Below, in pieces: positions 1 to 64,000 of a stretch of 64,000 nucleotides of DNA (position 1 is the stretch's first letter; the number at the start of each line of letters is the position of its first letter). The position numbers and the translations under genes were made by a program. The stretch is from assembly GCA_023269825.1 (NCBI GenBank), contig JAGDWI010000002.1, positions 1-64,000 of the forward strand, read 5' to 3'. Below the pieces are notes generated by a model. The model saw nothing but the letters and a program-made list of their open reading frames with translations. It did not search any database and had not been told where the DNA came from. The stretch is from Desulfurococcaceae archaeon (GTDB lineage Archaea > Thermoproteota > Thermoprotei_A > Sulfolobales > Desulfurococcaceae).

Positions 1-1011
1 AGAGAATACCCAGAGATTAGAAACGTTACTATCTGGCTAGACGACCATCTGTGGAAAACTAATAGCTTAACTTCTATCAGTATAGCTACCCACAAGGGCT
101 GGGTAGTAGTAAAGTTCGAGCCACACAAACAGTATTGGAAATACATCAGTAGGGAATGGAGGCTCGCTTCAGAAGCCAAGATAAAACTCGACAAGAGAAA
201 CAGGCAGTTAATAATATACCTCGTCTTCATGAAAGAGGTAGATGTGTATAAGCCCAGGGGCTATCTCCCAGTGGATGTTAATGAGAATAGTGTTGCATTA
301 CTAGTTGATGGTGTGGTTTATCTCTTCGAGACTGGTATGGAGAGGCTTGTATTGGGATATTACTACCGCAGGAAGAGTATTCAAGAAAAGTATGATAAGC
401 TCTACGGTGTTAATTCACGTGTTAGGAGGAAAACCATGAGGAAGCTCAAAGAGAGAAATAGGAAACAAGACATTAAATGGAAGCTGGCAAATATAATTGT
501 TAGAGTTGCATACGAGAAACAATATACTGTCGTACTCGAAAAACTTGGTAAAAACCCAGCTGGCAACATGATTAAAAGAATTAAGGATGAGCAATTGAGG
601 CACAGGATATACCAGGCATCATTCAAAGGAATTCAAAAGGCAATTGAGGAGAAAGCCAGGGAGCTAGGAGTTCCCGTGTTCTACGTAGACCCCAAGTATA
701 CCTCCAAGACATGTCCAATCCATAAATCACAGATAACCTATGATAACGGCTCCCGCATCGGCAAGTGCAGTATTGGCGGTGAGCTGTGGCATAGAGATGT
801 TGTTGCATGCTGGAACCTGTTTTTCAAAGCCCTAGGGGGTGATGGGAGCATTGCTCCAAGCCCCCGGGGGCTTTTACCCGTAGATGGGAGCCCCGTGCCG
901 TTGGGCTCGACAGCCACCCATGAACCCATAGAGATACAAAGGTCTCTATGGGCGAGGTGGAAGTCCCTAGATGCAATGAGAGACCATAAACCCATACAAA
1001 CGAGCATCTAG
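1..1011 (+). CDS. tnpB: TnpB RNA-guided nuclease, copy A (5' end outside window)
   Basis: The frame is open from base 1; by alignment with the complete copy at 6458 the visible part starts near residue 98 of that protein. The RuvC-like nuclease core is present: first Asp in PVDVNENS, Glu in VLEKLGKN, last Asp in LWHRDVVACWN. The usual four-Cys zinc finger is altered: CPIH, then one Cys (GKCS) and the His of LWHRD. TnpB proteins of IS200/IS605 and IS607 elements cut DNA guided by an RNA made from the 3' end of their own gene and the element's right end. The stop codon lies inside the right-end hairpin (963-974 with 1004-1015). No transposase partner is visible. Confidence 0.9.
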   Translation, partial: REYPEIRNVTIWLDDHLWKTNSLTSISIATHKGWVVVKFEPHKQYWKYISREWRLASEAKIKLDKRNRQLIIYLVFMKEVDVYKPRGYLPVDVNENSVALLVDGVVYLFETGMERLVLGYYYRRKSIQEKYDKLYGVNSRVRRKTMRKLKERNRKQDIKWKLANIIVRVAYEKQYTVVLEKLGKNPAGNMIKRIKDEQLRHRIYQASFKGIQKAIEEKARELGVPVFYVDPKYTSKTCPIHKSQITYDNGSRIGKCSIGGELWHRDVVACWNLFFKALGGDGSIAPSPRGLLPVDGSPVPLGSTATHEPIEIQRSLWARWKSLDAMRDHKPIQTSI

Positions 1012-1019
1012 GGACAAAC
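829..1019 (+). ncRNA. Predicted omega-RNA (reRNA) scaffold of TnpB copy A
   Basis: The 3' end of the gene folds into a string of hairpins: 845-857 (GGAGCATTGCTCC), 859-872 (AGCCCCCGGGGGCT), 925-934 with 943-952 (10 bp, perfect) and 963-974 with 1004-1015 (12 bp, perfect). Other copies of the family keep the pairing while changing the bases, so structure is selected rather than only protein. The sequence shared by all copies ends at GGGACAAAC (1019), after which they differ; by analogy with known TnpB systems the guide would begin about there (from 1020). Size and processing are inferred. Confidence 0.6.
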
Positions 1020-1058
1020 GGTTTAATGGGTTGCGGAGTCCCCACTTCTCGATCTACA

Positions 1059-1097
1059 GGTGTTAGGTAAATACTGCTCTTCTTTCTACCTAACACC
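1059..1097. repeat. Dyad repeat GTGTTAGGTA-N17-TACCTAACAC, copy 1
   Basis: Perfect 11-bp inverted arms (1059-1069 and 1087-1097) around a 17-nt spacer. The same arms with exactly 17 nt between them recur at 2400-2436 and 7811-7847. The left flank (CGATCTACAG) resembles that of copy 3 (CGATCCGCAG), and TTAAACCCC follows about 30 nt to the right in all three. Fixed spacing suggests a protein-binding operator or recombination site; a hairpin in RNA is also possible. Confidence 0.75.
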
Positions 1098-1307
1098 GAT
1101 AGGCGGAGAGATCTCGTGGTGCATTTAAACCCCTTTCATGATTCGCTCGTGGCGCTGCTGCCTGTAATGCAGGTAGGTTAGGGGTTTAATTTAACTGCGT
1201 CGCGGGTAAGTCAAGGTGCTGGGTGTTAGGTAAAAATGAGTAGTTGCTACCTCGGGGTTTAAACCACGTGGAAAAAAGTTAGGTGTTCATGAGTGGGCAG
1301 TGTGCCA
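1098..1307. other. Intergenic region with degenerate dyad half-sites
   Basis: No gene is visible. A single arm GTGTTAGGTA stands at 1223-1232, followed 15 nt later by TACCT (1248-1252), a decayed fourth dyad. GTTAGGTGTT at 1278-1287 is another partial match. The motif GGGGTTTAA occurs at about 1176 and 1254, each time in AT-rich promoter-like context. It lies between the end of the TnpB unit and the end of the Thr-rich gene on the other strand. Confidence 0.4.
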
Positions 1308-2372
1308 TCACGGCGTCTTCCTAAGTAGCAGTGCCATTATAAGGGCCCCTATGAGTGCTCCTAATGCCCCTGTGGCTACTGTCTCTACGGGTGCCCCGGC
1401 TACCGTCACCGTGGTGGTGTGGTTTTGCGTCGTAGTAGTGGTTACTAGCAGAGTAGCTGTCTCAGTTGAGGTCTTCGTGGTGGTGCGTGTAGCCGTCGCA
1501 GTGATAGTTGCACTCCTAGTCTCCGTTGTAACGGTGGTAATAGTGATTGGCGGAAGAGTAGTGGTCTCCGTAGTTGTTTGAGTAGTCGTCTCCGTAGTAG
1601 TGTAGGTGGTAGTCGTGGTCACTGTTGAAGCCGGGAGAATAGTAGTAACTGTCTCGGTGACTGTTACAGTGGTTGCTAAACCCCAGGGCCTCCATGGGAG
1701 AGTCAAGTTGTACACCTGCCACACTTGGACAGCGTTCCTCCACGTAATATTGTACCTAGCGGGGCAGTAGTAAGTGATATTGCCATATAAGTAGTCAACT
1801 ATGTCGTTGGGGGAGCGATAAGTAGTCCTCACATCCCTCCAGTATAAGTCCTCTACGACTATGTAGCCCCGCTCAAGCATGGACTCATTCACCCTAGCAT
1901 ATATGAAGCCATCGTAGTCATGTGTTAATTCGATCATCCACAGAAGCCGTGTAACCATATAAATGTCCTTGAAATATACCATTAGCCTCTGGCCCGTGTA
2001 GAGGTCTAGCACGTCAACCAGCTTGGCGACTTCCCCGGAGCTAATGTTTATCTTCAAGTCATTTGTTATGTAGAAGTCCCAAGCACCCATCCTATTATAG
2101 TGAGTTGACAGCGGTATGAAGACAGCGTTTATTGGTGCCTCGCACTTTTCAACATCCACTATCCACGACAGGACCTCCCTTAACTGCTGCATGGTTGGTA
2201 GCTTCTCCCTTGGAGGGTTGAACAATGGCTCGATCTCCCACCCGTAAGTGTAGCTCTGCGTTGTAGTAGTCGTGGTGGCTTCAAGCACGCCATTATTTGC
2301 AGAGCCAGCCGCGTAAGCACACAACCCAAGAACACCTATGAGTAGTGCAAATACCATGCGTGGACTAGGCAT
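1308..2372 (-). CDS. Thr-rich membrane-anchored surface protein
   Basis: About 354 residues. A hydrophobic N-terminal signal segment (MVFALLIGVLGLCAYAAG) precedes a globular domain of about 200 residues with several N-glycosylation sequons. A long Thr-rich stalk with runs such as TVTTTTTYTTTETTTQTT follows, and a C-terminal transmembrane helix (ATGALGALIGALIMALLL) ends in a basic tail. This is the architecture of a glycosylated cell-surface or virion-surface stalk protein; the globular domain was not recognised. I chose ATG at 2372 over an upstream TTG at 2399 because GGAGGGTGGTT stands just before it. A TATA-like box (2421-2428) inside the upstream dyad gives a start site near 2399. Confidence 0.75.
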   Translation of the reverse strand: MPSPRMVFALLIGVLGLCAYAAGSANNGVLEATTTTTTQSYTYGWEIEPLFNPPREKLPTMQQLREVLSWIVDVEKCEAPINAVFIPLSTHYNRMGAWDFYITNDLKINISSGEVAKLVDVLDLYTGQRLMVYFKDIYMVTRLLWMIELTHDYDGFIYARVNESMLERGYIVVEDLYWRDVRTTYRSPNDIVDYLYGNITYYCPARYNITWRNAVQVWQVYNLTLPWRPWGLATTVTVTETVTTILPASTVTTTTTYTTTETTTQTTTETTTLPPITITTVTTETRSATITATATRTTTKTSTETATLLVTTTTTQNHTTTVTVAGAPVETVATGALGALIGALIMALLLRKTP

Positions 2373-2399
2373 AACCACCCTCCACTTGCTCTTACCCAA

Positions 2400-2436
2400 G
2401 TGTTAGGTAATGCAGAAGGATTTATATACCTAACAC
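2400..2436 (-). promoter_or_regulatory. Promoter overlapped by dyad repeat, copy 2
   Basis: Arms 2400-2409 and 2427-2436 (10 bp, perfect, 17-nt spacer) enclose TATATAAA, read on the minus strand at 2428-2421. Archaeal transcription starts about 25 nt past the TATA box, which puts the start of the Thr-rich gene's RNA at the inner edge of the downstream arm. A dimer bound to both arms would cover both TATA box and start site, so repression is the simplest reading. Confidence 0.55.
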
Positions 2437-2517
2437 CATTAAAGCGAGAGCGAGAACCCATGGGGTATTAAACCCCATTCAACCCCCATAATGGGGTTTA
2501 GTTATAAAAAATAATTT

Positions 2518-4461
2518 TTACTTGTAGTTCTGGAAGTATCCCTGGTTCACCAGTTTACCAGCGTAGTAGACGCTTACAGTTAGGGTCTTCTGCGAGTCTC
2601 CTTTAAGCTCGAAGACTACTCCCCACCTCTCCCCGAACAACGGTATAGATATCTTCGACAGCGTTGTGTTTCCCGACGTGCGCACATTGTTTCCATAATC
2701 GTATATCTCATAGCTCACATTTATGTTGTTCACCACGTCGTTGCTCACGCTGTTTGGGTCATCGGGTATGAATATGTAGACCTTGGTGCTCACGGGGTTT
2801 TCGCTCGTGGGGATGGGGTCTTGGAGGAACATTATCCGCGGCGGGGTTGGAGTCGTGTTTGGTGGCGGTGTTGGCGTTGAGCCCGGCGGAGGGGGAGGGG
2901 ATGATTGCCCATTGTTCACAGTCATGTCCAGCGAGGTGTAAGTGTATATTTCCGCTGCGAGGTTCCCCAGCGCAATGCCAGCGGACTTGTTCACCCAGAG
3001 GCTTGGTGTTAGGGACTTCTTCAGGTTCCAGGTTACGTTGTTCAGCACTATGTTTGTCCCATCGCTCGCCCGGATCCTGACCGGCGGGTTGGAGCCGGAG
3101 ATGTAGCCTGCTACCGCGGGCAGCTTCGTGATCGCTATCCCGGCACTCGGTATAACCGCGTATGTCGAGCCACCGCTCTCGAAGTCGAAGAGCACTATCC
3201 TCGTCCCCCTGCCCGGGGTAGCACCACCGTTGTAGTCGCTCAGCACAGCTCCAACACCGGACACGAAGCCCGCGTAGGCGCTCATGTATGCTTTAACACC
3301 CCCTAAGTCAACTTCTCTACTGCATCCTACGGGATAGGGGCCGTTGACCTGGGAGACGCAACTCAGTGGACTTGACCAGCCTGGGAACCAGTCTGTGGCT
3401 GCGAGCCTCCTCCCCTCCAGGGGTAGATCCACTAGGTAGAGGTACCTGTAGCCCGAGGGGTTGGGGCCCGTGTAATACAAGTACCCTCTGAGCTTCGGGG
3501 CCACAATAGTGAAGACCGCGTCCCCAAGCCTGTATACTTTCACGGTGTCGATGTACATTGAAGCAGTTGTAACGTTGTCCGTGAAGAGGTAGATCGTCTT
3601 GAGGTATGCGGCCGAACCGGCCGAGTACATGTAGTCGCTGCCGTAGTCAATAGAGGTAGTGCACACGCCTACAAGGTGCGTGTAGTTGCGGCTCGCGAGG
3701 GTGAGGTTCACGCAGTAGTCTGTGATGGCTGCCCCCGTGTAGTAATGGGTGTAGGTGCGCGTCCACCACTTCTCCGATATGTTGAGGCTCCCCGTGTAGA
3801 AGACTATCACCGGGGATATGGTGTAGAAGGTGAAATACATCTTCATATCCATCCTCATGTAGTAGTTGTATGTCACGCTACCGCTTATTGAGCCACTGAA
3901 GACGTAGTGGTGGTTTCTTATCCCGCCAGCGTAGTATATGTTCTCAAACTCCCCCGTCCTCGCTAAACTCCCTAAAAGCCCATAGCTGCTCTCAGTCACC
4001 TTGATTACTGATGGACACCACTTGGCTAAACCCTTATCCGTAATTAAGACAACCCATGCACTGCAACCGTTCACTAGCTGGGAGTAGTTCCCCTGGTATA
4101 CGGGTGTGAACTGGTTGCCAAGCACTGTGAGGGCCGTTGACGTGGACTGGTTCCCCGGGTACTGTGGTGGACTCGTGGATCCCCAGAGCACGTGGGTTCC
4201 ATTGTGTATGAGCACTGCGTAGACCTTGAGCTCGACTCCTGATGACAGGTAGACTGTGCTCGTGTTTAAGTCAACGTACCCCCTCAACCCACCTGATAGT
4301 AGGGCTTGGTACACGTTTTTAGCAGTCTCCTCGAGCCTCTCATGCGTCTGCTTAGAGAGCACTGCGTACCTATACATGACCGCGACCATGATCAATAGTA
4401 TCAATGTCATTCCAAGCAACGCCACCGCCTCCGCCTGGCCCCTAGGCCTCCTCACAGCCAT
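2518..4461 (-). CDS. Large pilin-like or adhesin surface protein with Pro-rich linker
   Basis: About 647 residues. A basic N-terminus (MAVRRPRGQAEA) leads into one hydrophobic helix (VALLGMTLILLIMVAVMYRY), as in archaeal class III-signal (type IV pilin-like) proteins. A long Tyr-, Ser- and Gly-rich beta-type ectodomain follows. At about residues 530-555 there is a Pro/Thr-rich linker (SPPPPPGSTPTPPPN) and then a C-terminal domain of roughly 100 residues that looks immunoglobulin-like. ATG at 4461 has GGAGAGGTG directly upstream and overlaps the stop of the preceding gene (TGATG), so the two are translationally coupled. Function is inferred only from architecture: a filament, adhesin or virion spike. 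Confidence 0.65.
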   Translation of the reverse strand: MAVRRPRGQAEAVALLGMTLILLIMVAVMYRYAVLSKQTHERLEETAKNVYQALLSGGLRGYVDLNTSTVYLSSGVELKVYAVLIHNGTHVLWGSTSPPQYPGNQSTSTALTVLGNQFTPVYQGNYSQLVNGCSAWVVLITDKGLAKWCPSVIKVTESSYGLLGSLARTGEFENIYYAGGIRNHHYVFSGSISGSVTYNYYMRMDMKMYFTFYTISPVIVFYTGSLNISEKWWTRTYTHYYTGAAITDYCVNLTLASRNYTHLVGVCTTSIDYGSDYMYSAGSAAYLKTIYLFTDNVTTASMYIDTVKVYRLGDAVFTIVAPKLRGYLYYTGPNPSGYRYLYLVDLPLEGRRLAATDWFPGWSSPLSCVSQVNGPYPVGCSREVDLGGVKAYMSAYAGFVSGVGAVLSDYNGGATPGRGTRIVLFDFESGGSTYAVIPSAGIAITKLPAVAGYISGSNPPVRIRASDGTNIVLNNVTWNLKKSLTPSLWVNKSAGIALGNLAAEIYTYTSLDMTVNNGQSSPPPPPGSTPTPPPNTTPTPPRIMFLQDPIPTSENPVSTKVYIFIPDDPNSVSNDVVNNINVSYEIYDYGNNVRTSGNTTLSKISIPLFGERWGVVFELKGDSQKTLTVSVYYAGKLVNQGYFQNYK

Positions 4462-5327
4462 CACCTCTCCACCACGCCTATGAATCCCCTGCACGAGTAG
4501 TATAATGGTATAGAGTCAAGGGTTGTCGAGTATATTGTGTTCCCCCGCTGGCCTGGGATCGCTAATACATTGGCGTCGAGGCCGTATGCTAGTAGAGGTA
4601 TGTTGACGTCTATGAGTGGGATCCCGTTGATGTAGACTCGGAGAGCGGAGTTCTGCGTCCACGAGGCGTGCCTAGTGACTATTGTGTATACTCTCCCAGC
4701 GTATAGGCTAGTGGTCGAGGTGTTTGAGCTTACTTGGTTGCTCCAGCTCTTAGTGTAGATTCCCACCACGGGCTTTGATGCACCTGTGAGGGCATCCACT
4801 ACGAGTAGGTCGCAGGCCCCAGTGCACTCAATGGTGAACGTGTAGTTGCCCGTGTTCCTGGGTGAGACTGCTAGAGTATACCTCATTGCGAAGTATGTCT
4901 GGGGGCTCCGGGGGAGTGTGTTCACGTAGGGCATTCCACTTATATCGTTAAAGAAGACCCTGTTGGTGAAGCCGCTTGCACTCGGGTTATTAGTCGAGTA
5001 GAAGCCCTCGAAGCCATAGTAGCTGCCCGTCCAGTCCGGCCTACCCGGGACGGGGAAGTACTCCCACGCAATGCTCGGTGGGTTACTCGTGAACTTGGCC
5101 ACCACCACGAAGACCGTCTCATTCGAGCCCATGTCCCCGTTGAACACTACGAAGAGAGCGTGGCTCGAAGCGTTCTGGACTCCCTGGACAACTACTGGGC
5201 AGGGCTCCAGGGGCTTAGATGGTAGCTTAGACGCCTGGCTCCTACTCCAGTACACGTAGAACCCCACAGCCCCCGCGAGCACTATTGCAACTAATACCCC
5301 GGCTACAAGCGTGCTCAATCCACGCAC
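4461..5327 (-). CDS. Secreted/anchored protein with class III-like signal
   Basis: 288 residues with a GTG start preceded by GGTGAGG. The N-terminus is short and polar, then hydrophobic (LSTLVAGVLVAIVLAGAVGFYVYW), typical of archaeal pilin-like preproteins. The ectodomain has the composition of a beta-sandwich; WTGSYYGFEGFYS and the later LYAGRVYTIVTRH and ALRVYINGIPL segments recall PA14-type carbohydrate-binding folds, a weak resemblance. It is coupled to the larger surface protein downstream and divergent from the small pilin at 5414, so the three probably form one surface structure of the element. Confidence 0.6.
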   Translation of the reverse strand: MRGLSTLVAGVLVAIVLAGAVGFYVYWSRSQASKLPSKPLEPCPVVVQGVQNASSHALFVVFNGDMGSNETVFVVVAKFTSNPPSIAWEYFPVPGRPDWTGSYYGFEGFYSTNNPSASGFTNRVFFNDISGMPYVNTLPRSPQTYFAMRYTLAVSPRNTGNYTFTIECTGACDLLVVDALTGASKPVVGIYTKSWSNQVSSNTSTTSLYAGRVYTIVTRHASWTQNSALRVYINGIPLIDVNIPLLAYGLDANVLAIPGQRGNTIYSTTLDSIPLYYSCRGFIGVVER

Positions 5328-5413
5328 TACGCCTCACCCACCTTGTTGAAATAGCGTATTTAAAGCAACCCGGTTGGTTTAAAAACCCTCTTACTCTATG
5401 AGGGGGATACGCT
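5328..5413. promoter_or_regulatory. Divergent promoter region of the surface-protein genes
   Basis: TTTAAATA on the minus strand (about 5364-5357) lies about 30 bp before the GTG of the leftward gene. TTTAAAAA on the plus strand (about 5379-5386) lies about 30 bp before the GTG of the rightward pilin gene, which also has the ribosome-binding sequence GAGGGGG. The two promoters are back to back in under 90 bp, so a single regulator could control both. Confidence 0.5.
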
Positions 5414-5866
5414 GTGAAAACCAAGAAGACTATGAGGGGAGTAAGCGAGATCGTCGTAGTGCTAGCGTTGATACTTGTAGCTGTCGTAGCAGTGTTCGCT
5501 GTGAGGGGTTGGCTCGCATCGCAACAGAGCAGACTGACAAACGTGGACATGGCTACTGCGAGCTACACAGTGTCCTTCGGCCAGAACAACATGGCGATAG
5601 TCTCGCTGCTCGTGAGGAATAACCTGCCAAACCCTATACAGGTTCTAGGCTACAATATAACGCTGAGCGATGGGACAGTGTTGAGCCAAGCGAGCGGAGT
5701 AAACATTACTCCATCAATACCCGTGCAGGTGAGCGCTAAGTCGGATGCAACATTCACTATAACATTCAGCGTCACGCCGGGAGTAGCAATAAGAGACGTC
5801 AAGGTACTAGTCCAAGACGCCTCGAGCGGCCAGCAACAGTGGATAACAGCGATTGGAGGAGGCTAG
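5414..5866 (+). CDS. Archaeal pilin-like protein
   Basis: 150 residues. The N-terminus, KKTMRGVSEIVVVLALILVA, is typical of archaeal type IV pilins and archaellins: basic residues, a short polar stretch with Ser-Glu, then a hydrophobic helix that packs the filament core. The prepilin peptidase cut would fall near RG/VSEI. The rest is a small Thr/Ser/Val-rich beta domain (about residues 45-150). GTG start with GAGGGGG upstream. No pilus ATPase or platform protein is in the window, so assembly would rely on host machinery or genes further left. Confidence 0.75.
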   Translation: MKTKKTMRGVSEIVVVLALILVAVVAVFAVRGWLASQQSRLTNVDMATASYTVSFGQNNMAIVSLLVRNNLPNPIQVLGYNITLSDGTVLSQASGVNITPSIPVQVSAKSDATFTITFSVTPGVAIRDVKVLVQDASSGQQQWITAIGGG

Positions 5867-5907
5867 CCTATTTTAAACCAGTTTCTTTTTTTAAATACCG
5901 TTTGTCC

Positions 5908-6147
5908 CTAGATGCTCGTTTGTATGGGTTTATGGTCTCTCATTGCATCTAGGGACTTTCTCCTCGCCCACTCTTTCACTGGTAGCACTGCTACCTCTAG
6001 AGTGGGTTCACTGGGCATTGGGGCCAACGGCATGGGCCCCTTGAGAGTTAAATACTTCTTTTCAATGTTTAGAACTGCGACTACGTCTCTACCAGACTCG
6101 AACCCGCAATTGGGGCATTTCAAATGCCTAGGGCTGTTTTGTTTTTG
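5908..6147 (-). pseudogene. TnpB 3' relic, copy B
   Basis: Only the last 80 or so codons survive: NSPRHLKCPNCGFESGRDVV, i.e. the second zinc knuckle and the last RuvC Asp of a TnpB that, unlike copies A and C, keeps the ordinary CPNCG knuckle. The segment after it differs from A and C, yet the terminal 12-bp hairpin (5904-5915 with 5945-5956) and its 29-nt loop are identical to copy A. A second stem (CCCACTCT with AGAGTGGG, enclosing GGTAGC with GCTACC) takes the place of the 10-bp stem of copy A. The shared right end finishes at 5900. This is a mosaic relic: diverged coding part, shared right end. Confidence 0.75.
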
Positions 6148-6249
6148 ATTTGTGTTTGTTAGATTTGTAAGTATTTATTTTGTTTATTATCATTGGTTGT
6201 GAAAGGTTTTTAAGGGGCTTTTGGGGTCATTTAATACCGGTTGGAACTG

Positions 6250-6456
6250 ATGTCGGAGTCTAAGGAGAGGTTGTTGAAGCCTAGGGAGTTTTGTGAGATT
6301 GTTGGTATTAGCTATAGGACTTTTAAGCGGTGGGTTTCTCGGGGTTTAATCAACGTTGTTAGAACACCCACGGGGCGGATTAGAATACCATACTCCGAAG
6401 TCGAACGCATCCTGAGAGGAGAATACAGCCACATACGTAAAAAGAAGGAAGAATGA
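6250..6456 (+). CDS. Stand-alone MerR/IS607-type DNA-binding protein
   Basis: 68 residues: an excisionase/MerR-like helix-turn-helix (LLKPREFCEIVGISYRTFKR) followed by the wing RTPTGRIRIPYSEVERIL. This is the N-terminal DNA-binding domain found in serine recombinases of IS607 elements (TnpA), but the frame stops at 6456, before any catalytic serine domain. TnpB follows after one base. Either the recombinase has been lost and only the DNA-binding part kept in frame, or this is a reduced HTH-TnpB pair. ATG 6250 is chosen; an in-frame TTG at 6241 is possible. Confidence 0.75.
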   Translation: MSESKERLLKPREFCEIVGISYRTFKRWVSRGLINVVRTPTGRIRIPYSEVERILRGEYSHIRKKKEE

Positions 6457-6457
6457 A

Positions 6458-7753
6458 ATGAATAGGGCAACGAGAACCGTTATTGTTAAAAGCACCAGGC
6501 TTCCTAGGAAAGTATTTAGTGTTTTCATTGAACTCGAGGGTATGTATCGCAATATGGTTGAACAACTAGCAATGTATGCTGTTTCTAGTGGAATAACGAG
6601 TTTCACCAGGCTCAAAGCATTAAAGTACCGTGAATTGAGAAAACAATATCCACATTTACCAAGCCACTACGCCTACACTGCCTGTCAGGACGCATCCACT
6701 AGAGCCAAGAGCTTTCTAAAGTTGAAGAAAAAGGGCTTGACGGATAGAGAATACCCAGAGATTAGAAACGTTACTATCTGGCTAGACGACCATCTGTGGA
6801 GAATTAATGGTTTAACCTCTATTAGTATAGCTACCCACAAGGGCTGGGTAGTAGTTGAGTTCGAGCCTCATAAACAGTATTGGAGGTATATCAATAGAGG
6901 CTGGAGGCTCGCTTCAGAAGCCAAGATAAAACTTGACAGGAAAGAAAAGCGATTGATAATCTACCTAGTCTTCAAGAAGGAGGTAGAGGAGTACAGTCCT
7001 AAGGGTTACCTACCCGTTGACATCAACGAGAACAGCGTTGCATTACTAGTTGATGGTGTAGCATACCTCTTTGAAACAGATGTGGAGAAGCTTGTGTTGG
7101 GATATTATTATCGTAGAAGGAGAATCCAGGAGAAGTATGATAAGCTCTACGGTGTTAAATCCAGAACCAAGAGGAAAGCACTTAGAAAACTCAAAGAGAG
7201 AAATAGGAAACTAGACATCAAGTGGAAACTGGCAAACATAGTCGTTAGAGCCGCCTACGAGAAACACTACACTATTGTCCTCGAGAAGCTCGGTAAAAAC
7301 CCACCTGGCAACATGATTAAGAAGTTTAAAGACAAACAGTTGAGGCACAGGATATACCAAGCATCATTTAAAGGAATTCAAAAGGCAATTGAGGAGAAAG
7401 CCAGGGAGCTAGGAGTTCCCGTGTTCTACGTAGACCCCAAGTATACTTCGAAGCTGTGTCCAACACACAACGCCGAAATAACCTACAATGGCTCTCGAAT
7501 CGGCAAATGTAGTAAAGGAAACGAACTATGGCATAGAGATGTTGTTGCATGTTGGAATCTGTTTTTCAAAGCCCTAGGGGGTGATGGGAGCATTGCTCCA
7601 AGCCCTCTAGGGCTTTTACCCGTAGATGGGAGCCCCATGCCGTTGGGCTCAACCGCCACCCATGACCCCACAGTGGTCAAAAAACCACTGTGGGCAAGGT
7701 GGAAGTCCCTAGATGCAACCAATAAAAATAAATCCATATCAACAAGCATCTAG
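6458..7753 (+). CDS. tnpB: TnpB RNA-guided nuclease, copy C (complete)
   Basis: 431 residues. RuvC-like catalytic residues: D188 (PVDINENS), E276 (VLEKLGKN) and D361 (WHRDVVAC). The zinc knuckle is unusual: C334-P-T-H337, then C351 and H359 where most TnpBs have CxxC...CxxC. Residues 10-180 form the N-terminal wedge/REC region. It starts one base after the HTH gene, so the two form an operon. No stop or frameshift interrupts it, so the protein is probably made. It is a close relative of copy A. The stop codon (7751-7753) lies in the 3' arm of the right-end hairpin. Confidence 0.93.
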   Translation: MNRATRTVIVKSTRLPRKVFSVFIELEGMYRNMVEQLAMYAVSSGITSFTRLKALKYRELRKQYPHLPSHYAYTACQDASTRAKSFLKLKKKGLTDREYPEIRNVTIWLDDHLWRINGLTSISIATHKGWVVVEFEPHKQYWRYINRGWRLASEAKIKLDRKEKRLIIYLVFKKEVEEYSPKGYLPVDINENSVALLVDGVAYLFETDVEKLVLGYYYRRRRIQEKYDKLYGVKSRTKRKALRKLKERNRKLDIKWKLANIVVRAAYEKHYTIVLEKLGKNPPGNMIKKFKDKQLRHRIYQASFKGIQKAIEEKARELGVPVFYVDPKYTSKLCPTHNAEITYNGSRIGKCSKGNELWHRDVVACWNLFFKALGGDGSIAPSPLGLLPVDGSPMPLGSTATHDPTVVKKPLWARWKSLDATNKNKSISTSI

Positions 7754-7761
7754 GGACAAAC
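7571..7761 (+). ncRNA. Predicted omega-RNA (reRNA) scaffold of TnpB copy C
   Basis: It has the same hairpin order as copy A but with altered bases: AGCCCTCTAGGGCT at 7601-7614, an 11-bp perfect stem 7667-7677 with 7684-7694 (CCCACAGTGGT with ACCACTGTGGG), and the 12-bp end hairpin 7705-7716 with 7746-7757. In copy A the middle stem reads CCCATAGAGA with TCTCTATGGG, so most of its pairs have changed on both sides. The conserved right end finishes at GGGACAAAC (7761); sequence after it would be the guide. Confidence 0.6.
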
Positions 7762-7810
7762 GGATCAACTCTCAGTTTTTTATAACACCTCCCTATTCCT
7801 CGATCCGCAG

Positions 7811-7847
7811 GTGTTAGGTAGTTGAGAGGGGTTTATCTACCTAACAC
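7811..7847. repeat. Dyad repeat GTGTTAGGTA-N17-TACCTAACAC, copy 3
   Basis: Arms 7811-7820 and 7838-7847, perfect, with the same 17-nt spacing as copies 1 and 2 but an unrelated spacer sequence. It sits 41 bp downstream of the small tyrosine recombinase gene and 50 bp past the TnpB right end. TTAAACCCC follows at 7879-7887. Confidence 0.75.
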
Positions 7848-7888
7848 ATCCATTAAGCCCCTTGAGAAACGCGAGTACTTAAACCCCG

Positions 7889-8395
7889 CTACTCCAGCTT
7901 CCTCAGCACTTCCTCGGCTGTTTTCTCCTGTGTGTAGGTTAATATGTAGTCTAGGCGGGAGTGCTTGGTTATCTTGGCTACTATGCTTGGGCTTACTCCC
8001 TGCCGCAGTAGATAGGTTATGAATGCGTATCTCAATGAATGCGTGTTGAATCCATAGGTGTACCTAGAGTAGACTTTTAGCCTTGATACTAGTCTCTTGT
8101 CTTCAACGCTGAGTAGCTCCACGCAGGGCCCGAGCTCCACGCTCAGCAACTCCCTTGGAACCACTATCTTGCGGTGCTCTACACGCTTCTTCTTGCTTAC
8201 CTCGACCTCGAACTCAATGCTCTTACTCGTTAGGAACTGCTTGAAGGCCCTCGCGGCCTCGGATATCCTAGCCCCGTTCCTCAGTTGAACTAGGAGTATG
8301 GCGTCATAGCACCTGCCCGGGTACTTGGCTTTAGCCACGTGCCTCAGGATCTTATTATAGGCGAATTCGTAGTCGACTCCCCTATCCCAGCCCAT
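7889..8395 (-). CDS. Small tyrosine recombinase (catalytic domain only)
   Basis: 168 residues, essentially a bare catalytic domain. All hallmark residues can be placed: R43 (NGARISEA), a Lys in the beta-hairpin at 68-70, H119-S-L-R122, H145 and a nucleophile at Y150 or Y154 (YILTYTQ). The usual N-terminal core-binding domain is absent, as in some archaeal XerA-like or mobile-element recombinases. It is quite unlike the integrase at 15039. It may resolve element dimers, or invert DNA between the dyad repeats, one of which lies just past its stop codon. GAGGTG lies 10 bases before the ATG. Confidence 0.8.
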   Translation of the reverse strand: MGWDRGVDYEFAYNKILRHVAKAKYPGRCYDAILLVQLRNGARISEAARAFKQFLTSKSIEFEVEVSKKKRVEHRKIVVPRELLSVELGPCVELLSVEDKRLVSRLKVYSRYTYGFNTHSLRYAFITYLLRQGVSPSIVAKITKHSRLDYILTYTQEKTAEEVLRKLE

Positions 8396-8661
8396 TGTCT
8401 AACACCTCACCATATATCAAGAAAGGTAAGTTTTAAACCAGATGATGAGCGGTGTTATTGTTTTTACCTTAGGGCCGTAAGGTAAACCCTTAGATGACGA
8501 GCAATAACTTACACGCGAGCTTCGAAAACACCTTTTGCCATTTCTGAGACTTCAAGGCTTCTTTTACGAAGTAGTGTCAAGCCGGAGTCTTTGCCTCCGG
8601 ATTCCTCCGTATTAAAATATCTCTGTTATATATTCTTGTGGGTGTAGCTTAGTCTCTTGAT
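8396..8661. other. Intergenic region with two hairpins
   Basis: No gene is visible. TACCTTAGGGCCGTAAGGTA (about 8465-8484) is a strong hairpin, flanked by two related segments (GATGAGCGGTGTTATTG and GATGACGAGCAATAA). A second hairpin, CCGGAG with CTCCGG around TCTTTGC (about 8582-8600), is followed by AT-rich sequence. Together they could mark a small structured RNA or terminators of the flanking leftward genes; neither is proven. Base composition drops to AT-rich from here to about 9.48 kb. Confidence 0.35.
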
Positions 8662-9261
8662 TCACCATGTGTGAGACTGAATGTTTTTCACGCTTCTTAT
8701 GAGGATGTGTAGGCATTTTATTTTATTATCTTCGCATGTTTTTCTCATGAAGTTTTTCCAGTGTTCCTCCCATTCGTCTAATGTGTAGAGTTTCGCGTCA
8801 TCCCATGATGGATGTTTTATAGTGACTTGTAGTAGAATGATAAACTCGGGTTTGATTTCTTTGGCTAGATGTTCTATTTTATGGCTTGGAGCTATCCATT
8901 GTAATTTAGGCTTTTTTGGTGTTGGTACTCCATGAATCTCGTCTGGAGTTACTACTTCTCCGAATCCGACTACCTTGGAATCTTTTAGATAAGCGACATC
9001 AACTCTTATAACCCGTTGATACCTAGTTTTTCTCTTATAGTTCTCTATGAGTGCCTTTTTATCAATAGGTGTATTAACTCGTATTTTGAACTCGGGAATA
9101 CCTAAGAGGCCTAGCTCATCGACTTTTAATAGACAATACTGAAGAATACTATGAACATTAGTCTTATCATATTTTCTAAGCTTGTCATCATCTAACAAGT
9201 TTTTCTCGGCAACAAAATTTATATTTCGCAATACAATTTCACGAAGAGCATCAATATACAT
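8662..9261 (-). CDS. Hypothetical protein, AT-rich cargo gene
   Basis: 199 residues, not recognised. Helical N-terminal part (to about residue 60), then alternating strands with VIRVDVAYLKDSKVVGFGEV, a segment that recalls the strand-Asp, strand-Glu arrangement of PD-(D/E)xK nucleases, though the expected Lys is missing. The C-terminal half is charged and aromatic (HPSWDDAKLYTLDEWEEHW). ATG at 9261 is chosen because GGGGGT precedes it; the longer frame to 9300 lacks such a site. The gene is markedly more AT-rich than the prim-pol and recombinase genes beside it, so it probably entered the element separately. A nuclease or defence role is only a guess. Confidence 0.6.
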   Translation of the reverse strand: MYIDALREIVLRNINFVAEKNLLDDDKLRKYDKTNVHSILQYCLLKVDELGLLGIPEFKIRVNTPIDKKALIENYKRKTRYQRVIRVDVAYLKDSKVVGFGEVVTPDEIHGVPTPKKPKLQWIAPSHKIEHLAKEIKPEFIILLQVTIKHPSWDDAKLYTLDEWEEHWKNFMRKTCEDNKIKCLHILIRSVKNIQSHTW

Positions 9262-9509
9262 AGATAACCCCCTTCTCTTATATTGTAATTTTAAGCACAT
9301 ATATTTTAACTAGAAATCCTATAAGTGGATGTGTAATACCATAAATTCATTCTATAATCGCTTACCTTACTGCTCTTTCACTAAAGCTTCTTTAGAGAAT
9401 TTATCTCCTCTTTCACTAGGCTCTTCGAGGAAGCTACATAATGCCCATGCCACAGGTCATAATTAAGTAGTTTTCATATGGTGCAACTCTCTCTAAGCCA
9501 CACGAACAG
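9262..9509. other. AT-rich intergenic region with direct repeats and a possible gene relic
   Basis: CTCTTTCACTA occurs twice about 39 bp apart (around 9371 and 9410). On the minus strand a 27-codon frame can be read across them that looks like the charged tail of a small antitoxin-like protein. No start context supports a live gene, so I take it as a relic. Confidence 0.3.
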
Positions 9510-10619
9510 TCACGACAATGCGTGCTCGATTAGAGAGTGGAGCTCGGGGTCTTTCTCTCTCAGTTTCTCCAGCGTTGTTGGTTTAAGCCCCTTGGATTTT
9601 ACTCTGCAGAGGTCTCCACGTATAAAGGAGTCATATATCTTCTCGCAGTTACCGTGGTTTCTACAGGAGTTCTCCAGGAACTCTTGTACTCCTTGTAGGG
9701 CCTCCTCCTCGCTGAGCCTCTTCACGTTCACTAGGTATGCTGATAAAACGTATAATATGAAGCGCTTCCTGCCATCGGGGAGCCCCTTCTCGATGATCTT
9801 CTCCACCCATTCGTATTTCCTCGGCTTCCTAGCTGTGGGTGGAGCCTGGTCATCCCCCGTCACTGGTGTAGCGTCGTCCACGGGCTCGACGAAGTGTCTT
9901 TGAAGCGTGGGGATCGCCACCTTGATCTTTGCTACGGGTAGGTCAGCGGGGTTTAGTGGCTCAAGCCCCTCCCACTTGAAGTCCAGCCATCCCCTGACGC
10001 TCGGTTGCACTATCCATGCCCAGGCCTTCTTGCCATTCTTGTAGTTAATGGTCATTGGTATCCTCGCGAGCCTATTCCACTGCAACATGTTGTAGTCGCA
10101 TAGCTGTTGCTTCTCGGGTGGCAGTAGCTTTAGAAGAGTCTTCCACAGCACTTGGTAGTCTTCCCATTGAACAGGGGTTTTGAGGGGTATGTAGACGTGT
10201 GCCCCCTTAAACCCCGATTTAACCAACACTGCGTCGGCCCCATACTTCTCCTTCACCGTCTTCGAGAACTCCCTGGCTACCTCTAGTGCCAGCTGCGGGC
10301 TCCACTCGCTGTCGAAGTCGTAGGCTATCCTGTCGTAATACATGTTCTCCAACACGGGCTCCAGGTCACCCGTCTCCCAGTAGCCGATCCCCATGAAGAG
10401 GTTTGACTCATTGAACCTCTTCTTGACCCTTGGCCAGTAGACTAGCTCGAATCCACCCAGCACCATGGAGTCCCGTTCAAAACCTGTCTTCGCAGCCATA
10501 TCCCCTATCAACAACCCAAACTCACGCTCAGCGTAGACGCTCACACCCACAAAACCCCTAAACCACTCGCGGAGAAACTCCAAGAAACCCTCAACCCTCA
10601 CACTAGACACCAAGCTCAA
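9510..10619 (-). CDS. Primase-polymerase (AEP superfamily) of the element
   Basis: 369 residues. The archaeo-eukaryotic primase motifs are in order: metal-binding Asp pair in IAYDFDSE (residues 98-105), SGFKGAH (135-141) of the sGxKGxH motif, and the Arg of NRLARIPMTIN (about 186-196). The last 90 residues form a helical domain with Cys/His residues (ENSCRNHGNCEKIYDSF), like the C-terminal domains attached to plasmid and viral prim-pols. It would make primers, and perhaps extend DNA, at the element's own origin. It is transcribed with the helicase gene upstream, across the repeat array. Confidence 0.85.
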   Translation of the reverse strand: MSLVSSVRVEGFLEFLREWFRGFVGVSVYAEREFGLLIGDMAAKTGFERDSMVLGGFELVYWPRVKKRFNESNLFMGIGYWETGDLEPVLENMYYDRIAYDFDSEWSPQLALEVAREFSKTVKEKYGADAVLVKSGFKGAHVYIPLKTPVQWEDYQVLWKTLLKLLPPEKQQLCDYNMLQWNRLARIPMTINYKNGKKAWAWIVQPSVRGWLDFKWEGLEPLNPADLPVAKIKVAIPTLQRHFVEPVDDATPVTGDDQAPPTARKPRKYEWVEKIIEKGLPDGRKRFILYVLSAYLVNVKRLSEEEALQGVQEFLENSCRNHGNCEKIYDSFIRGDLCRVKSKGLKPTTLEKLREKDPELHSLIEHALS

Positions 10620-11044
10620 TACAAGTGTTATTTAAGACATAACAAACCACAGTAGAATATGCAAACTTGAGTCCAAACAACCTTACCGACCGTGGAAAAT
10701 TTCCGCGAGGTCGGTAGGGTTTACACACTATTGAATTTCTATAGGTTCTTCGTCGCGGACTTTCCGCGTGGTCGGTAAGGTCGGTAGGGTCGGTAGGGTG
10801 TTTTAGGGTATAGGGCAGGGTGTGTCTCTCCATGATCACCTCCATGATCAGCCATGGCGGACACACCCCGTCCCAGACCCCGAAAAGTCTTACCGACCTT
10901 ACCGACCCTACCGACTCAATTGAACGTCCACGTCGCAGAACCCGTGGAATTCCACGGTATGATAACCTTACCGACTCCGCGAAGATCTTCCACGGTCGGT
11001 AAGGTTTGTTTTCAAACATTCTTGTTAATTTGTTTAATTCTACA
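10620..11044. repeat. Origin-like array of dyads and iterons
   Basis: 425 bp between helicase and prim-pol genes, built from the 10-mer TACCGACCTT and its complement. It holds a near-perfect dyad at 10681-10719, three tandem GGTCGGTA(A/G)GG units at 10770-10799, and their inverted counterpart (three units) at 10888-10916. Between these lies GTGTGTC...GACACAC around two TCCATGATCA repeats. A 16-bp palindrome CCGTGGAATTCCACGG (about 10942-10957) and a perfect 12-bp dyad (10964-10975 with 10995-11006) complete the array. The dyad centres share a CGTGGAAnnTTCCnCG core. A set of spaced iterons beside replication genes is what plasmid origins look like. Confidence 0.7.
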
Positions 11045-13030
11045 TTACTGTTCACTTTTCTTCTCCTCTCCTTGCGACTGTGGCTCGTAGTCGTAGGCCT
11101 TGGCTATCTTTGCGAAGTCACTCCACTTGACTACGTACTTCTTCTTCGCTCTACTCCCCTTCCCCACAGTTTTCTTGTACTTGTCGAAGCCTAGTTTCTC
11201 CAGTACTTTGCCAATTCTCGGTGGGCTCCATGTTTTAACGAGGTCTGTGAGTATCTTCTGGCACTTGGCGTCTGCCTTGGGCTTAACTACTTCTCCCCCT
11301 AGCTCGTCTGCCTTTACTTCGAGGCAGTTTGCCTCCTCGAGTAGCTTGTTTATGATCTTCTCCTGTAGGTCGCTCGCCGTGAACTCGCATATCTTCTCAA
11401 CACCCACCAAAGGCTCCGAGGCCTCGGCGAACAATTTGTCTATAGCGTAGAACACTAGCTTCTCCTCAGCGTACATGAGCTCGCTCTCCCTCCTCCTAGC
11501 CACGTCCTCCAGGATATAGGATAAGACATCCTGACCCCGGCCTATGAGCACTGCAGCCGTGTAGACTGGAGCCCATATCTCGAGCTCCCTACCCCACACA
11601 TCCCTCTGTTTAAGCTCCTCGAGGGTCCTCTTCATGGTGCTCAATACTTCGGGAACACGGGTTAGCCTCAGGTAGTAGAGCTTCTCCCGTATCTCCTTGA
11701 ACTCTACTGGTGAGGGGTCTTGCTCTCTCCGGGGCCTAGACCTAACCATGTTGACGGGGATTATCCGCTGTATCAGGTAGTCTTCGCGTGGTAGCTCGGT
11801 GAAGCTGAAGACCCTTGGAGCAGTGGCCTCGAAGAGCTTCAAGACTACTCCTCCTTTCGTTGGCTCTGCCCTTGGGACCACGGCCCCCTTCTTGTACCCA
11901 GCGGCCAGTATTCGCTTGGCCCTCTCGCTTAGAGCTGACTCATCTATCCCGATGGTCGGCCCCGCTGCCTCAACGAGCCTGTACATAGTGGCCTCTGAAG
12001 GGTCCGCCACAAATACCCCGTGCCTGCACATATAGGTTGTTGTTAGGTTTGCACGGGTCTTGCCAGAAGCGGGTGGGCCGTGGAAGAACAGGAATGGCAC
12101 GGCTGTGAAGAAGTCGTGGATGTAAGTCATGACTATGTATGACGCCACCACGCTGTAGAGTCTCTCATCCGTGAAGACAATGTAGTCCCCGAGCTTCCTG
12201 ACTATGCTCTCGCCTACGCTTTTCCAGTCGGCATCCATAGATCTCCCGTCTGCCACAGCCTTCAAGGTCTCAATGTCCGCGAATGTATGGTATGTCAATG
12301 TAGCCTTCTCACTCGACTTGAGCCTGACTAGCCTCCCAGCTAGGCTTAAGCGAGTCTGGAGCGGCAGGAACCAGTGTGTCTCCTTGAGCTTCAACTCCCC
12401 CTCATTGTAGCAGTACGCTGCGGCTAAGCCAACCACGTTTGGCTTCTCATAGCTCTCCTCCCCACCCACTAGCTCAGTGTAGGCGAAAGTAGACTCAGCC
12501 ACAACCACGCAGTCCCCTAGGTTCAAGAAGCCACCGTGGACGTCTAGTACTGCCCCATCGCTCGAGAGTACTCTTACAACACCCTTCTCGGTCTCGAGCT
12601 CTAGTATTGGCTGCACTCCCGCTTTAACCATCTCCTCTACATCTTTGATCTCAGCGTACTCCAGCAGACTCTCCCACTCCTTGACCGCTTTAACTAGTGC
12701 TTCCGCAACCCCCTCGCCTGTACCAGGGTACCTCTCGTCTAGCTCCCTGGCTAGCTTAGAGAAGCAGAGGGGTGTAACGTCTTCTCCCTCCCTTAACCTG
12801 CAGTCATATACGTGGGCCCCTTCCTCGCCAATATACTTTAGTATAGCCCTTACCCTCGTCTTCGATGCTGACACCTTGATTAATGCTATGTGCCTCTCTC
12901 CCTCGACCAGGGTTAACATCAGGGATTCGCGGGAGTAGCTTAGTGGCTTTAACTCAATGGTTTTTAACCCGGTTGATTTATAAGCCCCGTCTATATTATT
13001 GGATGCTGAGCTGCGCTCATTCGCCGGCAA
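11045..13030 (-). CDS. AAA+ replicative helicase of the element
   Basis: 661 residues. An N-terminal region of about 300 residues without recognised motifs precedes a P-loop ATPase: Walker A GPPASGKT (318-325), Walker B TIGIDES (359-365), and downstream basic/Arg residues in the QRIIPVNMVRSRPRR segment suited to an Arg finger. A helical region and a C-terminal winged-helix-like domain (WSPPRIGKVLEKLGFDKYKK) follow. The layout matches plasmid and viral helicases of the SF3/D5 or DUF3987 type that pair with prim-pols. Together with the prim-pol and the intervening array it forms the replication module. Confidence 0.8.
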   Translation of the reverse strand: MPANERSSASNNIDGAYKSTGLKTIELKPLSYSRESLMLTLVEGERHIALIKVSASKTRVRAILKYIGEEGAHVYDCRLREGEDVTPLCFSKLARELDERYPGTGEGVAEALVKAVKEWESLLEYAEIKDVEEMVKAGVQPILELETEKGVVRVLSSDGAVLDVHGGFLNLGDCVVVAESTFAYTELVGGEESYEKPNVVGLAAAYCYNEGELKLKETHWFLPLQTRLSLAGRLVRLKSSEKATLTYHTFADIETLKAVADGRSMDADWKSVGESIVRKLGDYIVFTDERLYSVVASYIVMTYIHDFFTAVPFLFFHGPPASGKTRANLTTTYMCRHGVFVADPSEATMYRLVEAAGPTIGIDESALSERAKRILAAGYKKGAVVPRAEPTKGGVVLKLFEATAPRVFSFTELPREDYLIQRIIPVNMVRSRPRREQDPSPVEFKEIREKLYYLRLTRVPEVLSTMKRTLEELKQRDVWGRELEIWAPVYTAAVLIGRGQDVLSYILEDVARRRESELMYAEEKLVFYAIDKLFAEASEPLVGVEKICEFTASDLQEKIINKLLEEANCLEVKADELGGEVVKPKADAKCQKILTDLVKTWSPPRIGKVLEKLGFDKYKKTVGKGSRAKKKYVVKWSDFAKIAKAYDYEPQSQGEEKKSEQ

Positions 13031-13045
13031 GAACCGGCACCTCTA

Positions 13046-13294
13046 CTACCTCCTCTTTTCTTCAAAAACCTCAATGGTTGCCACGAAGCCTTTGTTTATG
13101 TAGACTACCTTGGCGCTGGAGTCTTTGATCTTGAACCAGTACTTCCTCGCCTCTAGGAGCAAGCCCTCCATCACTAGTCCATTGTGCATGGTGACCACTA
13201 CCCGCTTACCCGCATACTCCTCGCTGAAGTCGCTAGGCCTACTAGCCCGCCTCTGACCGGGCTGCCTCTGACTAGCCTGTACCTGCCTCTGCAA
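13046..13294 (-). CDS. LSm/Hfq-like RNA-binding protein
   Basis: 82 residues with the chosen TTG start. The last 55 residues (YAGKRVVVTMHNGLVMEGLL, then KVVYINKGFVATIEVFEE) read as a five-stranded Sm fold: strand, turn with an NG, bent strand with Gly, and the closing VxxINxGxVATI strand. The first 25 residues are basic and Gln/Arg-rich. The frame is open up to 13381, but that would overlap the upstream gene by 110 bp; TTG at 13294 has GAGGGAT before it. LSm proteins form rings that bind U-rich RNA, so it may act on element or omega RNAs; that role is speculation. Confidence 0.6.
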   Translation of the reverse strand: MQRQVQASQRQPGQRRASRPSDFSEEYAGKRVVVTMHNGLVMEGLLLEARKYWFKIKDSSAKVVYINKGFVATIEVFEEKRR

Positions 13295-13874
13295 GATGGA
13301 TCCCTCGATTGCTATTGGTGGCCTTATAAAGCAAGCGGTTTGCGATTCTAACAGCCTTCCTGAACAAGCCATCTGAGACAATGTCCTTGAACTCGCTGTA
13401 GCTAGGCGTTCTCCCAGCCCGTAGCTCCCGTAACACGTAGGCTATGAGTAGCTGTGCTCTCCTAGACCTGGTAAGCAAGTGCGGGGCTTCCCTGCCAATC
13501 TCTCCAATGATCTCCTCGAGTTCCGGCAGCAGCCCGAGCTCCTTGAAGAACTGCTCGAGCTTGATGCTAGAAGGTCTCTTCAAGCTCCACTTGAATCCAA
13601 CGCTGAATAACCTAGAGTAGTCGACGACGAAGCCCTTCCTCTCAAGCCTCCTAGCTTTAGAGTAAAGACTTCTGTTCCTATAGTACCTCCTCGACACTAC
13701 TTGAGCTCTACGTGGTGAACCACGCTTCCCCTCACACGACTCCGTGTCCCTGCTCGGCGGGGAGTAGTCATAGATCCTCTCCACTACTTCACCAGTCTCA
13801 GCGTCCACGACGTAGCCCTCACGGTAGTCGTATATGAGGACTCTATTCCTGCTTGACACGTTGATCCGCCCCAT
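13272..13874 (-). CDS. Basic protein of unknown function (faint TFB-like N-terminus)
   Basis: 200 residues, rich in Arg and Lys. The segment YVVDAETGEVVERIYDYSPP resembles the B-reader/linker region of transcription factor B, and the next 50 residues are very basic. The C-terminal half is helical (LEQFFKELGLLPELEEIIGE; LLIAYVLRELRAGRTPSYSE), which could be a helix-turn-helix or cyclin-like repeat. No zinc ribbon is present, so TFB is a weak analogy. It overlaps the 3' end of the disrupted gene upstream by 32 bp and the LSm-like gene downstream, forming one leftward operon. Confidence 0.5.
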   Translation of the reverse strand: MGRINVSSRNRVLIYDYREGYVVDAETGEVVERIYDYSPPSRDTESCEGKRGSPRRAQVVSRRYYRNRSLYSKARRLERKGFVVDYSRLFSVGFKWSLKRPSSIKLEQFFKELGLLPELEEIIGEIGREAPHLLTRSRRAQLLIAYVLRELRAGRTPSYSEFKDIVSDGLFRKAVRIANRLLYKATNSNRGIHLAEAGTG

Positions 13875-14232
13875 GGATCTCCTTCTTGGGCTTATATTCT
13901 AGGTACTCGACCCAGTACCGTGTTTGTCCCTGGATATTCATTCCAATCACTTCATATCCATTCATGGTCATATCCAGGGACTTCCACCTCGCCCATAGAG
14001 ACCTTTGTATCTCTATGGGTTCATGGGTGGCTGTCGAGCCCAACGGCACGGGGCTCCCATCTACGGGTAAAAGCCCCCGGGGGCTTGGAGCAATGCTCCC
14101 ATCACCCCCTAGGGCTTTGAAAAACAGGTTCCAGCATGCAACAACATCTCTATGCCACAGCTCCCCGACCTTCACCCGGCCGTGCTTCCTAACCTCCTCT
14201 GCAATCCAGTAGAGTAACCTGGCCGTGGACAT
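13843..14232 (-). pseudogene. Winged-helix-like gene split by a TnpB relic (copy D)
   Basis: The first 22 codons (LLYWIAEEVRKHGRVKV) look like the first helices of an archaeal winged-helix protein. At about 14163 the frame enters TnpB sequence nearly identical to copy A (ELWHRDVVACWNLFFKALGG and on), and after the right end it returns to element sequence (RYWVEYLEYKPKKE) up to 13843. The insertion keeps the frame open, so a 129-residue hybrid could still be made. I treat it as a disrupted gene because the wing helices are gone. Only the 3' part of TnpB is present, without its nuclease body. Confidence 0.65.
13922..14115 (-). ncRNA. Solo omega-RNA-like right end, copy D
   Basis: The middle stem (13992-14001 with 14010-14019) equals that of copy A, but the end hairpin has changed on both sides: GTCCCTGGATAT (13926-13937) pairs perfectly with ATATCCAGGGAC (13970-13981), where copies A, B and C have GTCCCTAGATGC with GCATCTAGGGAC. 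Three base pairs are compensated. With no nuclease gene attached, this unit could supply a guide RNA in trans to TnpB from copy A or C. Confidence 0.5.
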
Positions 14233-14372
14233 TTAGAGCTCCCCATTTTCTGAAAAGGAAAAACTGGTTTAAATACCTTTCTATATTTCAAAAATGATTT
14301 CAGTTTCGATTTCAGCAACAATTAATAGGTTTATAATTTCCGTCTAAGAATAGAGTTAAATGGGAGTCTAGA
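14233..14372. promoter_or_regulatory. Divergent promoter with a 12-bp-period direct repeat
   Basis: GATTTCAG at 14296-14303 is repeated at 14308-14315, a 12-bp period, between outward promoters: TATTTAAA-like on the minus strand (about 14262-14270) and TTTATAAT on the plus strand (about 14329-14336). A repeat in this place fits an operator for the winged-helix protein encoded just to the right. Confidence 0.45.
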
Positions 14373-14663
14373 ATGGGGTACAGTAAAGACACATACCTAG
14401 TAGCACAGAGCGAGTATTACACGGGGCTTGCAAGGCTCCTTGTACTTCTCTACCTTGGACTCAACAGGAAAGTAGACATGATCCGCGCTGGCCTCGGCTC
14501 GTCAACAATATACATTAATATACTAAAAGGCGTCCAACTAGGATTGCTCAGAGTAGTAGATGATGAAATAAAGTTAACGGATAAGGGTCGGGCCGTTGCG
14601 GAGGTCTTGTATAGGGCCTTCAAGGAGATTGAAAAAATCGAGGGTTCTGCGGGGCCTCAGTAG
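14373..14663 (+). CDS. Winged-helix transcriptional regulator
   Basis: 96 residues with the ArsR/MarR-like winged-helix layout: helix (EYYTGLARLLVLLYLGLN), recognition helix in GLGSSTIYINILKGVQLGLL, wing (RVVDDEIKLTDKGRAVAEVL) and a C-terminal helix suited to dimerisation. It is divergent from the leftward operon and next to a direct repeat, so it probably regulates itself and that operon. TATA-like box about 40 bp upstream, GGGAG before the ATG. Confidence 0.7.
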   Translation: MGYSKDTYLVAQSEYYTGLARLLVLLYLGLNRKVDMIRAGLGSSTIYINILKGVQLGLLRVVDDEIKLTDKGRAVAEVLYRAFKEIEKIEGSAGPQ

Positions 14664-14824
14664 AGCTCTCTGGCTATCTCCTCTATTGCCTTCTCCTCGA
14701 CTAGAAGTATGTGGGTGTTTACTACTCCAAGGCAGCACTCAACGCTCTCGCACTTCTCCATCTCCCTCTTCAACTTTGCGAGCATGGCTAGTAGCTGGGC
14801 CTTGGTGCAAGTCAACAACAACAC
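14657..14824 (-). CDS. Small charged helical protein (55 aa)
   Basis: Translation gives TCTKAQLLAMLAKLKREMEK, then CESVECCLGVVNTHILLVEE, then KAIEEIARELY. It is an amphipathic helix with heptad-like Leu/Ile, a Cys pair and a second helix, as in small dimerising proteins of crenarchaeal plasmids and viruses. It converges on the winged-helix gene, overlapping its end by 7 bp. GTG (14824) or the next TTG is the likely start; GGAGGG lies about 15 bp before. Codon choice matches the neighbours. Function unknown. Confidence 0.55.
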   Translation of the reverse strand: MLLLTCTKAQLLAMLAKLKREMEKCESVECCLGVVNTHILLVEEKAIEEIARELY

Positions 14825-15038
14825 CCCCAGGGTAACACCCTCCAGGAGAGTAGGAGGTACTTAAATAAAAGGCCCGGACGAAAGTATTACTTAGTCTTTA
14901 AGCTCTAGCAATACTGTTCTGCTTCTACTAGTAGACTTACGTGTTTTTATAATTGCAGTGGAGCAGTTTACTGTTGCTACCTTAACTTATAAACCGTAAA
15001 AGTGGAATTAATCGAGGAAAAGCAGGCTTCAAGTAACC

Positions 15039-16322
15039 CTAGTGCATCTCTGTGATTTGATTAGACAATAAACCCAGATATGATGGGTAGTAGTAATCCG
15101 CCTCGCCTAGTAGGTCTTCGTATCTTGCCTCGGAGATCTTTAGCTCTCCGAAGCGGCTCTGAATAAACCTCGCTACCTCCCTCGGCATTGCCTTTATCAT
15201 TAGCCTCCATGCCGCTTTCCGCATGTACTTGGGTAGTAGTAAACCATGGTTTTTAATGTACTCCTCTAGTGTGCTTCTATTGATTTTTCTCCCAGCATGC
15301 TTCTCCAGTAGCTTAAGGGCCTCGAGGGAGAAGTATGCCCACTCGCAGGGCTTCACGTATCCCCTTACTCCGAGGTAGTACCTGCAGAACCCTCTTTCCT
15401 CGAAGCAGACGAGTCTATTGGTCTCTAAATCCACGCCTGGGATCTCGACTAGGTCCCTGGGGCTAAATGATTTAATTAGCAATAAAGCATGCGATAGCCT
15501 CAACCCACCTTCAAGCATTAGTCTGTAGACCAAGTAGTAGAATTCGTGGTTACCCTTCAAGTACTTCAGAGTTTTAGCTACGTCTTCTAGGCTGATCGGG
15601 TACGGCCTCACGTCTAGCTTGTAGCTCCTACTGGGCACAACCTCCATTAACCAACCATATGTCTCCGGGGGTATCCTCCTGAGGTAGTATAGGTATTGAA
15701 CATAGTGCCTGAACACGTTTCTAAGCCACTTCTTCTCGTGATTTACAACATAGTTTACTAACTCTTCACTTAGAGACTTGCCCTCGAGGTACTGCTTGAA
15801 CAGGTTGCGGTAGTAGGTCATTGTCCCTGGGCTCGCCACTTTCTTACGCTTCTTCCTCTCCCTGAGGAACTCCTCGAAGCCCGGCTCCCACTTGAACACC
15901 ACGTGGGCTAGGCTTAGACTAAGCATTTTCCTGAGGTCCTCCCTGAAGTTCTCCACGGTGAATTTCAAGAGAGCCTGTTTGAGGTACTCGTCTCGAGTGG
16001 CTAGTGCAATGGCCTGTAGTATTAGGGAGTAGTCAATAGATCCGTCCCCACGGATAATTCCAATGGCTCGGAGCCTGTCGAGGCCCTTGACTATCTCGTT
16101 GAACTCGCTCTCCTCTAGGTGTTGGAGAGCCCTGTAAACTACGTTATCTGGCACTCTCCTAACCCCGTGGAGGTAGTTATAGAGTGAGCCCTTGGCGATT
16201 CCAAGGGCTTCAAGCGTCTTAGTGAACCCGAGTTTGTGCTTAACCCTCTCGAGGATAAGCCTCCTAGCATCGTCCCCGAGAGCACTGACATTGACCTTAT
16301 TGTACCAGGGGTTAGTAGGCAT
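15039..16322 (-). CDS. int: SSV/pNOB8-type tyrosine integrase
   Basis: 427 residues. An N-terminal helix-turn-helix (about 29-60, KTLEALGIAKGSLYNYLHGV), a helical core-binding region (about 165-230) and a C-terminal catalytic domain. R275 (EGGLRLSH) is the first catalytic Arg. The second box is K365-Y-M-R368 rather than HxxR, as in fusellovirus integrases, followed by R390 and a probable nucleophile Y401 (SEARYEDLL). The gene is intact and begins about 100 bp from the 3' end of tRNA-Ser, pointing into the element. An intact gene beside the tRNA is the pNOB8-like arrangement, where integration does not split the integrase. Confidence 0.88.
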   Translation of the reverse strand: MPTNPWYNKVNVSALGDDARRLILERVKHKLGFTKTLEALGIAKGSLYNYLHGVRRVPDNVVYRALQHLEESEFNEIVKGLDRLRAIGIIRGDGSIDYSLILQAIALATRDEYLKQALLKFTVENFREDLRKMLSLSLAHVVFKWEPGFEEFLRERKKRKKVASPGTMTYYRNLFKQYLEGKSLSEELVNYVVNHEKKWLRNVFRHYVQYLYYLRRIPPETYGWLMEVVPSRSYKLDVRPYPISLEDVAKTLKYLKGNHEFYYLVYRLMLEGGLRLSHALLLIKSFSPRDLVEIPGVDLETNRLVCFEERGFCRYYLGVRGYVKPCEWAYFSLEALKLLEKHAGRKINRSTLEEYIKNHGLLLPKYMRKAAWRLMIKAMPREVARFIQSRFGELKISEARYEDLLGEADYYYPSYLGLLSNQITEMH

Positions 16323-16424
16323 GATTTCACCCAGTAAATCACATAGTAGTTCACACCCCTTCCACGGAGGCGTGAACCCTGAAAGACAACTCAGTAAAAT
16401 TTATCTGGGTATTTAAAGGAGAAG
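16323..16424. promoter_or_regulatory. Integrase promoter and attachment-side region
   Basis: Between tRNA and integrase: an inverted repeat GTTCAC...GTGAAC (about 16350-16373) and a second imperfect one, CCCAGTAAA against TTTATCTGGG. TTTAAATA read on the minus strand near 16417 is a candidate TATA box for int. Such repeats beside an attachment site could be arm-type integrase sites; this is inferred from position only. Confidence 0.35.
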
Positions 16425-16509
16425 CGCCGGGGGCGGGATTTGAACCCGCGCGGGGTCAACCCCCACTGGCTCTCAAGGCCAGCCCCTTAGGCCGCTCGGG
16501 CACCCCGGC
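16425..16509 (-). tRNA. tRNA-Ser(UGA)
   Basis: The minus strand folds as a class II tRNA. Acceptor GCCGGGG/CCCCGGC with discriminator G, anticodon stem CTGGC/GCCAG around the loop CTTGAGA (anticodon UGA), a long variable arm (GGGG/CCCC) typical of Ser, and the T loop GGTTCAAATCC. No intron, CCA not encoded. It is the integration target of the element to the left. Confidence 0.95.
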
Positions 16510-16520
16510 ACCTCCATTAT

Positions 16521-17096
16521 TTATGGTTTTAGATATAGGAGAATATAACCCTTTTTACTTATTGCTTCCACAAGGCTGTATGTTTTCCTAGCTTCTCTCG
16601 CTAAGTATTCTCCACCTTTTGCTAGTACGAACTGAGCAAAACCATCCCTAAACAAGTATTCTCTAGCTCCAAGTACAATGTCCTCCACGATCTTCATTCC
16701 AGCGGAGAGAGGTGGATTAGAGTAAATGGCATTAAACAACATGTTTTTCACGGGTTCATATCTATCTCCTTCTAATACAACTACTCTGTCTTCTACATTA
16801 TTTAGCTTGGAGTTCTGCTTAGTTGCTTTAACGGCTAATGGGTTAACATCCGTCATGTAGACTCTGAGCTTAGGGTTCAACTTAGCGATCGTTATACCTA
16901 TTACTCCGTAACCACATCCTATATCTAGTATTACACCTTCTCCCGGTACCCTGATGTTCTCCAGGAGTAGTAGTGTTCCCTCATCAACGTAGGAACCAGA
17001 GAAAAGACTAGTATATGATATGAATTGTAGTGAAACACCATGTATTACGAGTGGTATAAGAACCTTCTTACCCGGTGTTTTCTTATAGTAGTGCAT
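16521..17096 (-). CDS. RsmC-like class I methyltransferase
   Basis: 191 residues. The SAM-binding motif VILDIGCGYGVIG and the catalytic motif SNPPLSAG place it in the RsmC/MTS-type methyltransferase family, which methylates the exocyclic amine of G (or related bases) in RNA. The archaeal form is a single domain of about this size. Its start overlaps the last base of the cbf5 stop, so the two RNA-modification genes are co-transcribed. The exact substrate is not known from sequence. Confidence 0.8.
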   Translation of the reverse strand: MHYYKKTPGKKVLIPLVIHGVSLQFISYTSLFSGSYVDEGTLLLLENIRVPGEGVILDIGCGYGVIGITIAKLNPKLRVYMTDVNPLAVKATKQNSKLNNVEDRVVVLEGDRYEPVKNMLFNAIYSNPPLSAGMKIVEDIVLGAREYLFRDGFAQFVLAKGGEYLAREARKTYSLVEAISKKGYILLYLKP

Positions 17097-18173
17097 TACT
17101 GGGTACCAGTTGATTCCTTGGTTTTCCAGTACTTGGGGTATACGCCGCGTGGCATCACTACTCTCTTGGTTTTAGCAACTATGCCTTTATCCATTTTCAC
17201 TATTTCCTCAGTGTTTCTTATCGCTTTACCTAAAGCAACTAATTCTCCTTTGAGAGTGTATATAGCTACAGTCTTATTTGCTTCCACGTTTTTCGTTAAT
17301 GCTGCAACACCTGGAGCAGCTAAGTTTGCTCCATGTGCGATAGCGTCTACAGCTGTGTCAAGTATTAGTATTTTTGGTAGATGAGCTGTTGAAACCTCAA
17401 CGGGTAGAACAGTTCTTCTAAGATAGGAATCTTTTCCTGTTGTTCTCCAAATGTATAGTGCTTCATTCAACTCTTGCAAGGTAACGAGAGTTTCATCTTC
17501 CCTGAAGGGCCCAGTCCTTGTTCTCCTTAGTTCCCTCATGTGTGCTCCAACCCCGAGTAGTAAACCCATATCGTGTGCAAGTTTCCTCATGTAAGTTCCA
17601 GGATCACAGAGAACTCTTAGTAAAATGTATTTATCCTGTGAGTCGAGTACTTCTATTTCATATATAGTTTTAACTCTAATTGTTCTCTTAACACTTGATC
17701 TCAAGGGGGGTTTCTGATATATTTGTCCTTTAAAGTAATTCACTATTTCACGTATTTTCTCTTTTTCAATGTTTTCGTGTAGTTGTACCACCATAACGTA
17801 CTCTTTCACGCTGTGAACAACATTACCTATAACCTTAGTGCTCTCAGCTAACCCTACTGGTAGTACCCCAGTCACCTTGGGGTTTCCCCACCCCGCAAAC
17901 CAGGTAGCGGGGTTCTAGGGTTCCCCCGTGACCTGCTTTATCGACGTTGAACATTCTCTTAATCCAGGCAACAACTTCATGACTTGTAGGTCCTGGTGGT
18001 TTATCTAGGTTTATTACGCCAAAGTTTATGTGATCAACTGTTTTTCTCTCATATGGTAAAACACCGTAGTCAGAACTAGTGTCAGCTTCTCTAATAACAA
18101 TCCAATCATTTATATACCCAGATTTCCTCGTTATTTTATCTAGGAATTCTACTCCTTTCTCTCTTAACCCCAT
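17096..18173 (-). CDS. cbf5: Cbf5/TruB family rRNA pseudouridine synthase, interrupted by an intron
   Basis: Joining 18173-17915 to 17883-17096 (leaving out 31 nt) gives an uninterrupted 348-residue protein, the usual archaeal length. It is the catalytic subunit of H/ACA RNPs (with Nop10, Gar1 and L7Ae) and also acts at tRNA U55. The catalytic loop GHGGTLDPKVTG (D87) is restored only after splicing; the Asp codon itself is split after its first base. The TruB core (about 50-250) is followed by a PUA domain (about 260-340). Left unspliced, the frame would end within about 25 codons. It follows eL14 by 75 bp. Confidence 0.93.
17884..17914 (-). other. 31-nt archaeal (bulge-helix-bulge) intron in cbf5
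   Basis: In RNA sense the junctions read CCCT-AG/A-ACCCCGC and GCGGGGT-GGGG-AA/A-CCCC. ACCCCGC pairs perfectly with GCGGGGT (7 bp). CCCT pairs with GGGG (one G-U) as the 4-bp central helix, flanked by 3-nt bulges AGA and AAA in which the splicing endonuclease would cut. The outer helix (GGGG with CCCC) has two unpaired As, so the motif is slightly relaxed. cbf5 introns at this region are known in several crenarchaea. Confidence 0.85.
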
Positions 18174-18248
18174 ATGATTACCCCAAGGATAATAGATTAA
18201 AACTCTGAGGAAAATAATGTTGTCTTTATATTAAAAGAGAGTATTATT

Positions 18249-18539
18249 TCAAAGAGGTGTGAGCTTTGGTTTAACTACTTCTTTCATGTAGTCTACTAGC
18301 CCAGCTTCTTCAAGGGCTCTTAATACTTCCTCGTCGCTAGCACCCCTCGAGATTTTAATTAGCTTATCTGTAGGTTCCACGTGTTTAATGTTTACTTTTC
18401 TCCTTTTTACTCCACTTATCTGCTTTGGCCCAGTTACTAGTACGAAGTTTTCGTCAATTAAGTCCACTATTACACATTTTCTACCAGCTTCTCTACCAGC
18501 TATTTTAACGCATATTCTACCTACTTCAACTGCAGGCAT
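18249..18539 (-). CDS. rpl14e: Ribosomal protein eL14
   Basis: 96 residues, the typical compact archaeal eL14: KOW-like barrel ([20 protein letters not shown], then [20 protein letters not shown]) with [11 protein letters not shown] and a C-terminal helix. ATG 18539 has GAGGTG upstream; the frame's earlier codons are ignored. It lies 75 bp before cbf5 and 24 bp after cmk, a conserved crenarchaeal order. Confidence 0.93.
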
Positions 18540-18563
18540 AAACACACCTCATTAACTTGTTCC

Positions 18564-19091
18564 CTATAGTCTATACTCTAAGGCTTTTTTAATTATTTCA
18601 AATGTCTCTTTAATACCGATTCTTCGAGTATTTATGACTAAATCAAATATCGAGAGATCGCTGACGTCTATTCCATATATTTCCATGAATCTTTTTTTCT
18701 GAGCAATTTCCCTTGTAACTGTTTCCTTGAAAGCTGTCTCCAAGGACTTATTATCTCTCGAAGCGATTCTAAGTATTCGTAGTGAAAGAGGAGCCGTAAT
18801 ATAAACTCTGAAATCAACTGCGTCGTTAACAATCCACGCAGCTAAGTGACCATCTATCACTATGTTGTCTTCTTTTACTGCCTCGTAAGTTCTTCGATCT
18901 ATCTCTAAATCTATCGAAGGATCTTTGATTGCAACTAAGCTAAGTTCTTCGAGGCTTAAACTCTTTCTTTGAGCTAGTTCCCTGAAGACTCTTCCTGCGG
19001 AGAAATACTTTAACCCATAATGTTCAGCGAGAAGTTTAGCCTGGGTTGTTTTCCCACTACCCGGAGGACCACTTATTACTACTTTAACCAA
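18564..19091 (-). CDS. cmk: Cytidylate kinase
   Basis: 175 residues. P-loop GPPGSGKTTQAK near the N-terminus, then the short NMP-binding region (YFSAGRVFRELAQ) and DGHLAAWI, as in the short archaeal CMP kinases that phosphorylate CMP/dCMP. TTG start. The gene is part of the eL34-cmk-eL14-cbf5 string; an adenylate kinase, often found beside secY in archaea, is absent here. Confidence 0.88.
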   Translation of the reverse strand: MVKVVISGPPGSGKTTQAKLLAEHYGLKYFSAGRVFRELAQRKSLSLEELSLVAIKDPSIDLEIDRRTYEAVKEDNIVIDGHLAAWIVNDAVDFRVYITAPLSLRILRIASRDNKSLETAFKETVTREIAQKKRFMEIYGIDVSDLSIFDLVINTRRIGIKETFEIIKKALEYRL

Positions 19092-19124
19092 AATAAACCC
19101 CGTTCACTTAGTGTAGAAAGCGGG

Positions 19125-19403
19125 TTAAAAAACCACGGTTGATCTAATGGCTTCTTTTAAACCACGTGTCAAGCATCTTGAACATACGTAGCCTCCATAG
19201 GGTCTCTCAGGTCTTTTCTCCGTTTTAGCTAATTTACTTAGTTGACTAGGCCTAAGTGCTGGTACTCCATGTAACTCTGCTCCGCATATAGCGCACTTCG
19301 CTTTACTAGGTTTCCTCTTCTCGTACATAGTAACTGTCTCGCCTCCCGGAGCTCGACGTATGATTCTCCGCCAGCTCCTCGTTCTATACATGGGGCGAGG
19401 CAT
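19125..19403 (-). CDS. rpl34e: Ribosomal protein eL34
   Basis: 92 residues. Basic N-terminus (MPRPMYRTRSWRRIIRRAPG) and a zinc knuckle CAICG...CSRC as in archaeal eL34, followed by a helix. ATG 19403 with GGTG six bases upstream. It lies between the DUF106 insertase and cmk. Confidence 0.93.
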   Translation of the reverse strand: MPRPMYRTRSWRRIIRRAPGGETVTMYEKRKPSKAKCAICGAELHGVPALRPSQLSKLAKTEKRPERPYGGYVCSRCLTRGLKEAIRSTVVF

Positions 19404-19471
19404 AGTAAACACCGTTCAAAACTTTGCCTTTGTGTTTTAATGTGGAAAAGCCTTTAAAAGCTTCCCGTATT

Positions 19472-19927
19472 CTAGGATTTCTTGATCCTCATTTCTCTCG
19501 TTACAGGATAAGTTGTCATGGCGAAAGCTAGTAATACTATTGTATAAACATAAATGTACATTTTGCGATCCTCTAAACTATAATAGCTGAAGAATGGTAT
19601 AGCCACCGGTGATTCAACGAGAAGAACTGAGTACTTGTTAACTATTAGTATAGTGGAGAACAACATGGAAGCATATACAGCTAGGAAAATAGCTATGTTT
19701 AGAAATATTAACGTGGACATTTTTCTCTTTAGAGCTTTAACGTATGGCTTATACTTCTTTAACCTCCTCACATCACCTTTCGTTGAAACCTTCCCTGGAA
19801 CTTTACTAGCTTGCTCGTATATTTCCTCGAGTTTCCTGTAATATCTCGTTCTCTTTATTAATCTAAATAAGAGAACATATAATAACATAAACCCAATAAC
19901 ATTGATTGTTATTATAAGTGAAATCAT
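19472..19927 (-). CDS. EMC3/DUF106 family membrane insertase
   Basis: 151 residues. A TM helix at the N-terminus (SLIITINVIGFMLLYVLLF), a charged cytosolic coiled hairpin (YYRKLEEIYEQASKVPG... KALKRK), and two C-terminal TM helices. This is the archaeal YidC/Oxa1/EMC3-superfamily protein usually found next to secY, thought to help insert membrane proteins. It starts 2 bp after the secY stop, so both are made from one message. Confidence 0.82.
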   Translation of the reverse strand: MISLIITINVIGFMLLYVLLFRLIKRTRYYRKLEEIYEQASKVPGKVSTKGDVRRLKKYKPYVKALKRKMSTLIFLNIAIFLAVYASMLFSTILIVNKYSVLLVESPVAIPFFSYYSLEDRKMYIYVYTIVLLAFAMTTYPVTREMRIKKS

Positions 19928-19929
19928 GC

Positions 19930-21357
19930 TCACTCTCCAACGAGTCTCCTGAGTAACGGGTAGGCTTCCAATGTCCTCTCATATGCTATTAACGAATAGT
20001 ATTGCTGCAGAATACCGACTGCTAGTAGTAACCCTGTTCCACTACCGTATACGCCCAGGATATCAGCGGTTATTGCTATTATCGCTACAATGAGAGATGA
20101 TAGAATAGTTAATGGGTAAATATACTTAGCGAGTATTTGCTCTAATATCTTAGGATTACGCCTGAATCCCGGTACCTCGAAACCGCTTTCAATTAACTGT
20201 TGTGCTTGTGTTGACGGATTTAAACCAGCTACTTCAACCCATAGCAATCCGAAAACAGCCGCGAGTATTACTACTAGTACACTGTATATTACTAAGTGTG
20301 TTGGATCAGCTATAGCGCTTAGTAATCCATTGGGTGAAGATAAGTAGTAAGCTATTCCCCCCACGACGTGGCCGTTTTCATCGTATTTCACTAGCATATC
20401 TACAACACTGCTAGGGACAACGCTGCTTAGATAAGTTCTCATCAATGTCGCGAAAACTAGGACGTTTGAGTACAGTATGCCGATGAATAAGATCGGTATG
20501 TTTGTAACATATAGGAACTGCAGCGGGATCTTCGACTTAATGGTATATAGTCTCGGGGAAGTTATTGGTATTTCGACTCGTACACTGCTTAGATATATTA
20601 GTATTATCGTTATAGCAAACGTTGATATTAAACCAACAAGATCCCTGCCCCCAGCTCTCACAATGATGTTTGACAAATCTCCTTTATTAGCAACAACGTT
20701 TATGGCTTGAGGTATGAGACCGATGTACTCATTGCTTACTTTGAGAGGGCTGAACATATTCCAGAATATTGTTGTTGCAACGCCCGCAAGTATGAACAGC
20801 GATACACCTGATCCAAGGCCCCAACCCTTCTGTATCATTTCATCAAGCATCATCACGAATAAGGATGCTAGGAACAACTGTAATGCTACCGCGATCCTTA
20901 CACTCCACCCAGCTGAGCAATAAGTTATGGGATTTCCAGCGAAAGACCAGTATCTACAAGCTAAAACATACATTACTGCTTGCAAAGCAGCCAGTAGTAA
21001 ACCAAGGGTTTTCTGTGCTCCAGTGAATATTTTTCTACCCTCCGCATCCGTTAGATCAAGGTTTATTAATTTAGCACCAGCGAGAATCTGCATGATTAAA
21101 CCAGCGGTTACTATTGGACCAATACCTAGCTCCATTAGCGTACCACTGTGAGCTGCGAATACCACTTGGAGAATTAGGAACTGCGTTGGAGCAGCCTGCG
21201 GGCTCACTCCATAGAGCGGAGTATGCGCCATCAGCAGATACACTATTAATGCTAGAGCAGTCCACATTAAGCGCTCTCCAAGAGATACACGTCTCACAGG
21301 CTTTGGAGCACTCGGAATATACTTTGCTACTTCAGCCATCGCTTTCAGTAACCCCAT
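19930..21357 (-). CDS. secY: Preprotein translocase subunit SecY
   Basis: About 475 residues with ten predicted transmembrane helices, the plug region after TM1 (SGTLMELGIGPIVTAGLI) and the cytosolic loop with GFEVPGFRRNPKILEQIL that contacts the ribosome or SRP receptor. It forms the protein-conducting channel with SecE and the Sec61-beta homologue encoded at 52592. ATG 21357 follows AAGGTGTC. A 238-bp gap with AT-rich, promoter-like sequence separates it from uL15, so it may have its own promoter. Confidence 0.95.
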   Translation of the reverse strand: MGLLKAMAEVAKYIPSAPKPVRRVSLGERLMWTALALIVYLLMAHTPLYGVSPQAAPTQFLILQVVFAAHSGTLMELGIGPIVTAGLIMQILAGAKLINLDLTDAEGRKIFTGAQKTLGLLLAALQAVMYVLACRYWSFAGNPITYCSAGWSVRIAVALQLFLASLFVMMLDEMIQKGWGLGSGVSLFILAGVATTIFWNMFSPLKVSNEYIGLIPQAINVVANKGDLSNIIVRAGGRDLVGLISTFAITIILIYLSSVRVEIPITSPRLYTIKSKIPLQFLYVTNIPILFIGILYSNVLVFATLMRTYLSSVVPSSVVDMLVKYDENGHVVGGIAYYLSSPNGLLSAIADPTHLVIYSVLVVILAAVFGLLWVEVAGLNPSTQAQQLIESGFEVPGFRRNPKILEQILAKYIYPLTILSSLIVAIIAITADILGVYGSGTGLLLAVGILQQYYSLIAYERTLEAYPLLRRLVGE

Positions 21358-21595
21358 GTATGACACCTTAACCCTACTCTGTGTTTCCTGGTTTACTATT
21401 GGGTTAAGCTAAAAATATTAATATTACCAGGGATAATATATTTCAATCTCTTAGTTAATTGATGTAAATAATTCCATTGATTCAAAACCCATAGTTTTAA
21501 TGAAAATTATTGGTTAAAGGACACATGTTTTTCCAAGTAATTTTAGTTATTGCAGAGAGGAAAATAGTTTATCTACCGCGTTGTAGAAGCATTAG

Positions 21596-22063
21596 TTATT
21601 TCTCCTCTTGCTCCTCTAGGAGAACTACTGATCCACCTGCTTCTTCAATCTTCTTCTTAGCTAACTCAGTGATACCCTTAGTTATTACTTTTAATGGAAT
21701 AGTTACTTCTCCCTCTCCTAGTACTTTATCGTATCCTAGTTCCACAGTGTTCAATAACACCATGTCTCCTTCTTTTACAGCAGCATTTTTAGCAACTAAT
21801 TCGAGAGCTAGTTCATTCAATTCTCCAACATTTATGGTTCTAATGTGGCGATATTTTTTAACTTGTTGAACGCTTACAAAGCCGTGTTTACCATACCAGT
21901 TTGGAGCATATTTTATCAACCAAACCACTTTGTGCTTGTGTAATCCAACAGCTCCAAAACCCCCTCTTGAACCGCTTTTTCTATGTTGACCTATTCTACC
22001 CCAACTCATGGTTCTTGTTCTACCGCGGAGTTTTCTCGATTTTTTCTCTCTACGTACCACCAT
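21596..22063 (-). CDS. rpl15: Ribosomal protein uL15
   Basis: 155 residues. The N-terminal basic, Gly-rich extension ([36 protein letters not shown]) and the C-terminal L18e/L15 fold are clear. Last gene of the ribosomal string before the secY gap; 10 bp after uL30. Confidence 0.95.
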
Positions 22064-22073
22064 TATTTATCAC

Positions 22074-22571
22074 CTAGAGCATGCGTTTAATTAAGTCATT
22101 AATAGTGGAGCCTCTGTAGCCTGTTTCACCTTTTTGATTGTATGGTTTTTTAATTGTCCCCTTAAAGCCTCCTTTAGGTGGATGTAGCCTGAAAACAGGC
22201 TTCACGATATTATCTATTTTATGTAATAGTATTTTGCCGCTAATTATCGCGTCGGCTAAAGCAGGTATACCTCCTTTCACATCTAACTGAGCTAATTTCT
22301 CATTAACGTACTCATCGGTGAGTTTTCTACCTCCTGGTATTCTTCCTCTTTCTCTAAGTAACTCTATTAGAGTATCCTTATCTATTTCGCCCCAAGTAAC
22401 CCAGTCTTTAATTCTCTCCAGCATTCCCTGTAAACCAGGTAAATTCGCTGGGTATATAACACAGTGGTATTTTTTACGTAACCTTAGTAGTTTTAAAGTA
22501 TGCTCTACTTCATACGGTGTATTCACTTGACCCCGTAACCTAATAATCGCGTAAATAGGGCTTTGATTCAT
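22074..22571 (-). CDS. rpl30: Ribosomal protein uL30
   Basis: About 165 residues, the long archaeal form: the L30 core (IYAIIRLRGQVNTPYEVEHT LKLLRL) plus the C-terminal archaeal/eukaryotic extension with FRLHPPKGGFKG. ATG 22571 has AGGTGATC before it and is preferred over an upstream in-frame start at 22589. Confidence 0.94.
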   Translation of the reverse strand: MNQSPIYAIIRLRGQVNTPYEVEHTLKLLRLRKKYHCVIYPANLPGLQGMLERIKDWVTWGEIDKDTLIELLRERGRIPGGRKLTDEYVNEKLAQLDVKGGIPALADAIISGKILLHKIDNIVKPVFRLHPPKGGFKGTIKKPYNQKGETGYRGSTINDLIKRML

Positions 22572-22576
22572 TATGA

Positions 22577-23236
22577 TCACCTGCTCCAATCCACTGGTGT
22601 AACGAACTTATAGGTATTATGTAAAGCTTCAACTACAGCTTTCGCGAAATTCAGAGTAGTACGTGTTTCACCAAACGACTTAGACCACGCATCCCTTATA
22701 CCAGCTAATCTTAGAATGATTTTCGCAACATCTCCTACAACGAGGCCTGTTCCCCGCGGAGCAGGCTTCAATAGTATTTCAACGCTCCCAGATTTCCCTT
22801 TAACAGTGAATGGAACAGAGTGAGGCTCACTACACCTACACTCCCAGCTTCCACAACCCCTCCTGATGGGAGCAGTATTAAGTTTCGCATCCCTAATTGC
22901 TTTAGCGAGGGCCTCTGTATACTGCCTAGCTTTACCAATACCTAACCCAATGAAACCGTTCTCGTCTCCAACAACTACTATTACTTGAAACTTTGTTCTA
23001 CGCCCCGCGTCAGTCATTTTCTGAACTATCTTTGCGTCTATTCTCACATACTTTAGGTTAGGCAATAAGTAGTCAACGATCTCGGGCTCTAGTAATGGTA
23101 GGTTTTTCTCGAATATCTCGTTTAAACTCGTAATTTTACCCTCTAAAACCAGTTTACCGGTTTTAGTTCGTGGAACCCATTTCTCAAGGGCTTGTTTATC
23201 AATGGCGGGCATTGGACTATAAGACACGAATTTCAC
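22577..23236 (-). CDS. rps5: Ribosomal protein uS5
   Basis: 219 residues: S5 N-terminal domain with the [20 protein letters not shown] signature and the C-terminal [20 protein letters not shown] domain. It carries an archaeal Cys-rich insert ([16 protein letters not shown]). GTG start overlaps the uL18 stop by 4 bp; decoding-site protein of the 30S subunit. Confidence 0.95.
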
Positions 23237-23829
23237 CCCTTGAAACCATACGCTTTGAGAATAGCTTCTTTTACTTCGTCGAAGTGTTCGGGTAGACGCT
23301 CTGGGTCTAACCCGCGTTCAACATATTTCGAAAACCTTGATTCCAACATATTCTTCTCCTTTAATAAGCGAGCGTACTCGGCAACGTGTTTTCCTTTAAT
23401 TCTATCCTCCGATGGCACGATTTCATCACTAACTGGGATCTTTAAACCAACGTCATTCGCAGCTTTAATGGCTGCGAAAACTATTGATCCTTTAACGGGT
23501 CGATGCAACCCGATGTCAGGTACAGCGTATTTTATATCTTTCTGCAGGGCTCTGAGTGCTGCCAGTAATCCAGTTAAGTAAGCTGCAGGAGTATTCGATG
23601 TTCCACCTCTCCATGCAAACTTCGTGACTAACTCCCTAGAATGAGCAGATACAACTGTATAGTCCCCCTCCGGCTTAGAAATCATTACTTGAACCCATAG
23701 ATACTTATTGGTTTTTCTTACAACGAAGCGTGGATGACCAGACATAACCATAATGTATCTCTTGTAATAATTAGTTTTCCCTTCACGCCTCCTCCTCCAT
23801 GGAACCCTATACTTTGCTCCCTTAGCCAT
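23233..23829 (-). CDS. rpl18: Ribosomal protein uL18
   Basis: About 198 residues, a 5S rRNA-binding protein of the central protuberance. It has the archaeal N-terminus ([20 protein letters not shown]), the [20 protein letters not shown] strand region and [14 protein letters not shown] near the end. ATG 23829 preceded by AGGTGATT. Confidence 0.95.
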
Positions 23830-23838
23830 TTTAATCAC

Positions 23839-24297
23839 CTATTTCACTTCTTTCACTAATCCCTGTTCTTTTAAGTATAATTTGAGAGCTGAGAATGTAC
23901 TGAAATAGTTACCTTTTGCAAGCATGTATAGCTTCCTGTAAGTTTTCCTATCGATAACTTTTTTATCACGCAGATACCTCAAAAACCTCCTGATCTTCCT
24001 AATTCTGTTAACCCAGGTATCTTTATAGCCGGCACGCGTATTTTTAGAGCCTTCACGTTTACCGTGTCCACGTCTATGGCCTCTTTTTCTCTTGAGATGC
24101 CTCACTTTAGAACTATACCCAGTTATGCCATGTTCTGGCTCAACCCATATAGCGCCTTCACGTATTAACCTCTTAATATCCTCTCTAGTGATTGCTTGTG
24201 CTACATCACTAATACGAGCTGGATCCACACGTACTCTTGATTCACCGACGCCCAATATCTCGGCTGCTAATCTTTTTTGAAGCGAAACATCGGTCAT
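23839..24297 (-). CDS. rpl19e: Ribosomal protein eL19
   Basis: 152 residues: LQKRLAAEILGVGESRVRVD at the N-terminus, then a basic RHLKRKRGHRRGHGKREG hinge and a long helical part. Archaeal/eukaryotic-specific large-subunit protein; 10 bp after eL32. Confidence 0.95.
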   Translation of the reverse strand: MTDVSLQKRLAAEILGVGESRVRVDPARISDVAQAITREDIKRLIREGAIWVEPEHGITGYSSKVRHLKRKRGHRRGHGKREGSKNTRAGYKDTWVNRIRKIRRFLRYLRDKKVIDRKTYRKLYMLAKGNYFSTFSALKLYLKEQGLVKEVK

Positions 24298-24307
24298 TTA
24301 AAACACC

Positions 24308-24718
24308 CTAGCTAATCACTCTCGGCGGGTTAGCTACCTTGAATCCTTTCTCAACAGCTACTTTATAGATTTCAATAGCCTTTTTTAAGCCAACACTGCC
24401 TCCAATGTAAACTATGTGCTTAGCTGGATTATACACACTTAGTTCCTTCACGTTGTAAACTATTACGGGTTCTAATCCCTGTGGGTGAAGTCCTCTCACT
24501 ACAGCTGGTCCACGATACCCGATCTTAACTACTGGAGGATACCCCTTTAATTGTAGGCGCATCTTGTTATCTATTCCTTTGGGTTTACGCCACTTTTGAT
24601 CATTTCTAAACTTAGGCTTCTTCCACCATAAGTATCTTAAGAACTCTGGTCTCTTACGCTTCATTTCTTCTCTCAGTTCTAAGTAATATTCAATGTCTTT
24701 ATCTTGAGTAGCACTCAT
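24308..24718 (-). CDS. rpl32e: Ribosomal protein eL32
   Basis: 136 residues: FLRYLWWKKPKFRNDQKWRK and RLQLKGYPPVVKIGYRGPAV are eL32 hallmarks, with HPQGLEPVIVYNVKEL following. The start overlaps the uL6 stop by 4 bp (ATGA). Confidence 0.95.
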   Translation of the reverse strand: MSATQDKDIEYYLELREEMKRKRPEFLRYLWWKKPKFRNDQKWRKPKGIDNKMRLQLKGYPPVVKIGYRGPAVVRGLHPQGLEPVIVYNVKELSVYNPAKHIVYIGGSVGLKKAIEIYKVAVEKGFKVANPPRVIS

Positions 24719-25269
24719 TCTATGACACCTCTTTCATAAATGTAAATACCATCTGCGAAAATTCTTCTATCGAGGTCTCTTATTTTTGTAGCTCTCTCTA
24801 GAGCAGACGCCGTGATGCCAACTTCCTCGATATCTATTCCTTCGATTATTATTTCTTGGCCTTCTACTTTAACTTTTACGTTGCCGTGTATTTTTGCTAT
24901 TCTATCAGCTTTCTCGCCTAGGAAGTTCTTTATGCGTACAATTTTGTTTTTCTCATCTACGACAACTGTGACTGGGAAGTGTGAATAAATCACTTTTAAT
25001 TTATACCTGTAACCTTTGGTTACTCCTGTAATCATGTTCCTTATGTGTGCTGCAATGGTTCCAACGAGTGCTTTCAACTTTCGATCTGCTCTGTAAGCTT
25101 CCACTATTACAGTGTTTTCTTCGACGCGAATATTGACTCCTTTAGCGTGGTTAAAATCTTTGATTAATTCGCCTTTAGGTCCTTTAACTTTTACTTGTAA
25201 ACCATTAACTTCTACTGTAACTCCGGGCGGAATAGCAACCTTTTCTAGCACTTGAAGAAGCTTCGGCAT
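24715..25269 (-). CDS. rpl6: Ribosomal protein uL6
   Basis: About 184 residues with two L6 repeats (VEVNGLQVKVKGPKGELIKD; NKIVRIKNFLGEKADRIAKI). ATG 25269 is chosen because GAGGT stands 8 bases before it; ATG 25275 is the alternative. Sits near the GTPase-associated centre of the 50S subunit. Confidence 0.95.
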   Translation of the reverse strand: MPKLLQVLEKVAIPPGVTVEVNGLQVKVKGPKGELIKDFNHAKGVNIRVEENTVIVEAYRADRKLKALVGTIAAHIRNMITGVTKGYRYKLKVIYSHFPVTVVVDEKNKIVRIKNFLGEKADRIAKIHGNVKVKVEGQEIIIEGIDIEEVGITASALERATKIRDLDRRIFADGIYIYERGVIE

Positions 25270-25281
25270 ACTCATCAACCT

Positions 25282-25683
25282 CTAATAACAGTAAGCTACT
25301 AATACTCCTCCTATTTTCCTTTGAATAGCTTCCTTATGGGATAGTACACCCTGGGGTGTTGAAACAATTAATATGCCAATGTTGTATGCTGGTAGAAACT
25401 TCCTGAGCCAGCTAGGGGGATTAACTAGGTCATTGTATTTAACGGAGAACCTTGGTTTAATAACACCAATTCTGTTTATTCTACCAAGTAGCTGTATTCT
25501 TATTTTACCCCATCTACCATCATCTATGTACTCGAATTCACCTATGTATCCTTCTCTTTGCAATACTTTGAGCACGTTTAATATTAGTTTTGAAGCAGGC
25601 CAAGTAACTACTTCTTTCTTTGCTCTCAACTCAGCGTTATAAATTGATGCAAGTGTGTTAGCAAGGGGGTCAATGGCCACCAT
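25282..25683 (-). CDS. rps8: Ribosomal protein uS8
   Basis: 133 residues, typical archaeal length: N-terminal [20 protein letters not shown] and C-terminal [20 protein letters not shown] signature that contacts the 16S central domain. ATG 25683 follows GAGGTGATATT. Confidence 0.96.
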
Positions 25684-25694
25684 GAATATCACCT

Positions 25695-25859
25695 CTAATT
25701 ATACTTCTTGAAACCCATGGCGTAAGCTATTTCTCTAAAACACTGTCTGCAAAGGTATATTCCATATGCTTGTATAACTGCATCTTTCGCACCGCATCTT
25801 CTGCATTCCTGTACGCCGCGTCCATATTTGTCGATTTTTGGAGGCTTAAACTTCGCCAT
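25695..25859 (-). CDS. rps14: Ribosomal protein uS14 (zinc form)
   Basis: 54 residues, starting [18 protein letters not shown] and ending [13 protein letters not shown]. The zinc site is CRRCG...CRQCF (CxxC-CxxC). This short archaeal form matches in size and sits in its usual place between uL5 and uS8. Confidence 0.96.
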
Positions 25860-25868
25860 AAGCACACC

Positions 25869-26432
25869 CTAAGATTCAACTATTTCAACGTTAAAGAGTC
25901 TTTTAAGCAATATCATGGCCTCTAACTTGTTAACTCTATGTCTCCTAGGAATACTGGATCTAGCTCTTCTCCTCCTCATCACTCTGTAGCCCGGTCTCTC
26001 TATTGTAATGCAAACATCCATTCCAAATATGCCGATTTCAGGATCGTATTTAACTCCAGGTATTCTGATATGTTCTTCTATTCCGAAGCAGACGTTTCCA
26101 TTATCATCGAAACTCGACGCCTTCAATCTATATCCCACGGCATCTAGGGCTTTACGTAAGAACTCTACTGCTCTATTTTTCCTAAGCGTAATAGCGGTTG
26201 CGATGGGTTCACCTCTTCTAATACCAAACTCTTTGATTGTTTTCTTAGCTTTTCTAAATGATGGCTTTTGCCCAGTTAACTCTTCTAGAACACTTGATAT
26301 CTTCTTTAATCTTTCAAAGTCCGAGCCCACGCTTACGTTAACTGTGACTTTTACTAGTCTCGGTTTACGCATCGGGTTCTCTTCCCATTTCTTGGTAACT
26401 TCTGCTTCAACCTCCGGCGTTATAACTGGCAT
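25869..26432 (-). CDS. rpl5: Ribosomal protein uL5
   Basis: About 187 residues: KVTVNVSVGSDFERLKKISS, the KPSFRKAKKTIKEFGIRRGE core and IGIFGMDVCITIERPGYRVM near the end. Binds 5S rRNA with uL18. ATG 26432 (GGTG four bases before) lies 1 bp after the eS4 stop. Confidence 0.95.
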   Translation of the reverse strand: MPVITPEVEAEVTKKWEENPMRKPRLVKVTVNVSVGSDFERLKKISSVLEELTGQKPSFRKAKKTIKEFGIRRGEPIATAITLRKNRAVEFLRKALDAVGYRLKASSFDDNGNVCFGIEEHIRIPGVKYDPEIGIFGMDVCITIERPGYRVMRRRRARSSIPRRHRVNKLEAMILLKRLFNVEIVES

Positions 26433-26433
26433 T

Positions 26434-27195
26434 TCACCACGCACCTTCAGGCAAAGTTACTATGGGTTTATCTCTACCTATTGGAAACACGTATTCGAGA
26501 CTAGTTTGGAAGAGGTTTCCATGTTTATCCTGCAACGTGACAATGTACATTCTCCTCTTTAACGCACCTGGAATAATGTCCACTATTTTACCTACTCTGC
26601 CAACGTTTCTACCTCCAATAACTATTGCTAAAACTCCTTTCTCTAGTGGCACGTAGTCTAGTATTTTATTGTCTTCGAGCGACACTAGCACTGTTCCCAG
26701 TGTATCATAAGCGTCTTCTACCGGGTTCTTTGGGTCTGATACTTTAATCAACACGTTTCTACCGTCATGTAGGTTTAACTGTATGTGCCCATTTTTCACA
26801 GTGGTTTTATTTTCAATTCTGCATGGTTTAACTCTTGCTTCCTCCGGAGTTATCTTAACGAGCCCTAATACTTTGGTTGGAACTGGTACAACTCGGTATG
26901 TTTCACCCGTTTTTGGTATCTCAACTGTATCCATTACTCCTACAGGGTACTTATAGTTTCTTCTAATTCTTCCATCTATTTTGAAGTTTCCTTCTGCGAT
27001 TAGTCTCCTTGCTTCACGCCCTGTTTTAGCGTACTTCAACACGTCTCTTACAAGTATCAGCAATGGTATACAGCGCTCAATTGAGTGAGGTCCTGGTGAG
27101 GGTTTCACAGTCCACTTATACTCTTTTCTAAGTATGGGCCAAAAAGCTGGTGCTACTAATGCTTTCAAGTGCCTACTACTACCCATTCTCGCCAA
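26434..27195 (-). CDS. rps4e: Ribosomal protein eS4
   Basis: 253 residues: SSRHLKALVAPAFWPILRKE, an S4 RNA-binding domain (ILVRDVLKYAKTGREARRLI) and a C-terminal KOW motif (VGRVGKIVDII). Archaeal/eukaryotic-specific. TTG 27195 has GGAGGAGGTG upstream. Confidence 0.95.
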   Translation of the reverse strand: MARMGSSRHLKALVAPAFWPILRKEYKWTVKPSPGPHSIERCIPLLILVRDVLKYAKTGREARRLIAEGNFKIDGRIRRNYKYPVGVMDTVEIPKTGETYRVVPVPTKVLGLVKITPEEARVKPCRIENKTTVKNGHIQLNLHDGRNVLIKVSDPKNPVEDAYDTLGTVLVSLEDNKILDYVPLEKGVLAIVIGGRNVGRVGKIVDIIPGALKRRMYIVTLQDKHGNLFQTSLEYVFPIGRDKPIVTLPEGAW

Positions 27196-27197
27196 TA

Positions 27198-27611
27198 TTA
27201 TGCACCTCCTCCCTCAGTTGATTTTTCAGTGGTAGATGTAGAAGCGGGTTTCTTTCTCTCAATTACCTTCGTTCTATACTTATCCGAGAGATCTAATTTA
27301 ACGATCATAACTTTACTTGGATGAATAGGATAATAAACAGGTGTACCATCAGCTTTCTTCACTTGTACACCCTCAATGAATATTCTCGCACGCTTCAAAT
27401 CAACATTTACAACTTTACCTTCATGTCCCGCGAAATCTCCTCTCATAATTCTAACAACATCTCCGACTCTCACAGGTAAACGTTTAACTCCATATTTCTC
27501 TATTAGCTCCTTGGAGAGTCTTGCATTCAGCAATTTGTGCCTTAAGTGTAAGGGCATATTGTAGAGTCTTTTCCTCTGAATAGATGGTTTAGCGGAAATA
27601 TTTGAGGGCAT
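27198..27611 (-). CDS. rpl24: Ribosomal protein uL24
   Basis: 137 residues: archaeal N-terminal extension ([20 protein letters not shown]) and the KOW motif [20 protein letters not shown]. The Ser/Thr/Gly-rich tail ([14 protein letters not shown]) is unstructured. Initiates 50S assembly. Confidence 0.95.
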
Positions 27612-27623
27612 GTTACGACACCA

Positions 27624-28052
27624 CTACACAATTATTGAGGCTAGATTAGCTATTTGCGGCCATCTTTCAGCGGCTTCTCTAGCTATTGGGCCACGTATTT
27701 CCGTTCCTTTCGGTGTACCTTCAGGTGTTAATATAACTACCGCGTTGTCTTCGAATGCAACCCAGGTACCATCCGGTCTTCTAAACGGCCTCCTCTGCCT
27801 AACAACTATTGCTTTAAAGATCTTCTTCCTCATCTCCGGGGTGCCTTTCTTAACGCTAACAACCACTAAGTCCCCTATTCCAGCAGGTGGGACTCTCCTC
27901 AACCTACCCTTGTAACCTGGTACACCGACAATTAGTACTTCCTTGGCACCGCTATTATCGGTTGCTCTAGCTCTAGATGAAACCTGGAGACCAGTGTTCA
28001 CGCGCCTCCTAGAGTAAGCTGGTTTACCTGCTACTGCACGCTTAGCACCCAT
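27624..28052 (-). CDS. rpl14: Ribosomal protein uL14
   Basis: 142 residues: [20 protein letters not shown] and [20 protein letters not shown], then [20 protein letters not shown]. Its first base overlaps the uS17 stop (TAATG). Part of the bridge with the small subunit. Confidence 0.96.
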
Positions 28053-28414
28053 TATTCGCCACCTCTCTCAGCTTTCTTAACAACTCCTAGAACCACGAAA
28101 GCTATTGTTTTGGAAAGAGGACGTGTTTCACCTATTAAGACTTCGTCTCCTTCTTTAACACTAATGCATGGAGGTAACCGTGCGTGAATATTCTTTTTTC
28201 TACGCTCGTACCTCATGTATTTTGGTACATATTGCAGATACTCGTGTCTAACTACAATAGCTCTACTCGTTTTCTTTTTAACTACAATACCTCTCAGTAA
28301 TGTTCCTCTAACTTTTAGGTGACCGTGCCATGGGCACTTTGGATCACTACATGTTTTCTCGGGCGGATTCACGCCTGGAATACCAATGTTTTTAACACTA
28401 CTATCCGTGCTCAA
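28052..28414 (-). CDS. rps17: Ribosomal protein uS17
   Basis: 120 residues: archaeal Cys/His-containing N-terminus ([16 protein letters not shown]) and the OB-fold with [20 protein letters not shown] and [15 protein letters not shown]. Start overlaps the Rpp29 gene stop by 4 bp. Confidence 0.95.
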
Positions 28415-28713
28415 ATTAATCCACCTTTAACTGTAAGCAGTTTCTTAAGTCTATCCCATGGTCTCCCAATTATATCAACGCCCTTTATAATTACTTTTTC
28501 TCTATTAGGGAGCGTGAATTCGAATACTCCATTTGCCTTAAAAATCCTTATTCTCCTATGATCATTAAGCTCTATAACCAGGGTTTTTAGGGTTTCATCC
28601 ACCACGGTTCCTTCTACTCCAATTAGAGTTGGATCCGTATATTGAAGAATCTTGATCTTTAAACCAATGAGTTCGTGGTAATATATGTTCTTCTTATTAA
28701 TATAGGTGTTCAA
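28411..28713 (-). CDS. rnp1: RNase P protein subunit Rpp29 (component 1)
   Basis: 100 residues with the Sm-like Rpp29/Pop4 fold: HELIGLKIKILQYTDPTLIG, then VEGTVVDETLKTLVIEL and FEFTLPNREKVIIKGVDIIG. It supports the specificity of RNase P RNA in tRNA 5' maturation. Its place between uL29 and uS17 is a conserved archaeal arrangement; both borders are tight (2-bp gap, 4-bp overlap). Confidence 0.92.
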   Translation of the reverse strand: MNTYINKKNIYYHELIGLKIKILQYTDPTLIGVEGTVVDETLKTLVIELNDHRRIRIFKANGVFEFTLPNREKVIIKGVDIIGRPWDRLKKLLTVKGGLI

Positions 28714-28715
28714 AG

Positions 28716-28910
28716 CTAAGCTCTCCTTTTCTCCTCATTTATAACAGTTAATATACGTGCAATATCTCTCCGAATATTTCTTATTCTAGCAGTATCTTTC
28801 AATAGCCCCATTTTTGCTTGTAATCTGAGTTTAATTAACTCGGCTCTAGCTTCTTCGAGTTTCTTTAACCTATCCTCCATGCTCATTTTTCTTACTTCAT
28901 CAGCCTTCAA
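28716..28910 (-). CDS. rpl29: Ribosomal protein uL29
   Basis: 64 residues, two antiparallel helices (EDRLKKLEEARAELIKLRLQ; LKDTARIRNIRRDIARILTV). Overlaps the uS3 stop by 4 bp. Located at the exit tunnel, where SRP docks. Confidence 0.95.
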   Translation of the reverse strand: MKADEVRKMSMEDRLKKLEEARAELIKLRLQAKMGLLKDTARIRNIRRDIARILTVINEEKRRA

Positions 28911-29566
28911 CTACCAACACCTAGGTCTTGTTTTAACTTATCGATCTCAGCTTGCGGGATCTCCTTTATTTCAACCTGATCGGGTAACCTTATACCAGGT
29001 TTAACTATTACTACTTCGACGCCGAAGATACCTGGTTTAAGTAAAGCTTTAGCTACAGCTCTGTCAATTATGTAATCGACTGGGTCTCCCGCCTTATACA
29101 CTTTCCCCGCTTTAAGTTTCTCGTATGCAGCTCTTTCTCCGCGTAGTTTACCACTTATAGTTATTTCAACACCTATAGCTCCAGCCTCCATTACTCTTCT
29201 GATCATGAACATTATTACTCTACGGAACGGTATCCCTTTCTCCAGTGCTCTAACTATTCTAAACGCGACTACTCTAGCGTTGAGCTCTGGATCCGTGACA
29301 GGTGAAACCGTTATATTTACGTTTTCTAAGCCGAATCTCGTTTGCATTATTGTAGCTACTTTCTTTAAGATTACTCCTCCCCTACCGATCAACCTGCCAG
29401 GGTACTCAGCGTATACGACCACTCTATGCCCGAGAGGAGTCTTATAGAGCTCTACGTCGGCGTACCCTGCGTCCTTAAAGTAATTAGCTAAAAATTCATC
29501 TACCATAACTTTCTTTAAACCATAAGATAAGAAATACTCTTTTATTCGAGGCCCTATTCCAACCAT
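28907..29566 (-). CDS. rps3: Ribosomal protein uS3
   Basis: 219 residues: KH domain (TPLGHRVVVYAEYPGRLIGR GG) followed by the S3 C-terminal domain (EAGAIGVEITISGKLRGERA). mRNA-entry protein of the 30S. One bp after uL22. Confidence 0.96.
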   Translation of the reverse strand: MVGIGPRIKEYFLSYGLKKVMVDEFLANYFKDAGYADVELYKTPLGHRVVVYAEYPGRLIGRGGVILKKVATIMQTRFGLENVNITVSPVTDPELNARVVAFRIVRALEKGIPFRRVIMFMIRRVMEAGAIGVEITISGKLRGERAAYEKLKAGKVYKAGDPVDYIIDRAVAKALLKPGIFGVEVVIVKPGIRLPDQVEIKEIPQAEIDKLKQDLGVGS

Positions 29567-29567
29567 G

Positions 29568-30041
29568 TTATCCTACCTCTTTCACTATTACTTCGAGATT
29601 AGACATTCTTCTAAATTTAGGTGTAGCTCGTCCAAAAGCCCTGGGCATATATCTCTTCAACGTAATACCCTTATGTGCAGCCACGTGAACTATTATGAGT
29701 TTACCTGGATCTAACCCCTTATTCTCTGCATTCGCTCGAACGTTTCTAAGTACCTCGAGAGCATACTTGGCTCCCTTCACCGGGTACCTACCGGCTGGCC
29801 ATTTAAACCTATCCGCTAATCCTCGTTTATGGCTCACTTTACCATGATATCTTCTAAAGGGTACTGGTTGTTTTAGTTTAACTACGTCTTCTAGAAACTT
29901 GATCGCTGAATCCAGCTTCATGCCTTTAATAGTTTTAGCGATTTCCCGCATGTACTTAATTGATACTGGTATATCGTATCTAACGGCTTTAGCTATTTTT
30001 GATTCATCTTCCAATTTAACGGAGTAGTGCCATGTAGGCAT
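29568..30041 (-). CDS. rpl22: Ribosomal protein uL22
   Basis: 157 residues, archaeal uL22: RYHGKVSHKRGLADRFKWPA GRYP, the NAENKGLDPGKLIIVHVAAH region and the exit-tunnel loop with KRYMPRAFGRATPKFRR. Confidence 0.96.
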   Translation of the reverse strand: MPTWHYSVKLEDESKIAKAVRYDIPVSIKYMREIAKTIKGMKLDSAIKFLEDVVKLKQPVPFRRYHGKVSHKRGLADRFKWPAGRYPVKGAKYALEVLRNVRANAENKGLDPGKLIIVHVAAHKGITLKRYMPRAFGRATPKFRRMSNLEVIVKEVG

Positions 30042-30051
30042 TCAACAACAC

Positions 30052-30504
30052 CTACTTCACTGCGACGAATCTACTGCCCTTAGTTGCCTTGAGTCCAGGT
30101 TCTCCATGAGTAACTTTCTTAGTTGATGGACTAAACTCCCCTAAGCGGTGTCCAATCATCTCAGGAGTTACTTTGACCTGGACATACTCTTTCCCATTGT
30201 ACACAGCGAAAGTTAAACCAACCATTTCCGGTAAGATAATCATGTCCCTTACATGTGTTTTAATGACCGCTTTCTTAGCTAACTCAGGGTTTTTAATGAT
30301 CTCTCTTACCTTAGCTAATAACTTGATCTGAGCTTTCGTAAACCCTCTCTGTAAACTACGTCTCTGCCTTGCTGGGAGTAATTGCGCGAACTCGTCGAGA
30401 GACATATTTAGTAATTCCTCTAGAGTTTTACCTCTATACTTAAATTTCCTCCAATCTGGCGGCATATCTTGCAAATGCGGCGGTAAATTAAATGCCTGCG
30501 TCAA
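30052..30504 (-). CDS. rps19: Ribosomal protein uS19
   Basis: About 150 residues: [31 protein letters not shown] and the C-terminal [20 protein letters not shown] signature. TTG 30504 is preferred because AGGTGGGA is 3 bases upstream; the frame to 30543 has no such site and ATG 30465 is the alternative. Confidence 0.94.
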
Positions 30505-30578
30505 GTTCCCACCTATATGTAAGCATGCCTTCGCATATAACACTATTTAAAATCCTAAAAAACTTGACTGAGTGCATG

Positions 30579-31295
30579 CTACTTACCTTTTCTACGACCC
30601 GTTCTCCTAGCGGCGATGTGGCCTACTTTGCGGCCTGGCGGCGTTGTTCTAGCCACTGTTGTTGGTCTTCCAACGTGTCTACCACCACCATGTGGGTGTG
30701 TTACTGGGTTCATTGCTAAGCCACGGACTCTGGGCCACCAGTAACTCTTAGCTTTCCACTTGTAGTAGGATGCACCTGCTTTTAACAACGGTTTTTCTAG
30801 TCTTCCTCCTCCAGCAATAACACCTATAGTTGCCCGAGCTCTACTAGATACTTCTAGTACTTTTCCACTGGGTAACTGTATTTTAACTTTATCTCCTGCT
30901 TTTCCGAGTATTATTGCGTAAGCTCCACTTGATCTAGCGTACCTCCCGCCATCCCCTGGGTTTTTCTCGATATTGGCAACTTGTGTTCCCTCGGGGATAG
31001 CTCCAAGCGGTAGGATATTACCATTAGCTACACTAGCGTTTGGCCCAATGTATATTGTTTGCCCAACATACATTCCCTCAACGGATGGAACATAGAAGAC
31101 TTGCCCTGTCTCCAGTTCTATTTCTGCTAGTGGAACCCATCTCCCAGGGTCATGCACTAAGTCAACTACAACTCCTCTATAAGTCTTATCCGGATCAAGC
31201 GAAGGGTATTTCGCTGGAGCTATGTGAATATGGTCAGGTGTTCTCCACGTTGGAGATCCTTTTCCGCGTCTTTGAACAATTATCCTCTTACCCAT
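30579..31295 (-). CDS. rpl2: Ribosomal protein uL2
   Basis: About 238 residues: GKRIIVQRRGKGSPTWRTPD at the N-terminus and the peptidyl-transferase-proximal GLAMNPVTHPHGGGRHVGRP loop. ATG 31295; the ribosome-binding sequence AGGTGTTAGGT upstream happens to match the arm of the dyad repeats near the element, by chance. Confidence 0.96.
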   Translation of the reverse strand: MGKRIIVQRRGKGSPTWRTPDHIHIAPAKYPSLDPDKTYRGVVVDLVHDPGRWVPLAEIELETGQVFYVPSVEGMYVGQTIYIGPNASVANGNILPLGAIPEGTQVANIEKNPGDGGRYARSSGAYAIILGKAGDKVKIQLPSGKVLEVSSRARATIGVIAGGGRLEKPLLKAGASYYKWKAKSYWWPRVRGLAMNPVTHPHGGGRHVGRPTTVARTTPPGRKVGHIAARRTGRRKGK

Positions 31296-31307
31296 ACCTA
31301 ACACCTA

Positions 31308-31583
31308 TCACATTATACCAAGCCTAGTTGCTACGTCTGTAGCTTTGTATTCTGGTGAGAGCTTAACGTAAGCTTTCTTCTCGCCTTTGGGTGTAATAAG
31401 TGTTCTTACTTCATCTACTTTAACGCTGAACAAGTACTCGATGGCTCTTTTAATATCGTGTTTAGTTGCATTAATATCTACGATGAAAGTCAAAGTGTTT
31501 TGTTTATCGATAAGTACTAGTGCTTTCTCGCTCTGAACAGGTCTCAAAATTACTTTAGTTAAGCGTTCAACATCCTCGCTCAT
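31308..31583 (-). CDS. rpl23: Ribosomal protein uL23
   Basis: 91 residues: [20 protein letters not shown] and [22 protein letters not shown]. Exit-tunnel SRP/insertase docking protein. Overlaps the uL4 stop by 4 bp. Confidence 0.96.
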
Positions 31584-32407
31584 AGATAAATCACCTTGTA
31601 CTTATCGATAACCTCGTTTAAGGCGCTTCTAGATATAACCATTAATCGACCTGGTACTCCTCCAGGAGCTAAGTGTAATATGCTTAAGTTACTGGGTGTA
31701 GCTACATCTACACCAGGCAAGTTCCTTACGGCCTTAGCGAACGGTTTATCGTAGCTTGATAAAACAAAAAGCACGCTTCTAGGTTCAATGTATCTTCTAC
31801 CGCGCATTTTACCTCTACCTGCTCTTATTCTTATTCTCCTATAGCTTCTCTCTATATCGCTCCACACACCTATTTTTTCGAGAAACTCCTTGACTTCCCT
31901 TGTTTTAGAGTACTGGTTTTCAGCGTCATCAACTATTATTACAGGTAATTTATCCACGGTGAAAACGTGGCCTCTCTCCCTCACTAGATCTACTCTTGAT
32001 GTAGCTGCAAGAGCTGATATTAACGCGATAACGCGCTCATTCTTGTTTACCTCTTCATGTATTCTTCTATCAGGTCTCGGTGGGAATGCTATGTGCCCTT
32101 TCCTCGTTGAGACAACGAACCTAGCGGTTCCATTCGGTAATCGTGGAACTCTAGCTAAACCGTACCCAACTCCCCAGTACTTAGCTGTAGTTCTTTTACC
32201 AGCTAATGGGTCTCTGCCCTTTGGTTGCAGCATGGCTGTAAACGCGGATAAAAACGCTCTATTAATAATGTCTTTTCTTATTGGATAATAGAATAGCTCA
32301 GGTAACTCTAATTCACTCACTTTTTCACCATTAACATCGTAGAGATATGCTACCAACTTCATGTTTTCTAAGCGTGGATCTCGAATACTTACAAGAGCTC
32401 TAGTCAT
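31580..32407 (-). CDS. rpl4: Ribosomal protein uL4
   Basis: About 275 residues: archaeal uL4 with the tunnel loop [20 protein letters not shown] and the C-terminal [23 protein letters not shown] 32407 has AAGGTG inside the end of the uL3 gene, so translation of the two is probably linked; 4 bp separate them. Confidence 0.95.
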
Positions 32408-32411
32408 GTCT

Positions 32412-33602
32412 TCACACACCTTGCTTGCTTTCAAGACTTAGAAACGCTATTTTCGGAGCTGAGAATGGAAGCCACTTCAACAGAGGCCTAATAGGGTGCC
32501 TTAACACTAACAATCTCTTATCTGGGCCTATTGTAGTGCCTTTCAGCAAGATGTATGGGCCATATATTAAGCCATAGTTTAAGAAGCCTCCTTTAACTAC
32601 TACTTCGAGGCCGTTTAACCCTATTTTCAGTATTCTCTTATTATACTCTGTTCTTCTATGGAACCCCATTTGACCAGCTTGAGGAGGCTCGCTCATAGAA
32701 TACGTGAAAGCGGGTCCACGTGTTCCTATTTTTCTGCTTCCTTTTCTATGTTTATGCCATCTCGGTAATTCTTTAACTCCGAATCTCTTGATTACACCTT
32801 GGAACCCATGCCCCTTAGTGACTCCTATTACGTCTACGAATTGACCTTCCATGAACACGTCGCTTGGAGTTAAAAATGAGCCGAGTATAGACTTCGCATA
32901 CTCTATTTTCTCACTCATGCTTTTACCGTGTATTTTAATTTCAAGTATCTCAACTTTCTTCTTACCGATCCCGGATAGAATTGGAATAGTTGTAACCAGT
33001 GCACGCACGTCTTCAATGTCTCCACTGAGTACTTTTTTGTATTCATCCTCGCTTGATTCAGCGACGAACTTGAAACCATATTCTCCACTTGGATCTGGTT
33101 TAACTAACCCGTGATTAGCTTTTCTCAAGCCTAGAAGATACTTTCGTACAACTTCCTTTTGTTCAAGGTTCCACAAGGGGTTGTTCGCGTAGAGTTCGCT
33201 AGCTTTTAGAACAGCGTTTATAGGGTTAGACCATACTTCTCCAATGGTTTTCAAGTAACCATCATGATCCCGCGTATAGGTTCTAATACCTATGACGACT
33301 ACTGGTGGAGCATCTAGAACTGTAACTGGAGCAAACACTTCTTTTCCAGTGAGCGGTGTACCAGGTCTATCTTCAACTATAATAGCGTGAGTCATACCGG
33401 CTTTATAAACAGGGTAACCCAGTAAGACGGGCTTGGAGACTACTCCTTTACCTGAAGCTTCTGACCCATACTTATCTAATACTAGGTCAAACCAACTCTT
33501 CTCAGGCCATGATTTTATCCTGGGCGTTAGATCCTCAGCTCTCTTCCTGGGTCTTACTCCAAGGCTTCCATGTCGTGGCGCACTAAGTTTTCTATGACCC
33601 AA
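32412..33602 (-). CDS. rpl3: Ribosomal protein uL3
   Basis: 396 residues, somewhat longer than the usual 340-370 of archaeal uL3. Begins [20 protein letters not shown] and contains [20 protein letters not shown], the loop reaching the peptidyl transferase centre. TTG start after AGGTG. First gene of the ribosomal string; a TATA-like box lies about 75 bp upstream. Confidence 0.95.
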
Positions 33603-33672
33603 ACTTCTTCACCTTTTATTTTTCATATATGTAAGCACTTTACTAGTGCTCTATTTAGTCTAGTCTTATAGG

Positions 33673-33684
33673 TTTTTATATTTC
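33673..33684 (-). promoter_or_regulatory. Probable promoter of the uL3 ribosomal operon
   Basis: On the minus strand GTTGAAATATAAAAACC combines a BRE-like purine stretch with a TATA box, about 75 bp before the uL3 start. The predicted RNA start near 33650 leaves a leader of about 50 nt with AGGTG. It is the only clear TATA box between the SPOUT gene and uL3. Confidence 0.45.
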
Positions 33685-33700
33685 AACCAGCTTATTTGAA

Positions 33701-34540
33701 TCACAGACCCCTTAAAAAAGCATTTACGATTCCAAGAGTAATGATGACGGCTTCCTCTGTTCTAACGGAAACAACTTTTTGGCGTGGAATAGTGTTCCAA
33801 ACAAAGTCTACGTGCTTCTTGAGATCAAAGCTTTCTTGACTAGATATCTCGAATAAATCGTGTTTTGGACCACCAAATAATAGAGTAATAATACTTCCAC
33901 GCATTGATTCAACCACTTCCTTCTCTGGGTATACACCGCTCTTATCAGTTGCTACCATGAACCTGGTATTATATCGATACTTTTCAATTGCCTCCTTTAA
34001 GCTATTAGTGAAGGAAAGCCGGGGCCCCATGTAAACTGGTGTTTCTAAGCATTCCACGGTGTGTTTTTCAACGTCCTTGACGCGAACAGGAATCAAACCA
34101 GTTTTACTACACTCATTAATCACAGAGTAAGCGACGCTATCACCTATTAAAGCCTTCAGTTTTTCACTAGTACTCCTATAGACATAACCTATTCTGAGCT
34201 CACTTCTCTGAGGCCTCCTGCTGACATTGAAAACCCCTAATCTTATCGGTGGAAGCATGCCAACATACTTTAACGCTGGGTTTCTCGGGATAAGTCTTCT
34301 ACGTAGGTATGGTGGAGTGAAGAAGTATTTCCAGTGTTCTTCTATGAGGGCCTTATGCTCTGTGAACTCCTCGAGACTAGTTGATGGTTCTCTATAGAAA
34401 ACTACTTCATATACACCAAATATTGATGTCCAGCGAGCAACTTGGTGTATCCTAATAGATTTAAGTGCTAAGTGGTGTTCGACACTGAGAATACTTGTCG
34501 GTAAAATAACTCTTAAAAAAGTTTCTAATTCAGTGTACAT
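33701..34540 (-). CDS. SPOUT-class RNA methyltransferase (COG2106 type)
   Basis: 279 residues. Split SPOUT fold with an internal OB-like insert (FNVSRRPQRSELRIGYVY...), and the trefoil-knot strand FMVATDKSGVYPEKEV followed by SIITLLFGGPKHDLFEI, where the GGP-type loop binds SAM. It belongs to the archaeal/eukaryotic family next to uL3 in many archaea (human relative SPOUT1/C9orf114). It is followed by the uL3 cluster and is likely a ribosomal or rRNA modification enzyme; substrate uncertain. Confidence 0.82.
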   Translation of the reverse strand: MYTELETFLRVILPTSILSVEHHLALKSIRIHQVARWTSIFGVYEVVFYREPSTSLEEFTEHKALIEEHWKYFFTPPYLRRRLIPRNPALKYVGMLPPIRLGVFNVSRRPQRSELRIGYVYRSTSEKLKALIGDSVAYSVINECSKTGLIPVRVKDVEKHTVECLETPVYMGPRLSFTNSLKEAIEKYRYNTRFMVATDKSGVYPEKEVVESMRGSIITLLFGGPKHDLFEISSQESFDLKKHVDFVWNTIPRQKVVSVRTEEAVIITLGIVNAFLRGL

Positions 34541-34550
34541 TAGTTACACA

Positions 34551-34673
34551 CTACTCTGCCTTCGCGGGTTTCTCTTTAACTTTTTTCTCCTTTGGTTTAC
34601 TACTAGTTTCTTCTCTCTCTTTCTTAACGGTTTCCTTGATCATGAAAATAGTTGTTCTCTGCCTACCACCCAT
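34551..34673 (-). CDS. Small Lys-rich protein (40 aa), possibly a degenerate eS25 N-terminus
   Basis: Reads MGGRQRTTIFMIKETVKKER and then EETSSKPKEKKVKEKPAKAE. The MGG start and the Lys/Glu-rich segment resemble the N-terminal tail of crenarchaeal eS25, but the winged-helix part that follows in eS25 is missing. It sits 10 bp before the SPOUT gene in the same direction. It could be a short conserved peptide or a remnant. Confidence 0.45.
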   Translation of the reverse strand: MGGRQRTTIFMIKETVKKEREETSSKPKEKKVKEKPAKAE

Positions 34674-34737
34674 CCCTAAATCACCCGTGCTTCAGTCTAA
34701 TGTGTTGATATTTTAAATATCCAAATATATTTAGCGG

Positions 34738-36390
34738 TCAAGATGATTTATTGGAGAGTAGTTGGGCTGCGTATGTTTTTATAACTTTAACGTCCCTAGT
34801 AGACGTGTTAACAAATACGGCTTCTCCGATCCCTAGTTTTGGTATTAAAGCGCTGTGCTCTTCCCTGAGGTTGAGCACTTTCTTTGTTTTTTCAATGTAG
34901 TCACCGTTCCTTGAACCAAAGACTACTATGTTGTATATGTTCTCCAATAACTCCTCGGGTAAATCTCCGGGATTTTGAGTTGATAGAATAACTCCTAGTC
35001 TCCTACTCCGACCCTCACGCACGATCTCAACTAGTGTTTTTAAGCTGAGAACACGCCACGCGTCATCAATTACGAGTAAAACACCCGTACTTTGATCTTT
35101 TTTCCCAAGCAATATGTGTCTTATTAGCCCAATACATAATCCTATGTATGCATTTTGATAAGATATACCATATCCCTCAACATTGATTAGTACACGTCCC
35201 CCCTCAATTTGATCTATCAATTCATTTATTCGGGAATGTTCTCTCAGTAGCTCCACGAACGGTATTAGAACAGATGCTTGTGGATTACCAATAACTGCTT
35301 TTTCTCCTTCTCTTTCAATCACGTTGAGAGCTTTAAGAACACTATCGCTCGGAATATTTCCAGCGTGGGATAACGCTTCAACAACCATGATTTTCCAATC
35401 AGCTGCATCTATTTCAGAGGGTTTATCTAGGATACTTAGAGGAGCATCTCTTGGAGTAATTAACGTGATTAATTTATCCACTAGATATCGTTTAAGGTCT
35501 CCCTTGAAATCGATTGCTATGACGTTAACTAAGTCCTCCGAGAGAGATTGCTCTATTAACCCCGCTAGAAGAGTTGTTTTACCACGACCTGTTGGACCTA
35601 TTATAGCCGTGTGCTTGAAGAATTCCTCAATCGAGATCTCAACCGGATGCTGTGTAAATTTATCAAACCCGATTATAATGGTTTTATCCAGTGAGGGAGG
35701 TTTACTTATAACTAGAGGTTGCATATACGCTACTCTCTCGGTACTTACTTCAACCGTGTTCACATATGGTTTTTCAACTATACCTAGCATGCCTAAGATG
35801 GATTGAACAATGTCACTATAAGAAGCTCTCTCTAATCTCAATCCATACGTGTTCTTAAAAACACTGTGGATCATTGTCTCATAGTAGTCAGCGATGTTTT
35901 TAGCTATGCCTTTATCGTGTGATTTAACTCGATACACGACGATGAGCGATATCTTAATGAATGGTTTACCGTTTAATATAACGTTATACATGTTTTTCAA
36001 CTTAGATAGCTTTATGTTTAGTTTAACTCTTGTAGATTCTTCGAAAGCGCTCTCGAGATCTGCCTGAGTGTTCAGAATCTCGTTCGTTAATCTTCTAATT
36101 AAGCTACTAGTGTCGATTTCTTCTTTGACGAGATATATGTGTACTCCTGAAGGCAACGCGTTGAGTAATCCAACATAAGAATCCATGAGGTTCTTCAGAG
36201 AGTTCTCGGATATCTCTGAAACACTGTAATCTACGTCTCTACATATAAGGAACCTGTTTAACACTACTTTATTATCGGAGATGTGAATTATGAGATCTGG
36301 TGGATCAACCTCCATTTTAGAGATATTTAACGTGAATGAATTCAGAGTTACACTACTTAGTGCTGATAGAACCTTGTTAAGAACCCGCAT
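34738..36390 (-). CDS. HerA/VirB4-family ATPase, CedB-like
   Basis: 550 residues, soluble. The N-terminal 250 residues look like the VirB4/TrbE-type leader domain; Walker A GPTGRGKT is at 265-272 and Walker B VLLVIDDAWR further on, then REGRSRRLGVILSTQNPGDL, the HerA/FtsK-type sensor region. The gene is the last of a leftward cluster with three membrane proteins, overlapping the 53-residue one by 14 bp. That set matches the crenarchaeal Ced DNA-import machinery (CedA, small CedA1/CedA2 subunits and the ATPase CedB), homologous to type IV secretion. Assignment is by family and context. Confidence 0.7.
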   Translation of the reverse strand: MRVLNKVLSALSSVTLNSFTLNISKMEVDPPDLIIHISDNKVVLNRFLICRDVDYSVSEISENSLKNLMDSYVGLLNALPSGVHIYLVKEEIDTSSLIRRLTNEILNTQADLESAFEESTRVKLNIKLSKLKNMYNVILNGKPFIKISLIVVYRVKSHDKGIAKNIADYYETMIHSVFKNTYGLRLERASYSDIVQSILGMLGIVEKPYVNTVEVSTERVAYMQPLVISKPPSLDKTIIIGFDKFTQHPVEISIEEFFKHTAIIGPTGRGKTTLLAGLIEQSLSEDLVNVIAIDFKGDLKRYLVDKLITLITPRDAPLSILDKPSEIDAADWKIMVVEALSHAGNIPSDSVLKALNVIEREGEKAVIGNPQASVLIPFVELLREHSRINELIDQIEGGRVLINVEGYGISYQNAYIGLCIGLIRHILLGKKDQSTGVLLVIDDAWRVLSLKTLVEIVREGRSRRLGVILSTQNPGDLPEELLENIYNIVVFGSRNGDYIEKTKKVLNLREEHSALIPKLGIGEAVFVNTSTRDVKVIKTYAAQLLSNKSS

Positions 36391-36538
36391 GTTTCTTCAC
36401 CAGTTTAGCCATGAGCGCAAGTATTGTAGCTAATGAAACCGAGATCAAAGCTACAGTGACATCCGTGTATGAGATATACTGTATTAAACCATGCATGATC
36501 AGAAGTATTATAATTAACTGCGTAGCTGAAACCTTCAA
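36377..36538 (-). CDS. Small two-TM membrane protein, CedA2-like
   Basis: 53 residues: QLIIILLIMHGLIQYISY is the first membrane helix, VTVALISVSLATILALMAKL the second, with a basic tail. TTG start overlaps the stop of the large membrane protein upstream (ATATTGA), and its own end overlaps the ATPase start by 14 bp, so all are one translational unit. Size, topology and position fit a small Ced subunit. Confidence 0.6.
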   Translation of the reverse strand: MKVSATQLIIILLIMHGLIQYISYTDVTVALISVSLATILALMAKLVKKHAGS

Positions 36539-37902
36539 TATAGGTTCACCGTTAATTTTGCGAGAGATAATGATACTCCACCAAGTAATCTCGCTAGATT
36601 CAGTGATATTGCGAATAGAATAGTCAAGTATATTAAAGGTAAGACTGTTAACTCTATGAACGCATATGTCCCAATCATGATCAAGTTCTCCGCTGACATT
36701 AGATCCACGTTGAATAACTTCAAAGCGTATGGGTACAAGTCTACGTCGAGGGGAGTAGTACTTTGATAATTTACTTCAACAGATATAGTGTGATCCCCGG
36801 GTTGTAACGTATAGGTGTAAATGAAGTAACTTATTCCATGCCAATCCAGGGCCTCTGGTTCATGGCTTTCGACAGGCACATCGTCTATTAAAACAGCGAC
36901 TACGTCGCGGTTTTCGACGTATACCTTGAACTCGCTTTGAATAGAGTTAGAGACCCCTATTATTACCTTGTTTTCGCTCTTAGAGAAATAGTTTATATTC
37001 ATGTCTGAGCCTATTAAAATAAAGCGGTTGGGGGCGATGCCAATTACGTCTGGTATGTGGAGCGTTATGTTCCATGTCTCCTGGTTTCTCTGAATAATGG
37101 AGGAATACGTTAAGTCAGCTATTTGCAACACTATTTCATGATCGTAGCATGGGAACCCATTATATGTGTTTACTTTTAGTGAACCCTTTGTATCTATGCT
37201 GTAACGGTATAATAGTTCCCCATTACTGTAGCCTTCAATAACAGCTTGTCCAAATTCATAGTTTAATGCATCAACTAGTTTAATGTTAGCACTACATGAG
37301 TCCCCGTTAGTGATCAGAGTATAACCCACAGTGCTAGTTACGAGGTCTATGAAGTGAGGCATTAGAGGTAAACCAATCGAGAACACGACAACAACCGCGA
37401 TCATCGTAGCACCAATGTTTCTTGTTAGTTTAAAGGGAACAGCGTGTAGAACTATTCCTAACCCAATAAGCAACGATGCTCCAGCACATATAATCGAGGA
37501 AATAATTGAAGTAGCTACGAGCGTAGTAAGCGATGTTGAAACCAAGCTCACTACTTGACTGAGGAATCCTTGAACTAGGAAACTTAACCTTATCTTACTT
37601 AAAAGTAATCCAATGCCTTTTAACACAGCGAAGAGCGTTAACAGAATACTGGTTTTCTCAGCTAACCATAAACTGTAGAAACCCCAGTCTGTTCCCAGAA
37701 TACCGCCGAAATAGTTCATTAGCTGAATTATGAGTTTGTAGGAGAATGTTAAAACACAGGAGAAAATGCCCTCATTAACCAGCATTCTACCAAGTTTTTT
37801 AACCGCGATGAAGGGTATTGGGAGAGCCTTCAACGCTAAACCTAGGCAATACGATAATACTGATAAGTAAAAAGCTAACGTCAAGAAATCCACTAAAAAC
37901 AC
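36535..37902 (-). CDS. Polytopic membrane protein with large ectodomain, CedA-like
   Basis: 455 residues. About five transmembrane helices in the first 210 residues, an extracellular beta-rich domain (about 210-400; several N-glycosylation sequons and LQPGDHTISVEVNY), then two closing helices (about 415-445). CedA, the VirB6-like channel of crenarchaeal DNA import, is a polytopic protein. Its N-terminal segment KALPIPFIAVKKLGRMLVNE mirrors KGLPIPFLRLKRFGGKLIED of the small protein just upstream, so the two share ancestry or an interface. The ectodomain is an extra feature. Confidence 0.62.
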   Translation of the reverse strand: MFLVDFLTLAFYLSVLSYCLGLALKALPIPFIAVKKLGRMLVNEGIFSCVLTFSYKLIIQLMNYFGGILGTDWGFYSLWLAEKTSILLTLFAVLKGIGLLLSKIRLSFLVQGFLSQVVSLVSTSLTTLVATSIISSIICAGASLLIGLGIVLHAVPFKLTRNIGATMIAVVVVFSIGLPLMPHFIDLVTSTVGYTLITNGDSCSANIKLVDALNYEFGQAVIEGYSNGELLYRYSIDTKGSLKVNTYNGFPCYDHEIVLQIADLTYSSIIQRNQETWNITLHIPDVIGIAPNRFILIGSDMNINYFSKSENKVIIGVSNSIQSEFKVYVENRDVVAVLIDDVPVESHEPEALDWHGISYFIYTYTLQPGDHTISVEVNYQSTTPLDVDLYPYALKLFNVDLMSAENLIMIGTYAFIELTVLPLIYLTILFAISLNLARLLGGVSLSLAKLTVNLY

Positions 37903-37914
37903 CTTGATCGAATG

Positions 37915-38181
37915 CTAAGGCATCTGCGGTGGTTGAGGCATAGGTAACTGAACGGATGAAACAATGTAAGCTATAATAGCAAATACCGTGGTACCCATAG
38001 CTAGCCAGAAAGCCGCCCAAACAGCATCCTCTATTAGCTTACCCCCGAATCTTTTAAGTCTTAGAAACGGTATCGGTAATCCTTTAATTAACCACCCGAC
38101 TACCCATGCGAGTAGAAATATGAACCACGCTATAATTACAACCGTTGTAATTAATCCTTTGACAAATTCTATTAAGTCCAT
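37915..38181 (-). CDS. Small membrane protein, CedA1/VirB2-like pilin candidate
   Basis: 88 residues with two membrane helices (ITTVVIIAWFIFLLAWVVGW and the region WAAFWLAMGTTVFAIIAYIV) separated by the basic amphipathic loop LPIPFLRLKRFGGK. CedA1 proteins, shown to build conjugation-like pili in crenarchaea, have this two-helix hairpin with a basic loop. ATG 38181 with GGTGATT is chosen, since the longer frame would run into the divergent gene at 38243. First gene of the leftward cluster. Confidence 0.62.
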   Translation of the reverse strand: MDLIEFVKGLITTVVIIAWFIFLLAWVVGWLIKGLPIPFLRLKRFGGKLIEDAVWAAFWLAMGTTVFAIIAYIVSSVQLPMPQPPQMP

Positions 38182-38242
38182 GTAATCACCTATAACGTAG
38201 GATTCGCTAATAATAAGGGGGGAAGGGTGAAAGTAAACCGAA

Positions 38243-40192
38243 GTGGTGATTATCAAAGTGAAAGACATGTGGCCTCTAACAGTTAAACTTTACTGGGATC
38301 CATGGAGAAACGTTCCAATAATTAAACCGAAGCAGGAAGAAATAGATCTCTTATATCAATTAAAGTTAAGTGAACCAGGCGATGCAAGACCAGCGTTCCG
38401 CGGGGACTACGAGAGATTAAGAACCGCTATAGTTTACGAGTTTGGAGATGATAAATTATACAGGAAGTACGTGGAGGGGAAGTTTATATTATTGAATAAA
38501 GTACCCCACTGGGATGTAATGTACGAGGTTGTATCCTCAGGCAATGTTATTGGTCAATTATACTATGACCCTTACTCATTAACCTGGAGGTTTAGGTTAA
38601 CATATCAAGGCGCTTATCTGGCTCTTCAAGATAACATAGTGGATACTGTTAGAGCTCAACCCCCCTTCCACGCTGATAAAGTGATAGAAAAAAGTATAAG
38701 CACTAGTAGTAAACAAGTAGTAGTTGTTGATGAAAGAGGATCAATAAGGGGGATAGGCGAAGTTAAAGGCAAAGAAGTTACTGTAACCAAGGTGTTCTAC
38801 GATAGAACACTACCAGTTGAAACAAGTGATAAAGAAGTTACTTTAGAAGATGTATTGAAATACAATGATGAAGGATTAGAATCCCTAGAAGATAAAGCCA
38901 TTAAATACCTTAAGCGAATACAGAGACGTTACCCCGGGTTAAAGCCAGTGGTATCCTACTCTGGGGGGAAAGACAGCCTAGTAACCTTAGATCTAGCTCA
39001 CAGAGCATTCGAAAACCTTGAAATAATATTCAATGATACTGGCCTAGAAATGCCTGAAACAATAAATAACGTTAACACGGTATCAAATCTTTATGATCAC
39101 AAGCTCCACGTTGCATCTGCAGGTGACATTTTCTGGAGAGCCGTGGAAGTCTTCGGTCCTCCTGGAAAAGATTACCGCTGGTGCTGCAAAGTAGCTAAAC
39201 TAGTTCCAATAGCTAAGTTAACGAAGACCCTATGGCCAAGTGGAGCATTAAACATGGTGGGTCAAAGAGCCTTCGAATCGCTTGACCGCGCTAAGAGCCC
39301 ACTTATATGGAGAAACAAGTGGATCCCACACATGGTTAGTACTACTCCAATACAGTATTGGAATCAACTAGCATGCTGGCTCTACGTATACAAGCATAGA
39401 TTACCCTATAATGTTCTCTACGAGGAGGGATTTGATAGACTTGGATGTTATTTGTGTCCATCATGTGCACTGGCCGAGTTCGAGGACGTTAAGAGAATAC
39501 ATCCAGACCTATGGGAGAAGTGGCTAAAGGTTCTACGAGACTGGCAAACTAAGCTAAACATGCCGAGTGAATGGGTGAAGTATGGTTTATGGAGATGGTT
39601 AACACCCGCAACAGCTAAGAAGAGAGTGGTTCATCGTCTACCTGGATATGTTATTAATTGGAGAGAGGAGTATACGCTGAGATTACGTGAGAGCAGGGTA
39701 AACCTTGTACCTATAGAGATAAGTGAAGTGGATAAAACTATATCATTGAAATTTAACAGGGAACTAGTACCCTCTAGTATTAGAGAAGTCTTCATAACTA
39801 ACCTCGTTAATATTGGATTCGCCTTGATCAAAGAAAAATCATTGGTTTTCGAGAAGAACGGAGTTAAATTCGAGTTTTCAAGCGATTCACTGAGAGTTTC
39901 TCCATTGAAAGATAGTAGTGCGTTAGAGGATCTAGCCGATGTATTGAAGACAATATACCGAGTTCATGGATGCGTTTACTGTGGAAGCTGTGTTCTATGG
40001 TCTAAAAAAGGCGCTGTGAAATTGACACCTAATGGTCCATACCCCGTGGAGCATTTAAACAGTAGAGAAGCAAGATTATACATAGAGGTATGCCCCATAA
40101 GTGATCAGCTAGTTGAGAAAATCGTCATGCCCCTAGTAATGAATGATTACGGGGCCTACAAGAGAAAAACACGCAGAAAACTCGTATTATAG
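38243..40192 (+). CDS. PP-loop (PAPS reductase-like) protein with C-terminal Cys cluster
   Basis: 649 residues. The N-terminal part (to about 200) ends in a PUA-like segment (KQVVVVDERGSIRGIGEVKG). The PP-loop pyrophosphatase motif VVSYSGGKDSLVTLDLAHRA is at about 235-255 and binds ATP, as in PAPS reductases and tRNA thiolation enzymes. DYRWCCKVAKLVP follows, then LGCYLCPSCA, and near the C-terminus HGCVYCGSCVLW, an Fe-S or zinc site. The archaeal family is distinct from assimilatory PAPS reductase; sulfur transfer to RNA or cofactor is more likely. Divergent from the Ced-like cluster. Confidence 0.7.
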   Translation: MVIIKVKDMWPLTVKLYWDPWRNVPIIKPKQEEIDLLYQLKLSEPGDARPAFRGDYERLRTAIVYEFGDDKLYRKYVEGKFILLNKVPHWDVMYEVVSSGNVIGQLYYDPYSLTWRFRLTYQGAYLALQDNIVDTVRAQPPFHADKVIEKSISTSSKQVVVVDERGSIRGIGEVKGKEVTVTKVFYDRTLPVETSDKEVTLEDVLKYNDEGLESLEDKAIKYLKRIQRRYPGLKPVVSYSGGKDSLVTLDLAHRAFENLEIIFNDTGLEMPETINNVNTVSNLYDHKLHVASAGDIFWRAVEVFGPPGKDYRWCCKVAKLVPIAKLTKTLWPSGALNMVGQRAFESLDRAKSPLIWRNKWIPHMVSTTPIQYWNQLACWLYVYKHRLPYNVLYEEGFDRLGCYLCPSCALAEFEDVKRIHPDLWEKWLKVLRDWQTKLNMPSEWVKYGLWRWLTPATAKKRVVHRLPGYVINWREEYTLRLRESRVNLVPIEISEVDKTISLKFNRELVPSSIREVFITNLVNIGFALIKEKSLVFEKNGVKFEFSSDSLRVSPLKDSSALEDLADVLKTIYRVHGCVYCGSCVLWSKKGAVKLTPNGPYPVEHLNSREARLYIEVCPISDQLVEKIVMPLVMNDYGAYKRKTRRKLVL

Positions 40193-40194
40193 AT

Positions 40195-43023
40195 TCAGTT
40201 GTTTCTATCTCTAAGGTATTTCTTTATCTTCAAGAAATGTACTTCATACTCATATAGAACTTGCACTAAGTCTTCTCCACTCAAATACTTGTTAATGATT
40301 TTTACGGCTTCACGTGTGCCTACGCCTGGAGTAGATAATGCTAGTACTGCTTTATCACCGTACCTATATAATAGTATCGCTCGCTCCACGAGGTCTTTAT
40401 GTAGTTTTTGCTCCTCTGAGCTTAACTTTTCGCCTTTTCTAAGTTTCTTCGCTAAATCCACTTCTTTGACAGCATCTCCCTTAATTAGTGTCAATGTAGC
40501 TAAACCGCATCTCGGGCAAGAATACTTATTTAACTTAATGATCTCTCTTACTCGGTCCTCCTTGAAGTAGCCGCATTTTAGGCATAATAGTGAAACCCGG
40601 CGATTCAACAATCTCTCCAAGAAAGTATTTGTATCTAGTGGTGGTAGCTCTTTTAATATTGGTACCTCGATGTACCCTAGTAGGATTAAGTGGTGATCCT
40701 GGATCTTATCATATTTTCTGAGAATAACTTGAATACTGTTTCTCGCTATTTTCTCAGCTAATTTTGAGAAGGATTCAACATCGTAGTCCCTTATTAAAAC
40801 CTCTTTCAACGCCTCTTTTCCAATAATGGTGTCCGTGAATGCTTCCAAGAGCCTCCTATTTACTTGCGTTGTCTCCGGGGATATTGCACCGAATCTCTGA
40901 GCTACTTGATAAATTCTCCACAAGTATTGTGAACTATCCTTAGCTACTTTTTCTATTGATTCCATGTCCGAGTATTCGTGGAGTTTCCTGATGATTTCAT
41001 AGATTTTATCAACAGGGTTCTTGCCTAGTTCGACTATATTACCCCCCTGTAATTGCATTATGATTGAGTATGGAGTAGAGTGAATGTTTATCTTTAGGTA
41101 AGGATATGTTATTTTCAAATTGTATTTTAGGAGGTCTCTAATAAGAGCATTGACTTTTGTTCCTCCATACAGGTTTATAATGACGAGGTTGAATTCTCGA
41201 ATATAATCCACAGTGATGTTCTCGGAGTCCCCTAACTCTATTACACTTTCCAATTGATCTGAGTCGAAACCACTATCTATGAGGTTACTTAAGTGTAATG
41301 GTACCTCGTGTTTCTCTTTAATGTATTTTATTGTTTCACCTACTTGTTGAGCTACATCGTATTCAACGGGTATGTTTTCTCCCTCCCAATGTGGTATAAT
41401 GATATCCTCCTTCGATACTTTAGCTGGTTCTACGTATAGTTTCTGCTCTGTTTCATCGTAACTAATAATTCTCCAGGGTCTTCCAGCTAAGACAACTACG
41501 TCTCCTGGGTTGATGTTTACTATTACGTATTCCTCGTCTAAAGTACCGACCCTCCTATTTGACCCTGCTTCTATTACTTGAACATCTCTCGTAGAGGGTA
41601 TCATGGATGTTTTATATAAGTATAATCTAGTCTTCTTAGTGGGTTGCAGCATGTTGTTATTTACTTTGATAATACGAGTATACGTGAGGTAGTCTAATAC
41701 TCCGTTGAATTCCTCTCTGGTGAGATCGCTGAACAACGGGTGTTTCGAGACCTCACTGTATAATTCATCTAACAGTGTTCCCTCAGGGTGTAAATATGTA
41801 TACAGAGAAATTGCATACGCTAAAACGTCTAGGGGTTTAGGTATAATTACTTCTCGTTCTAGCAATCCGTTAATTGCACGCCACGCTAGAACACATGATT
41901 CAAGCACATGTAGGAGATTACGCGTGGTTATTATTTCTCCTTTGCTGACATCTCCAAGTTTGTGGCGGCTTCTCCCGATTCTCTGAATTAACCTTATTGC
42001 TTGTCGAGGAGACATATACTGTATAACGTATTCGACGTGGCCTATATCTATTCCGAGCTCTAAACTAGAGGTCGCTATCAACATGTTTAATTTTCGCTCT
42101 CTGAAATCTCGCTCCACTTTCTCACGGTGCTGTCTGGATAAACTACCGTGATGAACATCTAAGGAAAGATCTAAGCGTAAATCATTAACCAAGTTTCGAA
42201 GTAATGCACCTAGGCTCTCCGCGAGAGATCTCGTATTTGTGAATAGGAGAACATACTTATGCTGTGAAGCTTCTTTAAGTATTTCTTCGATTCTCGCAGA
42301 TAATTCATCATCATTAATAAAGCTATTTACCTCACCGCATAAACTACTCTCGCAGCGTGGGTGAACAATTTCGATCTCGAGTCTTCTTAGTGATGGATCT
42401 CTTATTACTTCTACATCTCTCTCCGCTTTAAAAGAAAGGAGTTCTTTTGCTTTCTCCTCATCATATAAAGTCGCTGATAAAGCTATTTTCAATAACTTCT
42501 TCCCGAGAATTTTTTCGAGGAAATAGAGTGCTGTGAATAGGAGTAATCCTCTCTTACTTTCCAGTAAGTCACGGTATTCATCTATAATTACATACTCTAA
42601 GTTTTTCAGGTGTTCACGCATCTCCTCGTTGATTAAAATATAGTTGAATGTTTCAGGAGTTGTTACCAATATGTGTGGAGGCGAGTGAGCAATGTTTCTC
42701 CTAATAGATGAAGGAGTATCTCCATGTCTAACACCTACATTTAAACCGAAGCATTTTGCGATCTGATTCAGTCTTCTCTCAATGTCTCGGTTTAAAGCTC
42801 TGAGAGGTGTAATGTATATGGCTGCAATAGGCTGGTTTTTATTTAATGATATCTTAAGCATTACTGGGAAAACGGCTGCCTCTGTTTTACCGCTTCCCGT
42901 GGGGGCTACTATTACTAAGGATTTATTTTCCTTAGCTACCTCTATTAAACTCCTTTTTTGGATTTCCGTGAGTTTCTGGTAACCTAGTTCTTTTAGGCAC
43001 ATCGCTATTTTATTGAAATCCAT
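40195..43023 (-). CDS. Lhr-type DEAD/DEAH superfamily 2 helicase
   Basis: 942 residues. Motif I APTGSGKTEAA (about 39-49), motif Ia ITPLRALNRDI, motif II as DEYR instead of the common DEVH, SATL, and C-terminal RecA motifs (IATSSLELGIDIGHVEYVIQ, RIGRSRHKLG). Beyond about residue 450 come the Lhr winged-helix and core domains, and at about 845-885 a zinc finger (CLKCG...CPRCG). Lhr proteins act in repair of stalled forks and DNA-RNA hybrids. It converges on the PP-loop gene with a 2-bp gap. The DEYR variant should be checked. Confidence 0.85.
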   Translation of the reverse strand: MDFNKIAMCLKELGYQKLTEIQKRSLIEVAKENKSLVIVAPTGSGKTEAAVFPVMLKISLNKNQPIAAIYITPLRALNRDIERRLNQIAKCFGLNVGVRHGDTPSSIRRNIAHSPPHILVTTPETFNYILINEEMREHLKNLEYVIIDEYRDLLESKRGLLLFTALYFLEKILGKKLLKIALSATLYDEEKAKELLSFKAERDVEVIRDPSLRRLEIEIVHPRCESSLCGEVNSFINDDELSARIEEILKEASQHKYVLLFTNTRSLAESLGALLRNLVNDLRLDLSLDVHHGSLSRQHREKVERDFRERKLNMLIATSSLELGIDIGHVEYVIQYMSPRQAIRLIQRIGRSRHKLGDVSKGEIITTRNLLHVLESCVLAWRAINGLLEREVIIPKPLDVLAYAISLYTYLHPEGTLLDELYSEVSKHPLFSDLTREEFNGVLDYLTYTRIIKVNNNMLQPTKKTRLYLYKTSMIPSTRDVQVIEAGSNRRVGTLDEEYVIVNINPGDVVVLAGRPWRIISYDETEQKLYVEPAKVSKEDIIIPHWEGENIPVEYDVAQQVGETIKYIKEKHEVPLHLSNLIDSGFDSDQLESVIELGDSENITVDYIREFNLVIINLYGGTKVNALIRDLLKYNLKITYPYLKINIHSTPYSIIMQLQGGNIVELGKNPVDKIYEIIRKLHEYSDMESIEKVAKDSSQYLWRIYQVAQRFGAISPETTQVNRRLLEAFTDTIIGKEALKEVLIRDYDVESFSKLAEKIARNSIQVILRKYDKIQDHHLILLGYIEVPILKELPPLDTNTFLERLLNRRVSLLCLKCGYFKEDRVREIIKLNKYSCPRCGLATLTLIKGDAVKEVDLAKKLRKGEKLSSEEQKLHKDLVERAILLYRYGDKAVLALSTPGVGTREAVKIINKYLSGEDLVQVLYEYEVHFLKIKKYLRDRNN

Positions 43024-43084
43024 GGTAATAGCGTACCGAAGATATAAATTTGGTTAAATCCAATTTAAACCTCATGAGTGTAAA

Positions 43085-44986
43085 GTGTCGGGAATGTATA
43101 AGTATGCTATCTTAAAATACAGTAAGATATATGGTGTAATAGTTGTAAATATCGTGATGCTCTACTTGTTCAACAAAATACTCCAAGTAGAAGTAACGCC
43201 TTCAGGTGACATACTTGGTGTTCTTAATATGATTTTGAGGAGCATGATCACTAATTCGATACTATATGTGATCCTTGTAATTGTACATGTATTATTAGTA
43301 TTCACGTTAACCATCGACATCTTCTCATCTTATTTAAATAGAGTAGTGTTTGCACTATACTTTATGCTTGTTTACAGGGTAGGTAGCTATGTTCTCGTAA
43401 TGGAGTTTACGAGTCTGCTGGTATCTTTTGTTATCGTGAGAACTCTGAGAGCTTTTCAAAACACTGTAACACCCATACTCGCTTACTTAGCTGAAATAAA
43501 GTGGAGTAATGAGAAAAGAGCTCTGAATGATATTAATTTACCTTCAATGCTTGCTTCGCATAGTTTAGCATCCTCGCTGCTACTATTAATTCTCTTTGGC
43601 ATCTTCAATTTAAGAGTAGTGAGCAACACGCAATTAGTTGTAACGATTAATATATTTGTTTCCTTGTTATTACTCATAGTGGGCATAATAACGAGTAAGC
43701 GTCTTGAAAACCCGGAGCAAGAGTTAATTGGATTCACGAGTGGCATGGGTTTAATTGGATTAGTTCCATTTCTTGCTTCACTATCTCTTTCAAGTGAACA
43801 CACTGCTCGTATTCTAAATAAAATACTGTATTCTTACCCCCCAGGTCTTTATTTGGGGGAAGTAAGAGCTACATTAACTTATGGTGCCCCTAGAAACATC
43901 TATGAAAAACCCGCGAATAAGGATACTCTGTTACGAGACCGCGAAGTGACATGGTATTGGCGGAGAACTAAGCACTCTCTCTACGTCAAGCTGGAGGAGC
44001 TGAATACTCCACATATTGTAATAGTGGGAGCATCTGGGTCCGGTAAAACACGCTTAGCTAAACACATAGCAGTGAATTCAAGTAAGCAATATGGGTATAA
44101 CTTGTTAATAATTGATCCTCATGGAGAATACAAAGACATAGCAGGCATAATCAAGTGCAGAGTCATGGATGCATCTAAATACGCTCTCAACCCCCTAATC
44201 CTCGGAAACACTTCCCCGAGAGAAAGAGCACTTCAACTATCTCACGTTATTTCAACCCTGTTTAAACTAGGGTATCTTCAGAGGCAAATGCTGGAAGAGA
44301 TAATTTTGAGAACTTACGAGTCGAAGGGTATAATTCAATCTGATCCATCTACATGGGTGAAGGAACCTCCCACAATCGAGGATTTAGTGAAAACCTGCAT
44401 GGAGCTGGGGGCTACTTCCCCCGAGTATCAACGTGTTTTACCATATCTTAATATATTGAGAGAAAACATGGGTTCCGGGTCTTGGCTAAGTATTGATGAA
44501 TTATTCTCTGAGAACGTGATCATCGATACTAGTAGTCTCTCCAGCGATTTCGCACGAGCATTATTCCTAGATACTTTAATGTACATGTTGATTAGTAAAA
44601 TGTACAACATGAGGAGCACTAAGAAAATTCAAGTAGTATTTGAAGAAGCCAGAGGATTAATGCCGAGACAACTATCCAGGGAACTGTTATCGAGACTGTT
44701 CACTGAGAGCAGGAAATTCGGTTTCTCCATAATAGTTATATCGCAAGAAATACACGGAATACCCAGAGTATTGATCAATAACGCGGGGTTAAGAATATTC
44801 TTCATCATGAATGAACCGAGAAGCGTTGAAGAAGCATCGAAAATCATAGCTGGAGCCGACGTAAAGGAGAAAATACAAGTTGTATCCGAGACTCTTAGAA
44901 CACTTGATCCCCACGTATTCATACTGCATGCAACAGGTGTAGAAACAGCGTTCATAGTTAAATCTCCCGTGGAGCCACTAAAGTAG
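43085..44986 (+). CDS. Membrane-bound HerA-type ATPase
   Basis: 633 residues. The first 245 residues form about six transmembrane helices (for example SILYVILVIVHVLLVFTLTI and INIFVSLLLLIVGIITS), followed by a HerA/VirB4/VirD4-type ATPase: Walker A GASGSGKT (315-322), LLIIDPHGEYKDIAG, Walker B VVFEEARG and SIIVISQEIHGIPRVLINNA. HerA itself is soluble and works with NurA, but no NurA gene is near. A membrane domain suggests a DNA translocase at the membrane, like the coupling protein VirD4 or a CedB variant; the Ced-like cluster lies 5 kb away. Confidence 0.72.
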   Translation: MSGMYKYAILKYSKIYGVIVVNIVMLYLFNKILQVEVTPSGDILGVLNMILRSMITNSILYVILVIVHVLLVFTLTIDIFSSYLNRVVFALYFMLVYRVGSYVLVMEFTSLLVSFVIVRTLRAFQNTVTPILAYLAEIKWSNEKRALNDINLPSMLASHSLASSLLLLILFGIFNLRVVSNTQLVVTINIFVSLLLLIVGIITSKRLENPEQELIGFTSGMGLIGLVPFLASLSLSSEHTARILNKILYSYPPGLYLGEVRATLTYGAPRNIYEKPANKDTLLRDREVTWYWRRTKHSLYVKLEELNTPHIVIVGASGSGKTRLAKHIAVNSSKQYGYNLLIIDPHGEYKDIAGIIKCRVMDASKYALNPLILGNTSPRERALQLSHVISTLFKLGYLQRQMLEEIILRTYESKGIIQSDPSTWVKEPPTIEDLVKTCMELGATSPEYQRVLPYLNILRENMGSGSWLSIDELFSENVIIDTSSLSSDFARALFLDTLMYMLISKMYNMRSTKKIQVVFEEARGLMPRQLSRELLSRLFTESRKFGFSIIVISQEIHGIPRVLINNAGLRIFFIMNEPRSVEEASKIIAGADVKEKIQVVSETLRTLDPHVFILHATGVETAFIVKSPVEPLK

Positions 44987-45106
44987 AGTGAACGTGTTCA
45001 GTAAGTTAACTACTAAACATTTACTCTCCTTGATACTTACAAGCAGACTACCTTGAACCCTGATATATAAATCCCGTATAAATCAGTGTTCATAGGTGGT
45101 GTGTTT

Positions 45107-45433
45107 TTGGTTAACGAGGAAGAAACCGCAGAGGAAACTATTGAAGAGAAACCCGAAGAAGAAGAGGAAGCTGAGGAAGAAAAAGGAGAAGTAGTATTGG
45201 ATCAATTGAAATTACTGCTAGATGTAACGAAAATATGGCGCAGAATACTCAGAGATGAAACTTCCATTGAGGAACTAAAATCAATTGCAGCGGTGCAACC
45301 AGCTAAGAAAACAGCGAAATTAAAAATTAAGAAGAAACCCGGAAAGAAAACGAAGAGGAAAACCTCGGAGACCAAGAAAGCTTCTAAGTATAAGTCGCGC
45401 AAGAAGTCAAGTAAGAGCGGGAAAGCTGAGTAG
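45107..45433 (+). CDS. rpo13: RNA polymerase subunit Rpo13-like protein
   Basis: About 108 residues. An acidic N-terminal tail (EEETAEETIEEKPEEEEEAE), a central helix-turn-helix (LDQLKLLLDVTKIWRRILRD ETSIEELKSIAAV) and a very basic tail (KKKPGKKTKRKTSE...). This order and the pattern LLxxTxIWxxxLxxxxxxEE match Rpo13, the crenarchaeal RNA polymerase subunit that sits in the DNA-binding channel and contacts DNA through its basic tail. Sulfolobus Rpo13 is about 104 residues. TTG 45107 follows GGTGGTG. Confidence 0.7.
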   Translation: MVNEEETAEETIEEKPEEEEEAEEEKGEVVLDQLKLLLDVTKIWRRILRDETSIEELKSIAAVQPAKKTAKLKIKKKPGKKTKRKTSETKKASKYKSRKKSSKSGKAE

Positions 45434-45446
45434 AAATCAGTGTATT

Positions 45447-45836
45447 TTAATTTGTTTGAACGTATTCTACTTCACTGAAGCCAATTTCTCTTAGCGATGA
45501 TTCAATTAAATCCTTCGAAACTCTTCTATCTAGTATTATTTCGACTATTTTCTCGTTGTTCTCTATTGATAATTTCACTTTATGAACTACGACTTTTCCG
45601 CGAACAGCGTCATAGGAGTCTTTCGGAATAATTAAGTAACCACCGAATTTTCTATGCGCTATACCATAGTATTTATCGAAATTAGAGATCACTCTCTTAG
45701 CTTCCTCGAGATCTTTCGTGGCCCCATGTCTCCGAATAATTGACTCAATGAAGCTCAGCGCTAGCTCCCGTTTTAATATGATGTGAGGATATTTCGCTAT
45801 GTCGATGTATACTTCTATTTTCAACTCAAGCACCAC
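45447..45836 (-). CDS. Conserved-looking hypothetical protein
   Basis: 129 residues, alpha/beta (LELKIEVYIDIAKYPHIILK; FGGYLIIPKDSYDAVRGKVV; NNEKIVEIILDRRVSKDLIE). No motif recognised. It converges on the Rpo13-like gene and is divergent from PCNA with a 44-bp gap, so the two may share a promoter region. Confidence 0.6.
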   Translation of the reverse strand: MVLELKIEVYIDIAKYPHIILKRELALSFIESIIRRHGATKDLEEAKRVISNFDKYYGIAHRKFGGYLIIPKDSYDAVRGKVVVHKVKLSIENNEKIVEIILDRRVSKDLIESSLREIGFSEVEYVQTN

Positions 45837-45880
45837 ATCTTTATATTTTCAAAAACTATCTAAATAATTCTGGGGAGAGC

Positions 45881-46633
45881 GTGTTTAAAGCAGTTTACCC
45901 TAATGCTACTAAGTTGAAGAAGATTATTCAAGCTCTCGCTAAATTAAGTGATGAGCTTCCATTCTACGTGACTAGTAACGGTATTGAAATCAAAGTATTG
46001 AGTCCCGATAAAACAATGTTAGCAGTAGTTACTTTATCTAGTTTAGAGTTCGAGGAGTTAAGCGTGGAGGAGGATACAACGTTTCTTGCGTCTGCAACAG
46101 AGTTGAAGAAAATTATTAGGAGAGCCACGAGAAACGATACTTTATTTATGACTATTAGTAAGGAGACAAATGAACTAGTAATGGTTTTTAGAGATAAGAA
46201 AACTGGTGTTGAAAGAGAATTCGGGGTCCCCCTTATACCTAGGCCTCCTGAGCCTGTTCCAGAACTACAACTAGATCTATCCGTAACATTCACAATGCTC
46301 TCGCAGGATTTCAAGGACATAGTGGGGGATTTAAAGCTGGTTGGAGAGGAAGCAATATTCACGTACGAAAACAGGTCAATTACTATTAAATCCGTTGAGC
46401 AACAAAAGGATTATCAATGCGTGCTTGGAGAAGGAGCACCCTTAATACTTCTAACTTCAACTACGGATAAAGCTAGAGCATCGTACAATATTGAAATGTT
46501 AGCGGTTGCAGCACGAGCAGCAACAGCCTCGAAGAATGTCACCATATCATTTGATACGGGGAAACCCATGAAGATAGAGTACGACCTTGCTGGTGGAGGA
46601 AAGTTAACATACTGGATTGTTCCGAGAGTATAA
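45881..46633 (+). CDS. pcn: DNA polymerase sliding clamp PCNA
   Basis: 250 residues, two PCNA domains: N-terminal FKAVYPNATKLKKIIQALAK, interdomain loop VPLIPRPPEPVPELQLDLSV and C-terminal strand GKLTYWIVPRV. Crenarchaea usually have three paralogues that form a heterotrimer; only one is here. GTG start after GGGGAG. Confidence 0.95.
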   Translation: MFKAVYPNATKLKKIIQALAKLSDELPFYVTSNGIEIKVLSPDKTMLAVVTLSSLEFEELSVEEDTTFLASATELKKIIRRATRNDTLFMTISKETNELVMVFRDKKTGVEREFGVPLIPRPPEPVPELQLDLSVTFTMLSQDFKDIVGDLKLVGEEAIFTYENRSITIKSVEQQKDYQCVLGEGAPLILLTSTTDKARASYNIEMLAVAARAATASKNVTISFDTGKPMKIEYDLAGGGKLTYWIVPRV

Positions 46634-46693
46634 TATACTCCACTTGCGAGGATTCACCCACAGGTTTAAACAAGCAGTAATGAACCCTGTTAC

Positions 46694-46942
46694 TCAGCTA
46701 CCTTTTAAAAGCGAAGTTAACTCCTTGATTAACTTCTCTTTATCCTCAGAGCTCAGCGATCTACGTGGAGTTGGTTGTAATCGATATTCCTCGATTTTCC
46801 ACGCTGGAGTCGTGCACTTATTCATCCAATATGGGCAAGCTATGCAACAGTGAACATCAATGGAGATCTCGGGCATGAGACTACATTTTTTGACTGGTCT
46901 ATGCTGTCCACATAGATCGCATCTCTCCCAATAAATCGTCAT
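46694..46942 (-). CDS. Small Cys-rich protein
   Basis: 82 residues. Cys pattern: CDLCGQHRPVKKC, then CCIACPYWMNKC, suited to a zinc or Fe-S site, followed by a polar helix (SSEDKEKLIKELTSLL). ATG 46942 is chosen for the GGGAGATC before it; the upstream hydrophobic codons are AT-rich leader. Family not recognised. It may form or sense metal; nothing in the context decides. Confidence 0.55.
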   Translation of the reverse strand: MTIYWERCDLCGQHRPVKKCSLMPEISIDVHCCIACPYWMNKCTTPAWKIEEYRLQPTPRRSLSSEDKEKLIKELTSLLKGS

Positions 46943-47067
46943 AAGTTGATCTCCCTTAATCAATGATTCCACTACATTTACTTTATAGCTCAGGATACTT
47001 ATTAAGACTCTATACTTATCAATAATTATAAATCTCTTTTGTATATACATGTATAATGGTGTAAATA

Positions 47068-47646
47068 TTGCTTTACGAGATCATATTTCTAGGTAGAGGA
47101 GGTCAAGGAGGGGTAACAGCTTCTAATATATTGGTTCAAGCAGCTATCTATGAAAACAAGTATGGTCAAGGTTTCCCATTTTTCGGAGCTGAGCGAAGAG
47201 GTGCACCTGTAGCTGCATATGCTAGAATTAGTGATAAACCAATATTGAGACATGGAATGTTTAACGAAGCAGACATCCTCGTAATACTAGATGATAGTCT
47301 AATTAAACTAGGTATCGTTAAGAAATACACGGTGAGAGATAACGGGACACTCATCATTAACACCCCGGAGAAAACCATACCTAGAGACCAGGTATCAACA
47401 AGAGGAAAAATAAACGTATACGCTGTAAATGCCACCATGATAGCCCGTGAACTAGGTTTAATCGTTGCTGGGTGGCCTCTAGTTAACACACCAATGCTTG
47501 GCGCTCTATCAGCAGCTACGAGACTTGTTTCCCTTGAAAACATTGAGAAAGCAACACTATACTACTTTGGAAGCAAATTAGGTGCGAAAAACGTGGAAGC
47601 AATTAAACGTGCATATATGGAAACAATGTACTTGAGCGAGGTGTAG
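47068..47646 (+). CDS. porG: 2-oxoacid:ferredoxin oxidoreductase, gamma subunit
   Basis: 192 residues: EIIFLGRGGQGGVTASNILV and GQGFPFFGAERRGAPVAAYA are hallmarks of the gamma domain. Binds CoA-side and holds the complex together. TTG start. First of four genes gamma-delta-alpha-beta for oxidative decarboxylation of pyruvate or another 2-oxoacid to acyl-CoA, reducing ferredoxin. Substrate choice (pyruvate, isovalerate or other) cannot be read here. Confidence 0.9.
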   Translation: MLYEIIFLGRGGQGGVTASNILVQAAIYENKYGQGFPFFGAERRGAPVAAYARISDKPILRHGMFNEADILVILDDSLIKLGIVKKYTVRDNGTLIINTPEKTIPRDQVSTRGKINVYAVNATMIARELGLIVAGWPLVNTPMLGALSAATRLVSLENIEKATLYYFGSKLGAKNVEAIKRAYMETMYLSEV

Positions 47647-47650
47647 TTAA

Positions 47651-47935
47651 ATGGTGAAAGTTGTTAAACCACCTCGGAACGATAAATTACCTTTAACGAG
47701 ACCAGTGATCGGTGTAGCGGGGAAAACGGGTTTATGGAGAAACATGAAACCCTTGGTTAACAATGTGAAATGTACTAGGTGCTATCAATGCGAGATATAT
47801 TGCCCCGTTAACGCTATTAACGTGGAACCTGAGACTGGTGCAATGATAAACTACGATTACTGCAAAGGATGCGGATTATGCATGGATGTATGCCCATCGG
47901 GTGCGATAACGATGATTCCAGAAACAGGTGAATAA
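47651..47935 (+). CDS. porD: 2-oxoacid:ferredoxin oxidoreductase, delta (ferredoxin) subunit
   Basis: 94 residues with two 4Fe-4S motifs, CTRCYQCEIYCPVNAI and CKGCGLCMDVCPSGAI. Passes electrons from the ThDP site to ferredoxin. 4 bp after the gamma gene. Confidence 0.93.
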   Translation: MVKVVKPPRNDKLPLTRPVIGVAGKTGLWRNMKPLVNNVKCTRCYQCEIYCPVNAINVEPETGAMINYDYCKGCGLCMDVCPSGAITMIPETGE

Positions 47936-47936
47936 T

Positions 47937-49121
47937 ATGGGGTTGAGAGTTGCTTTAACAGGGAACCATGCTGTAGCGTATGCCGTAAAACTAGCTGATC
48001 CAGACGTTATAGCTGCTTATCCTATAACTCCGCAGACTTCCATAGTGGAAAAACTAGCTGAATTGATAGATAAAGGTGAATTAAGAGCGAGAATGATAAG
48101 AGTTGAATCAGAGCATTCTGCTTTAGCCGCCTGCTTTGGCGCAGCTGTAGCTGGTGCTAGAACTTTTACAGCTACTAGTAGTCAAGGTTTACTTTACATG
48201 CATGAATTTGTTCACTGGGTTTCAAGAGCGAGAATTCCAGTAGTTATGGCCATAGTTTCTAGGACTATTAATACTCCGTGGAATATATGGCCTGATCACA
48301 GCGATTTCGTCGACCAAAGGGATGCAGGGTGGGTAATGTCCTATGCTATGGATAGCCAGGAAGCATTTGATCTAACGCTTCAAGCATTTAAAGTAAGCGA
48401 GGATCCAAGCGTTTACTTACCAGTTATGGTTGGTTTAGAGGGATTCATCATAGGGCACACGGCTATGCCAGTTGAAATACCTGATGAGAATATTGTTAAG
48501 GAATGGTTGGGAGAGAGGAGGCAACCATACGTCATAGACGGCTCAGAACCCCTTGGTCTAGGGGGATTAACATTCCCCGAGGACACGGAAGATATGTTCT
48601 ACCATATCCAAGAAGCAATGAATAACGCGAAGAACGTTATTAAAAAAGTCGACGAAGAGTACGGTAAACTCTTCGGTAGAAAATACGGTGGCCTAGTTTC
48701 ATGTTATAACTGCATTGACGCTAAGTATATCGCTATATCTATGGGCGCATGGTCTGGTGATCTAGTAGAAGCTGTTGACAAGCTCAGAGAGGAAGGGTAC
48801 CCTGTAGGAGCTCTAAGAATACGGTACTATAGGCCCTTCCCAGCTGAGGATATATGGGAAATAGTGCGGAACGCTAAAGGCATCGTGGTGTTTGATAGAG
48901 CTATAAGTTTCGGTGCATGGGGGCAAATATACACTGACTTGGTTGCCGGGTTTTCACTGTATACTAATAAACTACCTCAAATGGCTAATATAGTGGCTGG
49001 TATAGCTGGAGTAAACGTTATTTCAGAAGACTTCTATGGTATATTGAAATCTTTCATTGATAAATCAGAGTCCGGTACTCTCGAGAGAAATTATTTCGCG
49101 TGGATTAAAGTTAGGAGGTGA
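47937..49121 (+). CDS. porA: 2-oxoacid:ferredoxin oxidoreductase, alpha subunit
   Basis: About 394 residues. YPITPQTSIVEKLAELIDKG and RVESEHSALAACFGAAVAGA RTFTATSSQGL are the conserved alpha-subunit motifs. ATG 47937 has GGTGAATA upstream and follows the delta gene directly. Confidence 0.92.
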   Translation: MGLRVALTGNHAVAYAVKLADPDVIAAYPITPQTSIVEKLAELIDKGELRARMIRVESEHSALAACFGAAVAGARTFTATSSQGLLYMHEFVHWVSRARIPVVMAIVSRTINTPWNIWPDHSDFVDQRDAGWVMSYAMDSQEAFDLTLQAFKVSEDPSVYLPVMVGLEGFIIGHTAMPVEIPDENIVKEWLGERRQPYVIDGSEPLGLGGLTFPEDTEDMFYHIQEAMNNAKNVIKKVDEEYGKLFGRKYGGLVSCYNCIDAKYIAISMGAWSGDLVEAVDKLREEGYPVGALRIRYYRPFPAEDIWEIVRNAKGIVVFDRAISFGAWGQIYTDLVAGFSLYTNKLPQMANIVAGIAGVNVISEDFYGILKSFIDKSESGTLERNYFAWIKVRR

Positions 49122-49126
49122 ACTAT

Positions 49127-50035
49127 GTGAGTAAGATAGAAACTAGGAAGCTTCCATTACCGCATGACGCAAGAGATAAACTATTACCGGGAGATGCTGC
49201 TTGTCCAGGGTGCCCAATACCTATTGCTCTGAAAGTCGTATCGGCGGTATTTGGTGAGAAAGCAATACTAGTTATACCTGCCTGTTGTACATCCGTGATC
49301 CTGGGTACATATCCCGGGCAAGCAATAAAAACGAGTGTAATACATGTTCCATTCGCCTCGGCGGCAGCTGTTGCCTCAGGTGTATCACAAGCCCTGAGAA
49401 CCCGAGGCATTAAAGACGTACACGTAATTGCTTGGGCTGGTGACGGGGGGACAGCGGATATAGGTGTGGCATCGGTGAGTGGTGCAGCTGAGAGAAACGA
49501 GGACATAATCTACATAATGTATGATAATGAAGCATATATGAATACAGGTATTCAGAGAAGTTCTTCAACTCCGAGAGGTGCGTGGACTACTACGACACCT
49601 ACTGGTAAAATAGAGAATAAGAAAGATATGGCACGCATTCTCATAGCTCACGGTGTTCCATATGTTGCAACAGCTAGTGTAGGGTATCCTCACGACTTAT
49701 ACGGTAAGCTGCAGAGAGCGAGAAGCATGAGTGGGTTTAGATTTATCCATATACATGCTCCTTGTCCACCGGGTTGGAGATTTGACCCTCAATACACGGT
49801 TAGAGTCGCGAAATTAGCTGTTGAGACAGGGTTATGGGTTCTATATGAGTATTATGATGGGAAACTAACAGTGTCCGGTCCAAGTAGACCCTACATGGAT
49901 CCAGCTAAACGTAAACCCATCGAGGAGTACTTAAAGATTCAAGGAAGATTTAGAGTCATCACAGATGAGTTAATAAATGAGATCAAAAAGTATGTTAACG
50001 AAAACTGGTATTGGATTACTAAAATGTCTCGATGA
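49127..50035 (+). CDS. porB: 2-oxoacid:ferredoxin oxidoreductase, beta (ThDP) subunit
   Basis: About 302 residues. ACPGCPIPIALKVV with the Fe-S Cys pair, the ThDP/Mg motif WAGDGGTADIGVAS...YDNEAYMNTG and the QRSSSTPRGAWTTTTP loop. GTG 49127 has GGAGGTG at the right distance; a GTG at 49118 overlaps the alpha stop. Completes the por operon. Confidence 0.92.
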   Translation: MSKIETRKLPLPHDARDKLLPGDAACPGCPIPIALKVVSAVFGEKAILVIPACCTSVILGTYPGQAIKTSVIHVPFASAAAVASGVSQALRTRGIKDVHVIAWAGDGGTADIGVASVSGAAERNEDIIYIMYDNEAYMNTGIQRSSSTPRGAWTTTTPTGKIENKKDMARILIAHGVPYVATASVGYPHDLYGKLQRARSMSGFRFIHIHAPCPPGWRFDPQYTVRVAKLAVETGLWVLYEYYDGKLTVSGPSRPYMDPAKRKPIEEYLKIQGRFRVITDELINEIKKYVNENWYWITKMSR

Positions 50036-50042
50036 TGCAACA

Positions 50043-50546
50043 ATGCGGATTATGGGGAAGCTGAATTTACTGCTGGATTTTGCATGCGACTTAGGCTATA
50101 CATCTAGATTAGTTAAATTTTTCAAGGATAAAGGCATTACTATTAGACAATTATCCTATGACCTAGCTAGGTTACGTTTAACCTATGTCTTGGGCGTAGA
50201 GAAAACAGATGCTTTATTAAATAACGTAAGCGAGATACTTGCATTAGTAGATAACACCAGGGATCTCTGGAAAACGTGTTGTATTGAAGTATGGGTAGAG
50301 GAGAACTCTTCTATGAGAATCAAAGAAACAGCTTTGAGAAAAGTTAATGAGCTATGTGTTTACATAAGACATGGCCGAAGAAACCGCTTAATACGTAAAA
50401 TAGCGTGGATTGATCAATGCCATGAAACAGCAGGGATAACTATACCCGAAAGTGTAACAAGAAAGTGTATTGATAATAGCTCCAGCGTGGACACTATTAA
50501 ATCGCGAATCATTGAATTCACTATGAAAATGCAAGGGAAACAGTGA
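50043..50546 (+). CDS. Hypothetical protein
   Basis: About 167 residues from ATG 50043, 7 bp after porB. Mostly helical, with Cys residues (KTCCIEVWVEE; DQCHETAG; TRKCIDNS) and a basic helix RRNRLIRKIAW. No family recognised. It could be co-transcribed with por but its composition does not point to metabolism. Confidence 0.5.
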   Translation: MRIMGKLNLLLDFACDLGYTSRLVKFFKDKGITIRQLSYDLARLRLTYVLGVEKTDALLNNVSEILALVDNTRDLWKTCCIEVWVEENSSMRIKETALRKVNELCVYIRHGRRNRLIRKIAWIDQCHETAGITIPESVTRKCIDNSSSVDTIKSRIIEFTMKMQGKQ

Positions 50547-50605
50547 ACAAAGAGATAAACCGTAGTAACAATTTATTACTCCTCTTATAAGTTATAGTTT
50601 TTAGA

Positions 50606-50680
50606 GGGCCCGTCGTCTAGCCTGGTTAGGATGCGGGGTTCGGGTCCCCGTGACCCGGGGTTCAAATCCCCGCGGGCCCA
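50606..50680 (+). tRNA. tRNA-Pro(CGG)
   Basis: Acceptor GGGCCCG/CGGGCCC with discriminator A, anticodon stem CGGGG/CCCCG around TTCGGGT (anticodon CGG), T arm CCGGGGTTCAAATCCCCG. No intron and no encoded CCA. TTATAA about 20 bp upstream is a likely TATA box. Confidence 0.95.
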
Positions 50681-50711
50681 CTACGTTTATAATGCGTAAT
50701 TAGGTGTTTTA

Positions 50712-51098
50712 TTGTCCGTTAATTCAACTAGAAGAGAACTAGAGAAGCTGCTCGCAACCGGTAAGTACGAAATCCCTTCAAGTGTCTACGAGCTGAGATA
50801 TGTAAAAATCAACGTTACAATTGATAAACATAGTTATGAAATATGGGTTTACATGGGGGAAGAGAGAGACTACTTGTTATTGCCTGGTGTGTTTTGTAGT
50901 TGCAAGGACTTCATTCTTCGCACTATTTTAAATAAAGCATCTAGTTATTGCAAGCACCAACTAGGTGTCTACGTTGCACTCAGTAGGAAGAAATACATTG
51001 AGTTAAACGTCTACCCGGAGGAGCTCTACGGCATTATACAGGATATCCTCGAGAGAGGTTTCTCGATTCATTTAAGGAGAAAACTAACTAAGCCGTAA
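50712..51098 (+). CDS. SWIM zinc-finger protein
   Basis: 128 residues. The SWIM motif appears as FCSCKDFILRTILNKASSYC KHQLGVYVAL (CxC...CxH), which in archaea and eukaryotes goes with DNA-repair partners (Sws1-like) or DNA/protein binding. TTG start. It lies alone between tRNA-Pro and elf1. Confidence 0.7.
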   Translation: MSVNSTRRELEKLLATGKYEIPSSVYELRYVKINVTIDKHSYEIWVYMGEERDYLLLPGVFCSCKDFILRTILNKASSYCKHQLGVYVALSRKKYIELNVYPEELYGIIQDILERGFSIHLRRKLTKP

Positions 51099-51158
51099 GC
51101 TAGTGGACAAATTTTTAATTACTTATAGTAAGCATATAGTTAAAGAGGTGTAAGTGTT

Positions 51159-51467
51159 TTGGGGCGTAGAAGGAAGAGGAGAAAAGCTGTTGTTAAAAAA
51201 GTGGTTAAAGTACCAACAGTATTCGAGTGCCCGAGATGTGCTTCACGAACTTTGAGTATTACTTTGAAGAAGAAGGATGAGAACAGGGCATACGCTATCA
51301 TTGCATGTGGAACATGCGGTTTATTGGATGACGAAGACTTCACCGATATCCCCGCTATATATCAAGCTGTAGATGTATACGCTAAGTTCATAGATCTCTA
51401 CAATAGTGGTAGAGCTAAAATCAAGTCAATAAGTGAAAGCGGTGCAGGCATTGGGCAAAGTACATGA
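51159..51467 (+). CDS. elf1: Transcription elongation factor Elf1-like
   Basis: 102 residues. Basic N-terminus (GRRRKRRKAVVKKVVKVP) and a zinc ribbon FECPRCASRTLSITLKKKDE...IACGTCG, then AVDVYAKFIDLYN, the Elf1 layout. Elf1 travels with RNA polymerase near the DNA entry side. TTG start after GAGGTG. Its end overlaps the GGGP synthase start. Confidence 0.8.
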   Translation: MGRRRKRRKAVVKKVVKVPTVFECPRCASRTLSITLKKKDENRAYAIIACGTCGLLDDEDFTDIPAIYQAVDVYAKFIDLYNSGRAKIKSISESGAGIGQST

Positions 51468-52197
51468 TTATATAATGAGCAAGATAAATAGTGGAGAAAA
51501 ATTACACTTTACTCTGATAGATCCGGAGAAAGTAAAAGACGTTATCAAATTAGAGGAAACATCTGAAAAAATGGTTGAAGCAGGCACAGATGCATTTTTA
51601 ATTGGAGGTAGTCTAGGAATAATCCATGAGGAAGCAGACCTTGTAGCACAAGTTTTGAAAAAACGCGGTAAACCCGTTATAATATTCCCAGGAAACGTGA
51701 ATTGCTTAACTCGATACGCGGATGCAGCGTTATTCATGGTACTGATGAACTCTCTTGAATCCTATTACTTAATGCAGATTCAAGTAATAGCTGCACCGAT
51801 TGTAGCGAAATATGGTTTAGAAACCCTACCAACAGGTTACATTGTAATTGATCAGGACACAGCTGTAGCTCATATTGGAAGAACTCATCCAATACCAAGG
51901 AACAAACCCGAGATAGTTTTAGCTTACGCTATGGCTGCTCAAATGCTTGGATTAAAGTATATATACTTGGAAGCTGGGAGCGGTGCTCAACAACCAGTGC
52001 CACCGGAGTTCCCTCAAATAGTTAAAAAACACACTGATCTCGTAGTAATAGTGGGAGGAGGAATACGAAGCCCGGATGTAGCGAGAAAAATAGCAGAAGC
52101 AGGAGCAGACATTATTGTCACGGGAACCATAGTTGAGAAAGACCCAGAGTTAGCTACTAAGATAATTAAAGCTATTAAAGAAGTTAAGAGCGGTTAA
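51433..52197 (+). CDS. Geranylgeranylglyceryl phosphate synthase
   Basis: 254 residues, PcrB/GGGPS family TIM barrel: HFTLIDPEKVKD, FLIGGSLGII, YLEAGSGAQQPVPPEF and VGGGIRSPDVARKIAEAGAD. Joins geranylgeranyl diphosphate to sn-glycerol-1-phosphate, the first committed step of archaeal ether lipids. GTG start overlaps elf1 by 35 bp; a later start (TTG 51451) is possible. Confidence 0.93.
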   Translation: MKAVQALGKVHDYIMSKINSGEKLHFTLIDPEKVKDVIKLEETSEKMVEAGTDAFLIGGSLGIIHEEADLVAQVLKKRGKPVIIFPGNVNCLTRYADAALFMVLMNSLESYYLMQIQVIAAPIVAKYGLETLPTGYIVIDQDTAVAHIGRTHPIPRNKPEIVLAYAMAAQMLGLKYIYLEAGSGAQQPVPPEFPQIVKKHTDLVVIVGGGIRSPDVARKIAEAGADIIVTGTIVEKDPELATKIIKAIKEVKSG

Positions 52198-52456
52198 ACC
52201 CAGCTAGATACTTCTTTCTAAAGGCTTCATCTAGATCTACTCCAACGAGATTCGCTATGCTGAGTAGCCATGCGAATACATCAGCTATTTCTTCCTCAAT
52301 AGAGTTTTTATCCATTTTTATCAATGAATCAGCTAATTCACCAACTTCTTCAACAAACCACGTGAAAGTAGAGTATAATCCCCTCGTAGAGTCTTTTTCA
52401 AAGTAATGAGTTTTAATGTATTGTTGAGCTTCCCTAATGTCCAAGTTTTCCACCAC
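52184..52456 (-). CDS. MazG-like nucleotide pyrophosphohydrolase
   Basis: 90 residues. The EEVGELADSLI and EEEIADVFAWLLSIAN motifs give the ExxE...ExxD metal site of the MazG fold. Cleans up non-canonical nucleoside triphosphates. Converges on the GGGPS gene, overlapping its end by 14 bp. Confidence 0.82.
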   Translation of the reverse strand: MVENLDIREAQQYIKTHYFEKDSTRGLYSTFTWFVEEVGELADSLIKMDKNSIEEEIADVFAWLLSIANLVGVDLDEAFRKKYLAGFNRS

Positions 52457-52591
52457 TACTCAAGCTGTATACTATGTTGCATACTATAAAAGCTTATAAG
52501 TTATTGTAGATATTTGCTCAGTGAATACAGATTAGTGATAGTAAGAAATATTAATTAGCGTAGTTTTGAAGTATTTAATAAGGGGGCATTT

Positions 52592-52771
52592 ATGAGTAAG
52601 AAAAGCAAGAAGAGTCAAGCTCCATCAGTAGCGTCAGCTGCTGGGTTAGTTAGATTCTTCGAGGAGACGGATTTAAAAATCGCGTTAAAACCGCACTTGA
52701 TAATATTACTGGGAGCAGTATTTGTTGCAGCAGTAATAATTCTTTCTAAGATACTTCCGCCCGGCTTTTAG
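52592..52771 (+). CDS. Preprotein translocase Sec61-beta (SecG-like) subunit
   Basis: 59 residues: a Lys/Ser-rich cytosolic tail (MSKKSKKSKQAPSVASAAG; serine at position 8 to 9 region), FFEETDLKIALKPHLIILLG and a single C-terminal membrane helix (AVFVAAVIILSKILPPGF). This is the archaeal Sec61-beta homologue, partner of SecY (19930). ATG with GGGGG upstream. Confidence 0.9.
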   Translation: MSKKSKKSQAPSVASAAGLVRFFEETDLKIALKPHLIILLGAVFVAAVIILSKILPPGF

Positions 52772-52772
52772 G

Positions 52773-52834
52773 AGCTCAGTTGGGGATAAAATCTTCATAT
52801 TTGAATCCGTCTCCCATCGGTCTTCATCGCTTGA
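52773..52834 (-). ncRNA. Weak C/D box sRNA candidate
   Basis: On the minus strand a C-like box GCGATGA (52830-52824), a C' box TGAAGA (52797-52792), a 12-nt segment TTTTATCCCCAA and a D box CTGA (52779-52776), with a short terminal pairing AGC/GCT. No proper D' box is visible and the first half is long, so this is less sure than its neighbour. Confidence 0.35.
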
Positions 52835-52862
52835 TTCTGCCTAGATAATTGTGATTACTAAG

Positions 52863-52918
52863 TAGTCAGAAACACGGACCCTCTTCACAACTCTGTTAAG
52901 TGGCGATTCATCATCTAT
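52863..52918 (-). ncRNA. C/D box sRNA (2'-O-methylation guide)
   Basis: Minus strand: C ATGATGA (52914-52908), guide ATCGCCACTTAA, D' CAGA (52895-52892), spacer GTT, C' GTGAAGA (52888-52882), guide GGGTCCGTGTTT, D CTGA (52869-52866). Both guides are exactly 12 nt. The second is complementary to AAACACGGACCC, which agrees with the conserved LSU rRNA segment GAAACACGGACC; the D+5 rule points to the A before CGG. The first guide's target was not identified. Confidence 0.85.
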
Positions 52919-53011
52919 CCTTAATTTAAGTTTAATCCCTATATAAAAGGCTCTGATTAATGTTAAACTTATTAAGGAAACTCTGTTTCACCTTATAAGG
53001 CGTGATGTTTA

Positions 53012-53722
53012 ATGGCTCAAAGTAGAGTACAGACAGCAGTTTTACAGGCAACTTCAATGATATTGTTTGCCCTAATATCTGCGGCTGCACCTGAGTACAT
53101 GTGGTTGTTCTTCATCATATACTTCGCGATCATAATGATTGTTATGTCTAGAATGACTATGAGTGGTTTAAAAAGAGTAGATCAAATGAAGGGTTCTCCG
53201 TTATTCAAGGAGGACAATGCTGCTACAGCCATGGCTTCTGATACGACTTTGATCCAAGAAGTGAAAGAACAATTCAAATCACCAATGCTACTGTTGCTTT
53301 TGTCTTTTGCACTGATATTTGTGATTCCACCAGTCTACTGGGGTTATGTTTCCCCATACGTTGAGAGCTTGATTAAGCAGATGACTACTAGCGAGTTCAT
53401 TGTTAGATTCGTGGTGTTCTTAGCATTCTATGTTTTTATGATAGCTATTCTCTATGTACCCAGATCTCTATTAATGCGTGGAGTGAAGCAAAAGAAGCAG
53501 CTTTACTATCCACGTATATACGCTGTTTACAAAGAGGGAATAGTAATCGAGGGGAGATTACTCCAGTATTCGAAAGACATGTGCTTCAAAGTTGAAACTA
53601 AGAGACGCTTCGTTGAAGTGCATGGAGATAAATTGCCTTTCGTTGTGAGATTATATACTTTAGATGTCTCAAAGTTGGCAGATAAACTATTCGAGGTCGG
53701 CCTTCGTGAGTGTAGAACGTAA
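53012..53722 (+). CDS. Crenarchaeal membrane protein (DUF2208-like)
   Basis: 236 residues: two N-terminal TM helices (TSMILFALISAAAPEYMWLF FIIYFAIIMIVMSR), a polar loop, two further helices (MLLLLLSFALIFVIPPVYWG; FIVRFVVFLAFYVFMIAILY) and a C-terminal soluble domain of about 70 residues. It resembles the crenarchaeal DUF2208 family, from memory. It overlaps the small zinc protein gene by 17 bp. Function unknown. Confidence 0.6.
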   Translation: MAQSRVQTAVLQATSMILFALISAAAPEYMWLFFIIYFAIIMIVMSRMTMSGLKRVDQMKGSPLFKEDNAATAMASDTTLIQEVKEQFKSPMLLLLLSFALIFVIPPVYWGYVSPYVESLIKQMTTSEFIVRFVVFLAFYVFMIAILYVPRSLLMRGVKQKKQLYYPRIYAVYKEGIVIEGRLLQYSKDMCFKVETKRRFVEVHGDKLPFVVRLYTLDVSKLADKLFEVGLRECRT

Positions 53723-53954
53723 ACACTACTGTGTTACATGTGGTAGACCGTTTCCAAGTGGACAGGGCATAATTATAAAAATAGGAGACGAGGTCCTCGA
53801 GTTCCATAGCTCGAGGTGTTTCGCTAAATTTGCCAAATCGTTAATTGAAAGAATACCTCACGATGAAATAAAAGGTTATGTAAGAAAAGTTCGCGAAGAG
53901 TACGAGGAGTTATTAGAGCAAAAACGTAAAACAAGAGCGAAGAGAATAATTTAG
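53706..53954 (+). CDS. TRASH/eL24-like zinc protein
   Basis: 82 residues from GTG 53706. HYCVTCGRPFPSGQGIIIKI followed by LEFHSSRCFAKFAK gives the CxxC...FxSxxC pattern of eL24/TRASH zinc folds, then a charged helix (VREEYEELLEQKRKTRAKRI). The true ribosomal eL24 is usually shorter, so a ribosome-associated or metal-handling role is open. Confidence 0.65.
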   Translation: MSVERKHYCVTCGRPFPSGQGIIIKIGDEVLEFHSSRCFAKFAKSLIERIPHDEIKGYVRKVREEYEELLEQKRKTRAKRII

Positions 53955-53990
53955 AATTAAATATTATAATCCCTGTAAATTAAATTAACT

Positions 53991-54050
53991 AGATGATGAT
54001 ACTTGTCCCCCTGGGACTTATTGGGATGAAGAAATTACCGCGGCCTGATG
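53991..54050 (+). ncRNA. C/D box sRNA targeting the 16S 530 loop
   Basis: C ATGATGA (53993-53999), first guide TACTTGTCCCC, D'-like CTGG (54011-54014), 10-nt spacer, C' ATGAAGA (54026-54032), guide AATTACCGCGGC, D CTGA (54045-54048). The second guide is complementary to GCCGCGGTAATT; GCCGCGGTAAT is the universal 530-loop sequence of 16S rRNA. D+5 gives the C of GCCGC (E. coli C528 by my count). It lies between convergent genes. Confidence 0.85.
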
Positions 54051-54060
54051 TATTTTCGAG

Positions 54061-54282
54061 TCAACACTTAGCTCTATCACCAATAAGTTTCCTTAATTTA
54101 TCAAGTGATTCGTCATCTAACCCAGTTTGCGTGAGGACTTCAACTGCTTTATCCAATGCTTCATCGTCGCTTAGTGCTTTAACATTTACTACTATGTTCG
54201 TGCCTTCAACGCAAACTCTATATCTCAGCTCTCCGAACAACTCATATACTTCCATTATTTTAAGGTTGTTCCTGGAAACCAA
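54061..54282 (-). CDS. Small conserved-looking hypothetical protein
   Basis: 73 residues: MEVYELFGELRYRVCVEGTN IVVNVKALSDDEALDKAVEV, then LTQTGLDDESLDKLRKLIG. Beta-alpha pattern, not recognised. TTG start 2 bp after the HIT gene stop, so it is in that operon. Confidence 0.6.
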   Translation of the reverse strand: MVSRNNLKIMEVYELFGELRYRVCVEGTNIVVNVKALSDDEALDKAVEVLTQTGLDDESLDKLRKLIGDRAKC

Positions 54283-54284
54283 GA

Positions 54285-54785
54285 TTATGATACCTCAATC
54301 CATGCTTTCTTGATTAACTCATATGATTCTCTTAGACTAATTGGTAGAGGCTTAGTATCAGCGATTATAGCCATAAAATTAGTGTCACCAACCCATCTTG
54401 GAACAACGTGTATGTGGAAATGATCTGGTACACCTGCTCCAGCAACTCTCCCTATATTGGCACCGATGTTGAAACCATCGGGGTTAAATGCTATTCGCAG
54501 TGCTTTAAGAGACTTATTTAAAAGGAGCATTATTTCTAAAACGGATTCCTCGTCGAGAAGAGTTGGTTCAGGTACATGACTATAAGGTGTAATCATTAAG
54601 TGACCTGAATTATAGGGGTAAGCGTTTAAAACAACGAACGCTTTCCTGCCACGGTGAACAATGTATGCTTCTTCGTCTTTCATACTCTGTAATCTACAGA
54701 ATAAGCATTCTTTTTTATCCACGTCTTTATTTGAGCTAAACTGCTTGATGTACTCATATCTCCACGGGTTCCAAAGGATCTTCAT
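54285..54785 (-). CDS. HIT family nucleotide hydrolase/transferase
   Basis: 166 residues. Histidine triad HFHIHVVPRW, an N-terminal CLFC zinc-type pair and PYNSGHLMITPYSHV. Family members hydrolyse or transfer nucleotidyl groups (Ap4A-type dinucleotides, adenylylated compounds). Begins about 60 bp from radA in the same direction. Confidence 0.88.
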   Translation of the reverse strand: MKILWNPWRYEYIKQFSSNKDVDKKECLFCRLQSMKDEEAYIVHRGRKAFVVLNAYPYNSGHLMITPYSHVPEPTLLDEESVLEIMLLLNKSLKALRIAFNPDGFNIGANIGRVAGAGVPDHFHIHVVPRWVGDTNFMAIIADTKPLPISLRESYELIKKAWIEVS

Positions 54786-54847
54786 GTTAAAACCCTGTTT
54801 GAAATCAATGTATTAATATCTGGAGGTAAGTATTAGGGTTGTGAAAT

Positions 54848-55843
54848 TTATTCTTCCACGTCGCGTATTCCTTCCTCAGTTATAGCGAATACTGCTTCTC
54901 CTTCTGGTAAGTGAGGTGCATCAACAACCCTCGCTATTCTCTTGTTTCCACGGGCTTTCTTCAGGTGTACTCTCACACCGGGTACATGTGCTAAAACGTG
55001 TCCACCAACAGCTTGTGTGGGATCCCCGTAGAATACATCGGGTCTAGCCATGACTTGGTTTGTTACCACCACGGCTATATTGTAAGCTTCAGCTAATCTT
55101 AGTAATTGGTGCAGGTGTGCATTTAACTTCTGCTGTCTTTCAGCTAAGTGCTCTCTTCCAGGGTACTCTGCTCTAAAGTGACTTGTAACACTATCCACTA
55201 TTACGAGTTTAGCGTTGTTCCTTGGAACGAATGAGAATAATTCATCGACGATCGACATTTGATGATCGCTATTATACACTCGCAAGTAATAAATATTGTT
55301 CATAGTTGTCTCGGGGTCAAGTCCCGCGGCCCTAGCCATAGCTTCTATTCTCTCCCATCTAAATGTACCCTCAGTATCCAGGTAGACGGCAGATGCATTT
55401 AATCCACCTCTCTCTAATGGTAGTTGAACATTAACAGCTAGTTGGTGACATATCTGAGTCTTCCCTGTTCCGAATTCCCCGTAGAACTCTGTTATAGTCT
55501 TTGTCTCTATGCCTCCGCCAAGTAACTCGTCGAGGGCCTTACTACCCGTCGTTATCTTTTTAACATTTAATCTCTCTTGTTTTACTTCTTTAGCGGTTTT
55601 GAACCTTATGCCTAGTAATTTACGCGCGTTCTCAATAACTTTCTGCACTGTAACAGCAGGTATTCCAGTTTTCTCAGCTATTTCCTCCGGTTTAGCTACA
55701 ACGAGCATCCAAGCTGAGACGAATCCAGCGGCTTCGAGTTTATCCGCTATAGCTGGGTTGACTCCAGGTATTTCTCTAATAGATACAAACCCTGGTTCAG
55801 CGCTGACTTTTACTTCTTTTTCTTTGGACACGGTTATCCCCAT
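54848..55843 (-). CDS. radA: DNA recombinase RadA
   Basis: 331 residues. N-terminal helix-hairpin-helix domain ([20 protein letters not shown]), the polymerisation motif region FKTA, Walker [10 protein letters not shown], Walker [12 protein letters not shown] and the L2-type loop [20 protein letters not shown]. Strand-exchange protein of homologous recombination, length as expected. Confidence 0.96.
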
Positions 55844-55923
55844 TTAATAAAGTATTGTTTTAAAACGTTTATTATACTAAAACACTTTATGTAACTATAA
55901 ACCACGAAGAGAGAGGACGTAGA

Positions 55924-57747
55924 ATGCGGATTCTAGCTATACACGCGAGGACTTTTTCCTACGACATCGTGAAACCCGCGATTGAGGAACCCGAGGGTGT
56001 GTCAAGCGACTTGAAGAAGCAGTTCGAAAACGTATTAGTATTATTTACGAGCATTGAAAACACTGATGAACCAGACGTAGTTGAAGACGCTGTCGCTGAG
56101 ATAAGGGGTTTAATTGAACAAATAAAACCCGCTGAAGTCTTAATTTACCCCTATGCTCATTTATCAGCTGACCTAGCTCCACCAGATAAAGCAGTGGAGA
56201 TCTTGAATAAACTACATGAAAAAGCATCAAGCTCCCTACAAATACCTGTGCATAAAGCTCCATTCGGCTGGTATAAATCGTTTAAGTTAGAGTGTTATGG
56301 ACACCCACTAAGCGAACTATCCAGAACAATAACTAGGAGATCAACTGCTCAAAGAAGACCAATTGAGAAGAAATACTTCATCATGACGAAGGATGGAGAA
56401 TTATTGAAACCAGAGGAATTCGATTACTCCGAGTACCCTGAACTAAGGGTGTTAGTGGACAAAGAAGTATATGGGAGAGAACTAGAGGGTGGAGAGAACC
56501 GGGTAAACGATTACAGTAAGAAATTCGGATTCGAGTGGGAACCTATGAGTGATCACGGCCACATGAGGTATAATCCTCCCGCAGTAGTCATAATGGATGC
56601 CGTATCCAGGTACTCGTGGCAAGTAGCGAGGAGCCTTGGAATACCTGTTTTCAGAGTCATGGGAACCAACATGTTCAACCTTAAAGCTAGGCCAGTCTAC
56701 GAGCACGCTGTGCTCTTCGGGGATAGGTTGTATGAACTACAAGTAGATAATGAGAAATACGTTCTTAGATATGCTGCATGCCACCAGCAATTCGCGATGA
56801 TGAAAGACTGGATTATAAGCTACAAGGATTTACCGTTCGGCGTATTCGAGGTAGCAGATAGTTACAGGTTAGAGCAAAGAGGAGAACTCAGTATTTTATT
56901 CAGGACAAGGAAATTCTACATGCCGGATTTACACATATTAACTCGAGATCTAAGCGAAGCTGTTGAGGTAGCTAAGAAAGTGCAAGCGAAGATACATGAA
57001 GAAGCAGCTAAATTGGGGAGAAAATACATTGCATTATATAATGTAACAGAGGACTTCCTCAGCGAGAACCGGGATAAACTACTAGAATTTGTTAAGAACG
57101 AGAATTCACCAGTACTTATAGCTGTTCTACCAGCAGGAGTCTACTATTGGGTCATAAACGTGGAGTACCATATAATAGATAACTTGCAGCGACCAAGGGA
57201 AATAGCTACTTTCCAAATAGACATAGGTAATGGTAAAAGATTCGGCATAACTTACACTGACGAGAAAGGTGAAAAGAAGCACCCAATAATCATTCACACA
57301 GCTATAATTGGTAGTGTTGAGAGATACATATACATGGTTTTCGATACAGCTGCTTTAATGGAGAAACAAGGTAAGGTACCATATATACCTACATGGATTG
57401 CACCAGTACAAGTTAGAGTAATACCTGTTTCAAGGGAATTCTTAGACTACGCGGTTAAAGTCTACGAGGAGATAGCGAAACATGGTATTAGAGTAGACTT
57501 AGATGACAGAGATCTCTCACTAGGGAAGAAAATACGTGAAGCAGCCATGAACTGGGTTCCATATATAGTTGTAGTTGGGCAAAGAGAGGTTGAAACAGGG
57601 ACAATTAACGTTAAAATAAGGGTAAACAATGATCAGCGGGTAATGAGCATCGAGGACCTTGTTTCACGCGTACACGAGGAAATTAAAGGTTATCCTCAAG
57701 TCGAGTTAACGTTGCCCGGAAAACTCAGTACAAGACCGGTTTTTTAG
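55924..57747 (+). CDS. thrS: Threonyl-tRNA synthetase with archaeal editing domain
   Basis: 607 residues. The N-terminal 140 residues form the archaeal DTD-like editing domain (MRILAIHARTFSYDIVKPAI; LIYPYAHLSADLAPPDKAVE) that clears Ser-tRNA-Thr. The class II core follows: zinc ligands Cys-His in AACHQQFAMM and the His of IIHTAIIGSVERY, motif 2 in VADSYRLEQRGELS, motif 3 SVERYIYMVFD. The anticodon-binding domain (from about 505, IAPVQVRVIPVSREFLDYAV) ends the protein. Some crenarchaea split editing and catalytic functions into two genes; here they are fused. Confidence 0.93.
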   Translation: MRILAIHARTFSYDIVKPAIEEPEGVSSDLKKQFENVLVLFTSIENTDEPDVVEDAVAEIRGLIEQIKPAEVLIYPYAHLSADLAPPDKAVEILNKLHEKASSSLQIPVHKAPFGWYKSFKLECYGHPLSELSRTITRRSTAQRRPIEKKYFIMTKDGELLKPEEFDYSEYPELRVLVDKEVYGRELEGGENRVNDYSKKFGFEWEPMSDHGHMRYNPPAVVIMDAVSRYSWQVARSLGIPVFRVMGTNMFNLKARPVYEHAVLFGDRLYELQVDNEKYVLRYAACHQQFAMMKDWIISYKDLPFGVFEVADSYRLEQRGELSILFRTRKFYMPDLHILTRDLSEAVEVAKKVQAKIHEEAAKLGRKYIALYNVTEDFLSENRDKLLEFVKNENSPVLIAVLPAGVYYWVINVEYHIIDNLQRPREIATFQIDIGNGKRFGITYTDEKGEKKHPIIIHTAIIGSVERYIYMVFDTAALMEKQGKVPYIPTWIAPVQVRVIPVSREFLDYAVKVYEEIAKHGIRVDLDDRDLSLGKKIREAAMNWVPYIVVVGQREVETGTINVKIRVNNDQRVMSIEDLVSRVHEEIKGYPQVELTLPGKLSTRPVF

Positions 57748-57823
57748 GTTCTCCAAGTAGGATCACGAATCAACTACTCCTGTGTAATCGCTGAACTAGA
57801 CTCATAGGTAATGGTGTAAAAGA

Positions 57824-58450
57824 TTGCCTAAAACCAAGATGAAGTTCATTGGGAGACACATAATGCTGAAGGCAACATACATTGAGAAAGTACTAAGTAA
57901 TGAGAAGAAAGCAACGATAAGAAAAGGTATTTATAAACCCAAGTACAGTGAGGTAATAATTCACGCTGGAGGAAGACCCATAGCTAAAGCACGGATAACT
58001 CGAGTATACTATAAGAAATTGAAAGAAATAGGAGATTACGAAGCGAAACTGGAAGGCCTCAATAATGCTTCTGAGTTAGTAAAAGAACTTAGAAAAGTTT
58101 ACGGAGATGTAAAGGAAGACGATTATTTCACGGTAATAGAGTTCGAGATACTCCAGAGACTAGATAACCTACCCACAGAGGATCCATATTATGGTTTAAC
58201 GCCTTCGGACATTGCCAGGATAGCTTTAAGGTATCTTGGCGAAGAACTGAGTGAGATAGAGAAAAAAATACTGATGGATCTAACGAGGACAAATAGTATT
58301 AGGAAAACAGCGGTAAACATATTCAAAGATCTCAGTAAAAGAGCACTTATTAGAAAAATTATCCGAAGAACGCTGAGAATACTATTAGAGAAGAACTTGA
58401 TACATGTAGAAAACACAAATAAAACACTTAGAAGCGATAACGGGGATTAA
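57824..58450 (+). CDS. ASCH/PUA-like domain protein with helical tail
   Basis: 208 residues. Residues 1-110 are an ASCH-type barrel (MLKATYIEKVLSNEKKATIR KG; IAKARITRVYYKKLKEIGDY; VKEDDYFTVIEFEIL), thought to bind RNA. Residues 120-200 are helices (GLTPSDIARIALRYLGEELS), resembling a winged-helix or helical bundle. TTG start after GGTG. Role unknown, probably RNA-related. Confidence 0.72.
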   Translation: MPKTKMKFIGRHIMLKATYIEKVLSNEKKATIRKGIYKPKYSEVIIHAGGRPIAKARITRVYYKKLKEIGDYEAKLEGLNNASELVKELRKVYGDVKEDDYFTVIEFEILQRLDNLPTEDPYYGLTPSDIARIALRYLGEELSEIEKKILMDLTRTNSIRKTAVNIFKDLSKRALIRKIIRRTLRILLEKNLIHVENTNKTLRSDNGD

Positions 58451-58462
58451 GGTGATAGAGAA

Positions 58463-58621
58463 TTGGGGTACTGGTTACTGAGATGCAGGGAATGTGGAAA
58501 AGAGTGGAAAATACTGGTTAGTTTCCCGCTGAAAAAAGAGTTCAAACAACTATACCACTACTGTGAAAACTGCGGTAAAAACACTTACCACGACATCCTG
58601 GACTACCGGGAGGAAGAGTAG
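58463..58621 (+). CDS. Small zinc-ribbon protein (52 aa)
   Basis: Reads MGYWLLRCRECGKEWKILVS, then FPLKKEFKQLYHYCENCGKN and TYHDILDYREEE. Two CxxC pairs 27 residues apart form a rubredoxin-like knuckle, the layout of archaeal zinc ribbons in transcription or translation. TTG start with GGTGATAGAG upstream, 12 bp after the ASCH gene, so co-transcribed. Confidence 0.72.
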   Translation: MGYWLLRCRECGKEWKILVSFPLKKEFKQLYHYCENCGKNTYHDILDYREEE

Positions 58622-58652
58622 AATTTATTAAACACTAACATCTAAGTAAAGA

Positions 58653-58708
58653 AAGAATGATGAATCCCCATGGATTGAGCAGTGAAGAAACCTGTCTCAG
58701 CTGATCAT
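58653..58708 (+). ncRNA. C/D box sRNA targeting 23S rRNA
   Basis: C ATGATGA (58657-58663), guide ATCCCCATGGA, D' TTGA (58675-58678), spacer GCA, C' GTGAAGA (58682-58688), guide AACCTGTCTCAG, D CTGA (58701-58704). The second guide is complementary to TGAGACAGGTT, which matches, from memory, the archaeal 23S domain V stretch GTGAGACAGGTT. D+5 points to the G of GAG. Spacing (11 and 12 nt) is ideal. It lies 32 bp past the zinc-ribbon gene. Confidence 0.85.
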
Positions 58709-58721
58709 CGCATCATCTTTT

Positions 58722-58936
58722 CTTCCATCTAACCTCCTTCCATCCCTAAAGGAAGAAGATTCCCCCCTTTAGGTGGTTCATTTGTTCCCCCCATCTATTC
58801 GGGGTTACATCTGTCCTCTGCGGAGCAGACGGGTGGCCAGAGATCTCCCATCTTCAACTTTAGTGGTTGCAGGCCCCACATCCCACGCGGGCTTAGAGGC
58901 AACCACAGTCCCCAATCTACTCACCACCAGGATTAA
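58722..58936 (-). pseudogene. Structured relic of a second TnpB-type element
   Basis: G+C-rich, hairpin-rich sequence between ordinary genes. On the minus strand a short open stretch (58936 to 58805: VASKPAWDVGPATTKVEDGR then SLATRLLRRGQM) resembles the low-complexity tail of a crenarchaeal TnpB. Hairpins: GTGGTTGC (58863-58870) with GCAACCAC (58899-58906), and CCTAAAGG (58745-58752) with CCTTTAGG (58766-58773). No catalytic part remains. Identification as TnpB/omega-RNA is inference; a free structured RNA is the alternative. Confidence 0.4.
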
Positions 58937-59023
58937 TTAAAACGAGAAAATTATAAGCTTCCCTCCTTCATCCCCGCCTTGAATGGCGAGACTTTCAGTT
59001 ATTAAATGCTTCTAGATAGCATC

Positions 59024-60535
59024 TTAATCTAGAGAAAATTTATCACAATTACGCGTACTACCAGGAGTCGCTTCATCGTAGTTTTTAAGTGCGAACACCA
59101 ATTTTTTGAACTCTGCATATTTCGCAGAGTAATGGTCGATTAGGTTTATATCGGGATTAACATAACTTACTAGTTCTCGAATCTTGTACATTACTTCATT
59201 CGCCTTTCTCTTACCTTCAAGAACATTCAATGCAAGCAACACGCAACCCAAGTGCGAAGCCTCTAACCCTTTTAAAACACCGATTTTTCTATTCAAAGTA
59301 GTAGCTAAGGATTTTACCACTCCCTGGTACTTTGCGAGACCCCCTCCAAGCATGATATCGTTAAAGTCTATTGAGTTCTCTTCGAGAGCTTCTTCGATCA
59401 GTTTTATTAACATTAAGATTCCTTCCACGGTTCCCCAAATTAAGTGATTAATTGCCATATCGGGGCTCAGCTTGCATGTTAAAAACCCAATATTATTCGG
59501 CAACATGAATAATCTTTCCTTATATAGCAGAGGAATAACTAGAGGCGTTTTCTGTGGATAGAGGGGGTCTTGGTTTAATACTTCGTCAAGTACTTTGAAA
59601 TCTAGGTTTAGTAGCCTTAGTAGAAACTCTAATACTACGCCCGCATTGTTTATGCCTCCACCACTAAGCCACAATCCATCAGCTAGGTAGTATGTTTGAA
59701 ACCTCATGTGATGGGAATAGTCGATTATAGGTTTATTAACTACCACTCTGAGCATACCGCTGGTACCCAAATTAACTACACCAACGTCTTTTCTTCCCAT
59801 GCTTAATCCATAGATCATTGATCCACTATCATACAATCCCAAGATGAGAGGTATTTTAGGCTGTAGATTGAATTCGAGTGCTATTTTCTCATTTATGTAG
59901 TCTAAGTAATACGCTTCCCTTATTTCGGGAAGTTGGTCTTGAGATATGCCAGCGATCTCGAGAGTAAATTGATCCCATTTTAAAGACGAAATATTCAACA
60001 TTTGATACGTACCCGACGCCGTTGATAGATCTGTTATAGGGTAACCAAGAAACCATGTGGTAAGCAACGATTTAGCATCTAGAATAAAATTCCCCTTGAT
60101 CAAACTGGGGTTATCATGGCTAAACCACAGTATCTTGGGTAGTGTATAAATGTGTAAAGGCGGACACCCTGTTCTACGATATATTTCAAGAGCCTTATCT
60201 TTGATCAGATCTACATATTTAACAGATCTCTCATCCATCCACGTAATTATGTTAGTCAATGGTTCAAATCTTTTATTCAGTATTATAGTAGCGAACAAGT
60301 ACGTTGATGTAATTAACGCATCAACTACGTATTTTCTTGAAATATGCTTGATTATTTCAAGTAGCTCTTGCTTTATCACACGGGGGTCGTGTTCGTGTGC
60401 CCTTGGTGATGGGATAGTAGGGTTTATCTTCTTTGTTATAGATTCGACCGCAATTATATTATTGTCTTTTTCATCAATTTTTAGTAATGATGCCTTTAAA
60501 TTAGTCGTCCCAAGATCTATTGCGAGAATATTCAA
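59024..60535 (-). CDS. FGGY family carbohydrate kinase
   Basis: 503 residues. N-terminal phosphate-1 motif LAIDLGTTNLKASLLKID, the metal/ATP region GVVNLGTSGMLRVVV and the C-terminal MLGGGLAKYQGVVKSLATTL. The family phosphorylates pentoses, gluconate-type acids or glycerol; this one looks like the xylulokinase/gluconokinase side. ATG 60535. Last gene of the leftward sugar-acid cluster. Confidence 0.85.
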   Translation of the reverse strand: MNILAIDLGTTNLKASLLKIDEKDNNIIAVESITKKINPTIPSPRAHEHDPRVIKQELLEIIKHISRKYVVDALITSTYLFATIILNKRFEPLTNIITWMDERSVKYVDLIKDKALEIYRRTGCPPLHIYTLPKILWFSHDNPSLIKGNFILDAKSLLTTWFLGYPITDLSTASGTYQMLNISSLKWDQFTLEIAGISQDQLPEIREAYYLDYINEKIALEFNLQPKIPLILGLYDSGSMIYGLSMGRKDVGVVNLGTSGMLRVVVNKPIIDYSHHMRFQTYYLADGLWLSGGGINNAGVVLEFLLRLLNLDFKVLDEVLNQDPLYPQKTPLVIPLLYKERLFMLPNNIGFLTCKLSPDMAINHLIWGTVEGILMLIKLIEEALEENSIDFNDIMLGGGLAKYQGVVKSLATTLNRKIGVLKGLEASHLGCVLLALNVLEGKRKANEVMYKIRELVSYVNPDINLIDHYSAKYAEFKKLVFALKNYDEATPGSTRNCDKFSLD

Positions 60536-60627
60536 GTCCCTCTCCTCACACTATGTTAATGAGTTGATAAAAGAGGGTAATAGTACTTAAATGAAGTATG
60601 TGCTTTCATATTTAAAGGTACTGGAAA

Positions 60628-61635
60628 CTATATTAATAACTTCCGCGGATTTCTAGGCATTACTACTACTCCATCGACTGGTTTTTTGTTCAAATAGTTA
60701 ATTATTGCCTCCACGACGGCGTCATCCATTCCTTTCAATGCTTCCCAAGTATAAGCTGCTATGTGTGGTGTGATAATGACATTTTCATACTTAAGTAAGG
60801 GGTGATTAGCGTCTATCGGTTCTCCCTCAACAACATCAAGCGCAACAGCTAGTACTTTCTTTTTCTCAAGGTTCTCTATTAATGCATTCTCATCTATAAG
60901 TTCGCCTCTAGCCGTGTTTACTATTATTACTCCTTCTTTCATGCACTTGAATGCTTTTTCATTAATCATGTGGTAGTTTTCAGGTGTGAGAGAGGTGTGC
61001 AATGTTATAATATCTGAAGTTTTAAGTAACTCGCATAAGTTGTCTGCGTAAACGTACCCGTATTCTATTACTTTATCTTTTGAGACGAATGGATCGTAGA
61101 CTATTACTTTCGCGTTAAATCCCTTTTTAAGTATTTCTGCTACTCTGGATCCTATGTTTCCAAAACCTATTACACCTATAGTTAGACTACTAAGTTCTTT
61201 ACCAATGAATTTAGCTCTATTACTCCATTTTCCAGCGCGCACAGCTTCGTATGCTTGAGGTATATACCTTAAAGCACTTAATAATAAGGCAATGGTGTGC
61301 TCGGCGACGGCCTCTCTTTCTCTCCATCCTGGAACACGTGCAACTATTACACCTTTTTCTTCAGCTGCTTTAATATCGATGTTATCGTAGCCTATTCCAT
61401 GCCTAACGATCATTACTACGCTTTCGTTATGCTCAAAAAATTCTTTATTATATCTAGGTGTAACACTTGCGATGATGAAGTGATAGCCATTTAATTTACT
61501 AGCTAGATCTTTGCCCGAGATGTCTTTTGGTACCTCTATTTTAATGACTTCTCCTATTGATGATAATTTTTGTAAAGCGTCTGTGTATACTCCAAATGAC
61601 TTAGAGTTAACGATAGCTATTCTAGGCTTAGTCAT
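60628..61635 (-). CDS. D-isomer-specific 2-hydroxyacid dehydrogenase
   Basis: 335 residues. Rossmann motif IGVIGFGNIGSRVAEILKKG, the catalytic Arg in VNTARGELIDENAL, Glu in VVEGEPIDANHP and His in ITPHIAAYTWEALKG. Reduces a 2-ketoacid or oxidises a 2-hydroxyacid with NAD(P); with the neighbours, a keto-sugar acid or glyoxylate-type substrate is likely. Confidence 0.88.
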   Translation of the reverse strand: MTKPRIAIVNSKSFGVYTDALQKLSSIGEVIKIEVPKDISGKDLASKLNGYHFIIASVTPRYNKEFFEHNESVVMIVRHGIGYDNIDIKAAEEKGVIVARVPGWREREAVAEHTIALLLSALRYIPQAYEAVRAGKWSNRAKFIGKELSSLTIGVIGFGNIGSRVAEILKKGFNAKVIVYDPFVSKDKVIEYGYVYADNLCELLKTSDIITLHTSLTPENYHMINEKAFKCMKEGVIIVNTARGELIDENALIENLEKKKVLAVALDVVEGEPIDANHPLLKYENVIITPHIAAYTWEALKGMDDAVVEAIINYLNKKPVDGVVVMPRNPRKLLI

Positions 61636-61648
61636 AGGGGGAACCCTT

Positions 61649-62551
61649 CTAGGGTCTTGAAAACGTTTCTACTAAATATTTTAATTCGTTGACCTGTTGC
61701 TGCGTGAACTCAAAGGCTAACTGTATTGGGGGATAACCGCTTTTAATGCCTCTGATATTTAACATTGCGCGAAGTACTTCTTGGGATTCTACGTTATATT
61801 TCCTAATCGTTCTCCTTACTAGTAGTATTTTGTACTGTAATTCAAGGGCCTTCGCATAATCCCCCTCTTTCACGGCCTTATATATTCCTACAGCTATCTC
61901 GGGAAATACGTTAGAGATCCCGCATATGTGAGCATGTGCTCCAACAGCGAAGGTGTAGTACATTAAGTTATCGCCTCCACTGGCTATAAAGTGACTTGAC
62001 GAGAATCTCTTCACTAGTTCAAGTAATTGTTCAACGTCATAACTAGTGTCTTTTATGCCCATGATACTGGGCACTTCTTTCGTTAAGGCCTCGTAGTCAT
62101 CGGGTGTTATGTTGTATCCTTGTCTTCCCTTATTATTGTATATTATAATGGGTATATCTGTTTTCGAGGCTATGTAGCTATAGAATTTAGCTAACCCCTT
62201 CTTTGTTGGAGCATGATATATAGGTCCCACAATGCTTACAGCTGGATAACCGAGATCCTTTGCTAATTTAGCGAGTTTTACGATGGATTCTACGTCCACT
62301 CCTCCAATGTGTGGAAGCAGCATTGTTTTCGAGGGCGCATACTCTATAGCCTTAGCAAACAACTTCTCTCTACTATGCAAAGGCGTTATTACGCCTTCAC
62401 CATATGTACCAGATAAAAATATTCCTGCAATCTCGTTTTCTACTTGGAATTCAAGCATTTCTTTTAAGCACTCAACACATATATCGAAGTTCTCGGTAAA
62501 TGGAGTTATTAAAGCCGTTATTACTCCTCTAACCATGAACATTGTCATCAC
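61649..62551 (-). CDS. DapA/NanA/KDG-aldolase family lyase
   Basis: 300 residues, class I aldolase TIM barrel: the Schiff-base Lys in MGIKDTSYD, the catalytic Tyr in IIIYNNKGRQG, and GIFLSGTYGEGVITPLHSRE where most have GTTGE. The family covers dihydrodipicolinate synthase and 2-keto-3-deoxygluconate aldolase; the cluster favours a sugar-acid aldolase. 13 bp before the dehydrogenase gene. Confidence 0.85.
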   Translation of the reverse strand: MMTMFMVRGVITALITPFTENFDICVECLKEMLEFQVENEIAGIFLSGTYGEGVITPLHSREKLFAKAIEYAPSKTMLLPHIGGVDVESIVKLAKLAKDLGYPAVSIVGPIYHAPTKKGLAKFYSYIASKTDIPIIIYNNKGRQGYNITPDDYEALTKEVPSIMGIKDTSYDVEQLLELVKRFSSSHFIASGGDNLMYYTFAVGAHAHICGISNVFPEIAVGIYKAVKEGDYAKALELQYKILLVRRTIRKYNVESQEVLRAMLNIRGIKSGYPPIQLAFEFTQQQVNELKYLVETFSRP

Positions 62552-62668
62552 CCCGTTAATAGAATTGAACAGAGTAAAAATAAAGACCTAATAAAACTTA
62601 TTATATTAAGTCGTTTCAGTACATGAAAAAAAGATCAGTTTAATTGATTAAACATTGAAACATTTTGT

Positions 62669-64000
62669 TTATACTAGACGTAGTAATCTTGGCAACCATA
62701 ATGATAAATCTGAGACATATACCGCTAGTATGTATAATGCAGCGTATAACACTACAAATGAGATCAATGCTTTTGCCATTCTTTCGATGCTTATTTTTAA
62801 CGTATCTGATACCACGAATAATCCTGCCCCTACTGGGGGAGTAACTGTACCTATTAAAATGCCCATTAGAAATAGTGCATTAATATGATATGGGTTTATA
62901 CCGAAGGGTGCAAATGCACTTATAACAACAGATCCCCACGCTACTGCTAGCACGATTACATCAAAGAACATTCCGAGAATAAATAGAATTAAAGCTAGAA
63001 CAGTTAAAGATACTTGCGGACTATAACTTGCAGCCACTATTCTGAAGAACTCGAGTAGTGAGTTGTTTATTCCTGTGAGGGACCATGTGAAGTTTAAGAT
63101 GTATGATGTAGAAATTAATAACATAACAACCGCTGTTGATTTAGTTGATTCTATGAATATTTCCCTGATAGCTCCTAGTTTAAGTCTCTTGTACAGTGCA
63201 GCTACTATGAAAGCTAAAACACATCCAAATGCTCCTCCTTCAGTAACTGAAAAAACTCCTAAATAAATACCGCCTAGCACACCTATCGGTACAGCTACTA
63301 ATGGAGTAGCTTTCGCAACTCTTATAAGTATTTCTTTTAACGTGAATTCCTTCTCTACTCCACCGTATCCTTTAATGTAGGATACCAACAGTATTAGAAT
63401 TATTAGTGAAAACGTGATAACAATGCCCAGGGCTGCTCCAACCATGAACATTGTGAATACAGATGTTCCAGTAGCTGTGGCTATAACTATAGCTGGAATA
63501 CTTGGTGGTATGAATGCTCCAAGCGGTGCAGCGGCTGTTATAACAGCCGCTGCAAATTCTCTGGGATATCCGCGTTTCTCCATTTCGGACCCCATTAACC
63601 TTGAGAAGGCAGCTGCGGTTGCAGCTACTGATCCCGTTAATAAGCCGTAAAAAGCACACCCCACAGTTACAACTACGCCTAGACCTCCTTTTACCCTACC
63701 CACGAGTGGCTCAATGGCGTCAACTATTACCTCCGTTAACCCTGTTTTTTCGAAAACCACTCCCATTAACACGAATAAAAAGACGCCAAGAAATGGAAAA
63801 GATGATAGCGGTATCATTATCGCTGAAATAATTATTGAAAGACTTTTACCATACAATATTAGGAAAAGTATACTCGTAATTCCCAAGGCGTATGTTACTG
63901 GTATGCCTAAAAATATGATTAATACGAGTATTAATAAAAACAATATCGCCGCGACCCAGGCCGGTAAAGACGTTATAATAGATGTTAAGGAAGCTAGTAT
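62669..64000 (-). CDS. TRAP transporter large permease DctM (5' end outside window)
   Basis: At least 443 residues, about twelve membrane helices: GIPVTYALGITSILFLILYG, FPFLGVFLFVLMGVVFEKTG, ITAAAPLGAFIPPSIPAIVI and LFLMGILIGTVTPPVGAGLF are DctM hallmarks. TTG 63943 is an internal start; the frame stays open to the window edge, so the real start lies there or beyond. It needs a small DctQ and a binding protein, expected to the right. Imports organic or sugar acids using an ion gradient. Confidence 0.88.
   Translation of the reverse strand: MLASLTSIITSLPAWVAAILFLLILVLIIFLGIPVTYALGITSILFLILYGKSLSIIISAIMIPLSSFPFLGVFLFVLMGVVFEKTGLTEVIVDAIEPLVGRVKGGLGVVVTVGCAFYGLLTGSVAATAAAFSRLMGSEMEKRGYPREFAAAVITAAAPLGAFIPPSIPAIVIATATGTSVFTMFMVGAALGIVITFSLIILILLVSYIKGYGGVEKEFTLKEILIRVAKATPLVAVPIGVLGGIYLGVFSVTEGGAFGCVLAFIVAALYKRLKLGAIREIFIESTKSTAVVMLLISTSYILNFTWSLTGINNSLLEFFRIVAASYSPQVSLTVLALILFILGMFFDVIVLAVAWGSVVISAFAPFGINPYHINALFLMGILIGTVTPPVGAGLFVVSDTLKISIERMAKALISFVVLYAALYILAVYVSDLSLWLPRLLRLV

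What the first reader, a model, noticed from the sequence alone, without database searches (positions are those of the whole stretch)
829..1019. Covarying hairpins at the 3' ends of a TnpB family: an omega-RNA visible by comparison inside one window
Copies A (1-1011), C (6458-7753), D (relic at 13922-14163) and B (relic at 5908) share right ends. The middle stem reads CCCATAGAGA/TCTCTATGGG in A and D, CCCACAGTGGT/ACCACTGTGGG in C, CCCACTCT/AGAGTGGG in B. The end stem is GTCCCTAGATGC/GCATCTAGGGAC in A, B and C but GTCCCTGGATAT/ATATCCAGGGAC in D. An inner stem goes from AGCCCC/GGGGCT (A, D) to AGCCCT/AGGGCT (C). Both sides change together, so RNA structure is conserved while the protein sequence drifts. 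Known TnpB systems use exactly this region as guide scaffold.
Basis: partly seen in the sequence, partly recalled or inferred. Interest (0 to 1): 0.8.

Follow-up and report, generated by a model that had tools for sequence, protein, structure and literature searches.

The report
TnpB guide RNAs spreading without TnpB
The 3' end of this archaeal transposon gene encodes a folded guide RNA for the TnpB nuclease, and dozens of roughly 250-bp elements carrying only a promoter-like left end and that RNA, but no protein gene, are scattered through related genomes.

Summary
The hairpins are real, and reading them as a TnpB ωRNA is well supported. Alignment of 92 relatives gives a 197-nt RNA with six helices plus a pseudoknot joining a loop (CCGUU) to the element's last bases (AACGG). 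A tree-aware covariation test on a structure-blind alignment supports 20 of 56 pairs, against 27 of 18,665 off-structure pairs. The family is IS607: MerR-HTH/serine-recombinase TnpA, GG ends, TnpB with intact RuvC triad. No Rfam family matches.

The larger result lies outside the window. In eight Thermoproteota genomes, 85 strong copies of the RNA stand alone and 20 follow a tnpB. Most solo copies examined are 226-365 bp elements: left end with a TATA-like box, then the complete RNA, no tnpB. They keep 92.8% of the pairs although most have lost the reading frame. All eight insertions that could be checked are empty in the sister species, at GGGG immediately 5' of the predicted guide. The '260-nt MITEs' reported in Staphylothermus marinus in 2009 have the same design. 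I infer that solo elements borrow TnpB and TnpA in trans; no expression or cleavage was tested.

The parts
1..1011 (+). Copy A: 3' part of tnpB (window edge is a contig break; its 5' part is at the end of contig C3)
   Evidence: PF07282; C3 end carries LE, HTH-only ORF and TnpB N-terminus
825..1021 (+). Copy A: ωRNA scaffold. P1 826-840/860-874; P1b 845-849/853-857; P2 888-893/903-908; pseudoknot 898-902/1017-1021; P4 914-918/956-960; P3 925-935/942-952; P5 963-974/1004-1015
   Evidence: covariation and folds
1022..1041 (+). Copy A: predicted guide (flanking DNA after CAAACGG); 20 nt assumed from characterised TnpBs
   Evidence: element end shared by family, flank variable
6131..6240 (+). Copy C: left end (GG-GCTGTTTTG...)
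   Evidence: conserved upstream of tnpA in relatives
6241..6456 (+). Copy C: HTH-only tnpA remnant, serine recombinase domain missing
   Evidence: HTH_17 and MerR hits only; IS607 TnpA profile matches positions 2-51 only
6458..7753 (+). Copy C: intact IS607-type tnpB, 431 aa
   Evidence: PF07282; RuvC D188, E276, D361 conserved; fold matches TnpB and Cas12f
7567..7763 (+). Copy C: ωRNA scaffold
7764..7783 (+). Copy C: predicted guide
   Evidence: flank after CAAACGG
5898..6123 (-). Copy B: relic of a second TnpB subfamily with CxxC zinc finger, sharing A's terminal hairpin
13920..14172 (-). Copy D: 3' fragment of tnpB with complete RNA, identical to A up to GTCCCT and then a different terminal hairpin; ωRNA 13920-14119; no left end

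Best explanation
The 3' end of this tnpB encodes an IS607-type ωRNA (right-end RNA). Its scaffold is about 197 nt, overlaps the last ~60 codons and ends at the element's GG end; the next ~16-20 nt of flanking DNA is the guide. TnpB with this RNA would cut the element-free allele (GGGG followed by the guide sequence), so that repair from a filled copy restores the element. In the same archaea, internal deletions have fused the left end, with its TATA-like box, directly to the RNA, making ~226-365-bp protein-less elements that encode only a guide RNA and outnumber tnpB-linked copies. They most likely rely on TnpA and TnpB in trans. Shown: the structure, its conservation without a reading frame, element boundaries, empty sites. 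Inferred: transcription, loading into TnpB, cleavage, homing.
For: Covariation: 29 of 59 pairs with double changes, 0/500 shuffles; 20 of 56 pairs pass a tree-aware test on a structure-blind alignment. TnpB: PF07282, conserved RuvC triad, TnpB/Cas12f fold. IS607 TnpA in relatives. Solo elements: 85 solo against 20 linked in 8 genomes; no TnpB similarity in 40 solo loci; 92.8% of cells paired, 33 of 51 pairs with double changes; TATA match in 23 of 36 against shuffle mean 6.7, max 14. Empty sites at GGGG before the guide in 8 of 8 testable loci. Second family in G028 (taken to be S. marinus) with the same layout.
Against: No RNA or protein data. The pseudoknot is nearly invariant in this family, so it lacks its own covariation. 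Some genomes (G043) have solo RNAs but no detectable TnpB or TnpA. The GGGG preference could come from TnpA rather than TnpB. Right-end helix P5 shows more A-C than G-U cells, so part of it may be constrained as DNA. All-pairs covariation significance is modest (8 pairs in, 1 out).
Confidence: 0.82

Rival explanations
1. The hairpins are DNA-level end signals (TnpA binding palindromes) or transcription terminators, not a guide RNA.
For: P5 and CAAACGG are at the element end and nearly fixed in sequence on one strand; P5 shows A-C above G-U.
Against: Five further structures up to ~190 nt from the end covary, including the enclosing helix P4. G-U exceeds A-C in P1, P1b, P3 and P4, which points to RNA of the tnpB sense strand. 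The transposase is a serine recombinase, not a hairpin-binding Y1 enzyme. The layout matches proven IS607 reRNAs (PMC10711439, PMC11061315).
Confidence: 0.06
2. The linked copies encode an ωRNA, but solo elements are inert MITEs that hitchhike on TnpA; their RNA structure looks conserved only because copies are young.
For: Solo units move (three identical copies in G043). G043 lacks TnpB and TnpA above threshold. Degenerate relics exist (L192-L194, L198, L199).
Against: A MITE needs only its ends, yet 69 of 88 right-end motifs carry the complete RNA, and much of the remainder is chance matches in genes plus decayed relics. Solo copies differ from one another with compensatory changes. The fused left end keeps a TATA-like box at a spacing suited to transcribing the RNA.
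Confidence: 0.3
3. Solo ωRNAs guide TnpB to other targets, as regulators or as defence against mobile DNA, rather than to their own empty sites.
For: Dispersed guides could act as a repertoire; TnpB-derived repressors are known (general knowledge).
Against: In the 8 G020 copies tested the guide is simply the flank of an insertion and matches the empty site in the sister species. RuvC residues are intact. Guide A has no exact viral match. The first 18 nt of guide C match two viral contigs, which were not examined.
Confidence: 0.05

Closest known systems
IS607 TnpB with RAGATH-18-derived reRNA (ISFba1; PMC11061315)
   Same: IS607 family, ~187-nt scaffold after tnpB, three stem-loops and pseudoknots, one joining an apical loop to a distant stretch of the scaffold; guide is the right flank; 36% of RAGATH-18 RNAs are not next to an IS607 tnpB
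   Different: Mostly Firmicutes; no Rfam match here, including the RAGATH-18 model; TAM AGGAG against GGGG here; solo copies were not analysed as elements
ISXfa1 TnpB (IS607; PMC10711439)
   Same: GG crossover; right-flanking G included in the scaffold; GGG TAM; pseudoknot between a loop ~130 nt upstream and the last scaffold bases, proven by mutation and rescue
   Different: Bacterial, ~150-nt reRNA, unrelated RNA sequence; no solo elements described
S. marinus ~260-nt MITEs (PMC2678158, 2009)
   Same: Same genus as G020 and G028; LE plus ~150 nt of tnpB 3' end, as in the solo elements here
   Different: Described in 2009 as MITEs similar only to sequence upstream of transposase ORFs; RNA content not recognised; a different TnpB subfamily with right end GGGCAACCAC
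SisTnpB1 of Sulfolobus islandicus (PMC10640517)
   Same: Archaeal (Sulfolobales) TnpB with ωRNA at the 3' end of the gene, active at 75 C
   Different: IS200/IS605 type with AT-rich TAM (TTTAA)
Standalone IscB ωRNAs and PATE elements (recalled, papers not held)
   Same: Protein-less elements or loci carrying a guide RNA used in trans
   Different: IscB or IS200/IS605 systems; no serine recombinase ends. A lead only, not checked here

Membership tests
TnpB RNA-guided nuclease | RuvC D-E-D catalytic triad | tested here: met
   D188, E276, D361 invariant in 19 aligned TnpBs
TnpB RNA-guided nuclease | TnpB/Cas12f domain and fold | tested here: met
   PF07282 over cut-off; NF040570 at 86.7 bits is below its cut-off of 100 for copy C but above it for L026; Foldseek E 2e-15 to Cas12f, 2.5e-11 to ISFba1 TnpB
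TnpB RNA-guided nuclease | RNA-guided DNA cleavage | not testable with these tools
   needs biochemistry
IS607 transposon | TnpA with N-terminal MerR-type HTH and serine recombinase domain | tested here: met
   Met in relatives (L010, L011, L012, L014); window copies A and C keep only the HTH
IS607 transposon | insertion at GG without terminal inverted repeats | tested here: met
   Filled and empty sites in G020/G028
IS607 ωRNA/reRNA | conserved RNA structure at the right end overlapping tnpB | tested here: met
IS607 ωRNA/reRNA | pseudoknot of a loop with the scaffold's last bases | tested here: inconclusive
   Complementarity nearly invariant; changed to GUGGU/ACCAC in the second family; no covariation inside the family
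IS607 ωRNA/reRNA | transcript with 16-20 nt guide | not testable with these tools
   no RNA data
RAGATH-18 RNA | match to the Rfam model | tested here: not met
IS200/IS605 | Y1 transposase partner | tested here: not met
   The partner gene in relatives is a serine recombinase
MITE (solo elements) | parental ends without a transposase gene, several copies at different sites | tested here: met

The most novel reading that the evidence does not exclude
Thermoproteota genomes carry fleets of protein-less 'guide-RNA transposons'. Each is a left-end promoter fused to a complete ωRNA and uses a resident TnpB in trans to defend its own insertion site by cutting the empty allele, making it a parasite of an RNA-guided parasite. 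One TnpB would thus serve ten or more dispersed guides, much like a scattered CRISPR array.
Probability: 0.5. Interest if true: 0.75.

Novelty: new variant of a known kind. Interest (0 to 1): 0.62.

Why it matters
It turns a repeat class noted in 2009 as MITEs into candidate guide-RNA genes with a direct test (small-RNA sequencing). It offers a natural system, sister species with filled and empty sites, to test whether TnpB-guided homing maintains non-autonomous elements. It adds an archaeal, probably thermostable IS607 TnpB/ωRNA family with a covariance model and many natural guide/target pairs.

Tried and rejected
Rfam at gathering and permissive thresholds: nothing relevant. Single-sequence phmmer of TnpB against PDB: no hit; profile and fold searches were needed. 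Guide A: no viral match and no empty site in 20 relatives. Guide C's first 18 nt match two viral contigs that were not examined. Host gene of relic D: no homologue in 40 relatives, so whether D is an in-frame insertion is undecided. Considered and rejected: chance palindromes (shuffles, slides, tree null), terminators, Y1-type hairpin ends. The all-pairs covariation test is modest (8 pairs in, 1 outside); the test restricted to the proposed structure gives 20 of 56. Counts of solo copies are lower bounds because candidates scored per genome are capped (41, 6); linked/solo counts use only listed hits of about 84 bits or more. Altae-Tran 2021 could not be read.

Full report
Observation. Copy A's unit runs 825-1021 and copy C's 7567-7763. 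Both fold far better than shuffles. The actual first helix pairs 826-840 with 860-874 and encloses a small hairpin, 845-849/853-857.

What the element is. TnpB of copy C (6458-7753) matches PF07282. The RuvC triad D188/E276/D361 is invariant in 19 aligned relatives. As a profile the family matches TnpB and Cas12f chains, and the AlphaFold model (mean pLDDT 83) matches Cas12f, ISFba1 TnpB and ISDra2 TnpB. Relatives have a 212-222 aa TnpA with MerR-type HTH plus serine recombinase domain, which is IS607. In the window's genome only HTH-only remnants stand before A and C, and no full-length TnpA was found. Part of the protein tail encoded by the RNA region is predicted with very low confidence (residues 377-396 and 424-431), as expected if that DNA is shaped by the RNA.

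RNA structure. Twenty relatives, aligned without structure, give the same fold by RNAalifold, with 26 of 46 pairs showing double changes. The named helices and the pseudoknot are 92.4% paired, 29 of 59 pairs have double changes, and no shuffle of 500 reached this. On 92 unique sequences, aligned by MAFFT without structure, a null that re-places the observed substitutions on a FastTree tree leaves 20 of 56 pairs significant (P1 6, P2 4, P3 4, P5 6), against 27 of 18,665 other pairs at the same P. The stricter all-pairs test keeps 8 inside and 1 outside. G-U exceeds A-C in P1 (168 to 39), P1b, P3 and P4, so for these the tnpB sense strand is the RNA. P5 is the exception (19 to 52); its 3' strand AGGGACAAACGG is also the nearly fixed right end. 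The pseudoknot CCGUU/AACGG is almost invariant. Its support is that a second family has GUGGU/ACCAC in the same position and that the equivalent pairing in ISXfa1 was proven by mutation and rescue (PMC10711439).

Solo elements. A covariance model (R1) finds the RNA in 42 of 61 genomes of relatives, in several of them far more often than TnpB, and in 95 of 398 genomes of the phylum; named relatives are Thermoproteota, largely Desulfurococcales and Acidilobaceae. In eight genomes, 85 listed copies have no tnpB upstream and 20 do. Forty solo loci show no similarity to TnpB residues 1-350. Thirty-six of these have a recognisable left end, called by pattern and by eye; the element is then 226-365 bp: GG-GCAG/GCTG left end, complete RNA, CAAACGG. 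None keeps the HRDVVA motif just upstream of the RNA, and only 11 have any frame open through it. Solo RNAs still show 92.8% pairing, with 33 of 51 pairs showing double changes (this alignment was fitted to the model). A strict TATA match (TTTAWW) lies 24-52 nt upstream of the RNA in 23 of 36, against 6.7 on average and 14 at most in shuffles. G043 carries three identical copies at three sites, so solo units have moved recently.

Empty sites and guides. For all eight G020 solo insertions whose flanks have homologues in the sister genome G028, G028 carries the uninterrupted site (86-92% identity over seven; L079 first matched in two pieces because I had called its left end wrongly, and aligned as one after correction). 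Each empty site has at least GGGG directly 5' of the predicted guide. After insertion the guide is preceded by AAACGG instead. This is what a nuclease that spares filled sites and cuts empty ones would need, and it agrees with the GGG TAM of ISXfa1 (PMC10711439). A TnpA preference for G runs cannot be excluded.

An old observation explained. The S. marinus genome paper (PMC2678158) reported 14 copies of a ~260-nt repeat as MITEs similar to sequence upstream of four IS607-type ORFs. G028 is 1,570,485 bp, fitting the published 1.57 Mbp, and its TnpB genes fit that description, so I take it to be S. marinus; G020 (1,580,347 bp) is probably S. hellenicus (from memory). Seven repeats found by R1 in G028 are alike; the ones compared in detail match its TnpB elements at the left end and again over the last ~150 nt, which is the 3' end of tnpB. 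They are left end plus ωRNA with a TTTATAAA box and a similar hairpin-plus-pseudoknot layout.

How it probably works. Inferred steps: TnpA in trans moves solo elements through GG; the left-end promoter transcribes the scaffold through the right end into the flank; TnpB made by another copy processes and loads this RNA; the complex cuts the allele lacking the insert; homologous repair restores it. The homing role of TnpB was proposed in PMC8612924; its extension to these solo elements is my inference. Orphans exist: G043 has five solo RNAs but no TnpB above the Pfam cut-off and no TnpA hit. These may be stranded, or served by DNA not in the assembly.

Novelty. The RNA is a new family of a known kind (no Rfam model). 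Solo guide RNAs are known in other systems (recalled, not checked here). What is new to me is their scale in archaea, the left-end promoter fusion in IS607 elements, and the reading of the 2009 MITEs. I found no paper in the open library that describes this, but most subscription journals are not covered.

Noticed in passing
window 6241-6456; L009:265-498 (C3:423348-423488); G058:C3:85645-85794; G058:C2:251402-251548; G020:268891-269031: HTH-only tnpA remnants, with the recombinase domain absent, recur directly upstream of tnpB. The HTH may have been kept as a repressor of the left-end promoter.
   Followed up: partly
window 825-1021, 5898-6062, 13920-14119: Copies are patchworks: D equals A for about 200 nt and then has another terminal hairpin; A and B share the last 50-odd nt although their TnpBs belong to different subfamilies. 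This suggests gene conversion between dispersed RNA copies.
   Followed up: partly
window 963-974/1004-1015 and relatives: Terminal helix P5 shows more A-C than G-U cells (52 against 19), the reverse of the other helices, so it may be partly constrained as DNA or on the other strand.
   Followed up: no
G043:C1 (five sites, L069-L073): A nearly complete genome with five intact solo ωRNAs, three of them identical, but no TnpB above cut-off and no IS607 TnpA hit.
   Followed up: partly
window 13843-14232 (-): Relic D lies in frame inside a 129-aa ORF; its left junction reads GGTCGGGG and its right end lacks the GG (CAAACACGG). No homologue of the flanking ORF was found in 40 relatives.
   Followed up: partly
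window about 1060-1097, 2400-2436, 7810-7846; L009:150-184: Inverted repeats GTGTTAGGTA...TACCTAACAC recur in intergenic regions, also beside the TnpB copies.
   Followed up: no
window 6131: Copy C is inserted next to or into the B relic: its left flank reads into B's coding sequence, but its right flank does not continue B.
   Followed up: partly
L210:4168-4185; L211:835-852: The first 18 nt of guide C match exactly in two viral contigs; the sequence is AT-rich and this may be chance.
   Followed up: no
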